Source: Yarrowia lipolytica | Taxonomy: Eukaryota; Ascomycota; Dipodascomycetes; Dipodascales | Assembly (NCBI RefSeq): GCF_001761485.1 | Contig: NC_090772.1 | Span: 2,168,501-2,232,500, forward strand | Length of the DNA stretch: 64,000 nt | Reading direction: 5' to 3' | In this document: positions 1-64,000 of the stretch, piece by piece | How positions within the stretch are numbered: position 1 is the stretch's first letter | Layout of the letters: each line of letters opens with the position of its first letter | Made by a program: the position numbers and the translations under genes | The notes under the pieces: model-generated | Database searches by the model: none | Told to the model about the DNA's origin: nothing | Seen by the model: the letters and a program-made list of their open reading frames with translations, nothing else

Positions 1-118
1 GACTACCTATCACATTAGTGATACACTCTTGAGGAAGCCCTCAGCGGATGGTCCTGTACACGAGTCGCTGATCTGAGAACCAAAATGGTCTCCAACGAAT
101 GAACGCCTCGTGGAAAAA

Positions 119-127
119 CTAACGCAG
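119..127 (+). other. Branch point and 3' splice site of PEX1 intron 1
   Basis: The string CTAACGCAG at 119-127 fits the Yarrowia pattern of a CTAAC branch point placed directly before the 3' splice site. The same arrangement, CTAACACAG, occurs four times in the protease gene at 34.1-34.8 kb. Bases 1-127 hold no donor site and no frame resembling a Pex1 amino terminus, so they are probably intron sequence with exon 1 lying outside the window. Confidence 0.6.
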
Positions 128-3100
128 TCAATTCAAGATGTCATTTTATCACTGTCATGGCAGTCTAAACCGTCGGTATCCGGAACCAGAACCACACAGA
201 CTGCCTATGTCGGATGGACTGGTATGACATCCAAGTCTGATTATTCTGGAAAAGACAAGATTGAACTCGACCCGGTTTTTGCCAAATCCATCGATCTACT
301 GCCCAATACTCAGGTGGTCATTGACATTCAGCTGAATCCCAAGATCGCACACACCATTCACTTGGAACCTGTCACCGTGGCTGACTGGGAAATTGTCGAA
401 CTACATGCTGCATACCTTGAGTCTCGGATGATTAATCAGGTTCGAGCTGTATCCCCCAACCAGCCAGTCACGGTATACCCGTCCTCCACCACGTCTGCTA
501 CGCTGAAGGTTATTCGAATCGAGCCAGATTTAGGAGCAGCAGGATTCGCCAAGCTATCGCCAGACTCTGAAGTTGTGGTAGCTCCCAAGCAGCGAAAGAA
601 GGAGGAGAAACAAGTGAAGAAACGGTCCGGAAGTGCGAGATCTACTGGATCTCAGAAGAGAAAAGGTGGCCGAGGCCCCCACGCTCTGAGGCGAGCTATT
701 AGTGAAGACTTCGATGGCCATCTACGTTTGGAGGTGTCCCTGGATGTCTCCCAGCTGCCCCCTGAGTTTCACCAGCTGAAAAATGTTTCCATCAAGGTCA
801 TTACACCGCCCAATTTAGCGTCCCCTCAGCAAGCAGCCTCTATCGCAGTAGAGGAAAAGTCAGAGGAGAGTTTGTCTCAAAACAAGCCACCCTCTTCTGA
901 GCCTAAGGTTGAGGTTCCTCCGGATATCATCAATCCTGCTTCCGAGATCGTTGCGACTCTCGTTAACGATACTACTTCTCCCACTGGTCATGCTAAGCTA
1001 AGTTATGCACTTGCCGACGCACTGGGGATCCCTAGCTCTGTGGGCCACGTAATTAGATTTGAATCTGCATCTAAGCCTCTTTCTCAAAAGCCTGGAGCGC
1101 TGGTGATTCATCGTTTCATCACTAAGACAGTGGGGGCTGCAGAGCAAAAATCACTCCGATTGAAGGGAGAGAAGAACGCCGACGATGGTGTTTCAGCCGA
1201 CGACCAGTTCTCTTTGCTGGAAGAGCTCAAAAAGCTGCAGATGCTTGAAGGGCCTATTACGAATTTTCAGCGCCTACCTCCTATTCCCGAGCTGCTTCCT
1301 TTGGGTGGTGTCATCGGTTTGCAAAACTCAGAGGGCTGGATCCAAGGAGGCTACCTCGGCGAGGAGCCCATACCGTTTGTTTCTGGTTCTGAAATTCTAA
1401 GATCAGAATCGTCCCTGTCCCCTTCAAATATCGAATCTGAGGACAAGCGTGTTGTTGGCTTGGACAATATGCTGAACAAAATTAACGAGGTTCTGTCTCG
1501 TGACTCTATTGGGTGCCTGGTTTACGGATCCAGGGGCTCTGGTAAAAGTGCTGTTCTGAACCACATCAAGAAGGAATGTAAAGTGTCACACACTCACACG
1601 GTCTCCATTGCCTGCGGTCTCATTGCCCAAGACAGGGTCCAGGCTGTGAGAGAGATTCTCACCAAGGCATTTCTTGAGGCATCCTGGTTTTCCCCCTCAG
1701 TCTTGTTCTTGGATGATATTGATGCATTGATGCCTGCCGAAGTCGAACACGCTGATTCTTCGCGAACAAGACAGTTGACGCAGCTATTTTTGGAGTTGGC
1801 ATTGCCCATCATGAAGTCTCGCCATGTTTCCGTTGTGGCTTCTGCACAGGCCAAAGAGTCCCTTCATATGAATCTTGTGACTGGCCATGTGTTTGAAGAG
1901 CTTTTCCATCTCAAATCTCCCGATAAGGAGGCTCGTCTGGCCATCTTGTCAGAGGCGGTTAAGCTGATGGACCAGAATGTTTCCTTTTCACAGAATGATG
2001 TTCTCGAAATTGCTTCTCAGGTCGATGGATACCTGCCTGGGGACTTGTGGACTCTGAGTGAGCGAGCCCAGCATGAAATGGCTCTCAGACAGATTGAAAT
2101 TGGACTTGAAAACCCTTCAATCCAACTCGCGGACTTCATGAAAGCACTAGAGGACTTCGTGCCATCATCTCTGCGAGGGGTTAAGCTACAAAAATCCAAC
2201 GTCAAATGGAATGACATCGGTGGTCTGAAAGAAACCAAGGCAGTTCTTTTGGAAACCCTCGAATGGCCCACCAAGTATGCTCCTATTTTTGCATCTTGTC
2301 CCCTTCGTCTGCGTTCTGGTCTCCTTCTCTACGGTTACCCTGGTTGTGGCAAAACCTACTTGGCCTCAGCAGTTGCTGCGCAATGTGGTCTCAACTTCAT
2401 TTCTATTAAGGGTCCTGAGATTCTGAACAAGTACATTGGTGCATCCGAACAAAGTGTTCGAGAGCTCTTTGAGCGAGCTCAGGCTGCAAAACCTTGCATC
2501 TTGTTCTTTGATGAGTTTGACTCCATTGCTCCCAAGCGAGGACACGATTCCACTGGTGTTACTGACCGAGTGGTTAATCAGATGCTTACGCAGATGGATG
2601 GTGCTGAGGGACTCGATGGTGTTTATGTTCTGGCTGCCACTTCGCGACCCGACCTCATCGACCCCGCACTGTTACGTCCTGGTCGACTGGATAAAATGCT
2701 TATCTGTGACCTGCCCTCTTATGAAGACCGGCTGGATATCCTGCGAGCAATTGTGGATGGAAAAATGCACCTGGATGGGGAAGTGGAATTGGAATACGTG
2801 GCGTCAAGGACCGACGGCTTTTCTGGGGCTGATCTGCAGGCTGTGATGTTCAATGCTTATCTTGAGGCTATTCATGAAGTTGTGGATGTTGCTGATGACA
2901 CAGCAGCTGATACCCCTGCGCTCGAAGACAAGCGTCTTGAATTTTTCCAGACGACCCTTGGAGATGCCAAGAAAGATCCTGCAGCTGTCCAAAATGAGGT
3001 AATGAATGCTCGAGCTGCAGTAGCCGAGAAGGCTCGTGTCACAGCTAAGTTGGAAGCCTTGTTTAAGGGCATGTCTGTGGGTGTCGATAACGATGATGAT

Positions 3101-3298
3101 AAGCCCCGGAAGAAGGCAGTCGTTGTAATCAAACCTCAACACATGAATAAGTCTTTGGATGAGACTTCTCCTTCCATCAGTAAGAAGGAGCTCCTGAAGC
3201 TGAAGGGCATCTATAGCCAGTTTGTCAGTGGTCGAAGTGGCGATATGCCGCCTGGCACTGCCTCCACAGATGTTGGTGGACGGGCTACCTTGGCATGA
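128..3298 (+). CDS. PEX1: Peroxisomal AAA+ ATPase Pex1 (5' exon outside window)
   Basis: Pex1 forms a double-ring ATPase with Pex6 that pulls ubiquitinated Pex5 out of the peroxisome membrane. The N-terminal part carries the double-psi barrel signature (DWEIVELHA, near 390). The first ATPase domain has Walker A GSRGSGKS at 1526 and Walker B FLDDIDAL near 1705. The second has Walker A GYPGCGKT at 2333, Walker B FFDEFDS near 2505 and the arginine-finger segment RPGRLD near 2674. An ATG at 224 gives 1024 residues, which is the length I recall for the published protein. However, the frame stays open to the acceptor at 127, and residues just before that ATG (SIQDVILSLSW, YVGWTG) resemble budding-yeast Pex1. 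The true start therefore probably lies in an upstream exon. The family is certain; the start is inferred. Confidence 0.93.
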   Translation, partial: SIQDVILSLSWQSKPSVSGTRTTQTAYVGWTGMTSKSDYSGKDKIELDPVFAKSIDLLPNTQVVIDIQLNPKIAHTIHLEPVTVADWEIVELHAAYLESRMINQVRAVSPNQPVTVYPSSTTSATLKVIRIEPDLGAAGFAKLSPDSEVVVAPKQRKKEEKQVKKRSGSARSTGSQKRKGGRGPHALRRAISEDFDGHLRLEVSLDVSQLPPEFHQLKNVSIKVITPPNLASPQQAASIAVEEKSEESLSQNKPPSSEPKVEVPPDIINPASEIVATLVNDTTSPTGHAKLSYALADALGIPSSVGHVIRFESASKPLSQKPGALVIHRFITKTVGAAEQKSLRLKGEKNADDGVSADDQFSLLEELKKLQMLEGPITNFQRLPPIPELLPLGGVIGLQNSEGWIQGGYLGEEPIPFVSGSEILRSESSLSPSNIESEDKRVVGLDNMLNKINEVLSRDSIGCLVYGSRGSGKSAVLNHIKKECKVSHTHTVSIACGLIAQDRVQAVREILTKAFLEASWFSPSVLFLDDIDALMPAEVEHADSSRTRQLTQLFLELALPIMKSRHVSVVASAQAKESLHMNLVTGHVFEELFHLKSPDKEARLAILSEAVKLMDQNVSFSQNDVLEIASQVDGYLPGDLWTLSERAQHEMALRQIEIGLENPSIQLADFMKALEDFVPSSLRGVKLQKSNVKWNDIGGLKETKAVLLETLEWPTKYAPIFASCPLRLRSGLLLYGYPGCGKTYLASAVAAQCGLNFISIKGPEILNKYIGASEQSVRELFERAQAAKPCILFFDEFDSIAPKRGHDSTGVTDRVVNQMLTQMDGAEGLDGVYVLAATSRPDLIDPALLRPGRLDKMLICDLPSYEDRLDILRAIVDGKMHLDGEVELEYVASRTDGFSGADLQAVMFNAYLEAIHEVVDVADDTAADTPALEDKRLEFFQTTLGDAKKDPAAVQNEVMNARAAVAEKARVTAKLEALFKGMSVGVDNDDDKPRKKAVVVIKPQHMNKSLDETSPSISKKELLKLKGIYSQFVSGRSGDMPPGTASTDVGGRATLA

Positions 3299-3367
3299 TG
3301 TAATTTAATGATATGTTTTTGATTATCTTTGACGCAACATGTTATGGGTTTTGCCGGTGAGAATCGT

Positions 3368-3490
3368 CATCATCTGAGTACAGTACATACAGTACACAAT
3401 ACACATCAATTTTTAAGTACATACAACTGTAGGTACTGTACAGTATGTACATACATACACTTGTACTGTACTTGTACTTATACTTATACT
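3368..3490. repeat. GTAC-rich intergenic tract
   Basis: This spacer between PEX1 and the Lif1-like gene is dense in overlapping GTAC, TACAGTAC and TACTTGTAC words. Similar tracts occur at 4660-4800, 5350-5420, 11860-11935, 12340-12470 and 24415-24620. The rest of 3299-3835 shows no gene. Confidence 0.6.
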
Positions 3491-3835
3491 CTGGTATTGG
3501 GACCACTTAATAAAACCTTATTACATGACAGTATTGTTGTAAGACACATGAATCACCACATTCGGGCTCGCATTTACGTACAGTACACGAACAATTGTCG
3601 ACTCAAAAAGCGCTTCCTATATCACCACGTTAAAATATCATCGACATCCGGCTTATCTATGTAGCAACATTCTGCATTTTAGAGTGCCAGGTCGAAAATT
3701 ATCTGTAGTGTTGGGTAAGGGTTCATGGTATATGCGGCTCACTCTCCGACTACTGTATATAGGATCGTATTTCGTGTTGTAATCTACAATACGAGTACTA
3801 TACTGGGTTTGCATCTCATCATCACAGTACACGGT

Positions 3836-4651
3836 ATGTTCACATTCACAATTCCATCGGAATCTATCAGCTACGGATATGCAGTGTTCCAGTCTAAAGG
3901 CGATCTTACACAGCTCAACATCGAGGTTACTGGGTCCGAAGGCGAACATGTGTTCTCAGTGCGAATCAACAAGGGTCTCTTGAAACAGCATAAGTATCGA
4001 CGAAACAAGGAATCTGACGAGGATTGGGAAAAGGTAGTGCGGTGGGTTTTTACGGGCGAAGCCGGAGAGGGATTTGAAGCAGAAAGCGTGATTACTCAAT
4101 GCTCATACGATAGCATGGACAAATCTTTGAGTGTATCAATCCGAAGGAGAAAAAGCGACGGCATTGTCGCCCGACTGGGTGATATCGAATTGAAGGAGAC
4201 GTCAACAGGTGATCCGGATCTCATGACATGGGTACGTAGTATCGACGAAAGTAGAACGAACGTTCAGAAGACTCTACGGGAAACGCGTATCCAGACAAAC
4301 ATGTATAAGGGGCGATGCGTGGAGTTGGAGAAGCAATTGCAGAGCCTCATAGCAGAGAAGAGGAGATATGAGAAGGAACTGGTGAACAAGTTTTCGGCTC
4401 TCTTGAATACAAAGAAGAGAAAGATGCGTCAGTTCGAAGGGGAGTTTAGCGATGGATTCGGCGACTACGTGAAGAAGGAGGAATTCGTCATTCCTGAGTT
4501 AGCTGAAAAGGTCGAGCATCTCCCGCCTTTCAAACCCAACTCACCTGCAATGATGGTGAAGGAGGAAGAGACGATCTCGGAAGGCCTTCTTAACCCTGAC
4601 CCAAAGGAGCCCATCGAACTGGATTCCGATGCCACAGTCGAGAGTGATTAA
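3836..4651 (+). CDS. LIF1: XRCC4/Lif1-type NHEJ ligase cofactor
   Basis: This is likely the partner of DNA ligase IV (Dnl4/Lig4) in non-homologous end joining in the nucleus. The 271-residue protein has a beta-rich head (about residues 1-130), a long charged helix predicted to be a coiled coil (about 135-205), and an acidic tail. The segment KFSALLNTKKRKMRQFE near residue 185 closely matches the XRCC4 helix that ends in a lysine-rich patch. The tail ends in acidic residues around IELDSDATVESD, which resembles a SUMO-interacting motif. I chose the ATG at 3836 (MFTFTIP) because upstream in-frame codons look like untranslated leader. It lies downstream of PEX1 on the same strand. Lif1 proteins diverge fast, so the assignment rests on architecture and the helix motif. 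It is shorter than S. cerevisiae Lif1. Confidence 0.72.
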   Translation: MFTFTIPSESISYGYAVFQSKGDLTQLNIEVTGSEGEHVFSVRINKGLLKQHKYRRNKESDEDWEKVVRWVFTGEAGEGFEAESVITQCSYDSMDKSLSVSIRRRKSDGIVARLGDIELKETSTGDPDLMTWVRSIDESRTNVQKTLRETRIQTNMYKGRCVELEKQLQSLIAEKRRYEKELVNKFSALLNTKKRKMRQFEGEFSDGFGDYVKKEEFVIPELAEKVEHLPPFKPNSPAMMVKEEETISEGLLNPDPKEPIELDSDATVESD

Positions 4652-6838
4652 TGTGCTGTCTTGTACAGGTACAAGTACAATACAGTACATACATACTTGT
4701 ACAAGTACAGCACAGTATGTACAGGGCATCTTACTGGTACAGTAAGTAGATGAGTGCTTATACGAGAAGTATGTACTAGTACATACAGTACAACTACAAG
4801 GATTACACATTCTTCTATCAATATCCTCTTCAAAAGTAATGACCGCTTGTTTTTCCTCCGCGGTACGAGTAGAGAGACCATAGGTCTAAATCTCTGATAC
4901 AATACTATATAATACGGGAGGTGTGAAGATCCTATGTATGAATGATCAATTAGAATTTTTTTTTAACGACTTCCACAACCCACTTCTTGGAACACCACGT
5001 TCCGATAGTAGCACACACCAGAAGTGTGCATGCTCATTCTAGAAATAGATTCTATATCAGCAGATACACCATCTACAGGACAGACAGCTCGTCCACGACC
5101 AGCTAGTTTCTCTCATGAGTGAGGAACCTGCCAAGGTGAGAGTCCATAATCAACACATTTCCGTATGTGCATAAACGGGAGGAGAGAGCAAGTCAGACAA
5201 GTGTGATATCGCTCTGCCCATATTGATATGGCTAGTCCACCCTTTTCACTACTTCTACAGTACTGTAGTCTCAACTATTAATTTCATTGAACGCCAAAAA
5301 ATGTGCGAATGATGATTATGAATAAAAAAAGATGCATCAATGGTATCGTGCGGCTACAGTATGTACTATACAATACTCGTACAACTACTGGTATGTACTG
5401 TACATACTGTACATTCTGTACCTGTACCTGTTGCTGAAGTACAAGAAAATCATTTGTTATAGTGTCCATACGACAACAGTCACAAAACGGTCCACAGTGC
5501 TTGAACATGCTGGAGCAGTATGAGTATGTACACTTGCAGGTGACAGAAGAGATCTATTGCACATCCGTGCTATATCAGTGCATATAAGGGACATCGCTTC
5601 CTAGTGCTCTAAGTACAAGTATTATTGGCGGTCTAATTTGTCAAACCCCACCTTGCAGGTCAAAAATAGTTTCGAGAGCCCGACTTGGAGTTGATGTGAG
5701 CTAGTACAGTACATCCGGTACTTCACCTGTATTAAATTAGGATAGTCCTTGGCGGTCGTGGTATCCCATTCGTAATTTTGCTTGACTGGTATCGTACTGT
5801 ACTTGTACCTGTACCTGGAAGTACGAGTGTCTACGGGTTGTCTGTTTTCTTGCATCAGCAAGCCTTGTTCCAAATATGAAACTCGATGGTTACGGGTTCA
5901 GAGTTCAGACACCTGAGATATGCATGTGGCATCCCTTGACACGCGGCTTTAGGCAGAAGGATGGGGCGAAGTCGGAATGCGCCCGCGACCAAAACAACAT
6001 TGTGAATGAAAAACACAATCCTGGAGACGACCATGGTATGTACGCATAAGTCGGTTCGGTACAATACCAGGTGTATAACTAAATCTGACCAAGCTATCTC
6101 GCCCTGTTGTTGTATCAACAAATTTTCACGCATAGTTGATAATGTATGGAACTGTGCTTGTAACTGCTTTTTATTGCGTAATGGCCCTAGAGACGCAAGT
6201 CCAAGCTGGCAGCATCCTAGACCCGATTTTGGCTTTTGGGCTCGTGCTGCTGCGGTTGAACACGTTGAACTGCTGTTGTGCCTAACTAGATCGACAAGTG
6301 GATCCATTGTCCAATATGATCATGAATGGATTCTCTAGAATGCGATTCAAAATGGTAACCTAAGAGAATGAATAAAAAGATCAAAAGTATTAGTGCTAGC
6401 ATTTAAAGGACTTTTAGACGCGTGTTGGGGCCACGATCATTTTGTCTCATTCACCCTGCCGCGTTTATATTTAGAAACCTTAGTTATCGTGGGAATAGGG
6501 GTGAGTGAGGTGCAAGTTAGTGCAACTAAATTTTGTACACATTCACACTTGTCACCGAACGGTCAAAAGGACACTCTTTTTTACCTTCACCGCATCGACG
6601 TTCTCTTTTTTCTTCTTCAACGTGCTTGACGACGTGCCTTTTCACGTGGACGTGCTCTGCTTTTCCAGTTTCTTCCGGGCTTCTGAAACCCGGTGTTCTT
6701 TCATCCCCAAGACGCCATAAACTTGGCTGAGCTCTTCACTCTTCTTACACCACTTCTCTTTTTTCCACGGCCACTTCATACCGGCGCCATTATCTACACC
6801 TTCATTCCCATCACTTCTCTTCTTCGCTACTTTTCACC
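4652..6838. other. Intergenic region, no supported gene
   Basis: The stretch begins with GTAC-rich sequence (4660-4800 and 5350-5420). It becomes pyrimidine-rich from about 6540, as expected for the promoter and leader of the RRM gene that follows. Short open frames exist at 5855-6307 (minus) and 6006-6338 (plus), but neither has recognisable motifs or typical codon use. Confidence 0.5.
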
Positions 6839-7018
6839 ATGGACATGCAGTTTACACCCTTGCTGCCTTCGCAGCTACTTGTGGGGTCTCCCTTCAACCC
6901 AGGAACCCCCACCGGAGGTCAGTTTTCTCCTGGTCCCCAGTTTGGACCTTTTCCCACGGCGGCAGCGGCAGCAGCAGCGGCAGCCGCTGCTGCGCACCTC
7001 ACCCAGAATCGGATCTAA
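6839..7018 (+). CDS. Leader ORF or out-of-frame N-terminus of the RRM gene
   Basis: An ATG in a strong context (CACCATGG) opens a 59-codon frame that reads like real protein, starting MDMQFTPLLPSQ. It continues through Pro/Gly/Phe-rich sequence and a run of about 12 alanines, then stops with TAA only four bases before the ATG at 7023. This frame is +1 relative to the RRM frame. I see no GTGAGT/GTAAGT donor between 6839 and 7016 to join them by splicing. It may be a regulatory upstream ORF, a +1 frameshifted N-terminus, or the result of an indel in the GCN-repeat. The sequence alone does not decide. Confidence 0.5.
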   Translation: MDMQFTPLLPSQLLVGSPFNPGTPTGGQFSPGPQFGPFPTAAAAAAAAAAAAHLTQNRI

Positions 7019-7022
7019 CTAC

Positions 7023-9194
7023 ATGTACCCTACTTTCGACTACCCTCACGACAGCTTCGGTCATATGGGCTATATTATGCCTCACCAACCCCACCAAGCT
7101 CATCAACAAAACGGTACCGCCAACGGCTCCGGTGGCGTTTCTGACGACCAAGGCCAGCCCTCTCGAACTGTGTACCTTGGAAATGTGCCTACCGAGTGCA
7201 CTCCTGAAGAGCTTTTGAATCATGTACGATCCGGCATGGTAGAAAATGTTCGCATGCTACCAGAGAAGACATGTGCCTTTGTTTCCTTTTACGACCAAAA
7301 CTCAGCTGCACATTTCCACTCGGACGCGATTTTGAAGAAGCTCACCATCCATGGCCAGGATATTAAGATTGGCTGGGGCAAGCCTACAACGGTTCACCCC
7401 TCCATCGCAATTGCTGTCTCGCAGGAGGGAGCCTCTCGAAACGTCTACCTTGGAAACCTCCCTGACGAAATGGACCAAGCCGCCCTCCGTGATGAGCTTG
7501 CCAAATTCGGCCCTATCGACACTGTGAAGCTTATTAGCGATCGGAAATACGGCTTTGTGCACTTTTTGTCCATCTCCACTGCTGTCAAGGTCGTGCAACA
7601 ACTAAAAGCTGATCCGATTTGGTCTCAACGGAAGGTGCATTACGGCAAGGATCGGTGTGCATACGTCAGCAAAACCCAGCAACAGAACGCTGCTCAGTAC
7701 CTTGGCCTCGCCCCTGGATATGAACAGATGGCCGCTGCTACGGACAGAGACGCCCTTACGAATGTGCTTTCCCAGCAGTCAGCTGCTGCCAACGCCGTGG
7801 CTGCTGCGGCCGGTGGAGCCGGCAATGCTGGTAATAGAACTGTGTATCTGGGAAATGTTCATCCTGAGACCTCTACGGAGGAGATCTGTAATGTGGTTCG
7901 AGGAGGTCTGCTGCATCATATTCGGTACATTCCTGAGCGTCACATTTGTTTTGTGACTTTTGTGGACCCTACTGCAGCCGCTCAGTTCTTTGCTCTATCC
8001 AACCTCCAGGGATTGACTATTCACAACAAGCGACTAAAAATTGGCTGGGGAAAACACTCAGGTCCTCTTCCCACACCCATTGCCCTTGCTGTCACTGCTG
8101 GCGCGTCCAGAAATGTTTACATTGGAGATATCGACGACAATTGGCCGGAATCTAAACTGCGTGCTGACTTCTCTGAGTTCGGTGACATCGAGCAAATCAA
8201 TTTTCTCAAAGAGAAGTCATGTGCCTTCGTCAATTTCACCAATTTGGCCAATGCCATTAAGGCCATCGAAGGTATCAAACAGAAGAGCGAGTACCAGCAG
8301 TTCAAGATAAATTTTGGCAAGGATCGATGCGGCAACCCTCCTCGAATGTATCCCCAGCAACAGCAGAATCAGGCACACCATCAGCAGGGCCACAAGCACC
8401 GACAAAGCCTGTCTCGGTCACGATCGGATCGAGGCTCTTCTGAAGAATATGAGTCTCAACCCCAACAAGGCCCACAACTTAACCAGTCCCAGTCCCAGCA
8501 GCAACCTTCTCAGCATACTCAGCAACAGCAGCAGCAACAACCACAGCAACACCTTGGGCAGCAGACCCAACATACACAGCAGCAGGCGCAGCAGGCACAG
8601 CAGCAGGCACAGCACAATCAGCACCACCAGCGACACCAGTCCCAACCTCAGCAGCACTACCAGTACGATTACCAGCATGTGCTTGACAACACTGGACTCT
8701 ACCCCGTGCAGAACCCCTTCGGTATGAGCTTTCAGGTGCCGGCACCTCACACGCCCGGAAACCAAGCGTTGGCCCAGTATCTTGCGAAGGCCCAAATGGA
8801 CCATTACGCAGCGTACAGTGGCACTCTAGTAGGTTTGAACGGATCTGGTGACTCCGGTGAGGATGATACGGTGTCGGATGATGGTAACGGGAGCCGACAG
8901 TACAACCACCAGCCCCCTCCTTTCCATTACACTCCTGGAGCTGGCCGACATCATACGCGAAAGTTTGCGTCTATTTATGAGGAGAATTCTGTGAACCCTA
9001 GCACTACCTCTGTCCTAAGTGAGGAACCTGCAGGAGACGATCATAGCGTGACCGCAGATACGACCCCTCTGACCTCACGAGACAACCTCAAAGACCTCAC
9101 ACAGAGCCTTGCTGAAATTGACATTGACAATAACAAGGATACGAAAAACAAGGATGCCAAGCCCGTTTTGGGTCTTGCTATCACCAGTGGTTAG
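7023..9194 (+). CDS. MRN1: Four-RRM RNA-binding protein (Mrn1/Nrd1 type)
   Basis: The protein contains four RNA recognition motifs in two related pairs, at about 7165-7375, 7435-7640, 7837-8045 and 8107-8315. RNP2 reads VYLGNV, VYLGNL, VYLGNV and VYIGDI. RNP1-like strands include CAFVSFY, YGFVHF, ICFVTF and CAFVNF. Each RRM pair ends with a GWGK or FGKDRC segment. This layout matches S. pombe Nrd1 and S. cerevisiae Mrn1, which bind mRNA and affect differentiation or chromatin-linked RNA processes. A long Gln/His-rich region follows (about 8350-8665), with serine-rich and acidic segments after it. The ATG at 7023 is the first in this frame after the leader ORF; residues upstream of it in this frame look like untranslated leader. 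Orthology is likely but not proven. Confidence 0.82.
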   Translation: MYPTFDYPHDSFGHMGYIMPHQPHQAHQQNGTANGSGGVSDDQGQPSRTVYLGNVPTECTPEELLNHVRSGMVENVRMLPEKTCAFVSFYDQNSAAHFHSDAILKKLTIHGQDIKIGWGKPTTVHPSIAIAVSQEGASRNVYLGNLPDEMDQAALRDELAKFGPIDTVKLISDRKYGFVHFLSISTAVKVVQQLKADPIWSQRKVHYGKDRCAYVSKTQQQNAAQYLGLAPGYEQMAAATDRDALTNVLSQQSAAANAVAAAAGGAGNAGNRTVYLGNVHPETSTEEICNVVRGGLLHHIRYIPERHICFVTFVDPTAAAQFFALSNLQGLTIHNKRLKIGWGKHSGPLPTPIALAVTAGASRNVYIGDIDDNWPESKLRADFSEFGDIEQINFLKEKSCAFVNFTNLANAIKAIEGIKQKSEYQQFKINFGKDRCGNPPRMYPQQQQNQAHHQQGHKHRQSLSRSRSDRGSSEEYESQPQQGPQLNQSQSQQQPSQHTQQQQQQQPQQHLGQQTQHTQQQAQQAQQQAQHNQHHQRHQSQPQQHYQYDYQHVLDNTGLYPVQNPFGMSFQVPAPHTPGNQALAQYLAKAQMDHYAAYSGTLVGLNGSGDSGEDDTVSDDGNGSRQYNHQPPPFHYTPGAGRHHTRKFASIYEENSVNPSTTSVLSEEPAGDDHSVTADTTPLTSRDNLKDLTQSLAEIDIDNNKDTKNKDAKPVLGLAITSG
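8350..8665 (+). repeat. CAG/CAA-rich polyglutamine tract
   Basis: Mixed CAG and CAA codons, interrupted by His, Ala, Pro and Ser codons, encode a prion-like Gln-rich segment after the fourth RRM. Mixed codons suggest selection on the peptide rather than pure triplet expansion. Confidence 0.85.
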
Positions 9195-9426
9195 GATGTT
9201 ACATACGTATAGCATAATAAATTTTGAGAACGAGCTACTTATACAAGTATGTACTGGTATAAGTGGTCCACACGATACAACACAGCAGCAACAAACTCAC
9301 TAACAGCTACTTGTACCGCAGGAATGTTTCTTACAGGGGTGCAATAAAGACATTGTCTATACATGATGACAATGCCAGTTGGATCATCGGTCTCGAGAAG
9401 CTTCAAAACTACTTATATACACCTAA

Positions 9427-10464
9427 CTATACACCAGACTTAAACTGTCTCAGATAGTTGTAGTCATCAATATGCTCCTTGACGGAATCAGAGATGATCT
9501 TGCAGCCTTCAGGTCCGAACTTTTCAGTCCAACTCTTCTCCCAAGCAGGGAAGTCAGTCTCATATTCACCCTTTTGGATCAGCTTGGGGTTGGGGCGGAA
9601 TCCGGACGATCCCAGGGCATCATCGTGGAAGCCCTTCCATTTCTCGAACAGCTTAACATCCTTTTCACGGTTCTCGCCCCAAACCAGCATTTGAGGATCC
9701 CACTCAAGGTCAAGAGCTTTGCAGACCTTCTGCAAAGTCACTTCAGGGTTGCCGATGAGGTCAGTCGAGTCGACAACAATAGGAGCGGGCAAGCCTCTCT
9801 CTTTTCGGAGCTTGCAAACATAGTCGTACATGAGTCGCAATTCTCTGTAGCCTGCTTCCGAGGATCTGTAGTGAGTCCAGCCAGTTTCTTCCACTCGAGG
9901 TGGGATGCAACATCGATAGTACGAGGGCACCGACAAATGAGGGGGCCTGATCAGAAAGACATAGTCAAGGTTGGAGAGAACGTTAGCTGGGAGGTTGGTG
10001 GGGTTTACCTGGGCTAGTGCTTCCGGAACCTCCTCGAGACCCTCAACCATCTCCTTGCACTTCTCACTGGACAGGATGCTCTTAGCCACTCCTGGAGGGT
10101 TGGTGAGACCCTCAACAGCTCCATCCAGAGGAGGGATGAAGTACTGAGCCATGTCCTTCATCATGATTCGCTTGCCATTGGATTCCTCTTCGTCTAGGGT
10201 CTCAAGGACATCAGCAAAGGTAGTGTTCTCGAATTGGTTTCCCTCAAGCTCCTTCGCTGAGAAACGATTGCTCATACGCTCAGGCCCAAAATAGTATGGA
10301 TCCCCAAAGGGTTCGTGGATGCAATGGAGCTCGTCACGGGAGAGAAAGCATCTTTCAAAAGCAGTGCTTGTTGCCCGTGGGTGGGTCATAACAAAGATCA
10401 TGTTCTTTGCCATCATTGTTTTGTTGTTTAGAATTTCTTGTGTAGTGTACAAAATTTGTGCCAC
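9427..10464 (-). CDS. P-loop sulfotransferase-like protein
   Basis: The 345-residue protein has an N-terminal HPRATSTAFE segment (residues 28-37). It matches the PAPS-binding P-loop of sulfotransferases, usually written as a PRSGST-type loop after a beta strand (here MIFVMT). A later strand, LDYVFLIRPPHLSVPSYYRC, fits the region that binds the 3'-phosphate of PAPS, with an Arg and a downstream Ser. Such proteins transfer sulfate to small molecules; the substrate here is unknown. The gene is convergent with the RRM gene, with about 230 bp between stops. A TATA-like box lies some 50 bp upstream of the ATG at 10464. The Met pair at residues 17-18 is an alternative start close to the P-loop. Confidence 0.62.
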   Translation of the reverse strand: MAQILYTTQEILNNKTMMAKNMIFVMTHPRATSTAFERCFLSRDELHCIHEPFGDPYYFGPERMSNRFSAKELEGNQFENTTFADVLETLDEEESNGKRIMMKDMAQYFIPPLDGAVEGLTNPPGVAKSILSSEKCKEMVEGLEEVPEALAQVNPTNLPANVLSNLDYVFLIRPPHLSVPSYYRCCIPPRVEETGWTHYRSSEAGYRELRLMYDYVCKLRKERGLPAPIVVDSTDLIGNPEVTLQKVCKALDLEWDPQMLVWGENREKDVKLFEKWKGFHDDALGSSGFRPNPKLIQKGEYETDFPAWEKSWTEKFGPEGCKIISDSVKEHIDDYNYLRQFKSGV

Positions 10465-10513
10465 TTGTCGATAGGGTTGAACAACCTAATGAACAGAAAG
10501 AAAGACCCTTTGA

Positions 10514-10524
10514 CATTTATATAG
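10514..10524 (-). promoter_or_regulatory. TATA box of the sulfotransferase-like gene
   Basis: Read on the minus strand the sequence is CTATATAAATG, placed 50-60 bp upstream of the ATG at 10464. This supports that start and a regulated promoter. Confidence 0.5.
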
Positions 10525-13059
10525 ATGAATACTTCCCTTCTCTCCACACTTTTATCTGCCAGGACACTTGCTATGCTTCTGAGCAGTGGGCTATCAACCT
10601 TAGTTATTACAGTTCATGGCAAGGTTCCAATTAATGCTCGGCACAGAGGAGAGGCCGAAGCCATGAGAACATTTCTTCAGCCTGCTCAATCACACTGCTG
10701 GTTTTGGTATGGCTATAAGGAGAAGTTGTTGTTTTTGAGCTAGAGGCACGTGACCTGATGGCTTTGCATTGTTTCCATATCTACATACGTGTCTGACTGA
10801 TAAACCATGATGATGATGGCAATGATGACGTGTAGGTACTGTATTGTATTTTCCTCTGGACGGACTTGCAGAAATAATCACAGGTACTTATACGCTTACC
10901 GTGAGAAATACTCTACGTAATTCCCACAATCCATCTCGACTCAACTTCAGAATTTTGAGACCTGCAATTTTTTTTGGTCGGAACTTTTTGAGTCGTTAAC
11001 TTCAGTTTCAAGCGAACCGAGGACAGCCGGGGTCGTATAGCTTTGAGTAGCTGAATTTTATTTCCAGCTCGCTTGTGAATGCTGAAAATGGTTCAATAAT
11101 TTGCCTTCTCAAACACCAATATTTTAGTTTCTCTGCCGTGGCTTTGACTGCTCTGTTCGCCCAATTTTAGATGCTTGGGCTACAAGCACCTGTACTGTGC
11201 ATAACGAGTCAACTGAGTCATCTTGTGCATAAGATGTCTACAGATAGGGTGAGGAACCTGATGATGAACTGGACTTCCCTATGATAGACAGTAATACTGT
11301 GACAACTCATTGGAATCAATGTGAAGACTCATTTGTTCACCTTGGACCATGGCTCCTCCAGACACGCACATTTCGGTATTAGTTTCACTGAGGGCTGGCG
11401 CTTGCATGGCGCACCAAATGCATCATGACGTAGCTGACTCAATCAACTCAGGGGCGTATATAACTGGGTATAAGTAGCTGCAAGCGCGACACCTGACACT
11501 GGACATGCCAATAGTACCTCGATGAGATAGATAGGTAACCAAATAATCGACGGGTATGTAAAACCTCTTCTAAACTCAATGTGGGGGATCTGCGCCTTCT
11601 TCCACGAATGATAAATATGTCTCACAGTTATTTTTATAAGTTTTTTCATATAATTTTTTTCCCTTCTTTTTGAGTTGTTGTAAGAAACGTCCATAGCAAG
11701 ACCTTCTTCATGGGTATGGTGTTTCCCGACGCAGTACGATAATTATAGTTATAATTAGATAAATTCTGAAAACTGGTTAAAGACGTGTTGCTGACGCATG
11801 TGACATTAAAAGATTTCGAAAGTGTTGAAAGCATTTGGAGGTGTGTGGACGAAACGTTTGGACGAGTACTTGTACAAGTACAGTACTGTACAGTAGGGTA
11901 TAGTACATAGTGTACAGTACTTGTACGTGGCAGTTTTCTGCATTGGAACCTAACCCTTGAAGTGCTGTTATAGACCTAATGCGGAACCACTATGATTTCC
12001 CAACACTCCAATGAGCTTCCTAATAATTCAGCAGAATAATCATGCCGAGGCAGTCATTGTTTTTGGAAATCATACTACGATGTTAATCAACGTTGCTATG
12101 GACATTTTGCACGCACACGCCTGATACAGCTTTACTTCTAGAACTATTATCATTTCACTGGTTCTTTCATTCAAGATATATACATGTAGTACATCTACAA
12201 ATACATACTGTACGATACATGAGAAAGAGATATTCGTTTGTAAGGAACCCATAGAGAATACCCAGTACAGGAAACACTACTGGCAGTAACGACAACACAT
12301 GGAGTGGGCGGGCGGAACCCAGAAAAACAACTTCAAGTAACGATATATACTATACTTGTCCATACTGTGTACTTACTGTTTGTATTATGTATGTACAGTA
12401 GGAACACACTGTACTTACATCAGTGTACCAGAATGTACTAACGTACACTGAACGGCGGGCGACACGATGGATGTTGACACCTTACTTTCTGTATTATATA
12501 ATAGTTACTGTGTGTACGAGTACTTGTACAATTATTTTTTCCTTATTACAGTAATGTGCTCCACAAAAGTCATTATTATCACAGTATTCCAGTACGACTA
12601 TCCCTGTACAGCAGGTACTGAGTATGTACAGTAGTGTTGCACGATCGAGGCGCCCTACACACCGTAGGATACGATACAACCTGTACCCCAGATGTACGAG
12701 TACTGTATGAGCACTTGAGTCTAGTGTACTGTACCTACAGTATTATACATTCGAGCATGTATGTCGGTACACTTGCCATGCTGCAAAGCCCGGTCTCAGA
12801 CCGGGACAAACGCCGTTAAGCCCTTATTTATGCAAGCGTGGGTAACGAATTTCACCTGTAAGTTCAAGGCATATTTGATCGCTTTCTGGCTTCCTAATTA
12901 ATCTATGTACTACTTTGCAAGTCGCGTCAAAACTACATAGACGTCCCACTTCGTGTGCTCAGCGTATCCAGCTCTTGTAGTGTACGGTATTAACAAGCAT
13001 TCTTTGTAGAAGCTACTTTTCATATAATACAAGTGCGTGCTAGTACAACACAGTGTACG
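10525..13059. other. Intergenic region between sulfotransferase-like gene and LINE
   Basis: No open frame here has domain-like or codon-use support. It holds GTAC-rich tracts at 11860-11935 and 12340-12470 and a GC-rich palindrome at 12789-12805. I see no tRNA B box that completes a cloverleaf. Confidence 0.5.
12789..12805. promoter_or_regulatory. 17-bp palindrome with CGG-N7-CCG spacing
   Basis: CCCGGTCTCAGACCGGG has perfect 8-bp arms around one central base. The half-sites CGG and CCG separated by seven bases are of the kind bound by fungal Zn2Cys6 factors. It lies in gene-free DNA 2.3 kb upstream of the sulfotransferase-like start and just outside the LINE, so any target is unclear. Confidence 0.35.
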
Positions 13060-13069
13060 TAGCTTTTTT
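13060..13069. repeat. Likely LINE target-site duplication, 3' side
   Basis: TAGCTTTTTT here matches 19698-19707 exactly. The thymines merge with the element's tail (poly(A) on its own strand), so the true duplication length is uncertain. Confidence 0.45.
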
Positions 13070-13183
13070 TTTTTTTTTTTTTTTCTGCATATACATTCAT
13101 TTAATTATAACTTTGCCGTGAAAGAATAACCTTTGAAATGAATGTACGCTTACACGAATATTACTAATTAAACACGTTTAGTG

Positions 13184-13528
13184 TCATGGTCCAACTTGGC
13201 ACGTACCTATTTCCAGTAAAAAAATCATAAAAAAACCTGGTTCAGTCCGTGTTGTATGTTGGTCCACATAGCTTCGCGTGTTTGTTCGTTCATCGGGAAA
13301 ACGCCACTCCAGTCTCCAGTTCTCTAATCTCAATCCTTCCATTGCCCTCTTCATTTGCATTGCCTTTGAAAACTTCTCCTTGTGGTTCTTCTTCGTCATT
13401 GGTTTGGTTCTGCGTCCCCTGTGGTGACTACGCGCCCTGCTACGCTGTTCTCTCGGTGGCCTCGGCCGCCTTTTACGCTTGCTACTGTGTCTACTCTCGC
13501 TCATCGTGAAGTGCTGGCGGTTGTCCAT
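13184..13528 (-). CDS. Possible LINE ORF3, small basic protein
   Basis: A 114-codon frame begins inside the end of ORF2 and fills most of the supposed 3' untranslated region. Its second Met (13504) overlaps the ORF2 stop in the string ATGAGCGAGAGTAG, an arrangement similar to the tight ORF1/ORF2 junction. The product is rich in Lys and Arg (KRKRRPRPPREQRSRARS, HHRGRR), like a nuclear localisation or nucleic-acid-binding segment. A charged amphipathic stretch (MEGLRLENWRLEWRF) follows. I know of no ORF3 described for this family. Chance openness over 340 bp is possible, so comparison with other copies is needed. Confidence 0.35.
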   Translation of the reverse strand: MDNRQHFTMSESRHSSKRKRRPRPPREQRSRARSHHRGRRTKPMTKKNHKEKFSKAMQMKRAMEGLRLENWRLEWRFPDERTNTRSYVDQHTTRTEPGFFMIFLLEIGTCQVGP

Positions 13529-16500
13529 CGTAGAAACACATCTGGGCTTCCTTCAGGAATTGAAGCAAACCCTGTTGGACATGTCCCAGGGTGGCGTCGT
13601 CCCCTGAGTACCGGAGGGATCTCTCCATCTTCCAGATCCCATAAGCCAATTCCCGCAGATATTTGCGTGTCTTGACTTGTTGATGTTTCCGGGGGGCGTC
13701 ACTGTTCACATGCCCTGGGAAAGAGGGGAGTACTCCACATTTCGACTCGGTAAAGATCCAGTCCTTTAGAGAGTCCACTGACGGAATCTTCATCCTGGTC
13801 AACATGGAAAGAAGAACTTCGCACTTGCAGAAGATATGCTCGTGCAGATCCTGAATGATGGCCTTATCACAGAGCCCGCATCCTGGATTCTTCTTGGTGA
13901 AAACGTGGTCGTCAGGGTATCTCCATTTCACGAGCGGAAGTCGAGATATCCGCATGAGGTGAAGAACTTGTGCTTTGTTGGCGTCGGCGATGTAGTGTTT
14001 TCGAAGGTCATGCATTACCTCCTGCCAGACCATGTCGTCAGAGATGCCCCCGTAGTCGCTTCGTTGAGTCCACTTCTTCGGTCGTGCAAGTGTGTGTGGG
14101 AAGTTTGGCAAGTCGGGAGACGAGGTCTTGTGAAACATGAAGTTCTCTAGAGTAAGTGGTCCCATGCTCCACCGGAGGTGGTCGATTTCCGCTGTGGACA
14201 CCATTCTGACCGGATGGTATCGTCTCGCGGCTGCGATGTCGACGTGTGCTTCCCGGAAAGATTCTGCTGCTCTCACGTTCACCTGGTTTCGTTCCCAGAT
14301 TCTGTGATTAACTGTGTCTGTTGTAGAGGGCTCGTGATCTTCTCGAGGGTTGGCATGTTCCGCGGTGAGGGGCTTGTTGAGCTCGAAAGAAGCTCTGATT
14401 GCGTCTCGCATGGTGGGGGAGGCTGCGTAGCCCCAAGCTTGGCCTGTCGGAAAGCGGCAGTCGACGCGCTGGTGTGGCTTTTCCTGTGTGAGACTGTGAG
14501 TTCTGCTGTAGAACTGGAAGGTGCAGTCCCAAAGGGCCGGCGATGAGCCATGGAAGAACCTGTAAGCCCGAGCGGCCTTCAGGCACACCATGAAACGTCC
14601 CATGTCCCGCAGGTTCAGTCCTCCTCTGCCTACCGGAGTTTGGATGAAACCATTGCTGAAGGTTTTGCGTGTTTTGTCGGGTGATAATTTGTTGATCTTG
14701 TCGCACGCTAGTTCGTTCAGCTCTCGGATGAAGGTGTTGTCGATCTGGCTGACGTAGGGTCCAAGGAAATTCAGTTTCGAGAAGAAGTAGATGTTGATCA
14801 TCCACGCCTTGCTGTAATAGGGGAGACCCCATAGTGAAAGGCGTCGCAGCGACTCCTTGAGGTCCTCCTTGATCTGAGCGTAGTGCGTGTCCAACCTTTC
14901 GCGATTTCCGAAGTGTACTCCGAGGTACCGGAAAATGTTGTCAGATGTCCGGAGCGTCGGGGCCTGTCGTGTGTTGTTGTCGGTTGGCCAGGTGGCGTCA
15001 ATTGTTCGCTGCCATTCTGCGTCAATAAAGGTTAGTGGAACAAAACAATCGGGGGGGCCGATCTTCTGAAGCACCGTCTTTGACGGGTTTAGTGTGAGGC
15101 CTGAGACCCGTTGGAAGAGGCAGAGCACTCTACCAACCGTGGCCACGTCCTGGATGTTGTTGAGGAACACCGCTATGTCGTCCGCGAAAGCCGACACCTT
15201 CATGTGTCCAGCTGCCACTGCCTCCGGGTGAGTAGGGGGTTGTGGCGGCCTGTGCCCAGTGGTGTGGTGGTGGGATAGTGGCAGGCCTGGGGCCAGTCCA
15301 AACATCTCTCGGTCCAGACGACGCACAAGTGCGTCTACTGCGATGATGAAGAGGGTTGGAGAGAGAGGGCATCCTTGTCTCACTCCGATCTTGATGCGGA
15401 CTGGGCGAGATAGGACACCTCTGATGTTGATTCTCGTTACTGCGTTCTGTTGTACAGCTAGGATACGGTTGATCATCAGTTCCGAGACACCCACATTTCG
15501 AAGCGTCTTTATCACCCAACTCTGGCTGATAGTGTCGTAGGCTTTCCGGAAGTCCAGTGATCCTACGACCCAACCCATGTTCAGCTGGGAGTAGGCGTTG
15601 CAAAAATGATCCATGGTGTCGAGATTGTTAGTGATGTGTCGACCCGGTACGAAACCGTTTTGGGCGCCGTGAATGCTGTCCGGAAGAATGTTCTGGATGG
15701 CTTTGTTAATGAGCTGTGTGTAGATCTTCACCTCTGTGTTGATCAAAGAAATAGGCCTGTAGTTGGAGATGTCGGCCTGATCTCCCGACTTGTACAGTAG
15801 TTTGATGATAGCGGTGTTGCGTTCGGTGCTGATGGGCGAGTCGGCTCCAGCTTCGTTGTAGACGTCCGTCATCAAGTCCCCCAGCTCATCCCAGCAGTCG
15901 CGGTAGAACCTGTACGGGATGCCGTCTGGCCCTGGCGCGCTGTTGTGCGTAGACGCCTTGATGGTATCGAAGATCTCCTCCTTGGTAAAAGACGAGTCCA
16001 GGCTTGGGTTAGCTGTATTCACCCTCCGGGTTTCTTCGGGGAAGAGGTCTAAAAAGGCGCTGTCGTCGGTGTCGTTGATATCGGCAGCTCTGTCGAAGAT
16101 GTTGTCAAAGTATCGAGCTGAGATGTCGCAGAGAGAGGAGGTGTCGGTCTTCACTCGGCCTTGGTGGTTCCGTAGGGAGTGGATCTCCATCTGTTGCTTG
16201 GATTGTTCGACCCGAGCATGGAGCATCGGGTATGGCTCGTTAGCTGGGTAGGCTTGCCAGTCTGAGGCTGTTGCCATGAGGGCCTCGCGGCGTCTGTTGT
16301 CTGGGTGGTTGGAATCTCGAAGTGCGCGGTTTTTGGCTTCCTGTTGGATGGTGACCTTAATGTTTTCTTTCAGGCATTGCAGCTTCAGGCTGGGCTTCAA
16401 AGGACCATATCGCTTCAGAATGGATTTGACGTGGAACTTGAGCCAAGCAATGTACTCTGTATCAAAAACCCACCAGGGCATCCTCCAGGTGCCTGGGCCT

Positions 16501-17393
16501 CTGTCTTGTCGCTGGGTGAGGTTGCCAAAGTTAAAGACGAATTGGACCGCGTGGTGAGAGGACTTCGTGATGTTGTGACCCTGCTTGTTGGTTACCAGTT
16601 GTGTGGATTTGATCCACTGTGAGAGTGTCGAAGAGATGTGCAGCTGATCCAGGCGCCTGCCAGCTCCGCGGCTGTTGTTGGTGTGAGTGTAGAGGCCTTT
16701 TCTGTGTTTGCTGATTAGAGTGTAGGTGTCTAGTAAGTCCCAGTTAGCTAAGAAGTCCTTAAGGTGAGTCGTCACTTTTTCGCCAATCCTGCCGTCGTTG
16801 GAGGCGACCGCGTTCCAATCGCCTGCCGCTATCAGGGGGTATTGGCAGGGATGGAGGCGTAGATAGTCGTCTAGTGACTGGTAGAACTGCCGGTTAGTGA
16901 AGGGGGAGGCTCCCTGCTCGTTTGGTGCGTATACGTTGATCAGCGATAGGTGTCTGTCGGTGCCTTTGATGTGCACGTCGGCCAAACACAGTCTGTTGTC
17001 TAGGGCTGGGAAGTATTCAAAAACTGTTGTAAAGTTTGTGATGGTGACGTTGTCGGAATAGACTAGCCCCACGCCGACGCTTCTATTAGAAACACCAGCT
17101 GTGGAGCCGAGGAGGGTGTAGTGTCTGCCCCCCGGGTAGGGCGAGTTTGAAATGATTTGTTGAGCGGTTTGTAGGGAGGAGTCCACCCAGTTCGTCTCTT
17201 GAAGAAGGACGAGATCGGGGTAGTGAGTAGTTCGAATAATGTTTACAATGGTGTCGGGTAATCGGTTAAGCGCTTCCGCCATCTTAAAACCGCCGATGTT
17301 AGCCGTGATGACTTTAACATTCGGAGATTTCATTTTGGCCTGGGTGCTCTTACATGGGGCTTTAGAAGGGGTGGTAGTAGAGGTGAAAGACAT
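13491..17393 (-). CDS. LINE ORF2: endonuclease and reverse transcriptase
   Basis: The 1300-residue polyprotein carries an AP-type endonuclease at about residues 25-290, with Glu66 in QETNW, GDWNA at 191-195, RRLDQLHIS near 246-254 and SSHHAV near 279. These match the L1 endonuclease that nicks target DNA. The reverse transcriptase spans about 470-780, with SNYRPISL, the aspartate in GSLDFRKAYD (614), VRQGCPLSP, and the catalytic FADD at 736-739. A C-x2-C-x8-H-x4-C zinc motif lies at about 1172-1189. These are the parts needed for target-primed reverse transcription, and no key residue is missing. Translation likely follows ORF1 by reinitiation, since the ATG begins two bases after the ORF1 stop codon. 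Met21 is a possible alternative start. Confidence 0.95.
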   Translation of the reverse strand: MSFTSTTTPSKAPCKSTQAKMKSPNVKVITANIGGFKMAEALNRLPDTIVNIIRTTHYPDLVLLQETNWVDSSLQTAQQIISNSPYPGGRHYTLLGSTAGVSNRSVGVGLVYSDNVTITNFTTVFEYFPALDNRLCLADVHIKGTDRHLSLINVYAPNEQGASPFTNRQFYQSLDDYLRLHPCQYPLIAAGDWNAVASNDGRIGEKVTTHLKDFLANWDLLDTYTLISKHRKGLYTHTNNSRGAGRRLDQLHISSTLSQWIKSTQLVTNKQGHNITKSSHHAVQFVFNFGNLTQRQDRGPGTWRMPWWVFDTEYIAWLKFHVKSILKRYGPLKPSLKLQCLKENIKVTIQQEAKNRALRDSNHPDNRRREALMATASDWQAYPANEPYPMLHARVEQSKQQMEIHSLRNHQGRVKTDTSSLCDISARYFDNIFDRAADINDTDDSAFLDLFPEETRRVNTANPSLDSSFTKEEIFDTIKASTHNSAPGPDGIPYRFYRDCWDELGDLMTDVYNEAGADSPISTERNTAIIKLLYKSGDQADISNYRPISLINTEVKIYTQLINKAIQNILPDSIHGAQNGFVPGRHITNNLDTMDHFCNAYSQLNMGWVVGSLDFRKAYDTISQSWVIKTLRNVGVSELMINRILAVQQNAVTRINIRGVLSRPVRIKIGVRQGCPLSPTLFIIAVDALVRRLDREMFGLAPGLPLSHHHTTGHRPPQPPTHPEAVAAGHMKVSAFADDIAVFLNNIQDVATVGRVLCLFQRVSGLTLNPSKTVLQKIGPPDCFVPLTFIDAEWQRTIDATWPTDNNTRQAPTLRTSDNIFRYLGVHFGNRERLDTHYAQIKEDLKESLRRLSLWGLPYYSKAWMINIYFFSKLNFLGPYVSQIDNTFIRELNELACDKINKLSPDKTRKTFSNGFIQTPVGRGGLNLRDMGRFMVCLKAARAYRFFHGSSPALWDCTFQFYSRTHSLTQEKPHQRVDCRFPTGQAWGYAASPTMRDAIRASFELNKPLTAEHANPREDHEPSTTDTVNHRIWERNQVNVRAAESFREAHVDIAAARRYHPVRMVSTAEIDHLRWSMGPLTLENFMFHKTSSPDLPNFPHTLARPKKWTQRSDYGGISDDMVWQEVMHDLRKHYIADANKAQVLHLMRISRLPLVKWRYPDDHVFTKKNPGCGLCDKAIIQDLHEHIFCKCEVLLSMLTRMKIPSVDSLKDWIFTESKCGVLPSFPGHVNSDAPRKHQQVKTRKYLRELAYGIWKMERSLRYSGDDATLGHVQQGLLQFLKEAQMCFYDGQPPALHDERE

Positions 17394-17395
17394 GC

Positions 17396-19540
17396 TTACT
17401 GGTTCTGCCCCGGTCGGAGCATTGTGTCCACCTCATGGAGAGTGGTCACCCTAGGGGGGTTCGGGGGACTGTTCGGGGGTTCTACAATCTCGTCTACCGA
17501 GCTGAGTGTCGCACCGTCGTGGAAAACTTTGAAGTGGCATGTAGACAGGAATGTCGGGCACCTCCCGTCAATGAACTTTGCTACCTCCTGAGAAGGCAGC
17601 CAGCAGAGTCTGTTCTCCGACCTGTCCGGGTTCAGGATTTGCACCGGAACCTCGCTCGAGGCGGTCTGGAAGACCGCAATGTGCTTCTTGCCGAGCGTGG
17701 TGTGAGAGGGCTCGCCAGAGAAACTGGAGGTGGTGTGCCCTCCTCGGGGTCGGCCCTCGTGGATACTTCCGGGGGGGGGTTGTGTTTGGTTGGTCGTGTT
17801 GGGACTGGTGTGGTCGTGGGGAAGGCCGTTGTTGGTGGCCTCGGTGTTAAGCGGGGTAGCGGGGGGAAGAAACTGGGTGACATCAGGGGCTACTTCAGGG
17901 TGAGCAAGTGCGTCAGGCTGGGTGTCAAAGCCGTTCATGGATACGTCAGCCTGTTCCGTTTCCTGGTCGTCGGGAACTGTGTCTTCCTCGGAGGCGGGGA
18001 TGTTGATGGGTAGATTCTGAGTTCCATGCTGCTGGTTCGTAGAGGGCAGCTGGTTAGTTTGCTCGGTCTCTTCGGGTGTGTCCTCTCCGGTTTTGTCGCT
18101 CAAGACTTCAAAGTTGTAGTAAGATCGGAGGGGCTTCTGACCGGTGGGTTGGGGGGACGTGTCTCGAGTCCGTCTATGTCTAGGGGACTTAGTGCCGACG
18201 GTCTCCCACTGGTGAGTAGCAGGCGTGTGGTGGAACTTGCGAGTTTGGACCGGGGGCTCCACGGTGGATGGGGCATGGATGGAAGCAAGGGCTTTACCTC
18301 TCTGTGGGAGGGTACCCTGGTGAGCGCGGGTGCGGAAGATCTTGGGAGTGACCATGTCTTTCTCGGGGCAGGCCTCCCGGATGTGCTTAGTGCTCTTGCA
18401 CTTAACACAGATGTTATCGCCGTTGGCGAAGTGCATCTTGATCAACTTTGAGCCGGTAAGCCTAGCCTTGGTGGGATCCAGGTTGACGAAGAAGTCGGGG
18501 ATGGTCTGGGGCAGGGTGGAGCCTAGGAGAGCACGAACTGCGATCACAGGACCCGAGATGTTCTGATGGTTGGCAGAGGTCATCAGAAGGGTGCCACTCA
18601 AGAGGGAGGAACCTGGAATGGCCTGATCAATGTCTACGTCGAACTGGTTGAGAATAGCGTTGAGGTGGATCTTGAAAGCATCCTCCGTCTGACGCTCCAT
18701 CTTCATGTACGAGGGTAGGTTGAAGTAGTAAAGTACTCTTCGTCCAGCAGGGTTAGCCGAGCCCTTCCTCATGATGCGATAATCTTGAGTATTGGCCTCA
18801 ACAATGAGACTAACTGTCTCCAGAATGACAGCCATTCGTTGTTCGTGGGGGTCAGTGAGGGCGTCCGACGTCAGGTAGTGCCAACCATTTCCCACTTGGT
18901 AGCAGTCTTCAGGGTCCTGTTCTAAGTTAATCTGGTCGATCAGGTGGGGGACGATGTCTAGGTTGTGCCTGGACAGGTCAAACTCCGCCAGACCAACCTG
19001 ACCCTTGATCTCGTCGAACTTTTCGATGACGCCCTCGAGGACACTGATGGTGTCCTTCTCGTCGACTTCAGCGGCGTTATCGAGGTGCTCGAGGAACATG
19101 GAGATAGGAAGATTCCAATCAGGGGTGGCGGAGCGGTCAAGAGCTCTTCGGAAGAAGTTTTCCTTGCTGGCTACATAGGACACGTTGAAACGGCCGGAGG
19201 TATGCCTACCATTCGGCGCCGCAAGGGGCTCCGAAATTCGCTCCTTGTTGAGGTTGAATTTGAGTGTGGAGGGGTTCGATGTCAGGAGAGCCTTGACTTC
19301 GGCCTTGCTCTTCCAGGCGTTGAGGGTGATATTGTTGTCGTTTTTTTTGTCGTTTTTGTCGTTTTTGTCGTTTTTTTTGTTGTTTTCATCGTTTTTGTCG
19401 TTTTTTTGGATTTTTTCAATGTCGGTTTGGTTGGGGGTTTCGGTTGAGGTGGCTCCATCACCTCGCGATAAATCAGGAGGTGGGGGGTTCGGAGCGCCCA
19501 AGGAGTTACCCGCCGAAGCTTGGGCTTGCGCTGTTTCCAT
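17396..19540 (-). CDS. LINE ORF1: RNA-binding protein with zinc knuckle
   Basis: The 714-residue protein is the expected nucleic-acid chaperone and RNP component of the LINE. It has an Asn/Lys/Asp repeat at about residues 45-71, a globular central part, and one CCHC knuckle (CVKCKSTKHIREAC, residues 378-391). A long Pro/Thr/Ser-rich C-terminal half follows. The stop codon TAA is followed after two bases by the ORF2 ATG. The Met at 19540 is used because upstream in-frame sequence lies in the short leader. No RRM or L1 trimerisation coil is obvious by eye. Confidence 0.9.
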   Translation of the reverse strand: METAQAQASAGNSLGAPNPPPPDLSRGDGATSTETPNQTDIEKIQKNDKNDENNKKNDKNDKNDKKNDNNITLNAWKSKAEVKALLTSNPSTLKFNLNKERISEPLAAPNGRHTSGRFNVSYVASKENFFRRALDRSATPDWNLPISMFLEHLDNAAEVDEKDTISVLEGVIEKFDEIKGQVGLAEFDLSRHNLDIVPHLIDQINLEQDPEDCYQVGNGWHYLTSDALTDPHEQRMAVILETVSLIVEANTQDYRIMRKGSANPAGRRVLYYFNLPSYMKMERQTEDAFKIHLNAILNQFDVDIDQAIPGSSLLSGTLLMTSANHQNISGPVIAVRALLGSTLPQTIPDFFVNLDPTKARLTGSKLIKMHFANGDNICVKCKSTKHIREACPEKDMVTPKIFRTRAHQGTLPQRGKALASIHAPSTVEPPVQTRKFHHTPATHQWETVGTKSPRHRRTRDTSPQPTGQKPLRSYYNFEVLSDKTGEDTPEETEQTNQLPSTNQQHGTQNLPINIPASEEDTVPDDQETEQADVSMNGFDTQPDALAHPEVAPDVTQFLPPATPLNTEATNNGLPHDHTSPNTTNQTQPPPGSIHEGRPRGGHTTSSFSGEPSHTTLGKKHIAVFQTASSEVPVQILNPDRSENRLCWLPSQEVAKFIDGRCPTFLSTCHFKVFHDGATLSSVDEIVEPPNSPPNPPRVTTLHEVDTMLRPGQNQ

Positions 19541-19697
19541 GGTGAACGTTTTTTCTGGTCGCGCTCGATTAATAGCTCTGTTTTGTTAGCCTATAAGTAA
19601 CAGTAACATACAGTATCGTATTTTTATCTCTGATATTTGTATAAGTACATACGAATATCGTACATGTATATATGAGTTCTCGGATGTTACAAATAAT

Positions 19698-19707
19698 TAG
19701 CTTTTTT
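19698..19707. repeat. Likely LINE target-site duplication, 5' side
   Basis: TAGCTTTTTT here equals 13060-13069 and would place the LINE 5' end at 19697, giving a 157-bp leader before ORF1. The run of T fits the T-rich target preference of L1-type endonucleases. Confidence 0.45.
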
Positions 19708-20614
19708 GGGGAATGCTAGCGTAATATTAGTCGGCCGGGAAAAGAACATTGGAATATAGCTTCTGCTCATTCAGGGGGATAAAAACAATGCGATACCCAA
19801 TCATAATATTCTTTCAACCCACAAGGAAAAGCCCCACCGTATGTGTGACACGCGTGCAACGCCGTTGTGCGTTTTCGCGCTGTGTTCCAGAGCAATACAC
19901 GTGCATGCAGAGAAAATTGCTGAACTTAAATCCCTTTTTTTTAGGTGTGAAGTGTGTATTATGCGATGAGCAGAGAAGAGCTACAAGTGAAGTACTTCAG
20001 TTTGAGGTAAAGATATTCTGAACGCGTCCGTACAACTGCGACACATAGGTATCCGACACACTATTACGCGACAAGTCCTCCCTCTCACACCTCAGTGCAT
20101 CTGAAATCCCTTATCTCCACACCGTTCGCGCTAAAAGGCTCACTTGCCTCAGACAACACTCAACTACCACCTGGCTTTCTAAGGAATATCGGACACACTT
20201 CTTCTCAAGAGTCAGAGACTACAAGCACCTAACGTCACTTATCACTAGAAACTGATACTGGTCGGACCTCTTAATCCACACCAAGCCTTCTCAAACTGCT
20301 TCTCTGATAACTATTGTTATCAAACACAACATCAAGGTGGCAAGTATCGTCAGCATTAATCTGCGTCTCCACTTCCCGACTGCTATTAGCTGTGACTCCT
20401 AAGAACGACACTACAAGCTACTTTCCATAGCAACGACACTGGAAGAAACCCCAACGATCCCTCTCACTCATCTTCAAAGTGCCACAAATCGTTGTTCCGG
20501 TCATTCACCAGGTTCCAAAAGAGCCCCCCTAAGGTCAAGAAACAGACCTAACACTGACTACCCGACGGTACAAAGCGTACTGCCATACCAAAAACACTAC
20601 CCACTTAACCAACA
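19708..20614. other. Promoter and leader region of the AGC kinase
   Basis: No gene is supported here. From about 20080 the plus strand becomes rich in CA and CT words, typical of a long Yarrowia 5' leader, ending at the ATG at 20615. The LINE inserted about 900 bp upstream of the kinase start. Confidence 0.5.
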
Positions 20615-22051
20615 ATGAGCGTGTTTATTGATTTCACTGGCACCGCATCGGCTCCGCTGGCATCAACTTCGGCGTCTGACGAGTCCTACATTACCGACTT
20701 TAATGCTATCAAGATCACCTCCACCGAGTCTGGAGAGACTGTGGCCTGTGTCGAGTCTGCCAACGAATCGACTAACGCTTCAAGCGCATCCATTCCCATT
20801 CTTACTCCCAACAAGTCTAATAGCCACCAAAGAAATGGCTCTTTTGGCGCGTCCCACCTTTCCCACCGTCTGGGCAAGTCTTATGAAGTAGGGATCTTTT
20901 CAAACTATGTCTCTTCCAACAGCCCTAGCAGCGTACCCGGTGATTGCTGTGACGATCCCAGTGTCGAGCCTTGCGGCTCTGACATGTTGACACAGTCGTC
21001 TCGTGGAAAGCTGACTACCTCTGACTTTGAACCCATCAAAGTACTTGGATGTGGAGCCTTCGGCAAGGTCCTGCTGGTCCGTGAGAAATCAACTGGTCAT
21101 CTCTACGCTCAGAAGCAGCTCAAGAAAGCCTCCATGATTGTGGAGAAGAAGGCTCTGCAGACAAAAACCGAGCGGGCTATCCTGGAGAGCGTGCGACACC
21201 CCTACATTGTTAAACTCTTCTATGCCCTACAGGACCAGGAGAAGCTCTATCTTATCCTTGAGTATGCACAGGGTGGCGAGCTGTTCCATCACCTTGCTAC
21301 TGAGCATATGCTCCCTGAGCAGACGGCCTCCTTCTACGTGGCCGAAATGATCCTGGCCCTGTCCCATCTGCACCTGAATGTCGGTGTCGTCTACCGAGAT
21401 CTGAAGCCCGAAAACTGTATGCTTGACCAAGATGGACACCTTGTGCTAACAGATTTCGGTCTTTCGAAGGTTGCAACCAATGACACATGCACAACCTTTT
21501 CTGGAACTCCTGAGTACATGGCCCCTGAGGTGCTCCAAGGTAAGGAGTATGACTATTCGGTCGACTGGTGGAGTCTGGGAGCTGTCACCTTCGACCTTCT
21601 CACTGGCAACCCTCCGTTTACCGGCAATGACTATCAGAAGATTCTGGCCAAGATTGACAAGTGCAAGGCAATGAGATATCCCTTCTATCTCTCCCAGGAT
21701 GCGAAGGATTTCCTGAACGGATGCCTCAAGAAGTGTCCTAATAGACGTCTCGGCTCACGTGACTTAGAGAAGGTGAAGAAGATGCGATTTTTCCGAAAGC
21801 TGGATTGGGATCTTCTAGAGGCACGAGATCCTTCGCTGGAGCCTCCTATTAAACCCCTCATTACCGACCCAATTCTGGCAGAAAACTTCTCAACTACTTT
21901 TACCGATATGGTTCTGTCTCCCCCTGGGGACAAATCTCTTGAGACCGGTGACTTTCCTTCTTTCAACGGCTTCAGTTTTACTGCTTCTGAGTCATACATC
22001 AACTCAGGCTTTGCTGGCTTCATGAAGGCCAAGCAAAAGGCGTTTGATTGA
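20615..22051 (+). CDS. YPK3: AGC-family S6-type kinase (Ypk3/Psk1)
   Basis: The 478-residue protein kinase has a Ser/Thr-rich N-terminus (residues 1-130) and a catalytic domain from about 138. Visible elements are the glycine loop GCGAFGKV (146-152), the ATP-binding Lys167, YRDLKPEN with catalytic Asp262, DFG at 280-282, and the activation loop TTFSGTPEYMAPE. The C-terminal tail has a turn motif (SPPGD near 435) and a hydrophobic motif FNGFSF (450-455), both hallmarks of AGC kinases. Similarity to S. pombe Psk1 and budding-yeast Ypk3, which phosphorylate ribosomal protein S6 downstream of TORC1, is my best reading. Regulation by PDK1 and TORC1 is inferred from the family. No catalytic residue is missing. 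Confidence 0.88.
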   Translation: MSVFIDFTGTASAPLASTSASDESYITDFNAIKITSTESGETVACVESANESTNASSASIPILTPNKSNSHQRNGSFGASHLSHRLGKSYEVGIFSNYVSSNSPSSVPGDCCDDPSVEPCGSDMLTQSSRGKLTTSDFEPIKVLGCGAFGKVLLVREKSTGHLYAQKQLKKASMIVEKKALQTKTERAILESVRHPYIVKLFYALQDQEKLYLILEYAQGGELFHHLATEHMLPEQTASFYVAEMILALSHLHLNVGVVYRDLKPENCMLDQDGHLVLTDFGLSKVATNDTCTTFSGTPEYMAPEVLQGKEYDYSVDWWSLGAVTFDLLTGNPPFTGNDYQKILAKIDKCKAMRYPFYLSQDAKDFLNGCLKKCPNRRLGSRDLEKVKKMRFFRKLDWDLLEARDPSLEPPIKPLITDPILAENFSTTFTDMVLSPPGDKSLETGDFPSFNGFSFTASESYINSGFAGFMKAKQKAFD

Positions 22052-22341
22052 CTATGGCAGCTTGTTCCTGATATAATATATAGAGATAGAGATAAATACA
22101 ACATCAACCAAACAACAAAAGAAATATCTAGGTTACAGTAGTTACGAGTACTTGTACGCACTTGTACAAATGCAAAAAGGACCATATTATGAAAGAGTTT
22201 TCGGTGATGCAAAACCCGACATTTGATGACTAATAGATGTACATACACTGTACCCCCAGCCGATCACCCCTGAGGAATAGCCAGTGAGTAGGAACTAATC
22301 AGAATACAAGTGATTGGATTTTTGGGAAGTTCATTGTCACG

Positions 22342-22395
22342 ATATAATATATTATATATATATATAATATATATATATTATATATATATATAATA
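22342..22395. repeat. (TA)n microsatellite
   Basis: A 54-bp run of alternating AT with a few AA/TT interruptions lies between the convergent ends of the kinase and the retropepsin-like gene. It is self-complementary and could form a cruciform. Confidence 0.9.
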
Positions 22396-22563
22396 AAGCT
22401 TTATTCTTCCACATGCGGGCGTGATGAATCTCCACTCTAAGCGCTGCCAAACAGGGCATGAGGATTATCTACAAGTAGCTGTACTGGTACTCTCTCGACC
22501 TTTTGACCGACTTTAGAAAGCACGCATGAAGCTGAATTATGCAAGCATCGCAAATTCGTATGC

Positions 22564-23802
22564 CTATAACTGCAGTGGGCCGTCCAGCCACTTTGTGAAG
22601 TTGGCGTTACCAGGATTCTTCCACCAAATGACGTTAAGAGTGTGGTCAACCCGTGCTACAAAATTTTTGACAAAATCGGACCCCAGGATTGCATCTTCTT
22701 CCATACCTTCAACAACGTAGAAGCGAGTCAGCAGGTTGATATTGTCGATCTTGAAGAAGAGCAAAATGGAACCCACACCACGTACACCCGGGTCATCGAA
22801 CTCGATCTCAGCAAAATCCACCATTCCTAACATGTTAGTGCTCTCAAGAATACGCACAGAGATGGCTGAGACAGGGGAAGAGGGGGAGAAGAGGGCCGAG
22901 TAAGTGAGTCTACCACGAATTCGAAACGGAATAAAAGGGCGATGGTCAGAGGGAACCCCATCAGATTTCTGCCCACAATTTTCCTCCCTGGTCGAATCTC
23001 TGACTTCATTTTCTGTTTTAGGCTTAATACTGGGGGTTGATACAAGATCAAAGAGATAGTCGCACTCTTCATCACCATCAGATTCGTATTGCGGAATTTC
23101 GGGAAGCGGGTGAGGTGTAGTAGGCGAAGCTAACTCTTCCCGTACAGAAGTCTCGAGATTCGGTTTCATGATGGTTTCTCTGGTCATGGTTTCGGTGGCG
23201 ACGCCGTCTTGGTAGACACGCTCAGTAAGGATGGTTTCCATAGCGACTCCATCAAAACCCTGAGCAACTGGCTGCTGTGTTGTCATCAGTCCTGCCCTAC
23301 CGTCTGGAGAATTTTCTTTGTGCAACTCTGTGACTTCGTCGAATGCACCTTCTCCATGCTGATTCACGAGCTTCACCCATACGTTCTTGTATCTCAACCT
23401 CGCGCCCTTGACATCCAGCTTCAGGTTCAACGAGGCCAGAAAGTCAGATCCCAGAACGACCTTTGGGGTAATGTTGTTAACAACGTAGAAGCAATGAGAG
23501 AGTGCAAACTGACCCATGTTGAAGTTCAGAATCAATGTTCCGATGGCTTGGATTTCAGTGCTGGTCGAAGATCCTCCAGGGCGGCTGATGACAGTGCCCT
23601 CTCCATCGATTTCGAGGTGCTGAAAGAGCCTGTGTTCGACGAGAGTCCTTCTGTCTACCAGAGAAACATTTGAATGGGGTGATATCAGAGCTCTGATTTT
23701 GATACCCTTCTTTGGTTTAAGGGCGACTTCAACAAAAGGTGACTGTACTAGATCATCTGTGCCGTCGAGCTTGTAGCAGGTGTAGGGTTGTGTGTAGTCC
23801 AT
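22564..23802 (-). CDS. Protein with two retropepsin-like domains
   Basis: The 412-residue product appears to contain two copies of a retropepsin-like fold, at about 23376-23751 and 22600-22930, joined by a Glu/Thr/Pro-rich linker. Each copy ends with the LGSDF-type segment (VVLGSDFL and ILGSDFV) typical of the aspartyl protease of Ty3/gypsy-type LTR elements. I see no integrase, reverse transcriptase or LTRs around it. The frame is open over its whole length, so it may be a co-opted host gene rather than a resident element. A catalytic motif is not obvious, so protease activity should not be assumed. I prefer the Met at 23802 (MDYTQPYTCYKL); an in-frame Met at 23973 would add 57 residues that look like leader. 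Confidence 0.55.
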   Translation of the reverse strand: MDYTQPYTCYKLDGTDDLVQSPFVEVALKPKKGIKIRALISPHSNVSLVDRRTLVEHRLFQHLEIDGEGTVISRPGGSSTSTEIQAIGTLILNFNMGQFALSHCFYVVNNITPKVVLGSDFLASLNLKLDVKGARLRYKNVWVKLVNQHGEGAFDEVTELHKENSPDGRAGLMTTQQPVAQGFDGVAMETILTERVYQDGVATETMTRETIMKPNLETSVREELASPTTPHPLPEIPQYESDGDEECDYLFDLVSTPSIKPKTENEVRDSTREENCGQKSDGVPSDHRPFIPFRIRGRLTYSALFSPSSPVSAISVRILESTNMLGMVDFAEIEFDDPGVRGVGSILLFFKIDNINLLTRFYVVEGMEEDAILGSDFVKNFVARVDHTLNVIWWKNPGNANFTKWLDGPLQL

Positions 23803-23973
23803 TAGTTGACGATTATCAGTGAATTGAGTGAGTTGAACAAACTGCGAAAGGATACCAACAGTTGCTTTTGTATCGTATGAGATTAATTCTTTCAATAGCC
23901 TATAATGTATGTGTATGTATAACAAATGGTGGTACGATAATATACTTCGTAGGAGTTTGTGAGCAATGGCCAT

Positions 23974-24693
23974 GAGTGGGGTTTATTACCTTCTGTTACT
24001 GGATTCGTATTGATAAAATACAATGATAAAGAATGGGGTTAAATGACAACAAATTTCACCTCGCACCGGCAGTCAGTTCTGAACCAGTAGCGTCAGAGGG
24101 AGCACCTAGACTCCTCCAGTCTCAGTAGATACTGTCTCACAATAGGGTTCATATCACGACGTTTTCTTTGTTTGCCCGAACTGTAGTTCGTAATTCTGCA
24201 CAGACGGGCATTGAAGCTTAATTCAATTTTTGGGCTGGGTATTGAAATTCGCAACTGGTGTCCAGTGTAATACATTTTAGGAACATCTTACTTGTACTAT
24301 GAAGCTCACATTTGCAACGGGGAACCTCCAAATGTTATGTAAGAAGTACTTGCTTTTAAGCTGCTCTGTTTCCGTGTCCGTCGTAGTGCAACGAGCCCAA
24401 TGGCAGTACTGTATGTACATACTGTACTGTACTTGTAGACTTCCGATGATAGTACAGTAATGTAGTGTTTCCCACTTGAAGGCATGCTTGGACATTCGTT
24501 GACCAAATCCACCGTACTTGCACTTTACTGGTACATTGTACCTTACATTCAGTACCCTTGTACGAGTGTTACAGTAAATGGGGATATGTATATTAAATGT
24601 ACAAGTACATACTGTATAATATTAGACATCAATCGCGTACAAGTATTACAGATTTACCACAATATAACATTACACAATACGTTAGTTGCTACA
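23974..24693. other. Intergenic, GTAC-rich in its second half
   Basis: No gene is seen between the retropepsin-like gene and the permease. The segment 24415-24620 is dense in TACTGTAC and GTACAAGTAC words. Confidence 0.5.
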
Positions 24694-26193
24694 CTACTTA
24701 GTAGCATTGGTGTCAACTCTCTCGACGACCTCGACAGTCTCTTGGACACCCTTCTCTTCATCATCAGACATCTCCTTAGTGTACTCAACATGCTCGTGAG
24801 CAACCATCTCAGCCATTCTGTTCTCGGGGCCCAGAAAGGTAACCACGAAAACAAAGGTGAAAACACAGGCGATGAAAATGCACATGACCAAAGAGTAGTT
24901 GTACACACCGGGTCGGTCGACCCCATTATCATCTTTGATGGGGAATTGGGTGCCAATCTGGGCTTCGATAGTGGATGAAGCTGAAGATGCGAGGTTACCA
25001 AGCTGATAGGCCAAACCAACCAGGGATGATCGAAGAGCTGGGGGACACAGTTCAGTAAGATGAATGGGAATGACGCCCCAGGCACCCTGGACGAAGAACT
25101 GCAAGAAGAAAACACCTGCATTAATTCCCGAGTTAGTCACAAAGGCCCAAGGGTAAATCATGGCTCCACCAAGAATACAGGAGATCATGATAGAAAGACG
25201 CCGACCTAACACGGAAGAAAAGTGACCAATGATAACACCACCAGCAATAGCGCCGAGATTAGCAACACAGTTGGTGACCGTAGATCGATCAGGAGAGAAG
25301 CCCAGCTGAACCTTTAGCATAGTGGGGTAGAGATCCTGAGATCCATGGGACATGAAGTTGAAGCCAGCCATGAGAACCACAAGGTAGATGAACATGAGCC
25401 AGTAAGTTTTGAAGGTAGTTTTGATTCCCAACCAGAAATGTTTCTCGACGCCCAAGGCCTCGGCGTTCTGCTTTGATTGGATGTAGGTATCGGTTTCAGG
25501 AAGGAAGAATCGAAAGATGATGATGAGAACTGGGGGACCTGATCCAAACCAGAAGAGAGCTCTCCATCCATGAGGAGATGTGTCTGCAATAGCTCGAGTA
25601 AAGATCACACAAAGCAAATAACCCAGCGCATAACCCTCCTGCAACAGACCGGAAATAACACCTCGGGCCTCAGGGGGACAGTCCTCCAAGGCAGTTGCAG
25701 CAGCGTTACCATAAATACCTCCCATTGCGATTCCAAACAATGCTCGCACTCCCAAAAACTGCTTGTAGGTCTGGACAAAACCCGTTCCAAGCTCCAGCAC
25801 AATAAATAGAACACAGTTGAAGATGAATGGCCATTTTCGACCATAACGATCAGAAGCAACACCGAAGATGATAGCTCCAACAGACCGAAGCATAAGAACA
25901 AGAGTAATACCCCAAGTGATATCTGTGACGCTCACATTAAGGTCCTTAGCGATATCAGAGGCCACCAGAGACACACTGAAAAAATCAAAAGAGTCCCAAG
26001 TCCAACCCGCCAGACCACAGAGAACAAACAGCCATTGCTTCTTGTTAAGAGTCCGAAGAGCAGGGATAGGGTTGATGTGCTTTTTCTCCTCCGCAGAGAG
26101 CTTAGGAGGCTTCAATGTAGTAACTCGAGTTGCCAAGTAGTGCTTGATGCTCTTCCACGAAAGATCTGGGGCAGGGAGGTTGTCCAAATCCAT
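24694..26193 (-). CDS. JEN1: Jen-type monocarboxylate/proton symporter
   Basis: The 499-residue membrane protein belongs to the major facilitator superfamily and should import lactate, pyruvate or related carboxylates with protons across the plasma membrane. It carries the Jen family signature NFMSHGSQDLYPTML at residues 279-293, including the His and Gln-Asp known to matter for substrate. The MFS loop motif GVASDRYGRK is at 111-120. About 12 hydrophobic segments are visible from residue 55 to 455. The acidic C-terminal tail with several Lys is a plausible site for ubiquitin-linked endocytosis. The start at 26193 is supported by a TATA box 54 bp upstream. Yarrowia is known to have several Jen paralogs, so the substrate of this copy is not fixed by sequence alone. 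Confidence 0.92.
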   Translation of the reverse strand: MDLDNLPAPDLSWKSIKHYLATRVTTLKPPKLSAEEKKHINPIPALRTLNKKQWLFVLCGLAGWTWDSFDFFSVSLVASDIAKDLNVSVTDITWGITLVLMLRSVGAIIFGVASDRYGRKWPFIFNCVLFIVLELGTGFVQTYKQFLGVRALFGIAMGGIYGNAAATALEDCPPEARGVISGLLQEGYALGYLLCVIFTRAIADTSPHGWRALFWFGSGPPVLIIIFRFFLPETDTYIQSKQNAEALGVEKHFWLGIKTTFKTYWLMFIYLVVLMAGFNFMSHGSQDLYPTMLKVQLGFSPDRSTVTNCVANLGAIAGGVIIGHFSSVLGRRLSIMISCILGGAMIYPWAFVTNSGINAGVFFLQFFVQGAWGVIPIHLTELCPPALRSSLVGLAYQLGNLASSASSTIEAQIGTQFPIKDDNGVDRPGVYNYSLVMCIFIACVFTFVFVVTFLGPENRMAEMVAHEHVEYTKEMSDDEEKGVQETVEVVERVDTNATK

Positions 26194-26246
26194 GGTGATA
26201 GTTGTGTGGTGAATGAACGAACGAAGAAGGTCAGGTCTTTCTAGTG

Positions 26247-26255
26247 CTATTTATA
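26247..26255 (-). promoter_or_regulatory. TATA box of the Jen permease gene
   Basis: Minus-strand TATAAATAG lies about 54 bp before the ATG at 26193, a consensus TATA element fitting a carbon-source-regulated gene. Confidence 0.65.
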
Positions 26256-29200
26256 TTCCATCGTCAGGATACATATTTAAAGGCATTTTCATAAACAAAG
26301 AGATCTGTATGGTCTCCAGCTATAGATAACATGAAGCTAACTCAACCACTTCTCTCATGTAGCCTAAATTACCCCGGCCTCTTTTGAGACTGAGACAGGT
26401 GGGTCCTAAGGTCAGAGTTCACAAGAGCGGGCGGGTTTTCAGAGTGACTCTTCTCCTTAAAACATAAGTTGAACATTTTTTTTCTTTCACGATGCTCTTT
26501 CTGGCGCCCGTCCCCCAAGCTCATCGCTTGGTATCTTGGTACATCGTATTCGTCTTGGGCTCTTGTCACCAAGGCTTGGATTCTTGGCATTTGGGTTCTT
26601 GGCACGGTCTAACTAAGAGAATATGACACATGAAGACGCATTTTCCCCGGAATTTCCGGTCCCATACTGCTTGTCTTCTTGGCGTGATTAACGCGCCAGG
26701 GTGTACAGGGTTTAGCCGTGCATGCCATATTTTCCAAGAGAAACACATGGGTTGTCCAAGTTGTTGTTAGAGTCCACCTGACCCACAAGGGAAGTTGTAA
26801 TAAAGGGGGAGTCAGTATTATTCCCTTTTCGAGCTCTTCCAGCGTATGTATCGTGTCTGGCTTGGCTAGGAACTTGGCTCCTGACAGCCCTCCTTCACCT
26901 TTCAAATTAAGTTCCGCTAATTTTGTAGATGCCGCGCTATGATTTGCTCGCTCTTGCCCGTCATGGGCTCGTTGAGTTGCCTAGCGCTTCCCCACTTATG
27001 CCAGACAAAGGAATTAGTATTACTAGTGCAAAAGCGGGTTTACTTGGTCCTGCATGCGCCTCTCGACTTGTGTCGTATACTTCTTTTCCTCGTCCATACT
27101 ATGTACTGTAAGTTAGAGTAGGAAATAGGCATGCGAGGCTGGGAAAGCAACGGGAAGACAGACAAATAAGCGGAGAGGTTTCAGGGTGACAATTACGGTC
27201 TAAGGAGAGGAGGAGTGGAGCTCTTCAAGAGGATCTTGCGTTTTTTGGGTACTGTACTCGTACTGTATTGGAATCATGTCTACGCCATAACAAAACCCCT
27301 TCTTAGCCGGCACATCTCGGAAGGAATAACCCGGTGATACGGCTCTCGGAATATTGAGACAAGGGGGGAGGTGAGACATAGGCCGGAGAAATGCGCACTG
27401 GGGATGGAAATAACAAAGAGACTTGAGATGATCAATATGTAGTGGGCTCAGGCATTTTCTATAAAGGGCAAAAAGGTGCGCTTTCGGTGTTACCTTGATC
27501 CGATAACTAACTGAGTGTGTGAAGTACTGTACTCACTCAGGTCTCATCCGGATACGCATCCCACAATTCCCGTGGACATTATGGCAAATATTACCTGAAG
27601 AGGAAAAGGGAACGGCAAGTAGTCTGGCAGTAGCTATGATGAAAACCCAGCTCACTGCATTGCGGGAATGGTGGGATGTAACGTAAGGAACTAATGAGGG
27701 GAAATACAGTACAGTACTATAGCTTCGGAACAACAATGAGGGGTAACTACAGTGGCCCCTGATTTAAGAAAGTAGATCCGTGATGCATGTTTCCCCAGTC
27801 TTTCTCCCTGCCCCAACATAATTCTCCGCACTGGACTGGAGGGAGCTGTCATACGTCAAACACTGCGCAAACCCCGCACTTGGCACCCTTAATACAGGGA
27901 ACGCCTGGAGCACGTTAGCTATGGGTCATTGGAATGTGACTCACCACCCGGTACCGTGGCCCTTAGGTTCTAGCGCTTGTGATGTTGGTATCATAAGTAC
28001 AGTATGGTAGGGTTTTCCGCTTACCGTTGTGTCCATCGACCTACTTGCCTCTAACAGCCGCATATGAACCTTAATAGTGTCACAGATTTGACATGTCGGT
28101 TAGATGCCATGAATTTTTTTTCTTCAAATCCGATGATCTATTGTAAGAGTAGTTACCAGTACTTTAGCGCATGTATTCGTATAAGAATTTCACCCGTTCT
28201 TATTCACCATCTAAAGTGAACAACGTGTCGTCATAATGCATATCTGCATAAAGCAGTTGCAGACGGAATCATAACTGTTGAGTGCTATACCTCGAGGCTG
28301 GACAGGGTTGCGGGAACACCCGGGAGACAAGAAAACAGTATCGCAGTCACATCTCACGTCCAAACAGATGAAGTCGCGTTACCTTTCCGTGGATGTGCGT
28401 CTCAGGTGTCGTTTAGAACCAACCAATGACGTGAGCTTCCATGCTGGCAATGCTGGTATGTACAACGTAGGACTCAAGAAACATCTCTGTCGATAATGAA
28501 GTGGCCAGGGTGGCACGAAACAACAATGGGTATTTGACAATAAAACTTGCTTGGTTACTCTTGTGCATAGACATGTCCATGCCAGCAGGCCAGGGGAGCA
28601 CCCCTTGCCATGAACCGCAGTATTAATACAATATTGTACGAGTACCCACATGGTACGACGTGGAGGATTGCTCAGGATTAAGGCGAGAACTTCTTCGCTA
28701 TGTCACATTATAAGACCATTCATCTACTGTACATTTACTGAGCAGTGTTGGTCTGGCCTACTTGTAGTCAGCTAACGTCGCGGCTTTAAGGACCAAAGGA
28801 ACCTGTATGGAAATGTTTCAATATCAAAAAACCAAACAATAACAGCGTGCGGCAATTACATAGCAAGCAATATGAGAGTTCTACCAGAGCATCACTCGAC
28901 AGTAATCATTTGTGTATTACCACTGGTTTTCCAATTTGACCCAGCTCGTATTCTCGAATGTGAAGTAATGACTCAGTGTTAGTAAAGTGACTATAGAGCT
29001 GTTGATTGGAGAAGGCAATAAAATACTCTAAAAATTGCTTTTCATCCCTCAAATCCCGGGTCCGTTTATTGCAATGTGAAGTAAGTTGGTGCTAAATCGA
29101 CACTAACGGAATCCGAATTTCACAGTCGAAGAAGTGAGGTTTGTTTCACTGAGGGTTTAGAGCAAAAATAGCGGAACCAGACAGCTCTTGCAAAATGTCT

Positions 29201-32200
29201 CGTTTGGCTTTCTCAGTTGACCCATCCCAAATGATGGTATTAAGCAGGCCACGTGTATCCAAGGTATACCCAAGATGTATCGCTATGCCACGACGGTTCA
29301 CACTGTGACTAATTATTACAATACTGTACGTACTGTACATTATAGCAATATAAGAACATTAGTATAGATACGCAGTTTCCATCACGGTAAAAACTGAGAC
29401 AACAGCTACAATATACACTGAAACATGATCTTGTAGTGCAGTACTGTAATGTGAATGTTGCTCTGGAACGAGGGAGTCAGAGGAGGAACAGCTCCATCGC
29501 CATCTTCCGCATGTCCAAAGCGAATATATTATACTCATACTGTGATTCTCACTCACTCACACCACATAACAAACCACAACCACAACCACACCGACCATCT
29601 CTACCATGATGGTCATAAGCGCTCCAAAGTTGCCTTCCGTGAAGACTATCCGGATGTGTAGAGTGCTGCACACTACTTGTAGTGACCGACGCTGTCCGTT
29701 AGAGAAGCACATTGTCTGACGGGCTCATAGGTTAGCTGGGTTGTCTCGTACATAGCTATCCCTGGTTTCTCTCTCCCATCATGGAATGGAGATTTTGTTG
29801 AAGCAACTATCGAACTGTATGGAACATGTATAAAAAAATACACATTCAAGCCCGAGTGCTACGGTGAACAAATATACATCATGTCCCACTGCAAACTACT
29901 GTAGCCCAGCTGGGTTTGCTCTCTGCATTGTTTCACATGTTAGTCGCGCAGTTCGTGCCTATGACACTGGCGAAATTTTTAGCGAGCGTCTCTTTCAGTC
30001 ATTACTCACCGAGATGATTTGATCTCGAACTGAAATTGCACGTTCGAAATCGCTACTTGTATTGCGTACCAGCACTTTTAGTACAGTACATACTGAGAAC
30101 TGGTTTCGTGCCAACTTTCAATGGGTAGCGAGCTAGTCATTTGTAGCTGTAGAGCACATAAAGCCAGGCACTGTAGCCTTAAACAGGGCGATTTGATTTG
30201 ATTCATAATGGTTTCTTCAGCGCACCCACCCATAGGTCCAAAGGAGTTCAGGTGTACTACAGACATAGCAGGGGTCTTTCACGAACTCTTACAATTTACA
30301 AACGGCTCTGTCTCTCATGATGTCAAGTCTAAAACGTCCATTCCCATGCACTATCTGATGAAGATGACGAATCAAGACGTTACGGGATGACTCTTGAGTC
30401 AGTTAGACCCAGTTCCAGGTGCAACTGTCAGCCTTCCTACACGGTTCTGTGTCCGGCACAGTTAGAAAAAGAGAACAACTCTGCAGTCAATTGCGTACAG
30501 TAGCATGTACAGTATGTACATATTGTAACAGTGATAGATAGTTGGAATAATTAGATAAATGATTCTTACATTTGAAGCTAACTGTTCATACACTAAAGGA
30601 CTTATACCAGCAGTTTGATCGACCTTTTATCAATGTATGCCAACTTCGATACAGAAAAGCCCAGTCACTATACAAATTTGCTCGCCTGGCTGGTAGACGT
30701 AACTGTTGGAGCATGATACATGAACCACCTATAACGGAAATAACTACAAAACTACTATCAACCACGAGATCTAATATATATGGGCCAGTTTTCCACCATA
30801 GTGTTCACCACACATCTGGTCATGCACTTGATGTCTACTGTACTGCAACCAAAACAACGCAAAATGACAAATAATACATCTGCAACATTACATTGTACTG
30901 CATTTACAAGTGAAAACTGACACCTTCCTAGTTCCGGTACATATCGTTACTTGCACAGTAATTTTTTTTTTTTTTTAATCACAAGTATTGTGCTTACAGA
31001 ACTACGATTGAGCTTGATGTGTCAAATCCCGGACTAACTAATGTCCGCCAAGCTCGGGAAGCCTAAAACTAGCGTACTGTAACTCATTAGCGCGCTTCCG
31101 GCAATTATGTGATAGCAATCGATTACTCGTATTTATCACAAGAGAACCCACAGCAGCCCTCTAACCTGGGTCTTGAATCTATAATACTGTGTACTGTATG
31201 TAAATGCATCGAGTGTCTCAGATGTTGGCTGTTCCTGCGTGATAGCCTACGGTCGTTATTTCGTAGAGAGGTGTAAATCTAGTCCAATCGTCAAGCAATA
31301 CATGCCTGAGTCATTTTTTCATTTTTACCGCGTCACTGAGTACACTGTTACACTCTCAATTACCAAGGAACCTGTCACCATCGACAGATAAGTGCAGACA
31401 CGCACTCAAATCCAGAACAGGACGTTTCGTTGAACTTTCTGTTATAAAGAAACAATGCAACTGTGAACTCAGCTTGATGACAACAATGGGCCCACAACTT
31501 AAAGTCCGCGGGGTACACTTGTGGCCCCCGCGTCCACGTCAAGCGAAAATGTCTTAGAAAAAGATTAATAAGATGAGAATTTCTGCACGTCTATCAACAT
31601 CAAACGTTTCTGCGGAACTACTGCAGCGCTCACGTCAGCCACTGTCATGCTGTACGGCGCAGAAACTTGAGTCATTGTAGCCACCGTCTGAGTCAAGGAT
31701 ACGAGCTGAAGTGGAGAAACAAGTGTAGCCCTGTTATATGCAATATTGTAAGCCAGAGATGTCTTTATGTTCATGTATCAGCCGCGAGCAAGTGTCTCCT
31801 TGAGGAACGCACTTACGTACAGTATCGCACATGCAATCCCTGTCGTCATAATTGAACACCAATCGTAGAATTCTGGAACAACTTTGTTGATGCTCCAAGA
31901 CACTACGGCACACGCATCACGATACAGTTACACACAGTATGTACTGCACCAGACAAATTTCAACGCCCATACGGATATTAAACTCTAGATATTCAGAAGA
32001 GATACTTTCAAGAGTGGAGCAACCAATCACGATAATCAAACCAATGATCACCTCAGATTCTTCAAATGTCGAAGCTTCACAAACGTAAATGTTTGCTATT
32101 ATCTTCCATTTGGGGACTTCAACTGAAAACAGATCTGAGAGCTGCACGAAAGTACAGTATGTATGTACTGTAGTGAAGGCTTGTTAGAATAATATTATCT

Positions 32201-32348
32201 GGACGATATGACAAAGAACGTAGAACACACACAAGTATACAACTGTACAGTGATTGTATGTTTTCTTAAAAACCTGTATTTTATCATACTGTTGATTGCA
32301 CTTGCTATCTGTTCTGTATTATTAACGCTCACAAAACCATTACATACA
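26256..32348. other. 6-kb region without a convincing gene
   Basis: No open frame over 100 codons and no splice-site pair (GTGAGT with CTAACxCAG) that builds a coding sequence was found. It may include distal control of the Jen gene to the left. Short frames such as 26609-26905 (minus) and 30572-30874 (plus) lack motifs. A T14 run lies at 30961. Confidence 0.5.
29606..29719 (+). CDS. Possible 37-codon small ORF
   Basis: A TATA-like ATATATTATA near 29522 is followed by a CA-rich leader of the kind seen before Yarrowia genes. Then comes an ATGATG start and a 37-codon frame rich in Lys, Arg and Cys. Nothing in the peptide is recognisable. It could also be the first piece of a noncoding transcript. 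Confidence 0.18.
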   Translation: MMVISAPKLPSVKTIRMCRVLHTTCSDRRCPLEKHIV

Positions 32349-35300
32349 CTATACGCCGTTGTAGGCTATCTTGTTAGGTGAGTTCTTCAGATCACCCTGA
32401 ATTCTACCATCATTGCTGTTCATGATTCTTGACTCGAGCTCCGCAGGAGTTAGATCTTTGGTACCTTCCTGACTCATCAAGTAGCCGGCAATTCCGGCCA
32501 CCATAGGAGTAGCAAATGAGGTTCCGGATCCGATTCCATATCCATCATTAGGAGTATTCATAGAGGACATAATATCAGAACCAGGGGCAAAGCCAGTAAT
32601 ACACGTTCCCCAAGCAGTTCCCTTGTTGTTTCCAGCGTAAACAGATAATTTGTCGCTTCTGTCAATTGAACCAACCGTAACAGAACCAGGGGTAGAGGTG
32701 GAAACTCGTCCCGGAGAATTGTTGCAAGCATTTTCCATGTTGTTTCCGGCAGCAATAGCAACAAACATACCTTCAGCAACAGCCTGCTTAATCAAAGAAT
32801 CTAACGCAGTAGATACGTCTCCACCAAGCGACAGATTCAACACAGCTTTCTTACCTGGAGTGGTGTCAGCCTTGAAATCATTAATGGCACGAGTAATACC
32901 TGACATAAGAATAGACGCGTCGGTAGTCTCGCCAGAAAATACCTTGATACTCTTGACTTGCAGGTTGGGGTCCACACCTGATCTGGTGCCAGCTACAACA
33001 CCTGCCACAAATGTTCCATGGCCATTGGCATCAGAGTCGTCACTGTCAGCATAATTCGCAAGCCAAATGGGTTTGGTCGCAAAGTTATCGTGATTGATAT
33101 TCACGCCTGAATCAACGACGTACACGACCACCTTGGGATTGGGGTCCACAAACTGTTGGTGAATATATTCTCCTACCATGGGATCTTGGTAGGGAGCCAT
33201 CTCAGGCGACTGGTGAGAAATACGAGAGAGACCCCAAGGCATGCCTTGTTGCGTAACAAGTGGGAGGGGAGCGCTAGAGCTAGAGGAAGAGCTTGAGCTA
33301 GAACTGGAACTGAGAGAAGTGGAACTGGAAGAGCTTGAGCTGGCACTGGGAGAACTAGAGCTGGAGCTGGAAGAACTAGAGCTGGAGCTGGAGCTGGGAA
33401 AACTAGAGCTGGGAGCTGGAGCTGGGAAGCTGGGGAACTTAGGCTGGAGTGGAGCTGGGGGAACTAGAGCTGGAGCTGGGGCGGGGAGAACTTAGAGCTG
33501 GAGCTGGGAAGCTGGAGTGGGGAGAACTGGAGCTGGGGAGCTGGAGCTGGGAGAACTGGAGCTGGGAGCTGGGAGAATAAGAGCTGGGAGAACTAGAGCT
33601 GGAAGAACCGGGGTTGGAAGAGCTGGGAGAGCTAGAGGAAACTGGAGAGCTAGAGGAAACTGGGGCGGAGCTACTTGAAGGCCTACTTGAAGGGCTAGCG
33701 GAAGAGCTTGAAGGGAGAATCGTACTGGAACTGCTGGAGCCACTAGAAGAGGTGGGAGAGGTGGAAGAGGTCACCTCCGAGCCGGTAATGGTACCAGAGT
33801 TAGAAGGCGTTGTACTGCCAGAGTTGGGCGTTGTAGATAACACAATTGGACTGATGAATTGAGAATCCGAAAATGCAATTGAATCCAAAGACTGACTCGA
33901 GTTGGTAAGAATGGGTGACGAGCTAGCAGATGATTGAGACAATTGAGTGGACTCGACTGCGGTAGGAGTTGAGTTAGAAACACGAATGTCATCGATGAAA
34001 GAGGTGACATCGTTGCCACTTTTGTCGTTTCCGTTGATGTTGTTGCCATTGTCGTTGCTGTTGCTGTTCCCATTGTTGCCGTTGTCGACAGCTGTGTTTC
34101 CGTTCGATCCAGAGCTGCCATGGTTGGAGCCTGTAGGAGAGACTGTGTTAGGTTTTTTTCAACTCAATAAACCATGATGTTCTTACTCACCTTTATTACT
34201 GTTTGTGCTGGTCATTGTGTGATCTTCGGTGAGCTTTCGAATCACATAGTATGTCTTGGTACAGCCGCAAGTAGGCTCGTATGTGGGTGTAGCTGTGTCA
34301 GTATGAATTACTATGAAGGGTTGCCAAAATATTAGAGCGCTCTGTCGACTGAGCAATGCGCCACTTATAGCTCAAAATCTTCATCGCCAAGCCAAACTTA
34401 TTCTCTGTCATCATAACGGATACTCACGAATGGCCACACACGGCTCTCCTTGGTCGTCAGTGTAGACGATCACGGCCTCAGCACGGTCACCGGTAATGAC
34501 ATCATTGTCATCAATGTTGTTGTTGCTGTTGACATTGACGTTGTTGTTGTCATTTGCGTCGGCTTCTGTGTTAGTAGGATGGTGGGCCCGGGGGTTTGTG
34601 CTGAGGTACTCACTAGCACCAGCTGTGGTGGGTTCGGCCAATACTGTGTTAGATGGGATTCCATTGTGTGTGCGAAAGCAGAAAATGTGATTTTTTTTTT
34701 TTTTGCTTAAAAGCTCTCTGCTCTCTGCTTTACTCACGGGTGTATCCGGCGTGTTCTGTGTTAGTATGGTGAAGAGGGTAATTTTCGTGCTGCACCCATC
34801 CTGTCTCGATAAGCTTATTTATGGTATCGCAACCTTAAATATGCACCGCTTGTTCTAGCCACCAGCAGTGGATGACTTTAGAACCCAACAGACAGGATGA
34901 ATAACCAGCGACCATGCTCCAGGTGTTCGTAACAACGCATTATTACCTCACACACTCACTCAAAGTACTGGTAAAGGTGATGGTTGATGTAATGGTCGTA
35001 GCTTGTCCATCAACGGATGTTACACCAATGATCTCAGTAGTAATAGTAGCCACTTGGACTTTGCTGTCACCAGTAGGAGCGGACAATTCCGCCAACAGAT
35101 CATCATCATAGAAGGGCTCAAATCCAGGCTGCCCATAACCAGGGAGCTGATCACAGTAGACAACACCATCTGAATTTCGCTCTAGTGAGTCCCACAAGTA
35201 AATTTTTCCGTCAGGCTCAACGAGAGCAAAGGGAAGATGCTCCACTGCTTCAGCCACACTCTCATCGAGTACAGCCGCAACTCCAATAATGGTAGGGTTT

Positions 35301-35590
35301 TCAGGACTCTCAGACAAATCGAAGTCAGCAGTAATGCCTTGTTCGGACTTTCCTGCGACCAGGTTGTCGATGGAAGAAATGTGCTGGGAGATGTCGTCAA
35401 TTGAAGCACCAGGGAAGGAAATAATGAATGACTTGGTATCGGGAGAGACCTGTCGTTTGCTAATGACGTGCTCCAACTTCAAGCTGTGCTCACGGACAAT
35501 CGACTTGATGGATTTGTAAGCCTCTGAGGGGTGAGAATTGGCTGTGGTGAAAAACACCAAGCCAAACAGGACAAATTTGCTGAACTTCAT
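32349..35590 (-). CDS. Secreted XPR2-like subtilisin, six exons, frame break in hinge
   Basis: This is a proteinase-K-type serine protease related to the alkaline extracellular protease XPR2. Exon 1 (35590-34960) encodes a signal peptide (MKFSKFVLFGLVFF) and an I9 propeptide (SFIISFPGA to VEPDGKIY) that lines up with the XPR2 proregion. Exons 2-5 are 34755-34738, 34643-34614, 34565-34428 and 34292-34191. Exon 6 runs from 34142 and encodes an Asn-rich then Ser-rich hinge and the protease. The protease has catalytic Asp in VVDSGV, His in GHGTFVAG, Asn in AAGNN and Ser in GTSFATP, and ends SPNKIAYNGV like XPR2. It starts near VTQQGMPWGLSRISH. The hinge and protease are in different frames, so this copy is interrupted in the Ser repeat (about 33440-33500). 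That may be a pseudogene, a strain polymorphism or an assembly slip. No Lys-Arg Kex2-type site precedes the mature domain, unlike XPR2. Confidence 0.78.
33270..33740 (-). repeat. Ser-codon tandem repeat in the protease hinge
   Basis: Degenerate copies of a short unit made of AGCTCC and TCTAGT words encode long Ser runs with Pro and Ala. Small insertions and deletions shift the frame locally, producing Gln/Leu and Pro/Ala readings between Ser blocks. The upstream hinge frame stops at 33439, while the protease frame meets a stop near 33492, so neither frame spans the repeat. Confidence 0.8.
34143..34959 (-). other. Five introns of the XPR2-like gene
   Basis: Introns are 34959-34756 (204 nt), 34737-34644 (94), 34613-34566 (48), 34427-34293 (135) and 34190-34143 (48). 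Every one starts GTGAGT. Four end CTAACACAG and one (34293) ends CTGACACAG. All interrupt the frame after the first base of a codon, and internal exons of 18, 30, 138 and 102 nt are all multiples of three. The joined reading frame stays open through all six exons to the Ser hinge, which strongly supports the model. Confidence 0.85.
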
Positions 35591-35625
35591 CGCTTACGAC
35601 CCCAAGACTGCGAGACACCCGAGAC

Positions 35626-35633
35626 ATATATAT
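35626..35633 (-). promoter_or_regulatory. TATA element of the XPR2-like gene
   Basis: ATATATAT lies 36 bp upstream of the ATG at 35590, supporting that start. Confidence 0.5.
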
Positions 35634-35902
35634 CTGGTGAAGAAAAGCCTATACTTTATCCAAACAATTAATAGCGGGGCCAGTGTGCTCAAATTTGTAC
35701 TAATGGACTTGCTTCAGGCAGAAGCATTTATTGTTATCAGTGGGTTTTTACGTTCATTTGTAATAGTAATTCAAACACAGTTATTGATGTAGCATTGCGT
35801 GTTACATGTTAGGGGGTTACCCTTCTGGTGATAAACCAAAAAGTTGGTTTGGTTCTCTTGATAGCGATTTTGTCTCAAAGAGATAGTGATTGGGCCTTCA
35901 TT

Positions 35903-35929
35903 ACTCTGATGACTCTGATGACTCAGATG
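35903..35929 (-). promoter_or_regulatory. Triple 9-bp repeat with a Gcn4/AP-1-type site
   Basis: Three tandem units ACTCTGATG, ACTCTGATG and ACTCAGATG create repeated TGACTC words and one full TGACTCA (35919-35925), the Gcn4/bZIP consensus. They sit about 320 bp upstream of the protease start, where nitrogen or amino-acid control would make sense for a secreted protease. Confidence 0.4.
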
Positions 35930-35959
35930 ACCCTGTTTTATTTCGTTCTTGCGCCCATT

Positions 35960-36001
35960 GAAAGTGAAGCTCCGAAAGTGAAGTTCCGAAAGGGAAGTTC
36001 C
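35960..36001. repeat. Three tandem 14-bp repeats
   Basis: Units GAAAGTGAAGCTCC, GAAAGTGAAGTTCC and GAAAGGGAAGTTCC follow one another, about 370 bp upstream of the XPR2-like gene. The alternating GAA and TTC words resemble stress-factor half-sites, but the spacing is not a clean heat-shock element. Confidence 0.55.
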
Positions 36002-39000
36002 TGATCCGCCAAGCCTGTGTCCCTCGACTCAGACGCGTTTGTTTCATAGTTCGCCATCTATTAGAAATTCATACCGAATATGGATACTAAGAGGGGCACA
36101 GTGCAGTATGTAATTGTTTATTACATAAATATGGGCAGGTTACAAGTCTCTCATTATTTAACATGGGTAGTATCTAGCTGTCAGACGAACTATCCGTGAT
36201 CCGAAGAAGAGTGATCAGCGAAACATGCTTGTTTATAACTCATCGCAAGTCTGTCGATCATTGAGACCACTTTGTCCCTCGCTAAAAAGTATTGGAGAAG
36301 GTACTGTAATTTATCTACGAGAACTTGTACTGCCTTCCTGCAATAGCACTTTTACTACCCTTTCCTCTTACTTACGTTCCATGCAACCCAGCCTGGACAA
36401 GGCACGATTATCTTGCACAGAAGTTGCACATCCGGAATGATGGCACCAAATGCGAACCAACTTTTTCTCAAACCATTATGTTTACATCTACTTTGGGAGA
36501 AAAAAGTATGGGGATTCAAAAACCGATACCTGATCTGGATGGGCATTTCATACATGGTTAGAACTACATATCAAAAGAAACGATATTAAAGCACATCCAA
36601 GACCACCGTAGGACATCTACAAGAAGTCAGGATTATCCAGGATTCTTTCACATGTTCTTTCAATTGTCCTTATACAAAACCCTCGCAATTGTTTCATGCA
36701 TGCTATCTTGTCTGATATAATGCTGCAACGTATGGAATGTGAACATACGATACCTCATGTAACGCCCAACATTTTGTTACAATACGGTACTTTACTTCAG
36801 ATGTTTATTTCTATAGATCCACGTAACGTAGTACAAGTACAATACTGTGCTGTACTCGTACCTATTTGTAACAGGGGAAAAGTTCGGGAGAGACATTGAA
36901 TAACAACCGTTTGAGAGAAAGACAGGCCGTGGGCTATCAAGTTGCACCTGTGTGGAGCTGCAAGTACGTCAAAATTACTTTGTCTAATGTTCATACCAGC
37001 GCTGTTTCCCGTGTCTCGACTGGGAACCCCCCTCCAACGCCTCGATGTCACGACGACGCATAAATGGAATTTATGGGCTAGCGCAACCGAGTCGCGATTG
37101 GTAGGATATTGGCACTAAAAAGGGATCTGGGAGGGCGAAGAAACTTGAAAGGGGGATCTGAGACTGCCAAATATACTCCTAGATAAGTTTTCACTGCGAT
37201 TATTACATTCTCCAAAAGTACGTCAATAGATGCTTATGTTATGCTTCCAAGATCGGTACAGCCATGCTTAGATCCTACGAAAGATATTGTCGAGAAGAGA
37301 TGGGAAGCCATATCGGTTCAGGATGGTATAAAAATTTTGTACTAATGTGGTACAAAATCGACCTTGAGGAGCATTGCCGGACGTTTTTAGTACACTTTTC
37401 ACGTGTTGGCTCACGCATGATGCAGTGTTACGTGCTCACCTATATATGCCAGCTATGATACAACTGTTCAGGCGGGTGTAATATACGAAGGGGTAACGAT
37501 GGAGACTAAGCGTGCTAATGCAGTTGAATTTGAGACTCAGGTAACCCAATGCGCTTGACAATACAGTACTGTACCCATGGTAGCGCATTACCCAGTAGTC
37601 TTACCTACAAATAGCTGATATCAACATGTGCTCGACCAATACCCGAAGTAATTTGCCAATTCCCTAAAAGTCATTAAAACCGACTAAGTATACACTGGAA
37701 GGGAATTGCCCATGGTCTAGACTTTCATGTGATGTGTCCCTATCCCTTGGACTAAAGTCCGAAGACGGGTACCTGGCAAACGTAGTGAATCCTCAGAAAA
37801 CCAGAGAATGGAGCAGTAAACGAGAGATGGATGGAGGAACACAACTCTGTAAAACCTAAGCTATGCACTTTATACCATCCTGTTTACTCTGAACGAAAGT
37901 TGGTCAGGGGTTTCGGACCCGATGTTTGTATATGCACTTATATTGGTATGGACATTTATGCAACAATGGATAGCAGCCCCGTCGAATACTTTTAGATTCA
38001 CACTGCCTTTCTGATGGAAGTATGAGTTCCGTAAGACAGATGCAGTGTCTGCCTGATTCACATTGTACTTGTACTGGTACAGTAGCCACAGTAACGTTCC
38101 TTGAAGATGCAGTACACCTTGAATCTCTAACCCTCAACGAAATAGGATCTGATTATACACCTGGAGGGCACCCGGTATCTCTTTTCCCACGATACTATCA
38201 GCCCGTTCCGGAGTACGCTGGAAAAAAGAGTTACCGTTTATATGTTATTTGATTGTTGGATCATGAAGCTCTTAATAGAAGAAGAGGAACGCAAGGGCGG
38301 ATTACCAATCCCATACACAACTGATTAAGCATCCATTTGTCGATTTCAATGTGTTCTGACAATAGTTGAATGACATTACAGTACAGAACAGTAGAGTAGT
38401 TACTATGCGGAATTATGCGATTCGAGCTACTGTAGAGAACTGGGGAACTGGGGTCGAAGGGGCATCGTTGTTATACTTGGTATCGAAGGCCTTCTTTCAC
38501 TAAGTTTGCTATTGACATCAAAACACCACTCCTGGCCCTTGCCCTTGCCCTTAGGGAACTCCAACTTGAATGTTAGTTTCTTTCCACAACGCCGATTTCA
38601 GTCCTCCAACGATTTCCAACCGGTGACAACGAGAACCGACATTGTAGAGTACATGTACATACAGTAGTTCATTTTCTGTCATTCTGGTGTGACCCTGATC
38701 CGACTCTCAAACTACTAGACAGAAAAACACTCAAATTAGCTAAGTAACTAAAGAAATGATAAAGGAATACCACAACAGCAAATAGTTCGACATGACTAAA
38801 GAAAAAAAAAATTGTATAAATGAAATAATAGGTCCAAATCATGACATATCACAGTGACATTCTATCAATATTTTTTGAGGATGTAAGTGATTATAGCCTT
38901 ATATCATGACAAAAAAACCGTATATAGTACCCATTCTCAGTCGGCATAGTTTACAGTTAAGACTACAACGGTATGCACAGTACATACTTGTAAGCAGGAA

Positions 39001-42000
39001 CAGATTGTATAAGTACAGTACCTACCACGGCTTGATCCTCAAAGACTTAAAAAAAGTTGAAACTCGTTTCTACTATCTCTGAAACAGGCTCTTATAACAT
39101 TTATATGTGACGTTCGATTCGAAGTCGTATAGCTACTGTATGACTGGGTTTCTTTGTTTTAAAGTGCTTGCATAATCGATGCTTAGTCTTAAAAAAAGGT
39201 GCAGCTTTACAGTTGAGAGTTTTGCTGAAGTTTCACTCACTAAAGTACAGCCTATCTCTACGATACTTATGACAAGATCATGGTACCAGAGGCGGCACCA
39301 TGTTGAACACACAGATATGCTTCTGATAGGGGAGCAAAATAGATGCTACAGTAACTGTGTGATACTGCCATGACCGAGAATCGAACTGAAGTTTCCATGG
39401 TCCTGTCATATAGACGACTTCGTCCGATCAGCCATAGTCAAGCACCAGAGCCCAGTACCAACCATGATGCGGAGGTTTTCTCCTTTTTTTCTCTCTAACA
39501 TCTCTCCAGCCCTGGATATTCTTCAATATTTTGTTGAGACAAAATTTATTCACTGGTGCAAGTGTTACGATAACATAGCAATGTGCTTATCGAGGGAGAA
39601 AACATACATCAATTTGGAAACGTCAATTGATCTCTTTTCTGGTTGTCCTTCCATTGTACATACTCTTTCTACTGGCGGGACTTTGGTCCTTATTGTGGAA
39701 TAAAATGCACTTTTATATAGAAAATACATTAGCGACTTACATATCACTTGCAGGGAGGCGTTCCAGTAAACCAGACTCTTTTCTCTAACAGATAGACTCA
39801 TTAGGAGAGTCTCCGCATCCTAGTAGAGGATTCGACCGAGAACTCCATCAGGTTGACAAATTCAGCTAGTGGTTTGTCACCCACGTCAAGGTTTTCAATT
39901 CAACACTTACTACCGACTGAGGAGGGAGTAAATGGACTCATGGACCTGGGCCAAGACGGTTTGTATCATGGCTACGCGCCAAACCCCGCAGTAACGGCTA
40001 CTTATAGCTTCGTTTCCCAGCAATTGGTGGCTCTCCTAGCAATTTGCATGTTAGTCACTGACATCGACAGGTATTGTGTGCAATTCCATATGCTGTTGAA
40101 GAACAGCATGGTCATGTGAAATCAAATAATCGGTGGATTTACTGTATATTGAATATAGAGACCATCAGGTTTCATGATACAAAGATAAGGGAAGTGTGTG
40201 CAGTTCTTCAGTAAGATGTCAAGTAATAGATACTTGTAGTTGAACAGATTTTCAGACCCGGGGCACCCCGTAAAAAAACCAGTATGGTATGTACCTGAAT
40301 ACAACAAGAGTGTTAATTTTCGCCCTGATTACATCAAACGTTTTCTACTGCTCTCGCTCTACTGTGAGATATCTGGACAGTATCCCTTTATAGTCCCCAG
40401 ACTGTGCTAATGAGAACCGATCTGATCGATTGTCTCGTTCAAACAGACACGTGGTCGCTACGTCAACTACAGAATCTCGACGCCTGGGACTGTAATGTCT
40501 TTTAAACTGCTCTGCTGTCAATCGAGAAGCCCCCCCGAGAAGCTACAGGACAATACAATGCCGAAAATCACCATACCACTCCATATTCGGTTTCACCTAT
40601 ATTGGAGTTTATTCCACGCTGTCAATGGGGTTGATCAACCGCCCACTGTAGAGTAAGCTCCGTTATTATTGCTTTTTGCACAATATTGTAGTAACCCTTG
40701 TATCTTCGACCCTTGTATCTCCACTGCCCTTTGTTCTTCAGAGCTTCTGATATTCTGAGAAACATGATTTGCAGAGTTCTGAGTCTTTTAGTCTTGAAAT
40801 TTACAATGACAGACCAGAGGAGCCCGACCAGGGACTGGAAGTTGCCTTTTGAAGCTCTTCACTGATGGTAAACGTCTTCGGTGAGAGACTACAACGATAA
40901 ACCTCACTATTATTGGACTCAGTGCCCACCAGGTGATGTCCCTTGTCAGCTACAGTATCATGGCTGCCATTATGGTCTAGTGAAGCTCGCACAGCCTCGG
41001 AATACTCCTTGATGTGACGATAATTCCCTTTAAACTGTCTTCGGATCGAAATGTCTCATATTGCTCAACGCGTCACTGCACGTATAATATTAAGAACTAG
41101 AGCGAGGTTATATTGGAACGAAACCTAGTGGAATACGATAAATCTATAGTTCTCGGATAAGCAAAAGCTCTTGTGACTATGGTTACGGATAGCTCTTGTG
41201 ACTTCCCCACCCCAGATTCTATTTATTCCTTCAACGGTGGAGTCCGTCTTGAGACAAGAGAAGTGTACTGTACTACTGTACATACTGTACTCACAAGTGC
41301 AAGTATATCTTTTTTTTCACGTAGGGATATGATAATTCACAATACATGTACATTGCCTCTACTGGAGGTGTTTGCTTGTACTGTACTATACCCTCACGTT
41401 GTGGACTGAAAAATACAATGCGTATTCTGGTTGTCTAGATGTTCCAATCGGAGCTTTGCTATTGGGGACTTGGGAAAAGCAAACAATCGTTCGATAATTC
41501 CTTTTGACCGTTTATCTTTCTCTCTTTCATCTTTCCTATCGCTTCTGTTAGCCGCGATGAATGATTCAGACATGCCCTGGCTCATGCTAAGTGGACCAGG
41601 GTGGTTACATAATTCTCCACAAGCCTGTAATTAGCATCGTAAATCTTGCCTATCCGAACACCTTATTTTGAACTGAAACCTGAACTGAGAAGGAGTTGCT
41701 TTTTGTTCCGTGGAACATGTGCGTGCAGTGTTCACAGGGACTGGGCAGCTGTCGGACACTTATCCGCGGGGTGGTACTAATGAATTGGTAATGGTGCATG
41801 GCTCTCAATGTTCTATCCACAATTTGAGAGCCGCAATCATTCACAATTGGTGATCCCCAGGCAAATCAAGGCAACTCTGAGGCCGATTGAACACGGGCGG
41901 CGTCTCACGTGCTCGCTGACTAATACGGGAACGATCGTCCTGCACTAAACCCCATTTTTAATGGTGTTAACTCCGACAGAGTCAAACATTATCTCCAGTA

Positions 42001-43167
42001 AACAACTGGTGATGATTCGACTGGAGTTTTTAATCCGGACTGGCGCGGATTCCATGCAGGCTTGGCTTGTATTCAAAGTGAAACAAGTTATCAGTGAACG
42101 TGAACCTGAACAGGAGCGACAAACAACGTAATAGACCAGGGCAGATGAATGAGACGAGGAAAATGTCATGCTCTATAAACGGTTTCCCTAAACTACTCTT
42201 GTCATTAGTCAACAAGACCTCTCACAAAAGCAGAATTAATACTTAACAGTAGTAAAACAGAACCATGTCTCACAGTTGGTCTTTTTAACCCATGTGGTAG
42301 GTATATGAGCTTAGGGAGAACTTTGGGTGCCACTCGTGAGTACTGTACAGTAGTACCTACTGTACCCGGGAGTAGAAAGATTCTTCGTCATAGAGAAAAA
42401 AACAGTAACTAGCTGAGCCGATATGGTTCGAGTTATGTAGGAGAATGGTATGGGGGAAGAATAAGAGCACTTGTACTGGTATCGCGCTACTATACCCTTA
42501 TGGACTGTATCTCACTCGAGACTAGGGAAGCATGTACCGATCCTGTCTTACAGTCTTCAAAAGCAATTCTACTTGTCAGTCAATGTTTCACTGATACGCT
42601 GTGATGCACATGATGGTAGAGAGTTTGGACGCGAGGTGAAGCCGCTGGAAAACATCGAATCATGTACAAGTACTTGTATATTGTCTCCAGTTTCTTTTTA
42701 CTCTTCGAGGGAGAATTTGCCAATCGTGCTTGCTTTTTCCTTTCCCAGAGTTGTTTGTTGGACCACCACTGGAGGTAAATGTCGATGGAATGATCCCCCA
42801 GAAACCCCGCAAATGTAATGTAGCCCTTAACATAGCTTTCCAATTTCATCAGTGATTTTTTATCCGAATTGATAGCTTTATTTTCGAAAAAAAAGGTCAC
42901 TCACACACACACGTGCGCTTTTTCTTTGACTGCAGATCACGGTCTGTGGCCGAAAATAAAGTGTCTCCACCGCCCACCTGCTTTTGGCTTCCGCAGAAAT
43001 TCCGTGCTTTAGGCCGCAAACTCACTTTTTCGGCCCATCGGGTGGCCGAATACGACTCCTACTCGGGCAATCTCTTTATCAGGTCTTGACTAGGGTCTGG
43101 GAGAAAACTGGAGGGTCCCTGTAGTCGGAGCTAACAGATGTCAAGTATCCTTGTCCTGCAGAGTTTA

Positions 43168-43180
43168 GGGGGGGGGGGGG
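43168..43180. repeat. G13 run followed by a short hairpin
   Basis: Thirteen G in a row are followed by direct repeats CTTTACTTAGTC and CTTTACTTAGAC. An imperfect complement TAAAGTAAAG ends near 43218. This is a slippage-prone site where assembly errors are likely. Confidence 0.7.
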
Positions 43181-44863
43181 CTTTACTTAGTCCTTTACTT
43201 AGACCAGCCTAAAGTAAAGTTGGGAGCTAGTGAACAAAGTCTAACTACAGTGGCTTCCTAGCAGCACCTGTCAAACATCTATTCGACAGAAATTAGGGAG
43301 GTATTTAGACCATAATTCTGACAAAATTACGTCAACAAGAATCCTAAGGTTGAGCTTCCTACAGTAGCTAAAAAGTGGCGCTTCGAACAAAGACAATACG
43401 TCAAATAATGCCATGCCGAGGTTGGAATACTGTATTACGCTACACCAGTGCCGACCCAAGAAGCTGGAGATTAGAGCTTGTGGAGATACCCTGGGTGCTA
43501 CACTACAATTCTTGTACTAACTAGTATTAGTACAGCAACAGTGCAAACCAGGGAATTGAGCCCGCCGAGTATTCATGGCTGCATCATATTGCTGCGCCTG
43601 TCCACCCTTGGCGGAAACTATCGCAACTTGTCGATGCGGTGCTGCTTTTCATTCACAACGATTCCAAATACCCAAGTCCCTTGTAATCTGGTTGATACTA
43701 CAACTAAAAGGCAGTAGATCAACTTATGGAACACCTCAATCGATTAGAAGACTACACTACAGTAGCGGTAGCAATATCCAGCAACTGTTCCCCATCTATG
43801 ATTGCAGCTACAATACCATAGTCTGCACAAGTGCAGAGTATGTACAGTATGTAAACAAGTCAGTCAATATAGTATCCCATATTCTCATTAGTTGGCGTGA
43901 TGATATCAGACACTTTGGGATCCCTCCCGAGACCCGCACGGAATGTTTCAAGATACCACTTCTTTAGAAAACATTTCAAAACTACCGAAGGAGCCGTGGA
44001 CACGGTCCGAGACGGCCCGTGAGTAGTGACTGGTAACAACAGGTGCCTTATCTGGCAAATCGGAACTTTAGTGTTTGACAGAGTACAAGAGTCTAGGGTG
44101 TCATCAGGACGTGTGACGTTTTTCACTAATCCGAGACAGTCTTACAATAGCTTTGCCAATCAAGTATATTGTACCTTATTTAAAGAGTCCTATTCTTTTG
44201 ATCTCAGTTTCGTTAATATCGGAGTTCATCTTTCCATATTAGTCTGAGTGATCGGACTTCTCCGCTTTTTTTCGTGCGTACAAGTAGTTGTAAAGTGTTG
44301 GAGCATTCTTCGTTGCTGTGCCCAGACTACAAGTCGATGAAGCAGTACGCTTGTGCTGCCCCACTAAGGCAGGGAAAGTAAGTTCTCTTGATAGCTTGGT
44401 ACTTGTACCTCCATGGGTATGTTCCAGATCAACAGACCCTGTCGTCTTGCTAGTGTGCCTCTCGTGTTTAGTAGGCTAATGACCACCTTGACAATAGGCT
44501 AAACAATAGGCTAAACTTGATCAAATGGGGGATGCCTTAGTCTGACGCTAACTGAAGCGTGTTTCTCGTATTGAGAAGGTTATCAGGGTATGCTGAATGG
44601 ATAAGTTCCGGTATCTGGACCTGCCGGAAGGTTGGTTGTTTTCTGGTAGAGATACCATAGTTATTAGCCAAATCTGGAGGTATTTCATTCTGGTGAAGTG
44701 GTTACACTTGTCGCTTTGAAGTTCTTTACTTCCAAATTGATAACTTGTATCATGACCGTATTGTTCTTAGCCCACCTTGAACACCTATATACGTAAAATT
44801 CCACGCAAACAAAACACCGGTTGAATCTGTAGGTTTCAATATCCAGCTGGGCTGTTCTAAAAG

Positions 44864-45145
44864 ATGGCTTTTCTGATGCTTAGAGCCCTTGTCTTGTCTC
44901 TCTACCACGTGTACTGTCCCGCTTCTGCGTCTACGACTGTCGTCTACACCTTCCAAGATGCTTTGACTGCCAAGTGGATCGTCAAAGATACGACCCTGGT
45001 TGACAAGCGGGCCTTCGCGGCCCCTGTGGGATCCATACTTTACTCCGTTAGTGTATCTTACACAGGCATTGTATCTTTTGAAGGTGGTGACAGCTGGGGT
45101 CATTGTCTGTCTGACACCAAGATACATACAGAAAGGACGATCTGA
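44864..45145 (+). CDS. Possible small secreted protein or gene remnant
   Basis: A 93-codon frame starts with a hydrophobic, signal-peptide-like segment (MAFLMLRALVLSLYHVYCPASAS) and continues with codons typical of Yarrowia genes (GTC, TAC, ACC, AAG, GCC) for about 60 codons. It contains a Lys-Arg site (LVDKRAF) that Kex2 could cut. The last third looks less coding. I recognise no family. It may be a small secreted peptide, a first exon, or the remnant of a larger gene. Confidence 0.28.
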   Translation: MAFLMLRALVLSLYHVYCPASASTTVVYTFQDALTAKWIVKDTTLVDKRAFAAPVGSILYSVSVSYTGIVSFEGGDSWGHCLSDTKIHTERTI

Positions 45146-47483
45146 CACAAGGACCTGACGATCTACGCACCATCTGACACAGTTGGCGTTACTAGAATGT
45201 TAAATTTATAAAAAGCAGCCCCTTTAGTCCTGATGATCAGTCCTCTAGTGTGGCGAGCGTGAGTAAGAGAGACCGTGGGCAGGGAGTGTCCTGTTTTGAG
45301 AAGAAATACAAAGAGATAAAGTGCTGCACACAAACATGTCACGTCTTGGACATAATATTTCCAGCTGTAACTGACCATTGCCTTATTACAATTGTGCTTG
45401 TACTTGTACTTGTACCAGAGGGGAGTTGCTGGACAAACAGAAACAAACTGCGGCATCCACATGAGGGAGGGTGCGGAAGGAAACTGTGAGATAAGACCGA
45501 GCTAAGGTACGCCGTATCAAAGCCGTATGTAACAGTATACTAAATGGTACCTGTATAGAAAAGATTATTCATCAAGGGATTGTATAGCACAGTTACTTAC
45601 TATTATCATTGAGATCAGTAACTTCAAATGAACACAGTACATGTATATGGATTGTTGGGGGTTGGACAGTCCTCGGAACTTTGACGGATGTGCACACCGA
45701 CACACGGTGCATCCGCTCTGCTTGATGATATTCTTCGATAGATGAATGATATTTCATGTGCTTCGCCTTTGTCGTATCTGATCTCATATCACATGTGCCT
45801 GGAGGCTCGTTTCTCCTCATGTTGACTAAACAAATACTGGAAAAAGGCTACAAGCCGGGGTTCTACACAAGAGATGGGCAACAAGACAAGCACATCCTGA
45901 GACTTTTCCCTCAAGTAGAAGGTAAGTCATCAAGAAAGAGGGTGGGAAAGGGTCATGTACCGGTTGGTGACGGACTAAAAAAAGATATCGAGATGTACAG
46001 AACGGTGGATACAAGGGGAGTTTCATTGCCAACAGGTAGTACTCGTACAGTAGGACGCCGTTAATAACTGAGGTAAAATAGCGTTTAACAATATCGATCT
46101 TTCTCTAGTGGTACTCATCTCGAGTTTTGATAAGCATCTCTTGACCAGCTTACACTCGTCCTTCAACCACCTTTCGACGGCTCCACTTGCCCACTTTTTG
46201 ACTCACGCCAATGCCCACCTGACAGGCTTGTATCTGTCGTATCCACGGAGTTGTGCGATGTCATCTTCCCCGCATTATAGCAGGTGACATGGGAATTTAT
46301 TATCGGCAAAATATTACCGACTAGTTAAAAAAGTGCATAGTTAGCTACAGTACTGCAATCATACTGGGAACGGTCTCTACAAGAAGCTACCACCACTCTA
46401 TAGAGTTTTGGTTTTGCCAGCTGCACGATTATGCAGGCCAACACAAAGCCGATTTCAGCCGCATGCGGAGGGTTTTAAATATCTAGTAAGATTGAACATA
46501 AAAACAACACTAACCGGACAGAGAGAAAAGAACACAACCCGAGACAAAAACACGGTAACAATTCATTGTTGACATTTCCTTGTTGGACAAGTGGTTGTTG
46601 GACAAAAGAAGAAGTCTTCACGTCATAATGTAACCCCGCTGCGCAGAGATGAGGCTAGCTTCGGAGAAGCCCGATCCAAAGTGAGCGCTTCTTACCAGTA
46701 AAACAACACCAGAGGGGGCCATCAACTGGAAACATCACCCGGAATGCACGTGGCGACATGTTTTTTTCACCAGGATTTGGACCATCTCTCGGCTAATGTC
46801 GTCTGTTGTCGGCTTCCACATTGGTTTCTCCGTTTCCACCACACAACACCCGCTAGTGGCTTGGCAGGGTTTGCGATCCTACAGCCGTACACTTCCATTA
46901 CCAAACGTTAAGCAAGGTAAAAATGCCACGGAATGCGATTTGAAAAGAAGACGGCTGCTCAAATCGCCATCTGACCCGGCTTGGATTCTGCGCGCAAGGC
47001 TGTCATATCATCCCCGTCCTACATAACCAGCTACAAACGACGGCCCGTCTGTGTCACATCTGGTGTTTGACGAGATTCAGGTACAAATTATGCATAGACC
47101 TACTTACTCGAGGACCCCGAGTTCGACCAAGGTAACTCTAGCCGAACGAGCTATATTTCTTGTTGCGGCGACGCCCCCCACACTACTCTATCCTGTACCA
47201 TCGTACAACATACAAGCGGAAAAATATTAATCCATCTTTCCCTATTGTATGTAAACGTCTAGTCTGCGGTAGCTACAAGTGGCTAGTGGATGCTACCCCC
47301 ATCGCCCTTTGTACCCCTTAGCTCTATTTTAGTCTTGTTTTTAGGTCCTCCCTTGTTTTCGGATCTCATCACACACTAGGGTTCTCAGTTTCTAGGGGTT
47401 TTTCTAGGATTCCCGGCCTCTAGGGTTCTACGACTGTTCATATTCGATCTGTCTGAGTCTACATTCAAAAAGTTGACTGATTT

Positions 47484-47605
47484 CTAGTCAGTATCGCAAA
47501 TGGACCACCCTCGGTCCGACCGAATGGCCACAGACAAGCACAATTTGGTCCCTGCTAGGCCATTTTACCCCTATAATACCCCCCTCAAGTCATAATACTG
47601 ACTAG
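47484..47605. repeat. 11-bp perfect inverted repeat bounding 122 bp
   Basis: CTAGTCAGTAT at 47484-47494 is the exact reverse complement of ATACTGACTAG at 47595-47605. The ends could be a stem or short terminal inverted repeats of a MITE-like fragment. No target duplication is clear. Confidence 0.5.
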
Positions 47606-48605
47606 AGTGTCATTACATTAGCTTCAGGTCAGTGCCCCACCTGCTTCCACCATTAGTTGGATACTAAAAATACGAAACAGGCTACTGTACTTGTAGCTGA
47701 TTGAAGGGTGGAGAAAGAACCCGGCAGAAACACAGATCGGGAATTCCGCTCCGGAGCAACCACTTACATTGCCGAAAAACAAAAGCGGAACATGCAACGG
47801 GACGGACGTGACTGTGACATGGGTGCTCGGCGACGGCAGTGATGAAGCAATTCTATTTTTTAGCGTCTTGAGAAACCAGTTGCTGGTTTCGACAAAGACC
47901 AAGAAAAAGAGGCAACAAGAGCCGAATTGGATCTGCAAAGAGGGAAGAAGAAGCGGAGTTGATGAGCACGAGCCAACCCTTTCCGCCACTCTACAGATGC
48001 CCTCATCCCGAGCTCTAGTGACTAGGTCGGCACTGAGACCCCCCCTTTCGATCAAGTTGCGGTCAGAGATAGCACCGTCGCGAAGGACTCAAAAACATCA
48101 ACTAACCCGTGTGCCACTTTGGTTTCGGTACAGTACCGTAATAAAACCAGACAGACCTAGCCAAGTGAGCCCAAGACCGAAGACATTTAAAGGTTCCAAG
48201 ACCCACCCAAGCGGCTGGATTTTCAAAAAGGTCAAGAAAAACATTCAAGCAGAAACCGCTTGGCCGAAAGGAATCATGTGTTGTACCTTGGATAGTCTGG
48301 CGGAATGTTTCGTTATTCTTGGACAATATCGACTCATTGGTTTGGTGTTTACAAGTTATCTGTGTGGATAGACACTGATCTCACGGGACCTTGAGATCCA
48401 AAGCTCGATGGCTGTGTCAGTAATTACTTGAATATAGAAAGGGAGACGGTTTTCTAACATCATTACGGGATGTTCCTTCTATTTATATAATTGGACTCGA
48501 CTTTTCACATCTATAATGAGTGGTTGTATATTTTATTTTCGTTCTGCACATTATACTATTAGATTCACTCGGATTTTACTCAGTTGACCTCATTTCCCCA
48601 GTTTA

Positions 48606-50141
48606 CTAGATTTTTCCAAACTGGACCTTGATGTCCTCCACCTGGACGCCCGTCTTGGCCAGTTTGCTGATCTCGTCAATCAGCCGAGGCACAAAAGTTC
48701 CGGGGCCATCGCTCAAAGGACCGGCCTTTTCGGAAGCAATGGTGTACAGTAGCAGACCAGCCAAGGCAGCGTCGAAAACGTCGCCAACATGTCCCGCAAC
48801 GATAGAGGTAATCACAGAACCAAGCATGCAACCCGATCCGGTAATCTGAGTCAACAACTCATCTCCGTTATCGACAAGGACATACTGGCCAGAGGGACCA
48901 ATAACGACATCCTTCTTTCCGGTCATGACAACAACGGTATTGGCATCACGAGACAGCTTGAAGGCGGCCTTGAGACGCTCGTCCAGAAGAGACTCCCCGA
49001 TGCTGTCGACTCCCCGCATCTTTCCAGCAAGTCCAGCAGCAGAGAAGATTTCACCGTCATTTCCCTTGATGACAGACATTCGGATACCCTTGAGAAGAGT
49101 CTTGACGGCCGACTTTCGTGCCTCGGAAGCTCCACCTCCAACAGGATCGAAAACCACAGGTCGACGAGCAGCATTGTAAGCCTGACCAGCAGCCAGGAAC
49201 GTCTCAACTCCATCGGAAGTGGCAGTGCCCATGTTCAGAAGAAGAGAAGCGTTGGGGATACCAGCAAACTCGTGGAATTCTGCCCGAGTCTCACTCATGG
49301 CGGGGGGCGAGCCGATGGCGATGGTGATGTTGGCAGAGCAGTTTTTAACCACATTGTTGGTGATGTGGTGCACAAATGTGGGGGTGCCGAAATATGAGTT
49401 GATCTTGCTGAGAGTTTCAGTCGTCACTTGAAGAACAGGCTCAGTAATGGCGTCATGCCACTGCTTTGACAGGACTTCGGTCACCAGCTTGGCATCCTGA
49501 GCAGCGATGATGCAGCTCACAACTGCGACTCCGTTACATGTCGCACCACACATGTATCGCACAGATGGCGTGTTGTCAGGCTTGATGCCTCCAATAGTGA
49601 CAAACTTGTGTTGCCGGGAGAGAGACTTCTCCTTCTCAGTGATGTAAGCAAACAGGTTTCGTGCACCACTGAGTCCCAGGGGCTCGGCTCTCAGCTTCTT
49701 TGTGAAGGTTCCATAGATAGCACCCACTCCAAAGTAATCGAGGTTCGCACCGGCTGCGTCTGCCTCCAGAGCTGCATCATACTCCTCCCGGTTGGTGATA
49801 CTCAAGCCAATGATCTTGTCCTCTCCCAGCATTCGTCGGCATTCCACCACGGGCATGTCGTCTTGTCCAACATGCACTCCCTCGCAGTCAATGGCGAGAG
49901 CAATGTCCAGCCGGTCGTTGATCAGCAAGGGCACACCATGCTTCTTGGTAATGGCGTGGATCCGTTTGGCGGTCTCCAGAAACTTTCCAGTGTCCGCCGT
50001 CTTCTCTCTGAGCTGAATGAGAGTTGCTCCTCCTAGAATAGATTGCTCCACCTGATGTTCAAGTGTAAAGTTGTCAGGCACGAGACCAGAATCGGTGACG
50101 AGGTAGATTGAGTAGTCTGTTTTGGACTTGTTGAAGGGCAT
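48606..50141 (-). CDS. THI6: Bifunctional thiamine-phosphate synthase / hydroxyethylthiazole kinase
   Basis: The 511-residue enzyme joins the pyrimidine and thiazole halves of thiamine and phosphorylates hydroxyethylthiazole. Residues 1-230 are a TIM-barrel ThiE domain with IQLREK, LLINDRLD, GVHVGQDDMP, GVGAIYGTFTK and TIGGI. Residues about 250-511 are a ThiM-type kinase with NMGT, FDPVGGGASE and the glycine-rich site ITGSGCMLGS, with the conserved Cys. The fused order matches fungal Thi6. The start at 50141 gives a full ThiE domain. I looked for a TPP riboswitch upstream and saw none. Confidence 0.96.
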   Translation of the reverse strand: MPFNKSKTDYSIYLVTDSGLVPDNFTLEHQVEQSILGGATLIQLREKTADTGKFLETAKRIHAITKKHGVPLLINDRLDIALAIDCEGVHVGQDDMPVVECRRMLGEDKIIGLSITNREEYDAALEADAAGANLDYFGVGAIYGTFTKKLRAEPLGLSGARNLFAYITEKEKSLSRQHKFVTIGGIKPDNTPSVRYMCGATCNGVAVVSCIIAAQDAKLVTEVLSKQWHDAITEPVLQVTTETLSKINSYFGTPTFVHHITNNVVKNCSANITIAIGSPPAMSETRAEFHEFAGIPNASLLLNMGTATSDGVETFLAAGQAYNAARRPVVFDPVGGGASEARKSAVKTLLKGIRMSVIKGNDGEIFSAAGLAGKMRGVDSIGESLLDERLKAAFKLSRDANTVVVMTGKKDVVIGPSGQYVLVDNGDELLTQITGSGCMLGSVITSIVAGHVGDVFDAALAGLLLYTIASEKAGPLSDGPGTFVPRLIDEISKLAKTGVQVEDIKVQFGKI

Positions 50142-52290
50142 GACGAAATGGAATATGGCGATCTGCTAAGTAAGGTTACTTGAATCTCAAGTATTTAGTT
50201 GAGCTTGTCTGGTTGTGTGTTCGAACCTCGGTTGGGCTGATTAATTTTCTGTCGGTAAAATGATCAGAATTTGAACGAGAATCCCGAATATTGCCTTTTT
50301 GCGATTGTAGTCTCAGTCACTCTTTTTTTGGACCACTTCTGACGACAATTGAGTGTGATAATCTGTTGATGCACAAAACAAAAATGACTCGTTGGTTGAC
50401 TCAACATATGCACATATTGACTCAATAAGGTTTGATAGTTGTGATTGGCCCGTGAAACAAGTAGGGTAACTAATCAATCGGTTACATTTCCGTGTTCAGA
50501 CTTATATTGTCGTATTTCCTGGAGCTCTGGGATTCCGAGAATATATTTCTTGTCGTTTTAGAGTAGATATTTCGCAATATTGTACTAGTGCTTAGGTTGG
50601 CTGAATTACTTCTTGTATAGTGTATATTGGTTTCACCCGCAGGACTGCTTTTTCTCGAGGCAAATTGGTGACTGTGTTGTTGGTAGCGATGATGAGTTGT
50701 TATTTCATACATCTAGACTTTTTTCTCTTCATTTTCCTACCCTGATTTCTTTTTTTGGAGTCACCCGAACTTGCTTGTACTTGTACTGTTTTTCTTCCCC
50801 CCCGGAGCAACTCGAATTCTAAAGCTCACCAGTAGTGTGTGTCTTAGAAATCGATAGATGAAATTCGATGAAAAGTATCGTGTGGATTTTCCAGAGTTTG
50901 ACATTGATATTTCAGGTTTCACATTGAAGGCTGATCCGAATGTAAAGTGAAAATCGAACACTGGTACGAGTATATGACGACTTTCAATCGAGGGGTTCCG
51001 ATAGCAAGTGTCTTTCCTATCTGAGACTCAAGACTCAACAAGAGAATATCTGACTATGTACTAGTGGAGGGTTCGATTGAGCGTGGAACCAACCTGGCTA
51101 TTCCATTTCGGAACCAAGTTGACTAGTCCATTCTCTCTAGCAGTGATTGAGGTTTCCTTTGATAGGGTCCTGGAAGAAAGGTGCAAGTACAAGTAGGGAC
51201 TCCAAGTTGTTCAAGCACAAGTAATGGAGTACAAGTACACGTATCTACCAAAGCAAGTGTTCAAGTTCTATCTGACGCTATTTGGCTGAGATGGTGGTTA
51301 TAACCCGAAATTATTGTGTTTCCAGAGTGCACAAAATAGTGTGAGCTGATCCGGGTGTGAATGTCCTACTGTACAAGTACTTATACAAGTACAAGTGCAA
51401 GTTCAAACAGAAACGTCCTAACCGGGGAGTATCAAAGAGAGCCTTGTAACATCAAAATTACTATCATTACGTTCTTCAGGTCTCTATCAAGTTGATGTCT
51501 TCATTCTCAGCAGATTGATGGAGGACTGCAGACAAAGTGTGAGCTATAGAACTGCCTCCAGATTATACCCACCAAAAAGAAGGCAATATCGGTAAGTAAA
51601 TCCGTAATAAATATCTGTGCTTGTAGACAACTCAACGCATAGACAACTCAACTTGTAGAGAACCCAGCTCCTTTTCATTCTGCTCGGGTGGCTCGTCTTA
51701 GAACAGATGAACAACGAACCGACAGCATTCTCACACTGTTATAAGATATTACTGGACCAAAAACAAGTCTGATCTGATTCGTCTGCTGGACAACAAGGAT
51801 CAACATTTCTTTCCTTCACGACACCCTGGCTTTCAGTTTTGCCGAGAAGATGAACATCAAAAGTCGCGTCGATTTGAATCCGATTCGCCCAATCGTTGAC
51901 TATTGTGATAAACCGAGGGAGAAAGTCCTAATAGCGAATCGAGCTGGTTCAAAAAGAACTTTTATCAACTTCTCGTCCATAGCGACTCCGAATCTCGTTC
52001 CATGAACAACTCTCCAAGTTACCACCTCTTTCCAGGAGCATCTAAGAGCCATCAAGAGATAATCAAACTAGACGACAACAACAATTTAAGACAATACGAA
52101 CAGAATATCAACCACTCTCAATCCAATGCTCATAGTGACAGCAAAAAATTCCAGTCGCTCTTTCCATCCGATTACATAAGCAACACAAAAACCAACCAGG
52201 GATCTACACGGAACACATGGTATAGCTTCAGACAAACACACCTAAATGTCTGCAAGCTCATTTCGATCGACCAATACCCGAAATCCTCTT

Positions 52291-52342
52291 TGGTAGCGTT
52301 ACATCGGCTCTGTGGTGGGCATGACATTGTTCGGGTGGGCAC
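52291..52342. repeat. Copy of the GGCATGACAT minisatellite family
   Basis: This 52-bp piece aligns by eye, mostly identical, with 56509-56560. Shared words are GTTACAT or ATTACAT, then TGTGG and GGCATGACAT. A partial copy with GGCCATGACATTG is at 52513-52540. Confidence 0.5.
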
Positions 52343-52883
52343 CACTTCACAAATGTTGGTATCGGAATCCGACATACCCTGAGTAATACACACGTACATA
52401 CGGTAGTAAGAATCTGGTTGTGATCTGACTTTGTTTGGGCCAAAATCTTTCCGAAAAACCGTTGGCATGACGTACTCTTGACATAGATAGATCTGGAACG
52501 CACTAACCACGTCCCCCATGTGATGGCCATGACATTGCCAGCGTCATTCACGACAACTAAGCTTGTCTGATCTGATTAACATTGAGTATATGTCAAATAC
52601 GGTTCCAATTGATATGAGACTCAGTGTGACAGGGGGGAATTTGGCACAGTATATGACATTGTCGACGAGACCCTTGAAATGGTCACGTTATTCCGAACAA
52701 AACACATTAGTCAGATTTTTTCTTTAGTCAGCTGTAGTTTATTGTGCGGGCCGTCCCAAAACAGAAGGTGGAACCCAAGCCCCCGAAATGGAAGCTGTAA
52801 ACGGGATTAGCCCAAAGAGGAAGCTATAAACGAAAACACAAAGAGGAAAATGGGCGGCAAGTTTTGGCGATCAAACAAGAATT

Positions 52884-52891
52884 CACGTGAG
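52884..52891. promoter_or_regulatory. TCACGTGA E-box (first of four in the desert)
   Basis: The palindrome TCACGTGA, a binding site for Cbf1/USF-type bHLH factors, occurs at 52884-52891, 53225-53232, 54497-54504 and 62383-62390. Another copy lies inside the Gln/His-rich CDS at 63908-63915. About 0.2 copies are expected by chance in 13.5 kb of unbiased sequence. Confidence 0.45.
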
Positions 52892-52999
52892 TATTTGAGC
52901 GAAGGTGATGAGATGAAATGAAAAAACCGAAGGGAAATAATAAGATACAAATATACCTGTTAATTAGTATCAAATTTTAGGCTACTGTGGGTTTAAAAG

Positions 53000-53050
53000 A
53001 TTGATTTTTTATTGATTTTTTGTTGATTTTTTATTGATTTTTTATTTTTT
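53000..53050. repeat. TTGATTTTTTA tandem repeat
   Basis: Four imperfect 11-12-bp units lie in a T-rich tract that continues, with breaks, to about 53400, including a TTTAA-unit array near 53300-53325. Confidence 0.8.
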
Positions 53051-54230
53051 CAATGTAAATATCATTTAATTATCTTTTATTCCCATTCGCAGACTCAAAA
53101 AATAACTTTCTCTTATCGCTGACAAATGAAGTCCAACCGAATCTGAATCGTACCGATGAACGATTTCCACCAACCTAAAGAAAAAAAGGAAATGCCGAAA
53201 TCTTGATTGCCGGAGAGAGTGGAATCACGTGACAGAGCAATCAAGCAATCCTACCGACAGTCAGTTGTGTAATTGCCCAAACCGGGATTTTTTTATTATT
53301 ATTTAATTTAATTTAATTTAATTTTTTTTGTCTCCCGCATTTTGGCCAATTTTTTTTTTCTCGTTAATTTTGTTTTTTTTCCCCCAATTTGCTCAATTTG
53401 CTCAATTTTCCCTACTCCCTTATTTTCCCTCAATCCTTGATTTACCCCGAATTCCCCAAATTCTTCCATTTTCTCTGCAGCTCTTTTCTTGGTCTGGCGT
53501 ATTCGTCAAGCCGTCATTCCCTTGTCTCAAAACGACTTGCTCAAGCGAATCGAGGAACAAATGCCGGCTGAGCAGTAACCACGGCTTTTTCGAGCCGCGG
53601 GTATTCTCCGGCATATCTCCGAAGCGTAATGGACGCGCCCAAGTCCCTCCGACGGCTGTCAGAAAAAAAAGGTGAAAAAGGAAAAAGAGCAAAAAAAGGA
53701 AAAAAAAAAAAAAAAAAAAAGGGTCACTACAGAATCATCCAAAACGCACGATTGAAGAGATCCAAGACACCCAAAAGTTGAAAAATTGGTCAATTAGACC
53801 TCTGCAATTACTCTGATCAACTTCATGTCTTCTTTTCTACATTTTTCGACTCGCTTGAAACAGCACAAATCAACCGTCTAACATTTTTCCTCTGTCAAAC
53901 TCTACACCAGACTCAATCCTCCGACACCATACAAGAAGGAGTGGGGACAGGGGCGGTTCCGAATTGGAAATTGGATTGCTTTTTTGTTATTTTCAAAGAG
54001 GCTGAAGCCCACCGACCAGACGCATTCAACTGTGGCCCAAAAGTTCCATGCATTTCGCTGTACCAGTGATGAGATAATTGTGGTTCAGAAAGGCGAGTTC
54101 TACTACAAGTGGATGTAGAACCATCGGAACATCTAATACAAATAATAAACGTCAAGAGAGAGATAGCGTCAAGTTAATATGAACAACCACCACACACCCC
54201 AAACACGTGACCCTCCTAGTTCCTCCCATA

Positions 54231-54318
54231 CCTCCGCCCTCACTCGCCCCCACTCGCCCTCACTCGCCCTCACTCCGCCCTCACTCCGCCCACTACGCCC
54301 TCCCTCGCTACTCGCTCC
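54231..54318. repeat. CCTCACTCGCC minisatellite
   Basis: About seven imperfect 11-13-bp C-rich units lie in an otherwise AT-rich neighbourhood. Confidence 0.8.
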
Positions 54319-54527
54319 ATTTCTACACCAAATAAACTCCTAAGATCGACACCAAAGACTATCAAGTCCCCAGTGCAAGCCGTATACAACTGCACATAGC
54401 CATACATACACTCTCACACACATGTGTCTAAAGCAAACTCTCGGACTTTGACTCTGAAACATTTAGTGTTGAGTTTGGAGCCATCCGATATGCATGTCAC
54501 GTGATGCCCAAGTCCGTGTGACAAGGT

Positions 54528-54579
54528 GAGTACGAGTGTCAGCTGGAGTACGAGTGTCAGCTGGAGTACGAGTGTCAGC
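54528..54579. repeat. Three 18-bp repeats
   Basis: The unit GAGTACGAGTGTCAGCTG is repeated almost perfectly three times in a row, just after an E-box. Confidence 0.85.
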
Positions 54580-54709
54580 ATGAAGACCATGACAAGCCGA
54601 GAGAGAGAGAGACAGGTGAGCGTCGAGTCCGCGGACGCGCGGGTAATTTGGGCGGCTGTTACAAGATTATGACAGGTGGGGTTGGAGGGGGTTTGGTTGG
54701 GGGAATTTT

Positions 54710-54890
54710 GAAGTTAATAAATGAGTCAGGGTTTTTTTTGTGGGAATAATAAATAATAAATGAAATAAATGGATTAATTAAAATAAATGACAAAAATAAA
54801 TGACAAAAATTAAAAATTGTAAATAATACTAAAATGATAATAAACATAATGAAAAAATACAATAAAAATCTGTCCTCCCTATCGTCAACT
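54710..54890. other. A/T-rich tract
   Basis: This tract consists mostly of AATAAATGA and AAAATAAATGACA words on the plus strand. It is a plausible DNA-unwinding or replication-origin-like segment on composition alone; no exact origin consensus is visible. Confidence 0.35.
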
Positions 54891-56481
54891 AGAAAACTAT
54901 TTTGGTCAACTTATCAATCACCTTAGAAAGCTCCTGCAACTCGTACTTAATGTCGGTTGTTCCCCAGAAATGGTTAGGGCCATCTATTGGCCATCTATAA
55001 CTGCCTAGAGCTGATTTCTGCCACACAGTTAAAGTTCCGTCAACAATGGCGAAAATCAACCCGCGGTTGTGAAACCCACAATGTCATTCTCTCTAACGTG
55101 CTCTTTCCTTCACTCTCGTCTATTTCGTTGTTCCGACAATGAAAATGTTGGAAAATGATATCGCGTTTTGGTGTTTTAGGTTCCAGGGTCTGATAATAAT
55201 ACTTTTTGCTCCAACAAGATAAGATTTTAGGTGGATCAAAAGTCTAAATTGAATACACGTTTCGGTTATAGTTGTGGGTTTGGGGTAAACAAAGGAACTT
55301 CACAGCGGTGGGTTAGGGCTGCAGGACTTGTCCGATTTATGCATGGAACCGAAGAGCCCCCTCGCAAAGAAGATTAGTTTATTATTATTATTACAATTTG
55401 ATTTTGATTTTCAGTACAGAAGAGTACTGTGAATTTCCTTATAAAGATCGGCAAAAAAATGAAATGATGATAATTGGAAATAATAGTTTTTCGAAACTCA
55501 CGAAAAAACCCTGCAAAACCAAAGGCCGCAAAAACTATATAGAATCTGGATATGAGATCCATAATTTGTTTTGCTGGAATGACACGTTTTATCATGTTCT
55601 ACTAACCACTCCGCTTTTTCTATGCGTATTGCCTTGCATTGTTGACTTTTTAATTTTTTAATTTTTTTTTAATATTTAATGTTTTAATTTAATTTTTTTT
55701 CTTCATTTTTCAGACTTTCACCGCAATCACTGTACGAGTACCCAGATACGAGCCGGAAACAGATGAAAGAAATGAAAGACGTTGGATCAGATGAGGGGTG
55801 TCGGAGTTGGACCAGATGATGGATGGTGGGGTGGTGCTTGACATCAGGTCTAAACTCCGATAGGAACTAAATTGGCAAGTAGGGATCCATTTTCGGTCCA
55901 AAATAAAAAATTGAAGAAAAGAAAATAAAAAACAAAACAATAAAACAAAAATGCAGAAAAAATTGCACGTAGACCACAAACCCCATCATTCCAGTTTGTT
56001 TACATCCTCGTAATGTACTCGTACCTGCGGAAGTGACCATGCCGAATTATTGGTTGGAAAAAACGCCGCTTGACAATCAGATCAGACGAATCGAAAAAAG
56101 GAACAAGTCTGCTGATATGCAGGGAGCCTGCACGAGCAAAATACCACCAGTAAGTGGCAATTAAAATCGCGAAAAAATCGAGAAAAATTGGAAAAATAAA
56201 GAGAAAAAGCGAATCGACATTTGGAGGAGGTTATGATAATATTTGATTTTTCCCTTTTGCAATTTGTATTTCAGATATCGATTTGAGCTCGTCGGATCCG
56301 CTACCCATCTCGGCTATCGGACAAAGAAGATATTATGCGTTTCAGTATGCATGGAGGCAGAGCAAGCAGGGCGCTGAGAGCAAGTCTTGGCGTGCCGTGC
56401 CATCTCATGAAACACTCCCATGTCGGACGAGATGTATTTTGTTATTTTTTATTTTTTGTCCCTCCTCCCCCCAACACTTGA

Positions 56482-56575
56482 GCCTTGTTGCGGGATTACA
56501 CGAGGCAGGTTGTGGCATTACATGAGGCATGTGGTTGGCATGACATGGGTCTTGTGGCGGATATCACATTGGTCA
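56482..56575. repeat. Minisatellite, forward array
   Basis: Four degenerate units of about 20-25 bp on the plus strand share TTGTGG, GGCATTACATGAGG, TGGCATGACATGGG and similar words. Confidence 0.6.
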
Positions 56576-56844
56576 TGCCATGACTGTTTGTCCACGTTGA
56601 CCGTACATACAGGTGTTGGCATGTATTCGGCGATTGTCGGTGCCTGTCTTGCATTAAGCTCATTGGAGGTGAGACGTTATACGTGAGAACGGGGAAGTGG
56701 ACTAAATGGACGAAAAAGGCGAAAAAAAAGGGCAGAGAGGAAAGAGGGTTCGGCAACTATTAACGGCCGAGTTAAGAAGCACGTGATCATACGGATGACC
56801 ACGAAGGCTGGATGTGCTCACGGTGGGTGTATGATGGTGCTCAC

Positions 56845-56970
56845 GCAGCTATGTGGTGTCCATTACAACGCTCATGTAGTGACCACACAGTGCATGTAGT
56901 GCCCATTACACAACTCATGTAGTGCCCACCACGCTCTTTATGTAATGTCCACCACACTTTTTCATATGGT
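56845..56970. repeat. Minisatellite, inverted array
   Basis: About five units of 25-30 bp built on CTCATGTAGTGCCCATTACA. The reverse complement (GGCACTACATGAG) resembles the forward array at 56482-56575, so the two arrays face each other. Confidence 0.6.
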
Positions 56971-57280
56971 GCCCCAGTTCCAAGCGGAGATCAATATGAG
57001 ACCGTTGCAAGATACTGTACTTATCCCTCACTCTCCGACGCCGATGAGCTTGATCCGAATAAGCCTCTGTGTTTGGAAGATGTTGGAGGAATTTAGTGGC
57101 AGTTAATGACGTCGGTGTTGTTGATTATAGCGACAGGATGTCGTGATAAATGAGGTGCCCGAGATTGGCGACATTCTAGTCTCTGCTGGTGCAGATTGAA
57201 GAGTTGTGTGTTTAGTTGATCAATTGAAGTAAAATTTAGGAGAATGGGGAGAAAGAAACACTTGAAAGAAAATAAAAAAA

Positions 57281-57380
57281 TTGAAAAAATGGGGAAGATG
57301 GGGAAAAATAGAAAAAAATGGGGAAAAATGGGGAAAAATGGGGGAAAAATGGGGAAAAATGGGGAAAAATGGGGGAAAAA
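57281..57380. repeat. TGGGGAAAAA tandem repeat
   Basis: Eight or so 10-11-bp units of GGGGAAAAAT. They create a long but meaningless Phe/Pro-rich open frame on the minus strand. Confidence 0.9.
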
Positions 57381-58719
57381 AGACCAGAGAAAATAGTCAC
57401 CCATACGCAGATCTGAGTCCGAACTCAAGAGTCGAGTTTTCTTTTTCGCCAAGCCAGTTTTAGATAAAAACAAGTACAAATATTCGTACATACTGTACTT
57501 AACATACATACCAGTTTCTGTGCCGCCATGTGGTATCTGTGTGGAGGTCATTCTGCGCTGATTTTGGGTCTGCACCACTATCACACCATCTGTGATGACA
57601 TAATCAGTATCGTAGAGCAGCAGTCGTACCATTCAAGTCACCGATGCTGCCCTATGTCTCAAGAGTGCCGTGTGCGACGATAAAAATAGCCCTGAGGTGT
57701 CTTACACGGGCAGAAAAACAAAATCCAGACCTGCAAAAACCCGACCGACAAAAGCAAAAGCCCAGTCTTGTCTTACACCGTCCATGTCACATAGCTATTG
57801 TTATTGTTACGTTGCTGGAGAAAATGAGAGACAGACAAGACATTGTCGTGCACCAGGTAGGGTCTAGTTTCTGCGAAAGAACCGTTGTGCATTGTTAGAC
57901 CTGAGTCTGAGTAAATCTCGCAGAGTCGTGTCGGACAAATCGGCTTTTTTTGGGTCTAGATCGCGATCCAGAAAGGGTACACGATTCAAACTACTATCAT
58001 TTCATTCGGAGCCCTCTCCTGAGTAAAATGAGCCCGCCAAATCCCATCACTAATCACTGGATCAACAAGAATGATATGTTGCACCCTCCCCCAGCTTTCG
58101 GCTCTGGTTAGCTCCACCACCCTAAACAACGCTAGACGTCTCTGGAAAACCTATGCGGCGACCTAAGAGCAGATAGTCGGACTAGTGGAACGCTACGGAT
58201 CAGCCCTATCTCGGATGTAATAGCTTCATCTGGTGATTGGTGATTGTGGGCTGGTCCCATTCAAGTATGTACTGTACAGTATGTACTTCTGAACAAAACG
58301 AGACTTTTCACCACAGGTTTGAGCACAGAAACAAGTGCAGTGAGACCTGGCTCGAAACAGAAACCAGCCAGGGGGACATTCCGGCTCCTACCAGCGCTGA
58401 GTCGAAGTTGAACATACGTACAATTGTCACATTGGCGGAATGTTACATCTGATGATCACGTTATTTGGAGATGGATCGATAGAGTTGGGGGATTCGGGTC
58501 TACTGTCTTCATTAGGGCGACAGTTGTGGGTGGATCGGCGGAGCTTGGGGTGGTACCAAGACCAAAATAGCCACTTTTCCGGCGCAAAATTGGACGGATT
58601 GGAGCGACTTGTAATTGAGATTTTGTGCGATTTTTCCCACAAACACTAGAAGAAATTTCAATCCAACGGGATGACAGAATAATTAAAGTTGAATGATGGG
58701 ATATAATTTAGGAGAAATA

Positions 58720-58723
<4 letters not shown>

Positions 58724-58757
<34 letters not shown>
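58724..58757. repeat. T34 homopolymer
   Basis: Thirty-four T in a row. On the minus strand this would be a poly(A) tail. The adjoining sequence does not match the 3' end of the LINE at 13.1 kb. Confidence 0.9.
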
Positions 58758-58758
<1 letters not shown>

Positions 58759-59905
58759 GTTGAACAGAAAACATGAACCCCACCTTTAGTTTCGTCATAA
58801 AAAAGAAAAAAAAAAAGGTATTACAAATATTGCACAAAAAATACACCAATACATCTCCACAGAGTTTGACCCGGTTTTCACCGTCTTGTGACGAATTTTT
58901 GCCAATCTACATTACATCTCCAACTAGCCCCATCTAATGCTAGCTATAACCCTAACTATATACGGACCCTTAACTACACAACGACTGAAAGACAAGATGA
59001 GACCCCGCCTGTACTGTAGCTGGAACATTGAATCTCATTTTCCCAACTTGCAACAATGTTCCGATCCGACTTGAGTACCGACGTTACAAGTACATGTCCT
59101 TGTGCGTACTGCACTGTACCCACCATGCAAGACGTATAACTCTTCTCCGCATCCGGACCCCCAGATTGTGCTTGAGATGATTGCTTCGAAAACAATCATG
59201 TCACCGTCGTATTTTGCGGGCCGCAATATCGACTCACAATGCGTCTCCGACGGCTTGGCTCTCTGCTTAAGGCGCCATATCGTCGACTGTGCCCAGTTCG
59301 TGTATGTTGCCAGCAACACACGTGGATCGTAGTCCAGGCACAGTCCGACTTAGTAGCCAGTGTTACAAGAACAGTGTAGTATGGCACTAACCGCCATCTC
59401 GCGAGCCGCGAGCTATGTGAAGAAACCATAGAGCCTCCGTGGATAGCCGCATCGTGAGAGAGATTCGGAACTAGCGGCTGGGACCCTAGCAGAAGGATAA
59501 GACGCTGGCACACAAGGAATGATGGGTTTGTGTTTCTTTGTGTCGGCGTTGTGGTTGAGGGAATTGCAGATGAGGGGATAATTGTGATTTACGGGACTCT
59601 GGATTTTTTACTTGTTTAGTTGAGTCAAGTTAAGTAGTTCTGTTCTCTACGTGCCGTTCTGAAATATACTGACAGTATTGTATTTACTTGAAATGTTGAT
59701 TTGCTAACCAAACAAAATGGTGCATTCCTGTCAACTGCACTTTGTTACTCTACTTGGCATTCAGAAAGGACAGGCAGAACATCAGAAAAAATAATAATTT
59801 GAGGACCAGACAAGACTGTCAACACAAACAAAACCAGGTGTATCTAACAATTAACCAAACGACACCTTCTGCTCAAGTCCAGCTGGCCAGTTTCTCGATC
59901 TAGTC

Positions 59906-59994
59906 CGTTTCTCCAACAACAAGACCACTGTGTTTGTCAGTGGAGGACGTTCTCCAACAGCAACACCACTATAACATCAGTGGACGTTTCCTCC
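59906..59994. repeat. Tandem 37-42-bp units, each with a CCACT/AGTGG hairpin
   Basis: Two units and the start of a third, beginning CGTTTCTCCAACAACA or CGTTCTCCAACAGCAACA. Each contains CCACT, a 7-9-base loop and AGTGG. Confidence 0.6.
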
Positions 59995-62517
59995 AGTCTC
60001 CATCCGTTCTGGCGGCCCGCAAGAGCCTACAACTTATCACAACTAGTATCGATACTCAGCGACTTAGTGTGGCAACCATACGGGCCGTGAACTACCCGCC
60101 CGGGAGGTTCACCAACTAGGAACGGATAAGATACGGGTATGACAAAACCGGCTGGCTAGCGTCGTGGCGAAAAGAGCCGTTCGCAAGTGAGTTGGGCTTG
60201 ACGTGGACTATGACGGCACATGACATGAGCCAAGCCGGGGTAAGTTCGTTCATGAAATGCTGTCAAGTTGGGTCAATTAGGGTCAATTTGGGTAACATCC
60301 GAATTGGATCATTTGGGAAAGAAAGACGGTGGTGTTGGATTACCCACCCAACAGCAACTGGGGTCACCGTTGGAGTGTCTGTGTTCCACGGATATACGCA
60401 CAGCTAAGGTTGGGCAGTTGTAAACATGTGTGCGAATGGGATCCTGTTGTCTGGTTGGGGTCAAAAAACAACAGCAGCCACGACGAAGTTCGAGCTACCC
60501 GGGTTTATTCTGCCATCTTCTTTCCAGATAACTAACCGGGTGAAGAACGAGCTCATGTGAGAATGGGGGTGGGGCGATGAAGGGCGACTGGACAAATTCT
60601 GGCCGTGCTATGACCGAGGTTTCCCTTCCTTTTCTTGTTCCCTTCTTTTTTCCCTTCTTTGCAAACTACAACTCCAAGTTTGACAGTCTCAGAAAAGAGA
60701 AACGACTTCTGTTAGTCCAACTTAAACCATGCTCTGTGATGATACTGATTAGATACTGAGCTGGCGTGGCCCACAAAGAAAATGTCAACATTTTCGGAAA
60801 AACAAAAACAAAAAAAACATCAGAAAAAAAGGACAAAAAAAGACACCAACAAAAAACAAAAAAAACGAATGAACTGCAAGACACACACTAAAAGAACTGA
60901 CCAGGGTATACGAGACCAATGACAGAAACGGCCAAGAGGAGGCACGTGGTCCTCCCCATCCTTTCTGAAGCTGAGCTGTGCGTCAGGTGTAGCTTATCTA
61001 TCGATTTACTGGGCCTGGGGAGACGGTTTAAGTGGACGCAAAAACCGTGTGAATGGGTGAAATCGCACATTTTTCTGCTATCCGCGGACTGGCGTCTTGA
61101 GGCGGATGGATGACCGGTTGCTCGGAGTCCCTTGTTCCATGACCGGTTTGACATTTTCCACGGTCAAACGCCATCTGAAGATTTTGTCGCAATCCCCGGC
61201 TTGACAAAAGTTAATCGATGTTGGGACACTCAAAAGGTGACAGGGGGGAGAGACGGTAGGGTGCGTTGTTTGAGGGCTTCGACGAGGTGTCAGCAGCCGC
61301 TTCGAAGGGTTCCATCTTCTGGCAGGTGCATCTCCTTGTTGTGGTGCAGTATCGGACGTTCGTGGGGCGGTGTCTGTCACCCGTATTGTGCAGAAAAAAC
61401 GCCACATACAGCCTTGCACTGATCTAAAACAGTAAGTACGAGACGGTACACATTCTCTGCATCTCTGCATCTCCCCACTTTCCCCTCGCCTTGATCGCAC
61501 GCAACCTACTGCCGTTTCTACCTCAGATTTCTGGTCGACACAGCTTCATGTCAATAGTTGCACGGGGCCCTGCTGACATGGGAGCTGTGCCGTTAAGGAA
61601 GTCTCGGCGGATTTCTAGTTCACTGTCTGTGCATAGACCTACTTAAGACCTCTAAATCAGACTGACTCAGGGTCCTGCGATCTTCCTCTATGTCGTCCAT
61701 TTTTGTCCACACACAATGGGAACTGTTAATGGACAGTTCAGACATAATGGACATATCAGACATTACCGTTGGAGGGATCGGCGGTTTGATTTTATATCCC
61801 GCGTATCTCCCTATTTCTGGAGTATGGTGTTGTCATCCCATGATGACCTTTCCTAGACCATGGTGTCTCATCTCCTCCCTACTCGTACCACTCCCATTCT
61901 TACTAAGCGAGTAGTATCCCATTCTAACTTTTTCCAAACCCCACCACGAGATGCCCACATCGGGATCAGCGGGAGGGGGGTAGGGATGACACCAGGGCGC
62001 TGATTGTACAGCACAATAGTTGGTGGAGGGGGACTATTGGGTTCGGGAATATGTGCCAAAAAAAAACGGGTCGGTTTGTGCAGGTCGGAGGTTGTCACTG
62101 GAGCCAGGGAGACTCTTTGTTTTGTGTTTTTTTTGTGTCAGTATTTTTCCGTGGACCCTGCTTTTTCGGCGCTCGGTCTCTTTGCAATCGCCGGAACTAA
62201 GTGATACCAACATGAAACGGCACAAGAAGCAGGGTAATTGAGAAGGAAAAAAAGCGAGTCCGGAAAATGTGAGGAAAAAACGAGGGAAAACGAGGGAACA
62301 AAAACGACAGGCAGCAAAAGAGTACAGCAAAAGAGTACAGCAAAAGAGTACAGCAACAAAGAGTACAAGTGTAGAAGTTCAATCACGTGACGGTAATCTA
62401 GAGAGGGTTTACCACTGGCCCGACGAATATCATTTTGAAGAGGCGATTGAAGCGATTCTAACGGTGGTGAAAAAAACCGGAGTAAAAATCAACTGTCAGG
62501 ACATGCACCGGGCTGAC

Positions 62518-62656
62518 AGAAGAAACGTGATAACGGAAGAAACGCGATGACGGAAGAAACGCGATGACGGAAGAAAAACACCATTGACGGAAGAAAAGCA
62601 CCGTTGATGGAACATCAACAGACTGACGGAACATCGACAGACTGGAACATTACCAG
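62518..62656. repeat. 17-20-bp GAAGAAACGCGATGACG repeat
   Basis: About seven units that decay from near-identical at the left to GAACATCGACAGACTG-like at the right, about 1.1 kb upstream of the Gln/His-rich CDS. Confidence 0.75.
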
Positions 62657-63670
62657 ACAGAGATCTGTACTCAACAATATATACAAGCACACTACAACAC
62701 CCCAACTCGTTCCACCTCCATTTCTTACCCTCATCATCCCTCTCACCACGTGTCTCCACTCAACTCAACCCAACTTCACCAACTCCGTAGTCAATCCCCT
62801 ATCACCATCTCTCTCATACATACGACGGCAGTGGTACAACTTTACCAGTGGAAATGGCCGTGTGAGTCGTCTAATTCTTCCCAATGGAGTAAGATGGACC
62901 TACACTGAAAGACTGAAAGAGGTTTGCTTTTTCTTGCCTTGCGTTTCCCTGTTTGTCGAACTTAGATACGGCAAGTCGGGGAGAGGGCTTTGGGAGCCGA
63001 TTGCCACCGATTGGATCCGACTGGCTCTTGCGCAGAGTCTGTGGCGACTCTATTGTTACATTGGTGGCTTGTGGGGCTTGTGGAATCTTCAAAATCGATC
63101 TCAAAACATGTTCTCGACTCGTGTTGCTGCTCTCCTACTCGGGGTCTATGTGTCATGGACCACCGCCACTCGGGATGGTGGGCTGGATTGCAACAAGTGT
63201 GAACTCGTTCCATGCAGATTAGACGACAAATAGGGTTGGGTAATGATTTGTTCTATTTCATTTCTCCATTTTTGTGTTTTTATTTTGTGTTTTTTGCGAA
63301 AGCCGATTTCGCTCGCTTTTCCGCTTTCATTTTTCGATTTTCCCACTTTTCACTTTTTTGCAATTTTTCAACTTTTCTCTTAGCCTTTAAAAACCCTGAT
63401 TTTTACGCTCAAAGTTTGACAAACCCAATTATCTTTAAGCATTCGTCAAATAGACTTTGACAAACTAGGTTTTGGATGCAGCGATTCTGCAGAACCGGGC
63501 CGTGTACCCTGAGTAGTAATTCTCCACCAGAGAACAAGATTGCAAGCAAAATAAAATTTGAAGTAAACCAGTGCATTCTCCACACCTTGACAAACATAAT
63601 GATATACTTTATTTCTCCACAGCGGTATTTCTGACGCCCCCACCCCCCCCCCACTGCTCCCACACTTTCC

Positions 63671-63682
63671 ATATATATATAT
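63671..63682 (+). promoter_or_regulatory. TATA element of the Gln/His-rich gene
   Basis: ATATATATATAT lies about 30-40 bp before the ATG at 63711, fitting the short leaders seen elsewhere in this window. Confidence 0.5.
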
Positions 63683-63710
63683 CTCCAACCACATCCTCCT
63701 GTTGACCACA

Positions 63711-64000
63711 ATGGACTACCACAATCCCCACTCTGACCTTTTCCAAATGGCGACCGAGCCCTGGTGCGACGACTACGTGGCCCAATACGGCAACTCCATC
63801 CAGTACCCGGTCACCAACTCGTTTGCCTACAACCTGCCCTACGATGACCTGACCCAGCACCACAACCACAACCAGCACCAGCAGCAACTCGTTAGTCAGC
63901 CCCAGAGTCACGTGAACATGCTGTCGCACTTTGGCCAGCAGCCCCAGCAGCCCCAGCAGCAGCAACAGCAGCAGCATCACCACTCGCACGGCCATGTGAC
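63711..64000 (+). CDS. N-terminus of a Gln/His-rich protein, cut by the window
   Basis: The frame is open from ATG at 63711 to the window end, giving 96 codons plus two bases. It begins MDYHNPHSDLFQMATEPW and soon becomes rich in His and Gln (LTQHHNHNQHQQQL, then CAG/CAA runs near 63940). Such tracts are typical of fungal transcription factors and differentiation regulators, whose DNA-binding domain would lie beyond the edge. Codon use is strongly Yarrowia-like. The family cannot be named from this part. The 13.5-kb empty region upstream, E-boxes and repeats suggest complex regulation. Confidence 0.7.
   Translation, partial: MDYHNPHSDLFQMATEPWCDDYVAQYGNSIQYPVTNSFAYNLPYDDLTQHHNHNQHQQQLVSQPQSHVNMLSHFGQQPQQPQQQQQQQHHHSHGHV

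Follow-up and report, generated by a model that had tools for sequence, protein, structure and literature searches.

The window, which is the whole 64,000-nucleotide stretch of Yarrowia lipolytica DNA analysed here, lies on chromosome C and carries on its minus strand a gene predicted to have six exons and five clustered introns (Table 1). Elsewhere in the window, two long minus-strand open frames at 13491-19540 (714 and 1300 aa) resemble those of a LINE-type retrotransposon, and a 469-aa minus-strand frame at 22564-23973 contains VLGSDF and ILGSDF stretches, which we take to be retropepsin-like and possibly to mark a domesticated protease. The gene under study is this genome's copy of YALI0C15532g, which encodes a subtilase resembling XPR2, since published primers map gene by gene to their own loci: 30 of the 32 primers of Table 5 in PMC10095220 matched the genome exactly, and all 16 alkaline-protease genes were found at separate loci. 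The two remaining primers were the YALI0C15532 forward primer, which has a single mismatch and lies within the gene under study, and the YALI0A10208 reverse primer, which was absent from its own locus in a search allowing up to two mismatches. Within the literature searched, YALI0C15532 is named only in PMC10095220, and a term search inside the text of that paper returned no mention of introns.

Table 1. Features of the YALI0C15532g copy, in window coordinates
Feature	Position	Strand	Length	Description	Basis
Exon 1	34960..35590	minus	631 nt	ATG at 35590; ends in phase 1; signal-like start, KR at residues 45-46, I9-like propeptide, then linker	content: paralogue alignment, model
Published YALI0C15532 qPCR primers (exon 1)	35321-35340; 35142-35161			one mismatch; exact	primer mapping
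Intron 1	34756..34959	minus	204 nt (3n)	in-frame stops; GTGAGT...ATACTAACACAG	
Exon 2	34738..34755	minus	18 nt		
Intron 2	34644..34737	minus	94 nt (3n+1)	in-frame stops; GTGAGT...CATCTAACACAG	
Exon 3	34614..34643	minus	30 nt		
Intron 3	34566..34613	minus	48 nt (3n)	without in-frame stop; GTGAGT...CTACTAACACAG	
Exon 4	34428..34565	minus	138 nt	Asn/Asp-rich	
Intron 4	34293..34427	minus	135 nt (3n)	in-frame stops; CTGAC, weakest branch point of the five; GTGAGT...ATACTGACACAG	
Exon 5	34191..34292	minus	102 nt	two Cys	
Intron 5	34143..34190	minus	48 nt (3n)	in-frame stops; GTGAGT...AACCTAACACAG	
Exon 6 and stop codon	32349..34142	minus		Ser/Thr-rich linker, then protease domain; no single open frame in the assembly	
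Frame-slip cluster in Ser-rich tandem repeat	33411..33564	minus		seven slips	codon-frame model
Peptidase S8 (subtilase) domain, PF00082	32412..33134	minus			Pfam, E 2.7e-35

The sequence-only reading, which had rightly attributed the DNA to Yarrowia, had placed five introns at 34143-34959, and these were borne out base for base on the minus strand, all in phase 1 when counted from the ATG at 35590. The internal exon lengths that it gave (18, 30, 138 and 102 nt, four of four multiples of three) were correct, and the exons all lie, as it had proposed, within the linker that joins the propeptide to the protease. The donor is GTGAGT in all five introns, and branch point plus acceptor read CTAACACAG in four of them and CTGACACAG in intron 4, so that a CTAAC is fused to the acceptor in four cases and a CTGAC in the fifth; a GTGAGT donor with a CTAAC branch point fused to the acceptor is the published consensus for the species (PMC2911113, section 6). 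The minus strand of the window has 20 occurrences of GTGAGT and 6 of CTRACACAG, and the 817-base stretch that holds the introns contains five of each; 5000 first-order Markov resamplings of this stretch gave means of 0.29 (largest 5) and 0.02 (largest 1), respectively. The splice signals are far above chance. The exons also score as coding and the introns do not: the used frame had the highest codon score in 6 of 6 exon stretches tested (exon 5 being slightly negative, -0.25), and all five introns scored zero or below in that frame. Measured along the spliced sequence, the introns lie between 23 and 34%; about 60% of Y. lipolytica introns are reported in the first 10% (PMC2911113).

Two five-intron genes have been described in the species, one of them on chromosome C (Mekouar et al., 2010; PMC2911113). 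The latter is unnamed in that text but is probably YALI0C15532g, the gene studied here being on the same chromosome, and the gene structure may therefore already be annotated. The other, YALI0F32043g, likewise has five short introns, with published in-frame variants (PMC2911113), but is unrelated to YALI0C15532g as judged by its description alone, and the candidate nearest to it by chromosome position only (C6:3966990 and 3967304) has short exons measuring 28 and 65 nt, neither of them a multiple of three.

The predicted protein consists of a probable propeptide, a linker and a protease domain. The PF00082 match scored 122.5 bits against a cut-off of 21.8 and covered positions 3-273 of 288, and the protease open frame contains DSG, HGT, GTSFATP and AAGNN motifs, which we take to be those of the catalytic Asp, His and Ser and the oxyanion Asn. 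The nearest solved structure to the catalytic half was A. fumigatus Alkaline protease 1 (8gko, E 5e-44). Exon 1 aligned with the propeptides of the paralogues, with the KR conserved (BLAST E 6e-5). Pfam gave no I9 match in the N-terminal half, and the propeptide assignment is based on the paralogues and the modelled fold. A single-sequence fold model of exon 1 was poor (pLDDT 36.5) and a paralogue alignment was used instead; with it, residues 20-127 were modelled confidently as strand-helix-strand-strand-helix-strand. The best foldseek match by probability (0.97, with a weak E of 0.035) was the 93-residue chain of 8gkq, an entry for A. fumigatus alkaline protease, taken to be the prodomain of that enzyme. 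In the linker stretches checked, the RK in exon 5 is the sole dibasic pair. The genome (20.5 Mb in six contigs, searched for paralogues, linker copies and splice patterns) yielded no second copy of the linker, either as DNA (817-base stretch, in a search that skips simple repeats) or as protein, where all four matches lay inside the gene under study. A mobile intron source was rejected on the same DNA search. Exon duplication as the main origin was also rejected, a repeat search having returned only short Asn-codon repeats shared by exons 4 and 6 and short similarities around acceptor sites.

Sixteen other S8 loci were compared with the gene. In 13 of them (L011-L023) a single open frame runs from a Met start through the S8 domain; in L010 and L024 they do not, and L009, with a longer open frame, is taken to be a kexin-like protease. 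A tree of 16 S8 loci placed the gene beside XPR2 (L016) and YALI0D02981 (L020) with support of 93/93, a position that must be called unsure, as the support was left unstarred by the tool and the branch is long (1.59). XPR2, which encodes AEP (YALI0F31889g), resembles YALI0C15532g in its signal-like start, propeptide KR and S8 domain, with 46% identity in the catalytic part. It differs in being a single, intron-free open frame that lacks the long linker, and in having a second KR ahead of the mature domain, absent from the C15532 stretches checked. In L022 (YALI0F24453) we observed a possible short C-terminal intron (minus-strand 4167-4222 of the fetched locus) with a GTAAGT donor and TCTAACACAG as acceptor; this putative intron may count against describing the paralogues as intron-free.

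We favour, at a probability of about 0.6, the reading that the gene is a subtilase of the XPR2 branch with introns that lie in a low-complexity linker, are spliced constitutively and were gained with that linker, any isoforms being low-level slips. The long linker between an I9-type propeptide and the catalytic domain would thus hold five ordinary spliceosomal introns. These would most likely be spliced out constitutively from any transcript of the gene, because the splice sites are strong, and would most likely have been gained together with the linker, because nearly all of the paralogues are intron-free. Arrival of linker and introns in the YALI0C15532g lineage would be the simplest reading.

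The sequence-only reading had overlooked a break within exon 6: the frame that follows from splicing ends near 33440, and the protease domain lies in a different one, open from 33491. Its term "secreted protease" stands in so far as the product is a predicted secreted subtilase (signal peptide, SignalP 0.9897; PMC10095220, Table 2), but the spliced frame stops ahead of the protease domain, and the term therefore assumes that the break is not real. The seven slips were placed by a codon-frame model, run with a single parameter set and trained on clean sequence flanking the repeat in the same stretch, an eighth slip at the edge of the stretch being disregarded, and tandem arrays occur within 33285-33608. 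An extra intron restoring the frame of exon 6 was rejected, as a motif scan of 34142-33050 returned no GTRAGT-type donor or CTRAC-type acceptor that would join the frames. The likeliest cause would be a faulty assembly consensus in the repeat. If instead the break were real, the gene would be decaying, its protease no longer made and its introns and exons relics. The stop near 33440, seven slips inferred within only 154 nt and the long branch in the S8 tree fit such decay, as does the RNA-seq record, which marks YALI0C15532g as NE (understood to mean not expressed) in each of the five conditions covered: oleic acid, glucose, tributyrin, YPD and YPD pH 4 (PMC10095220). However, all the slips fall inside a tandem repeat, a kind of sequence in which reads are difficult to position; both exon 1 (631 nt) and the protease frame, 297 codons from 33242, are still open, the splice signals are near perfect and the full-length S8 match is retained; the gene is also counted among 16 putative proteases, and not as a pseudogene, in PMC10095220. 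We consider decay, the main rival to an assembly fault, unlikely.

The frame-neutral lengths of the internal exons and the common intron phase are one surprise and not two, because introns that share phase 1 leave internal exons that are all multiples of three. From the published phase shares of the species (40.2, 38 and 21.8%; PMC2911113), the chance that five introns are all in phase 1 is 0.008, and that they share any single phase is 0.019, or 0.037 when both five-intron genes known from the species are considered. One common phase in five introns is thus only mildly unlikely, and under the favoured reading the shared phase would be mostly a mild coincidence, maintained since the frame must be preserved. 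What coincidence leaves unexplained is the excess of introns that are themselves multiples of three, four of five against 29.4% genome-wide (P 0.029). This excess, which puts exons 3-6 in one genomic frame, would be expected had the introns been carved by new splice sites out of a continuous coding linker, so that frame and phase were inherited. The stop-free intron 3, near neutral in frame (-0.03), and the intron-free paralogues with proline-rich linkers (L013, L014 and L017) point in the same direction. Against such intronization, introns 1, 2, 4 and 5 have in-frame stops and clearly non-coding scores, and intron 2 is 94 nt long. We regard it as quite improbable, and prefer gain of the introns together with the linker.

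The remaining question is whether exons 2-5 act as regulated cassettes, skipped in combinations such that the protease hinge varies from 0 to 96 residues. The proposal that any exon could be skipped without loss of frame held: a sense codon is formed at each of the 15 possible exon junctions, and the 16 exon combinations give 16 different linker lengths. The same account had overlooked intron 3, the retention of which would also keep the frame and add 16 residues, because it is a multiple of three and stop-free; stop-free introns are rare in the species (88 of 1,083; PMC2911113). A genome-wide census of the pattern CTRACNCAG, 4-158 nt, GTGAGT (GTAAGT donors falling outside it) returned 176 hits versus 59 with a reversed control pattern, so that about a third of the hits are noise. 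After 11 nested hits were dropped, 165 remained, and runs were defined as neighbours within 1000 bases, strand ignored. Four of the spans belong to the gene under study, and the census contained no second run of four short internal exons. Runs of two occurred at 12 further sites, and nowhere else in the genome did this pattern detect a run of more than two such exon-like spans. One of the other pairs, at C6:2440948-2441111, again consists of an 18- and a 30-nt exon-like span in the same order, a likeness in length only. The other 161 spans were distributed 59/56/46 by length modulo 3, without enrichment of multiples of three, and short exons in the genome are therefore not generally frame-neutral, which counts against cassettes in this gene, as does a single shared phase that could arise by chance (0.019, or 0.037 over two genes).

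In-frame skipping is known in Y. lipolytica. The GND1-like gene YALI0B15598g also has a short exon that is a multiple of three, the 39-nt exon 2, and the skipped form is the major one by cDNA count (46 vs 2; PMC2911113). That exon, however, has suboptimal sites (PMC2911113), whereas the sites here are strong, with consensus signals throughout bar the branch point of intron 4. Across the species, exon skipping was reported in only 4 genes versus intron retention in 76 (PMC2911113). The NE record of YALI0C15532g likewise speaks against cassettes. On spent grain, 7 of the 16 proteases were expressed (PMC10095220). The literature searched on Yarrowia exon skipping contained no title about YALI0C15532g, and the cassette-exon idea for this gene was not found in print there. 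Exon skipping that gives sets of working proteins is rare in budding yeasts. Cassette skipping in this gene is possible but unsupported, and we judge regulated use of the exons very unlikely; the gene appears silent in the conditions tested and its splicing is probably ordinary.

With constitutive splicing of a newly gained linker as the preferred reading, isoforms, if there are any, would most likely be low-level slips. Two would be likeliest: a product that lacks the 34 residues of exon 5, the exon most apt to be skipped since the branch point of the preceding intron 4 is CTGAC, and one that keeps the stop-free intron 3 and so gains 16 residues. That five one-phase introns, four of them multiples of three, were gained within the new linker of an intron-poor yeast and now supply up to 16 tether-tuning lengths, or more with intron 3 retained, is the boldest of the readings and very unlikely. 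If it were true, linker length would tune the tethering of the propeptide to the catalytic domain, and the dibasic pair of the linker would come and go with exon 5 by itself.

We conclude that the gene structure is real and locally unusual, and that an ordinary explanation is likely. Intron gain in budding yeasts is hard to catch, and five clustered introns beside intron-free paralogues make a good case for asking when and how yeast introns were gained. The gene is also suited to asking how faithful splicing is for short in-frame exons that encode a disordered linker.
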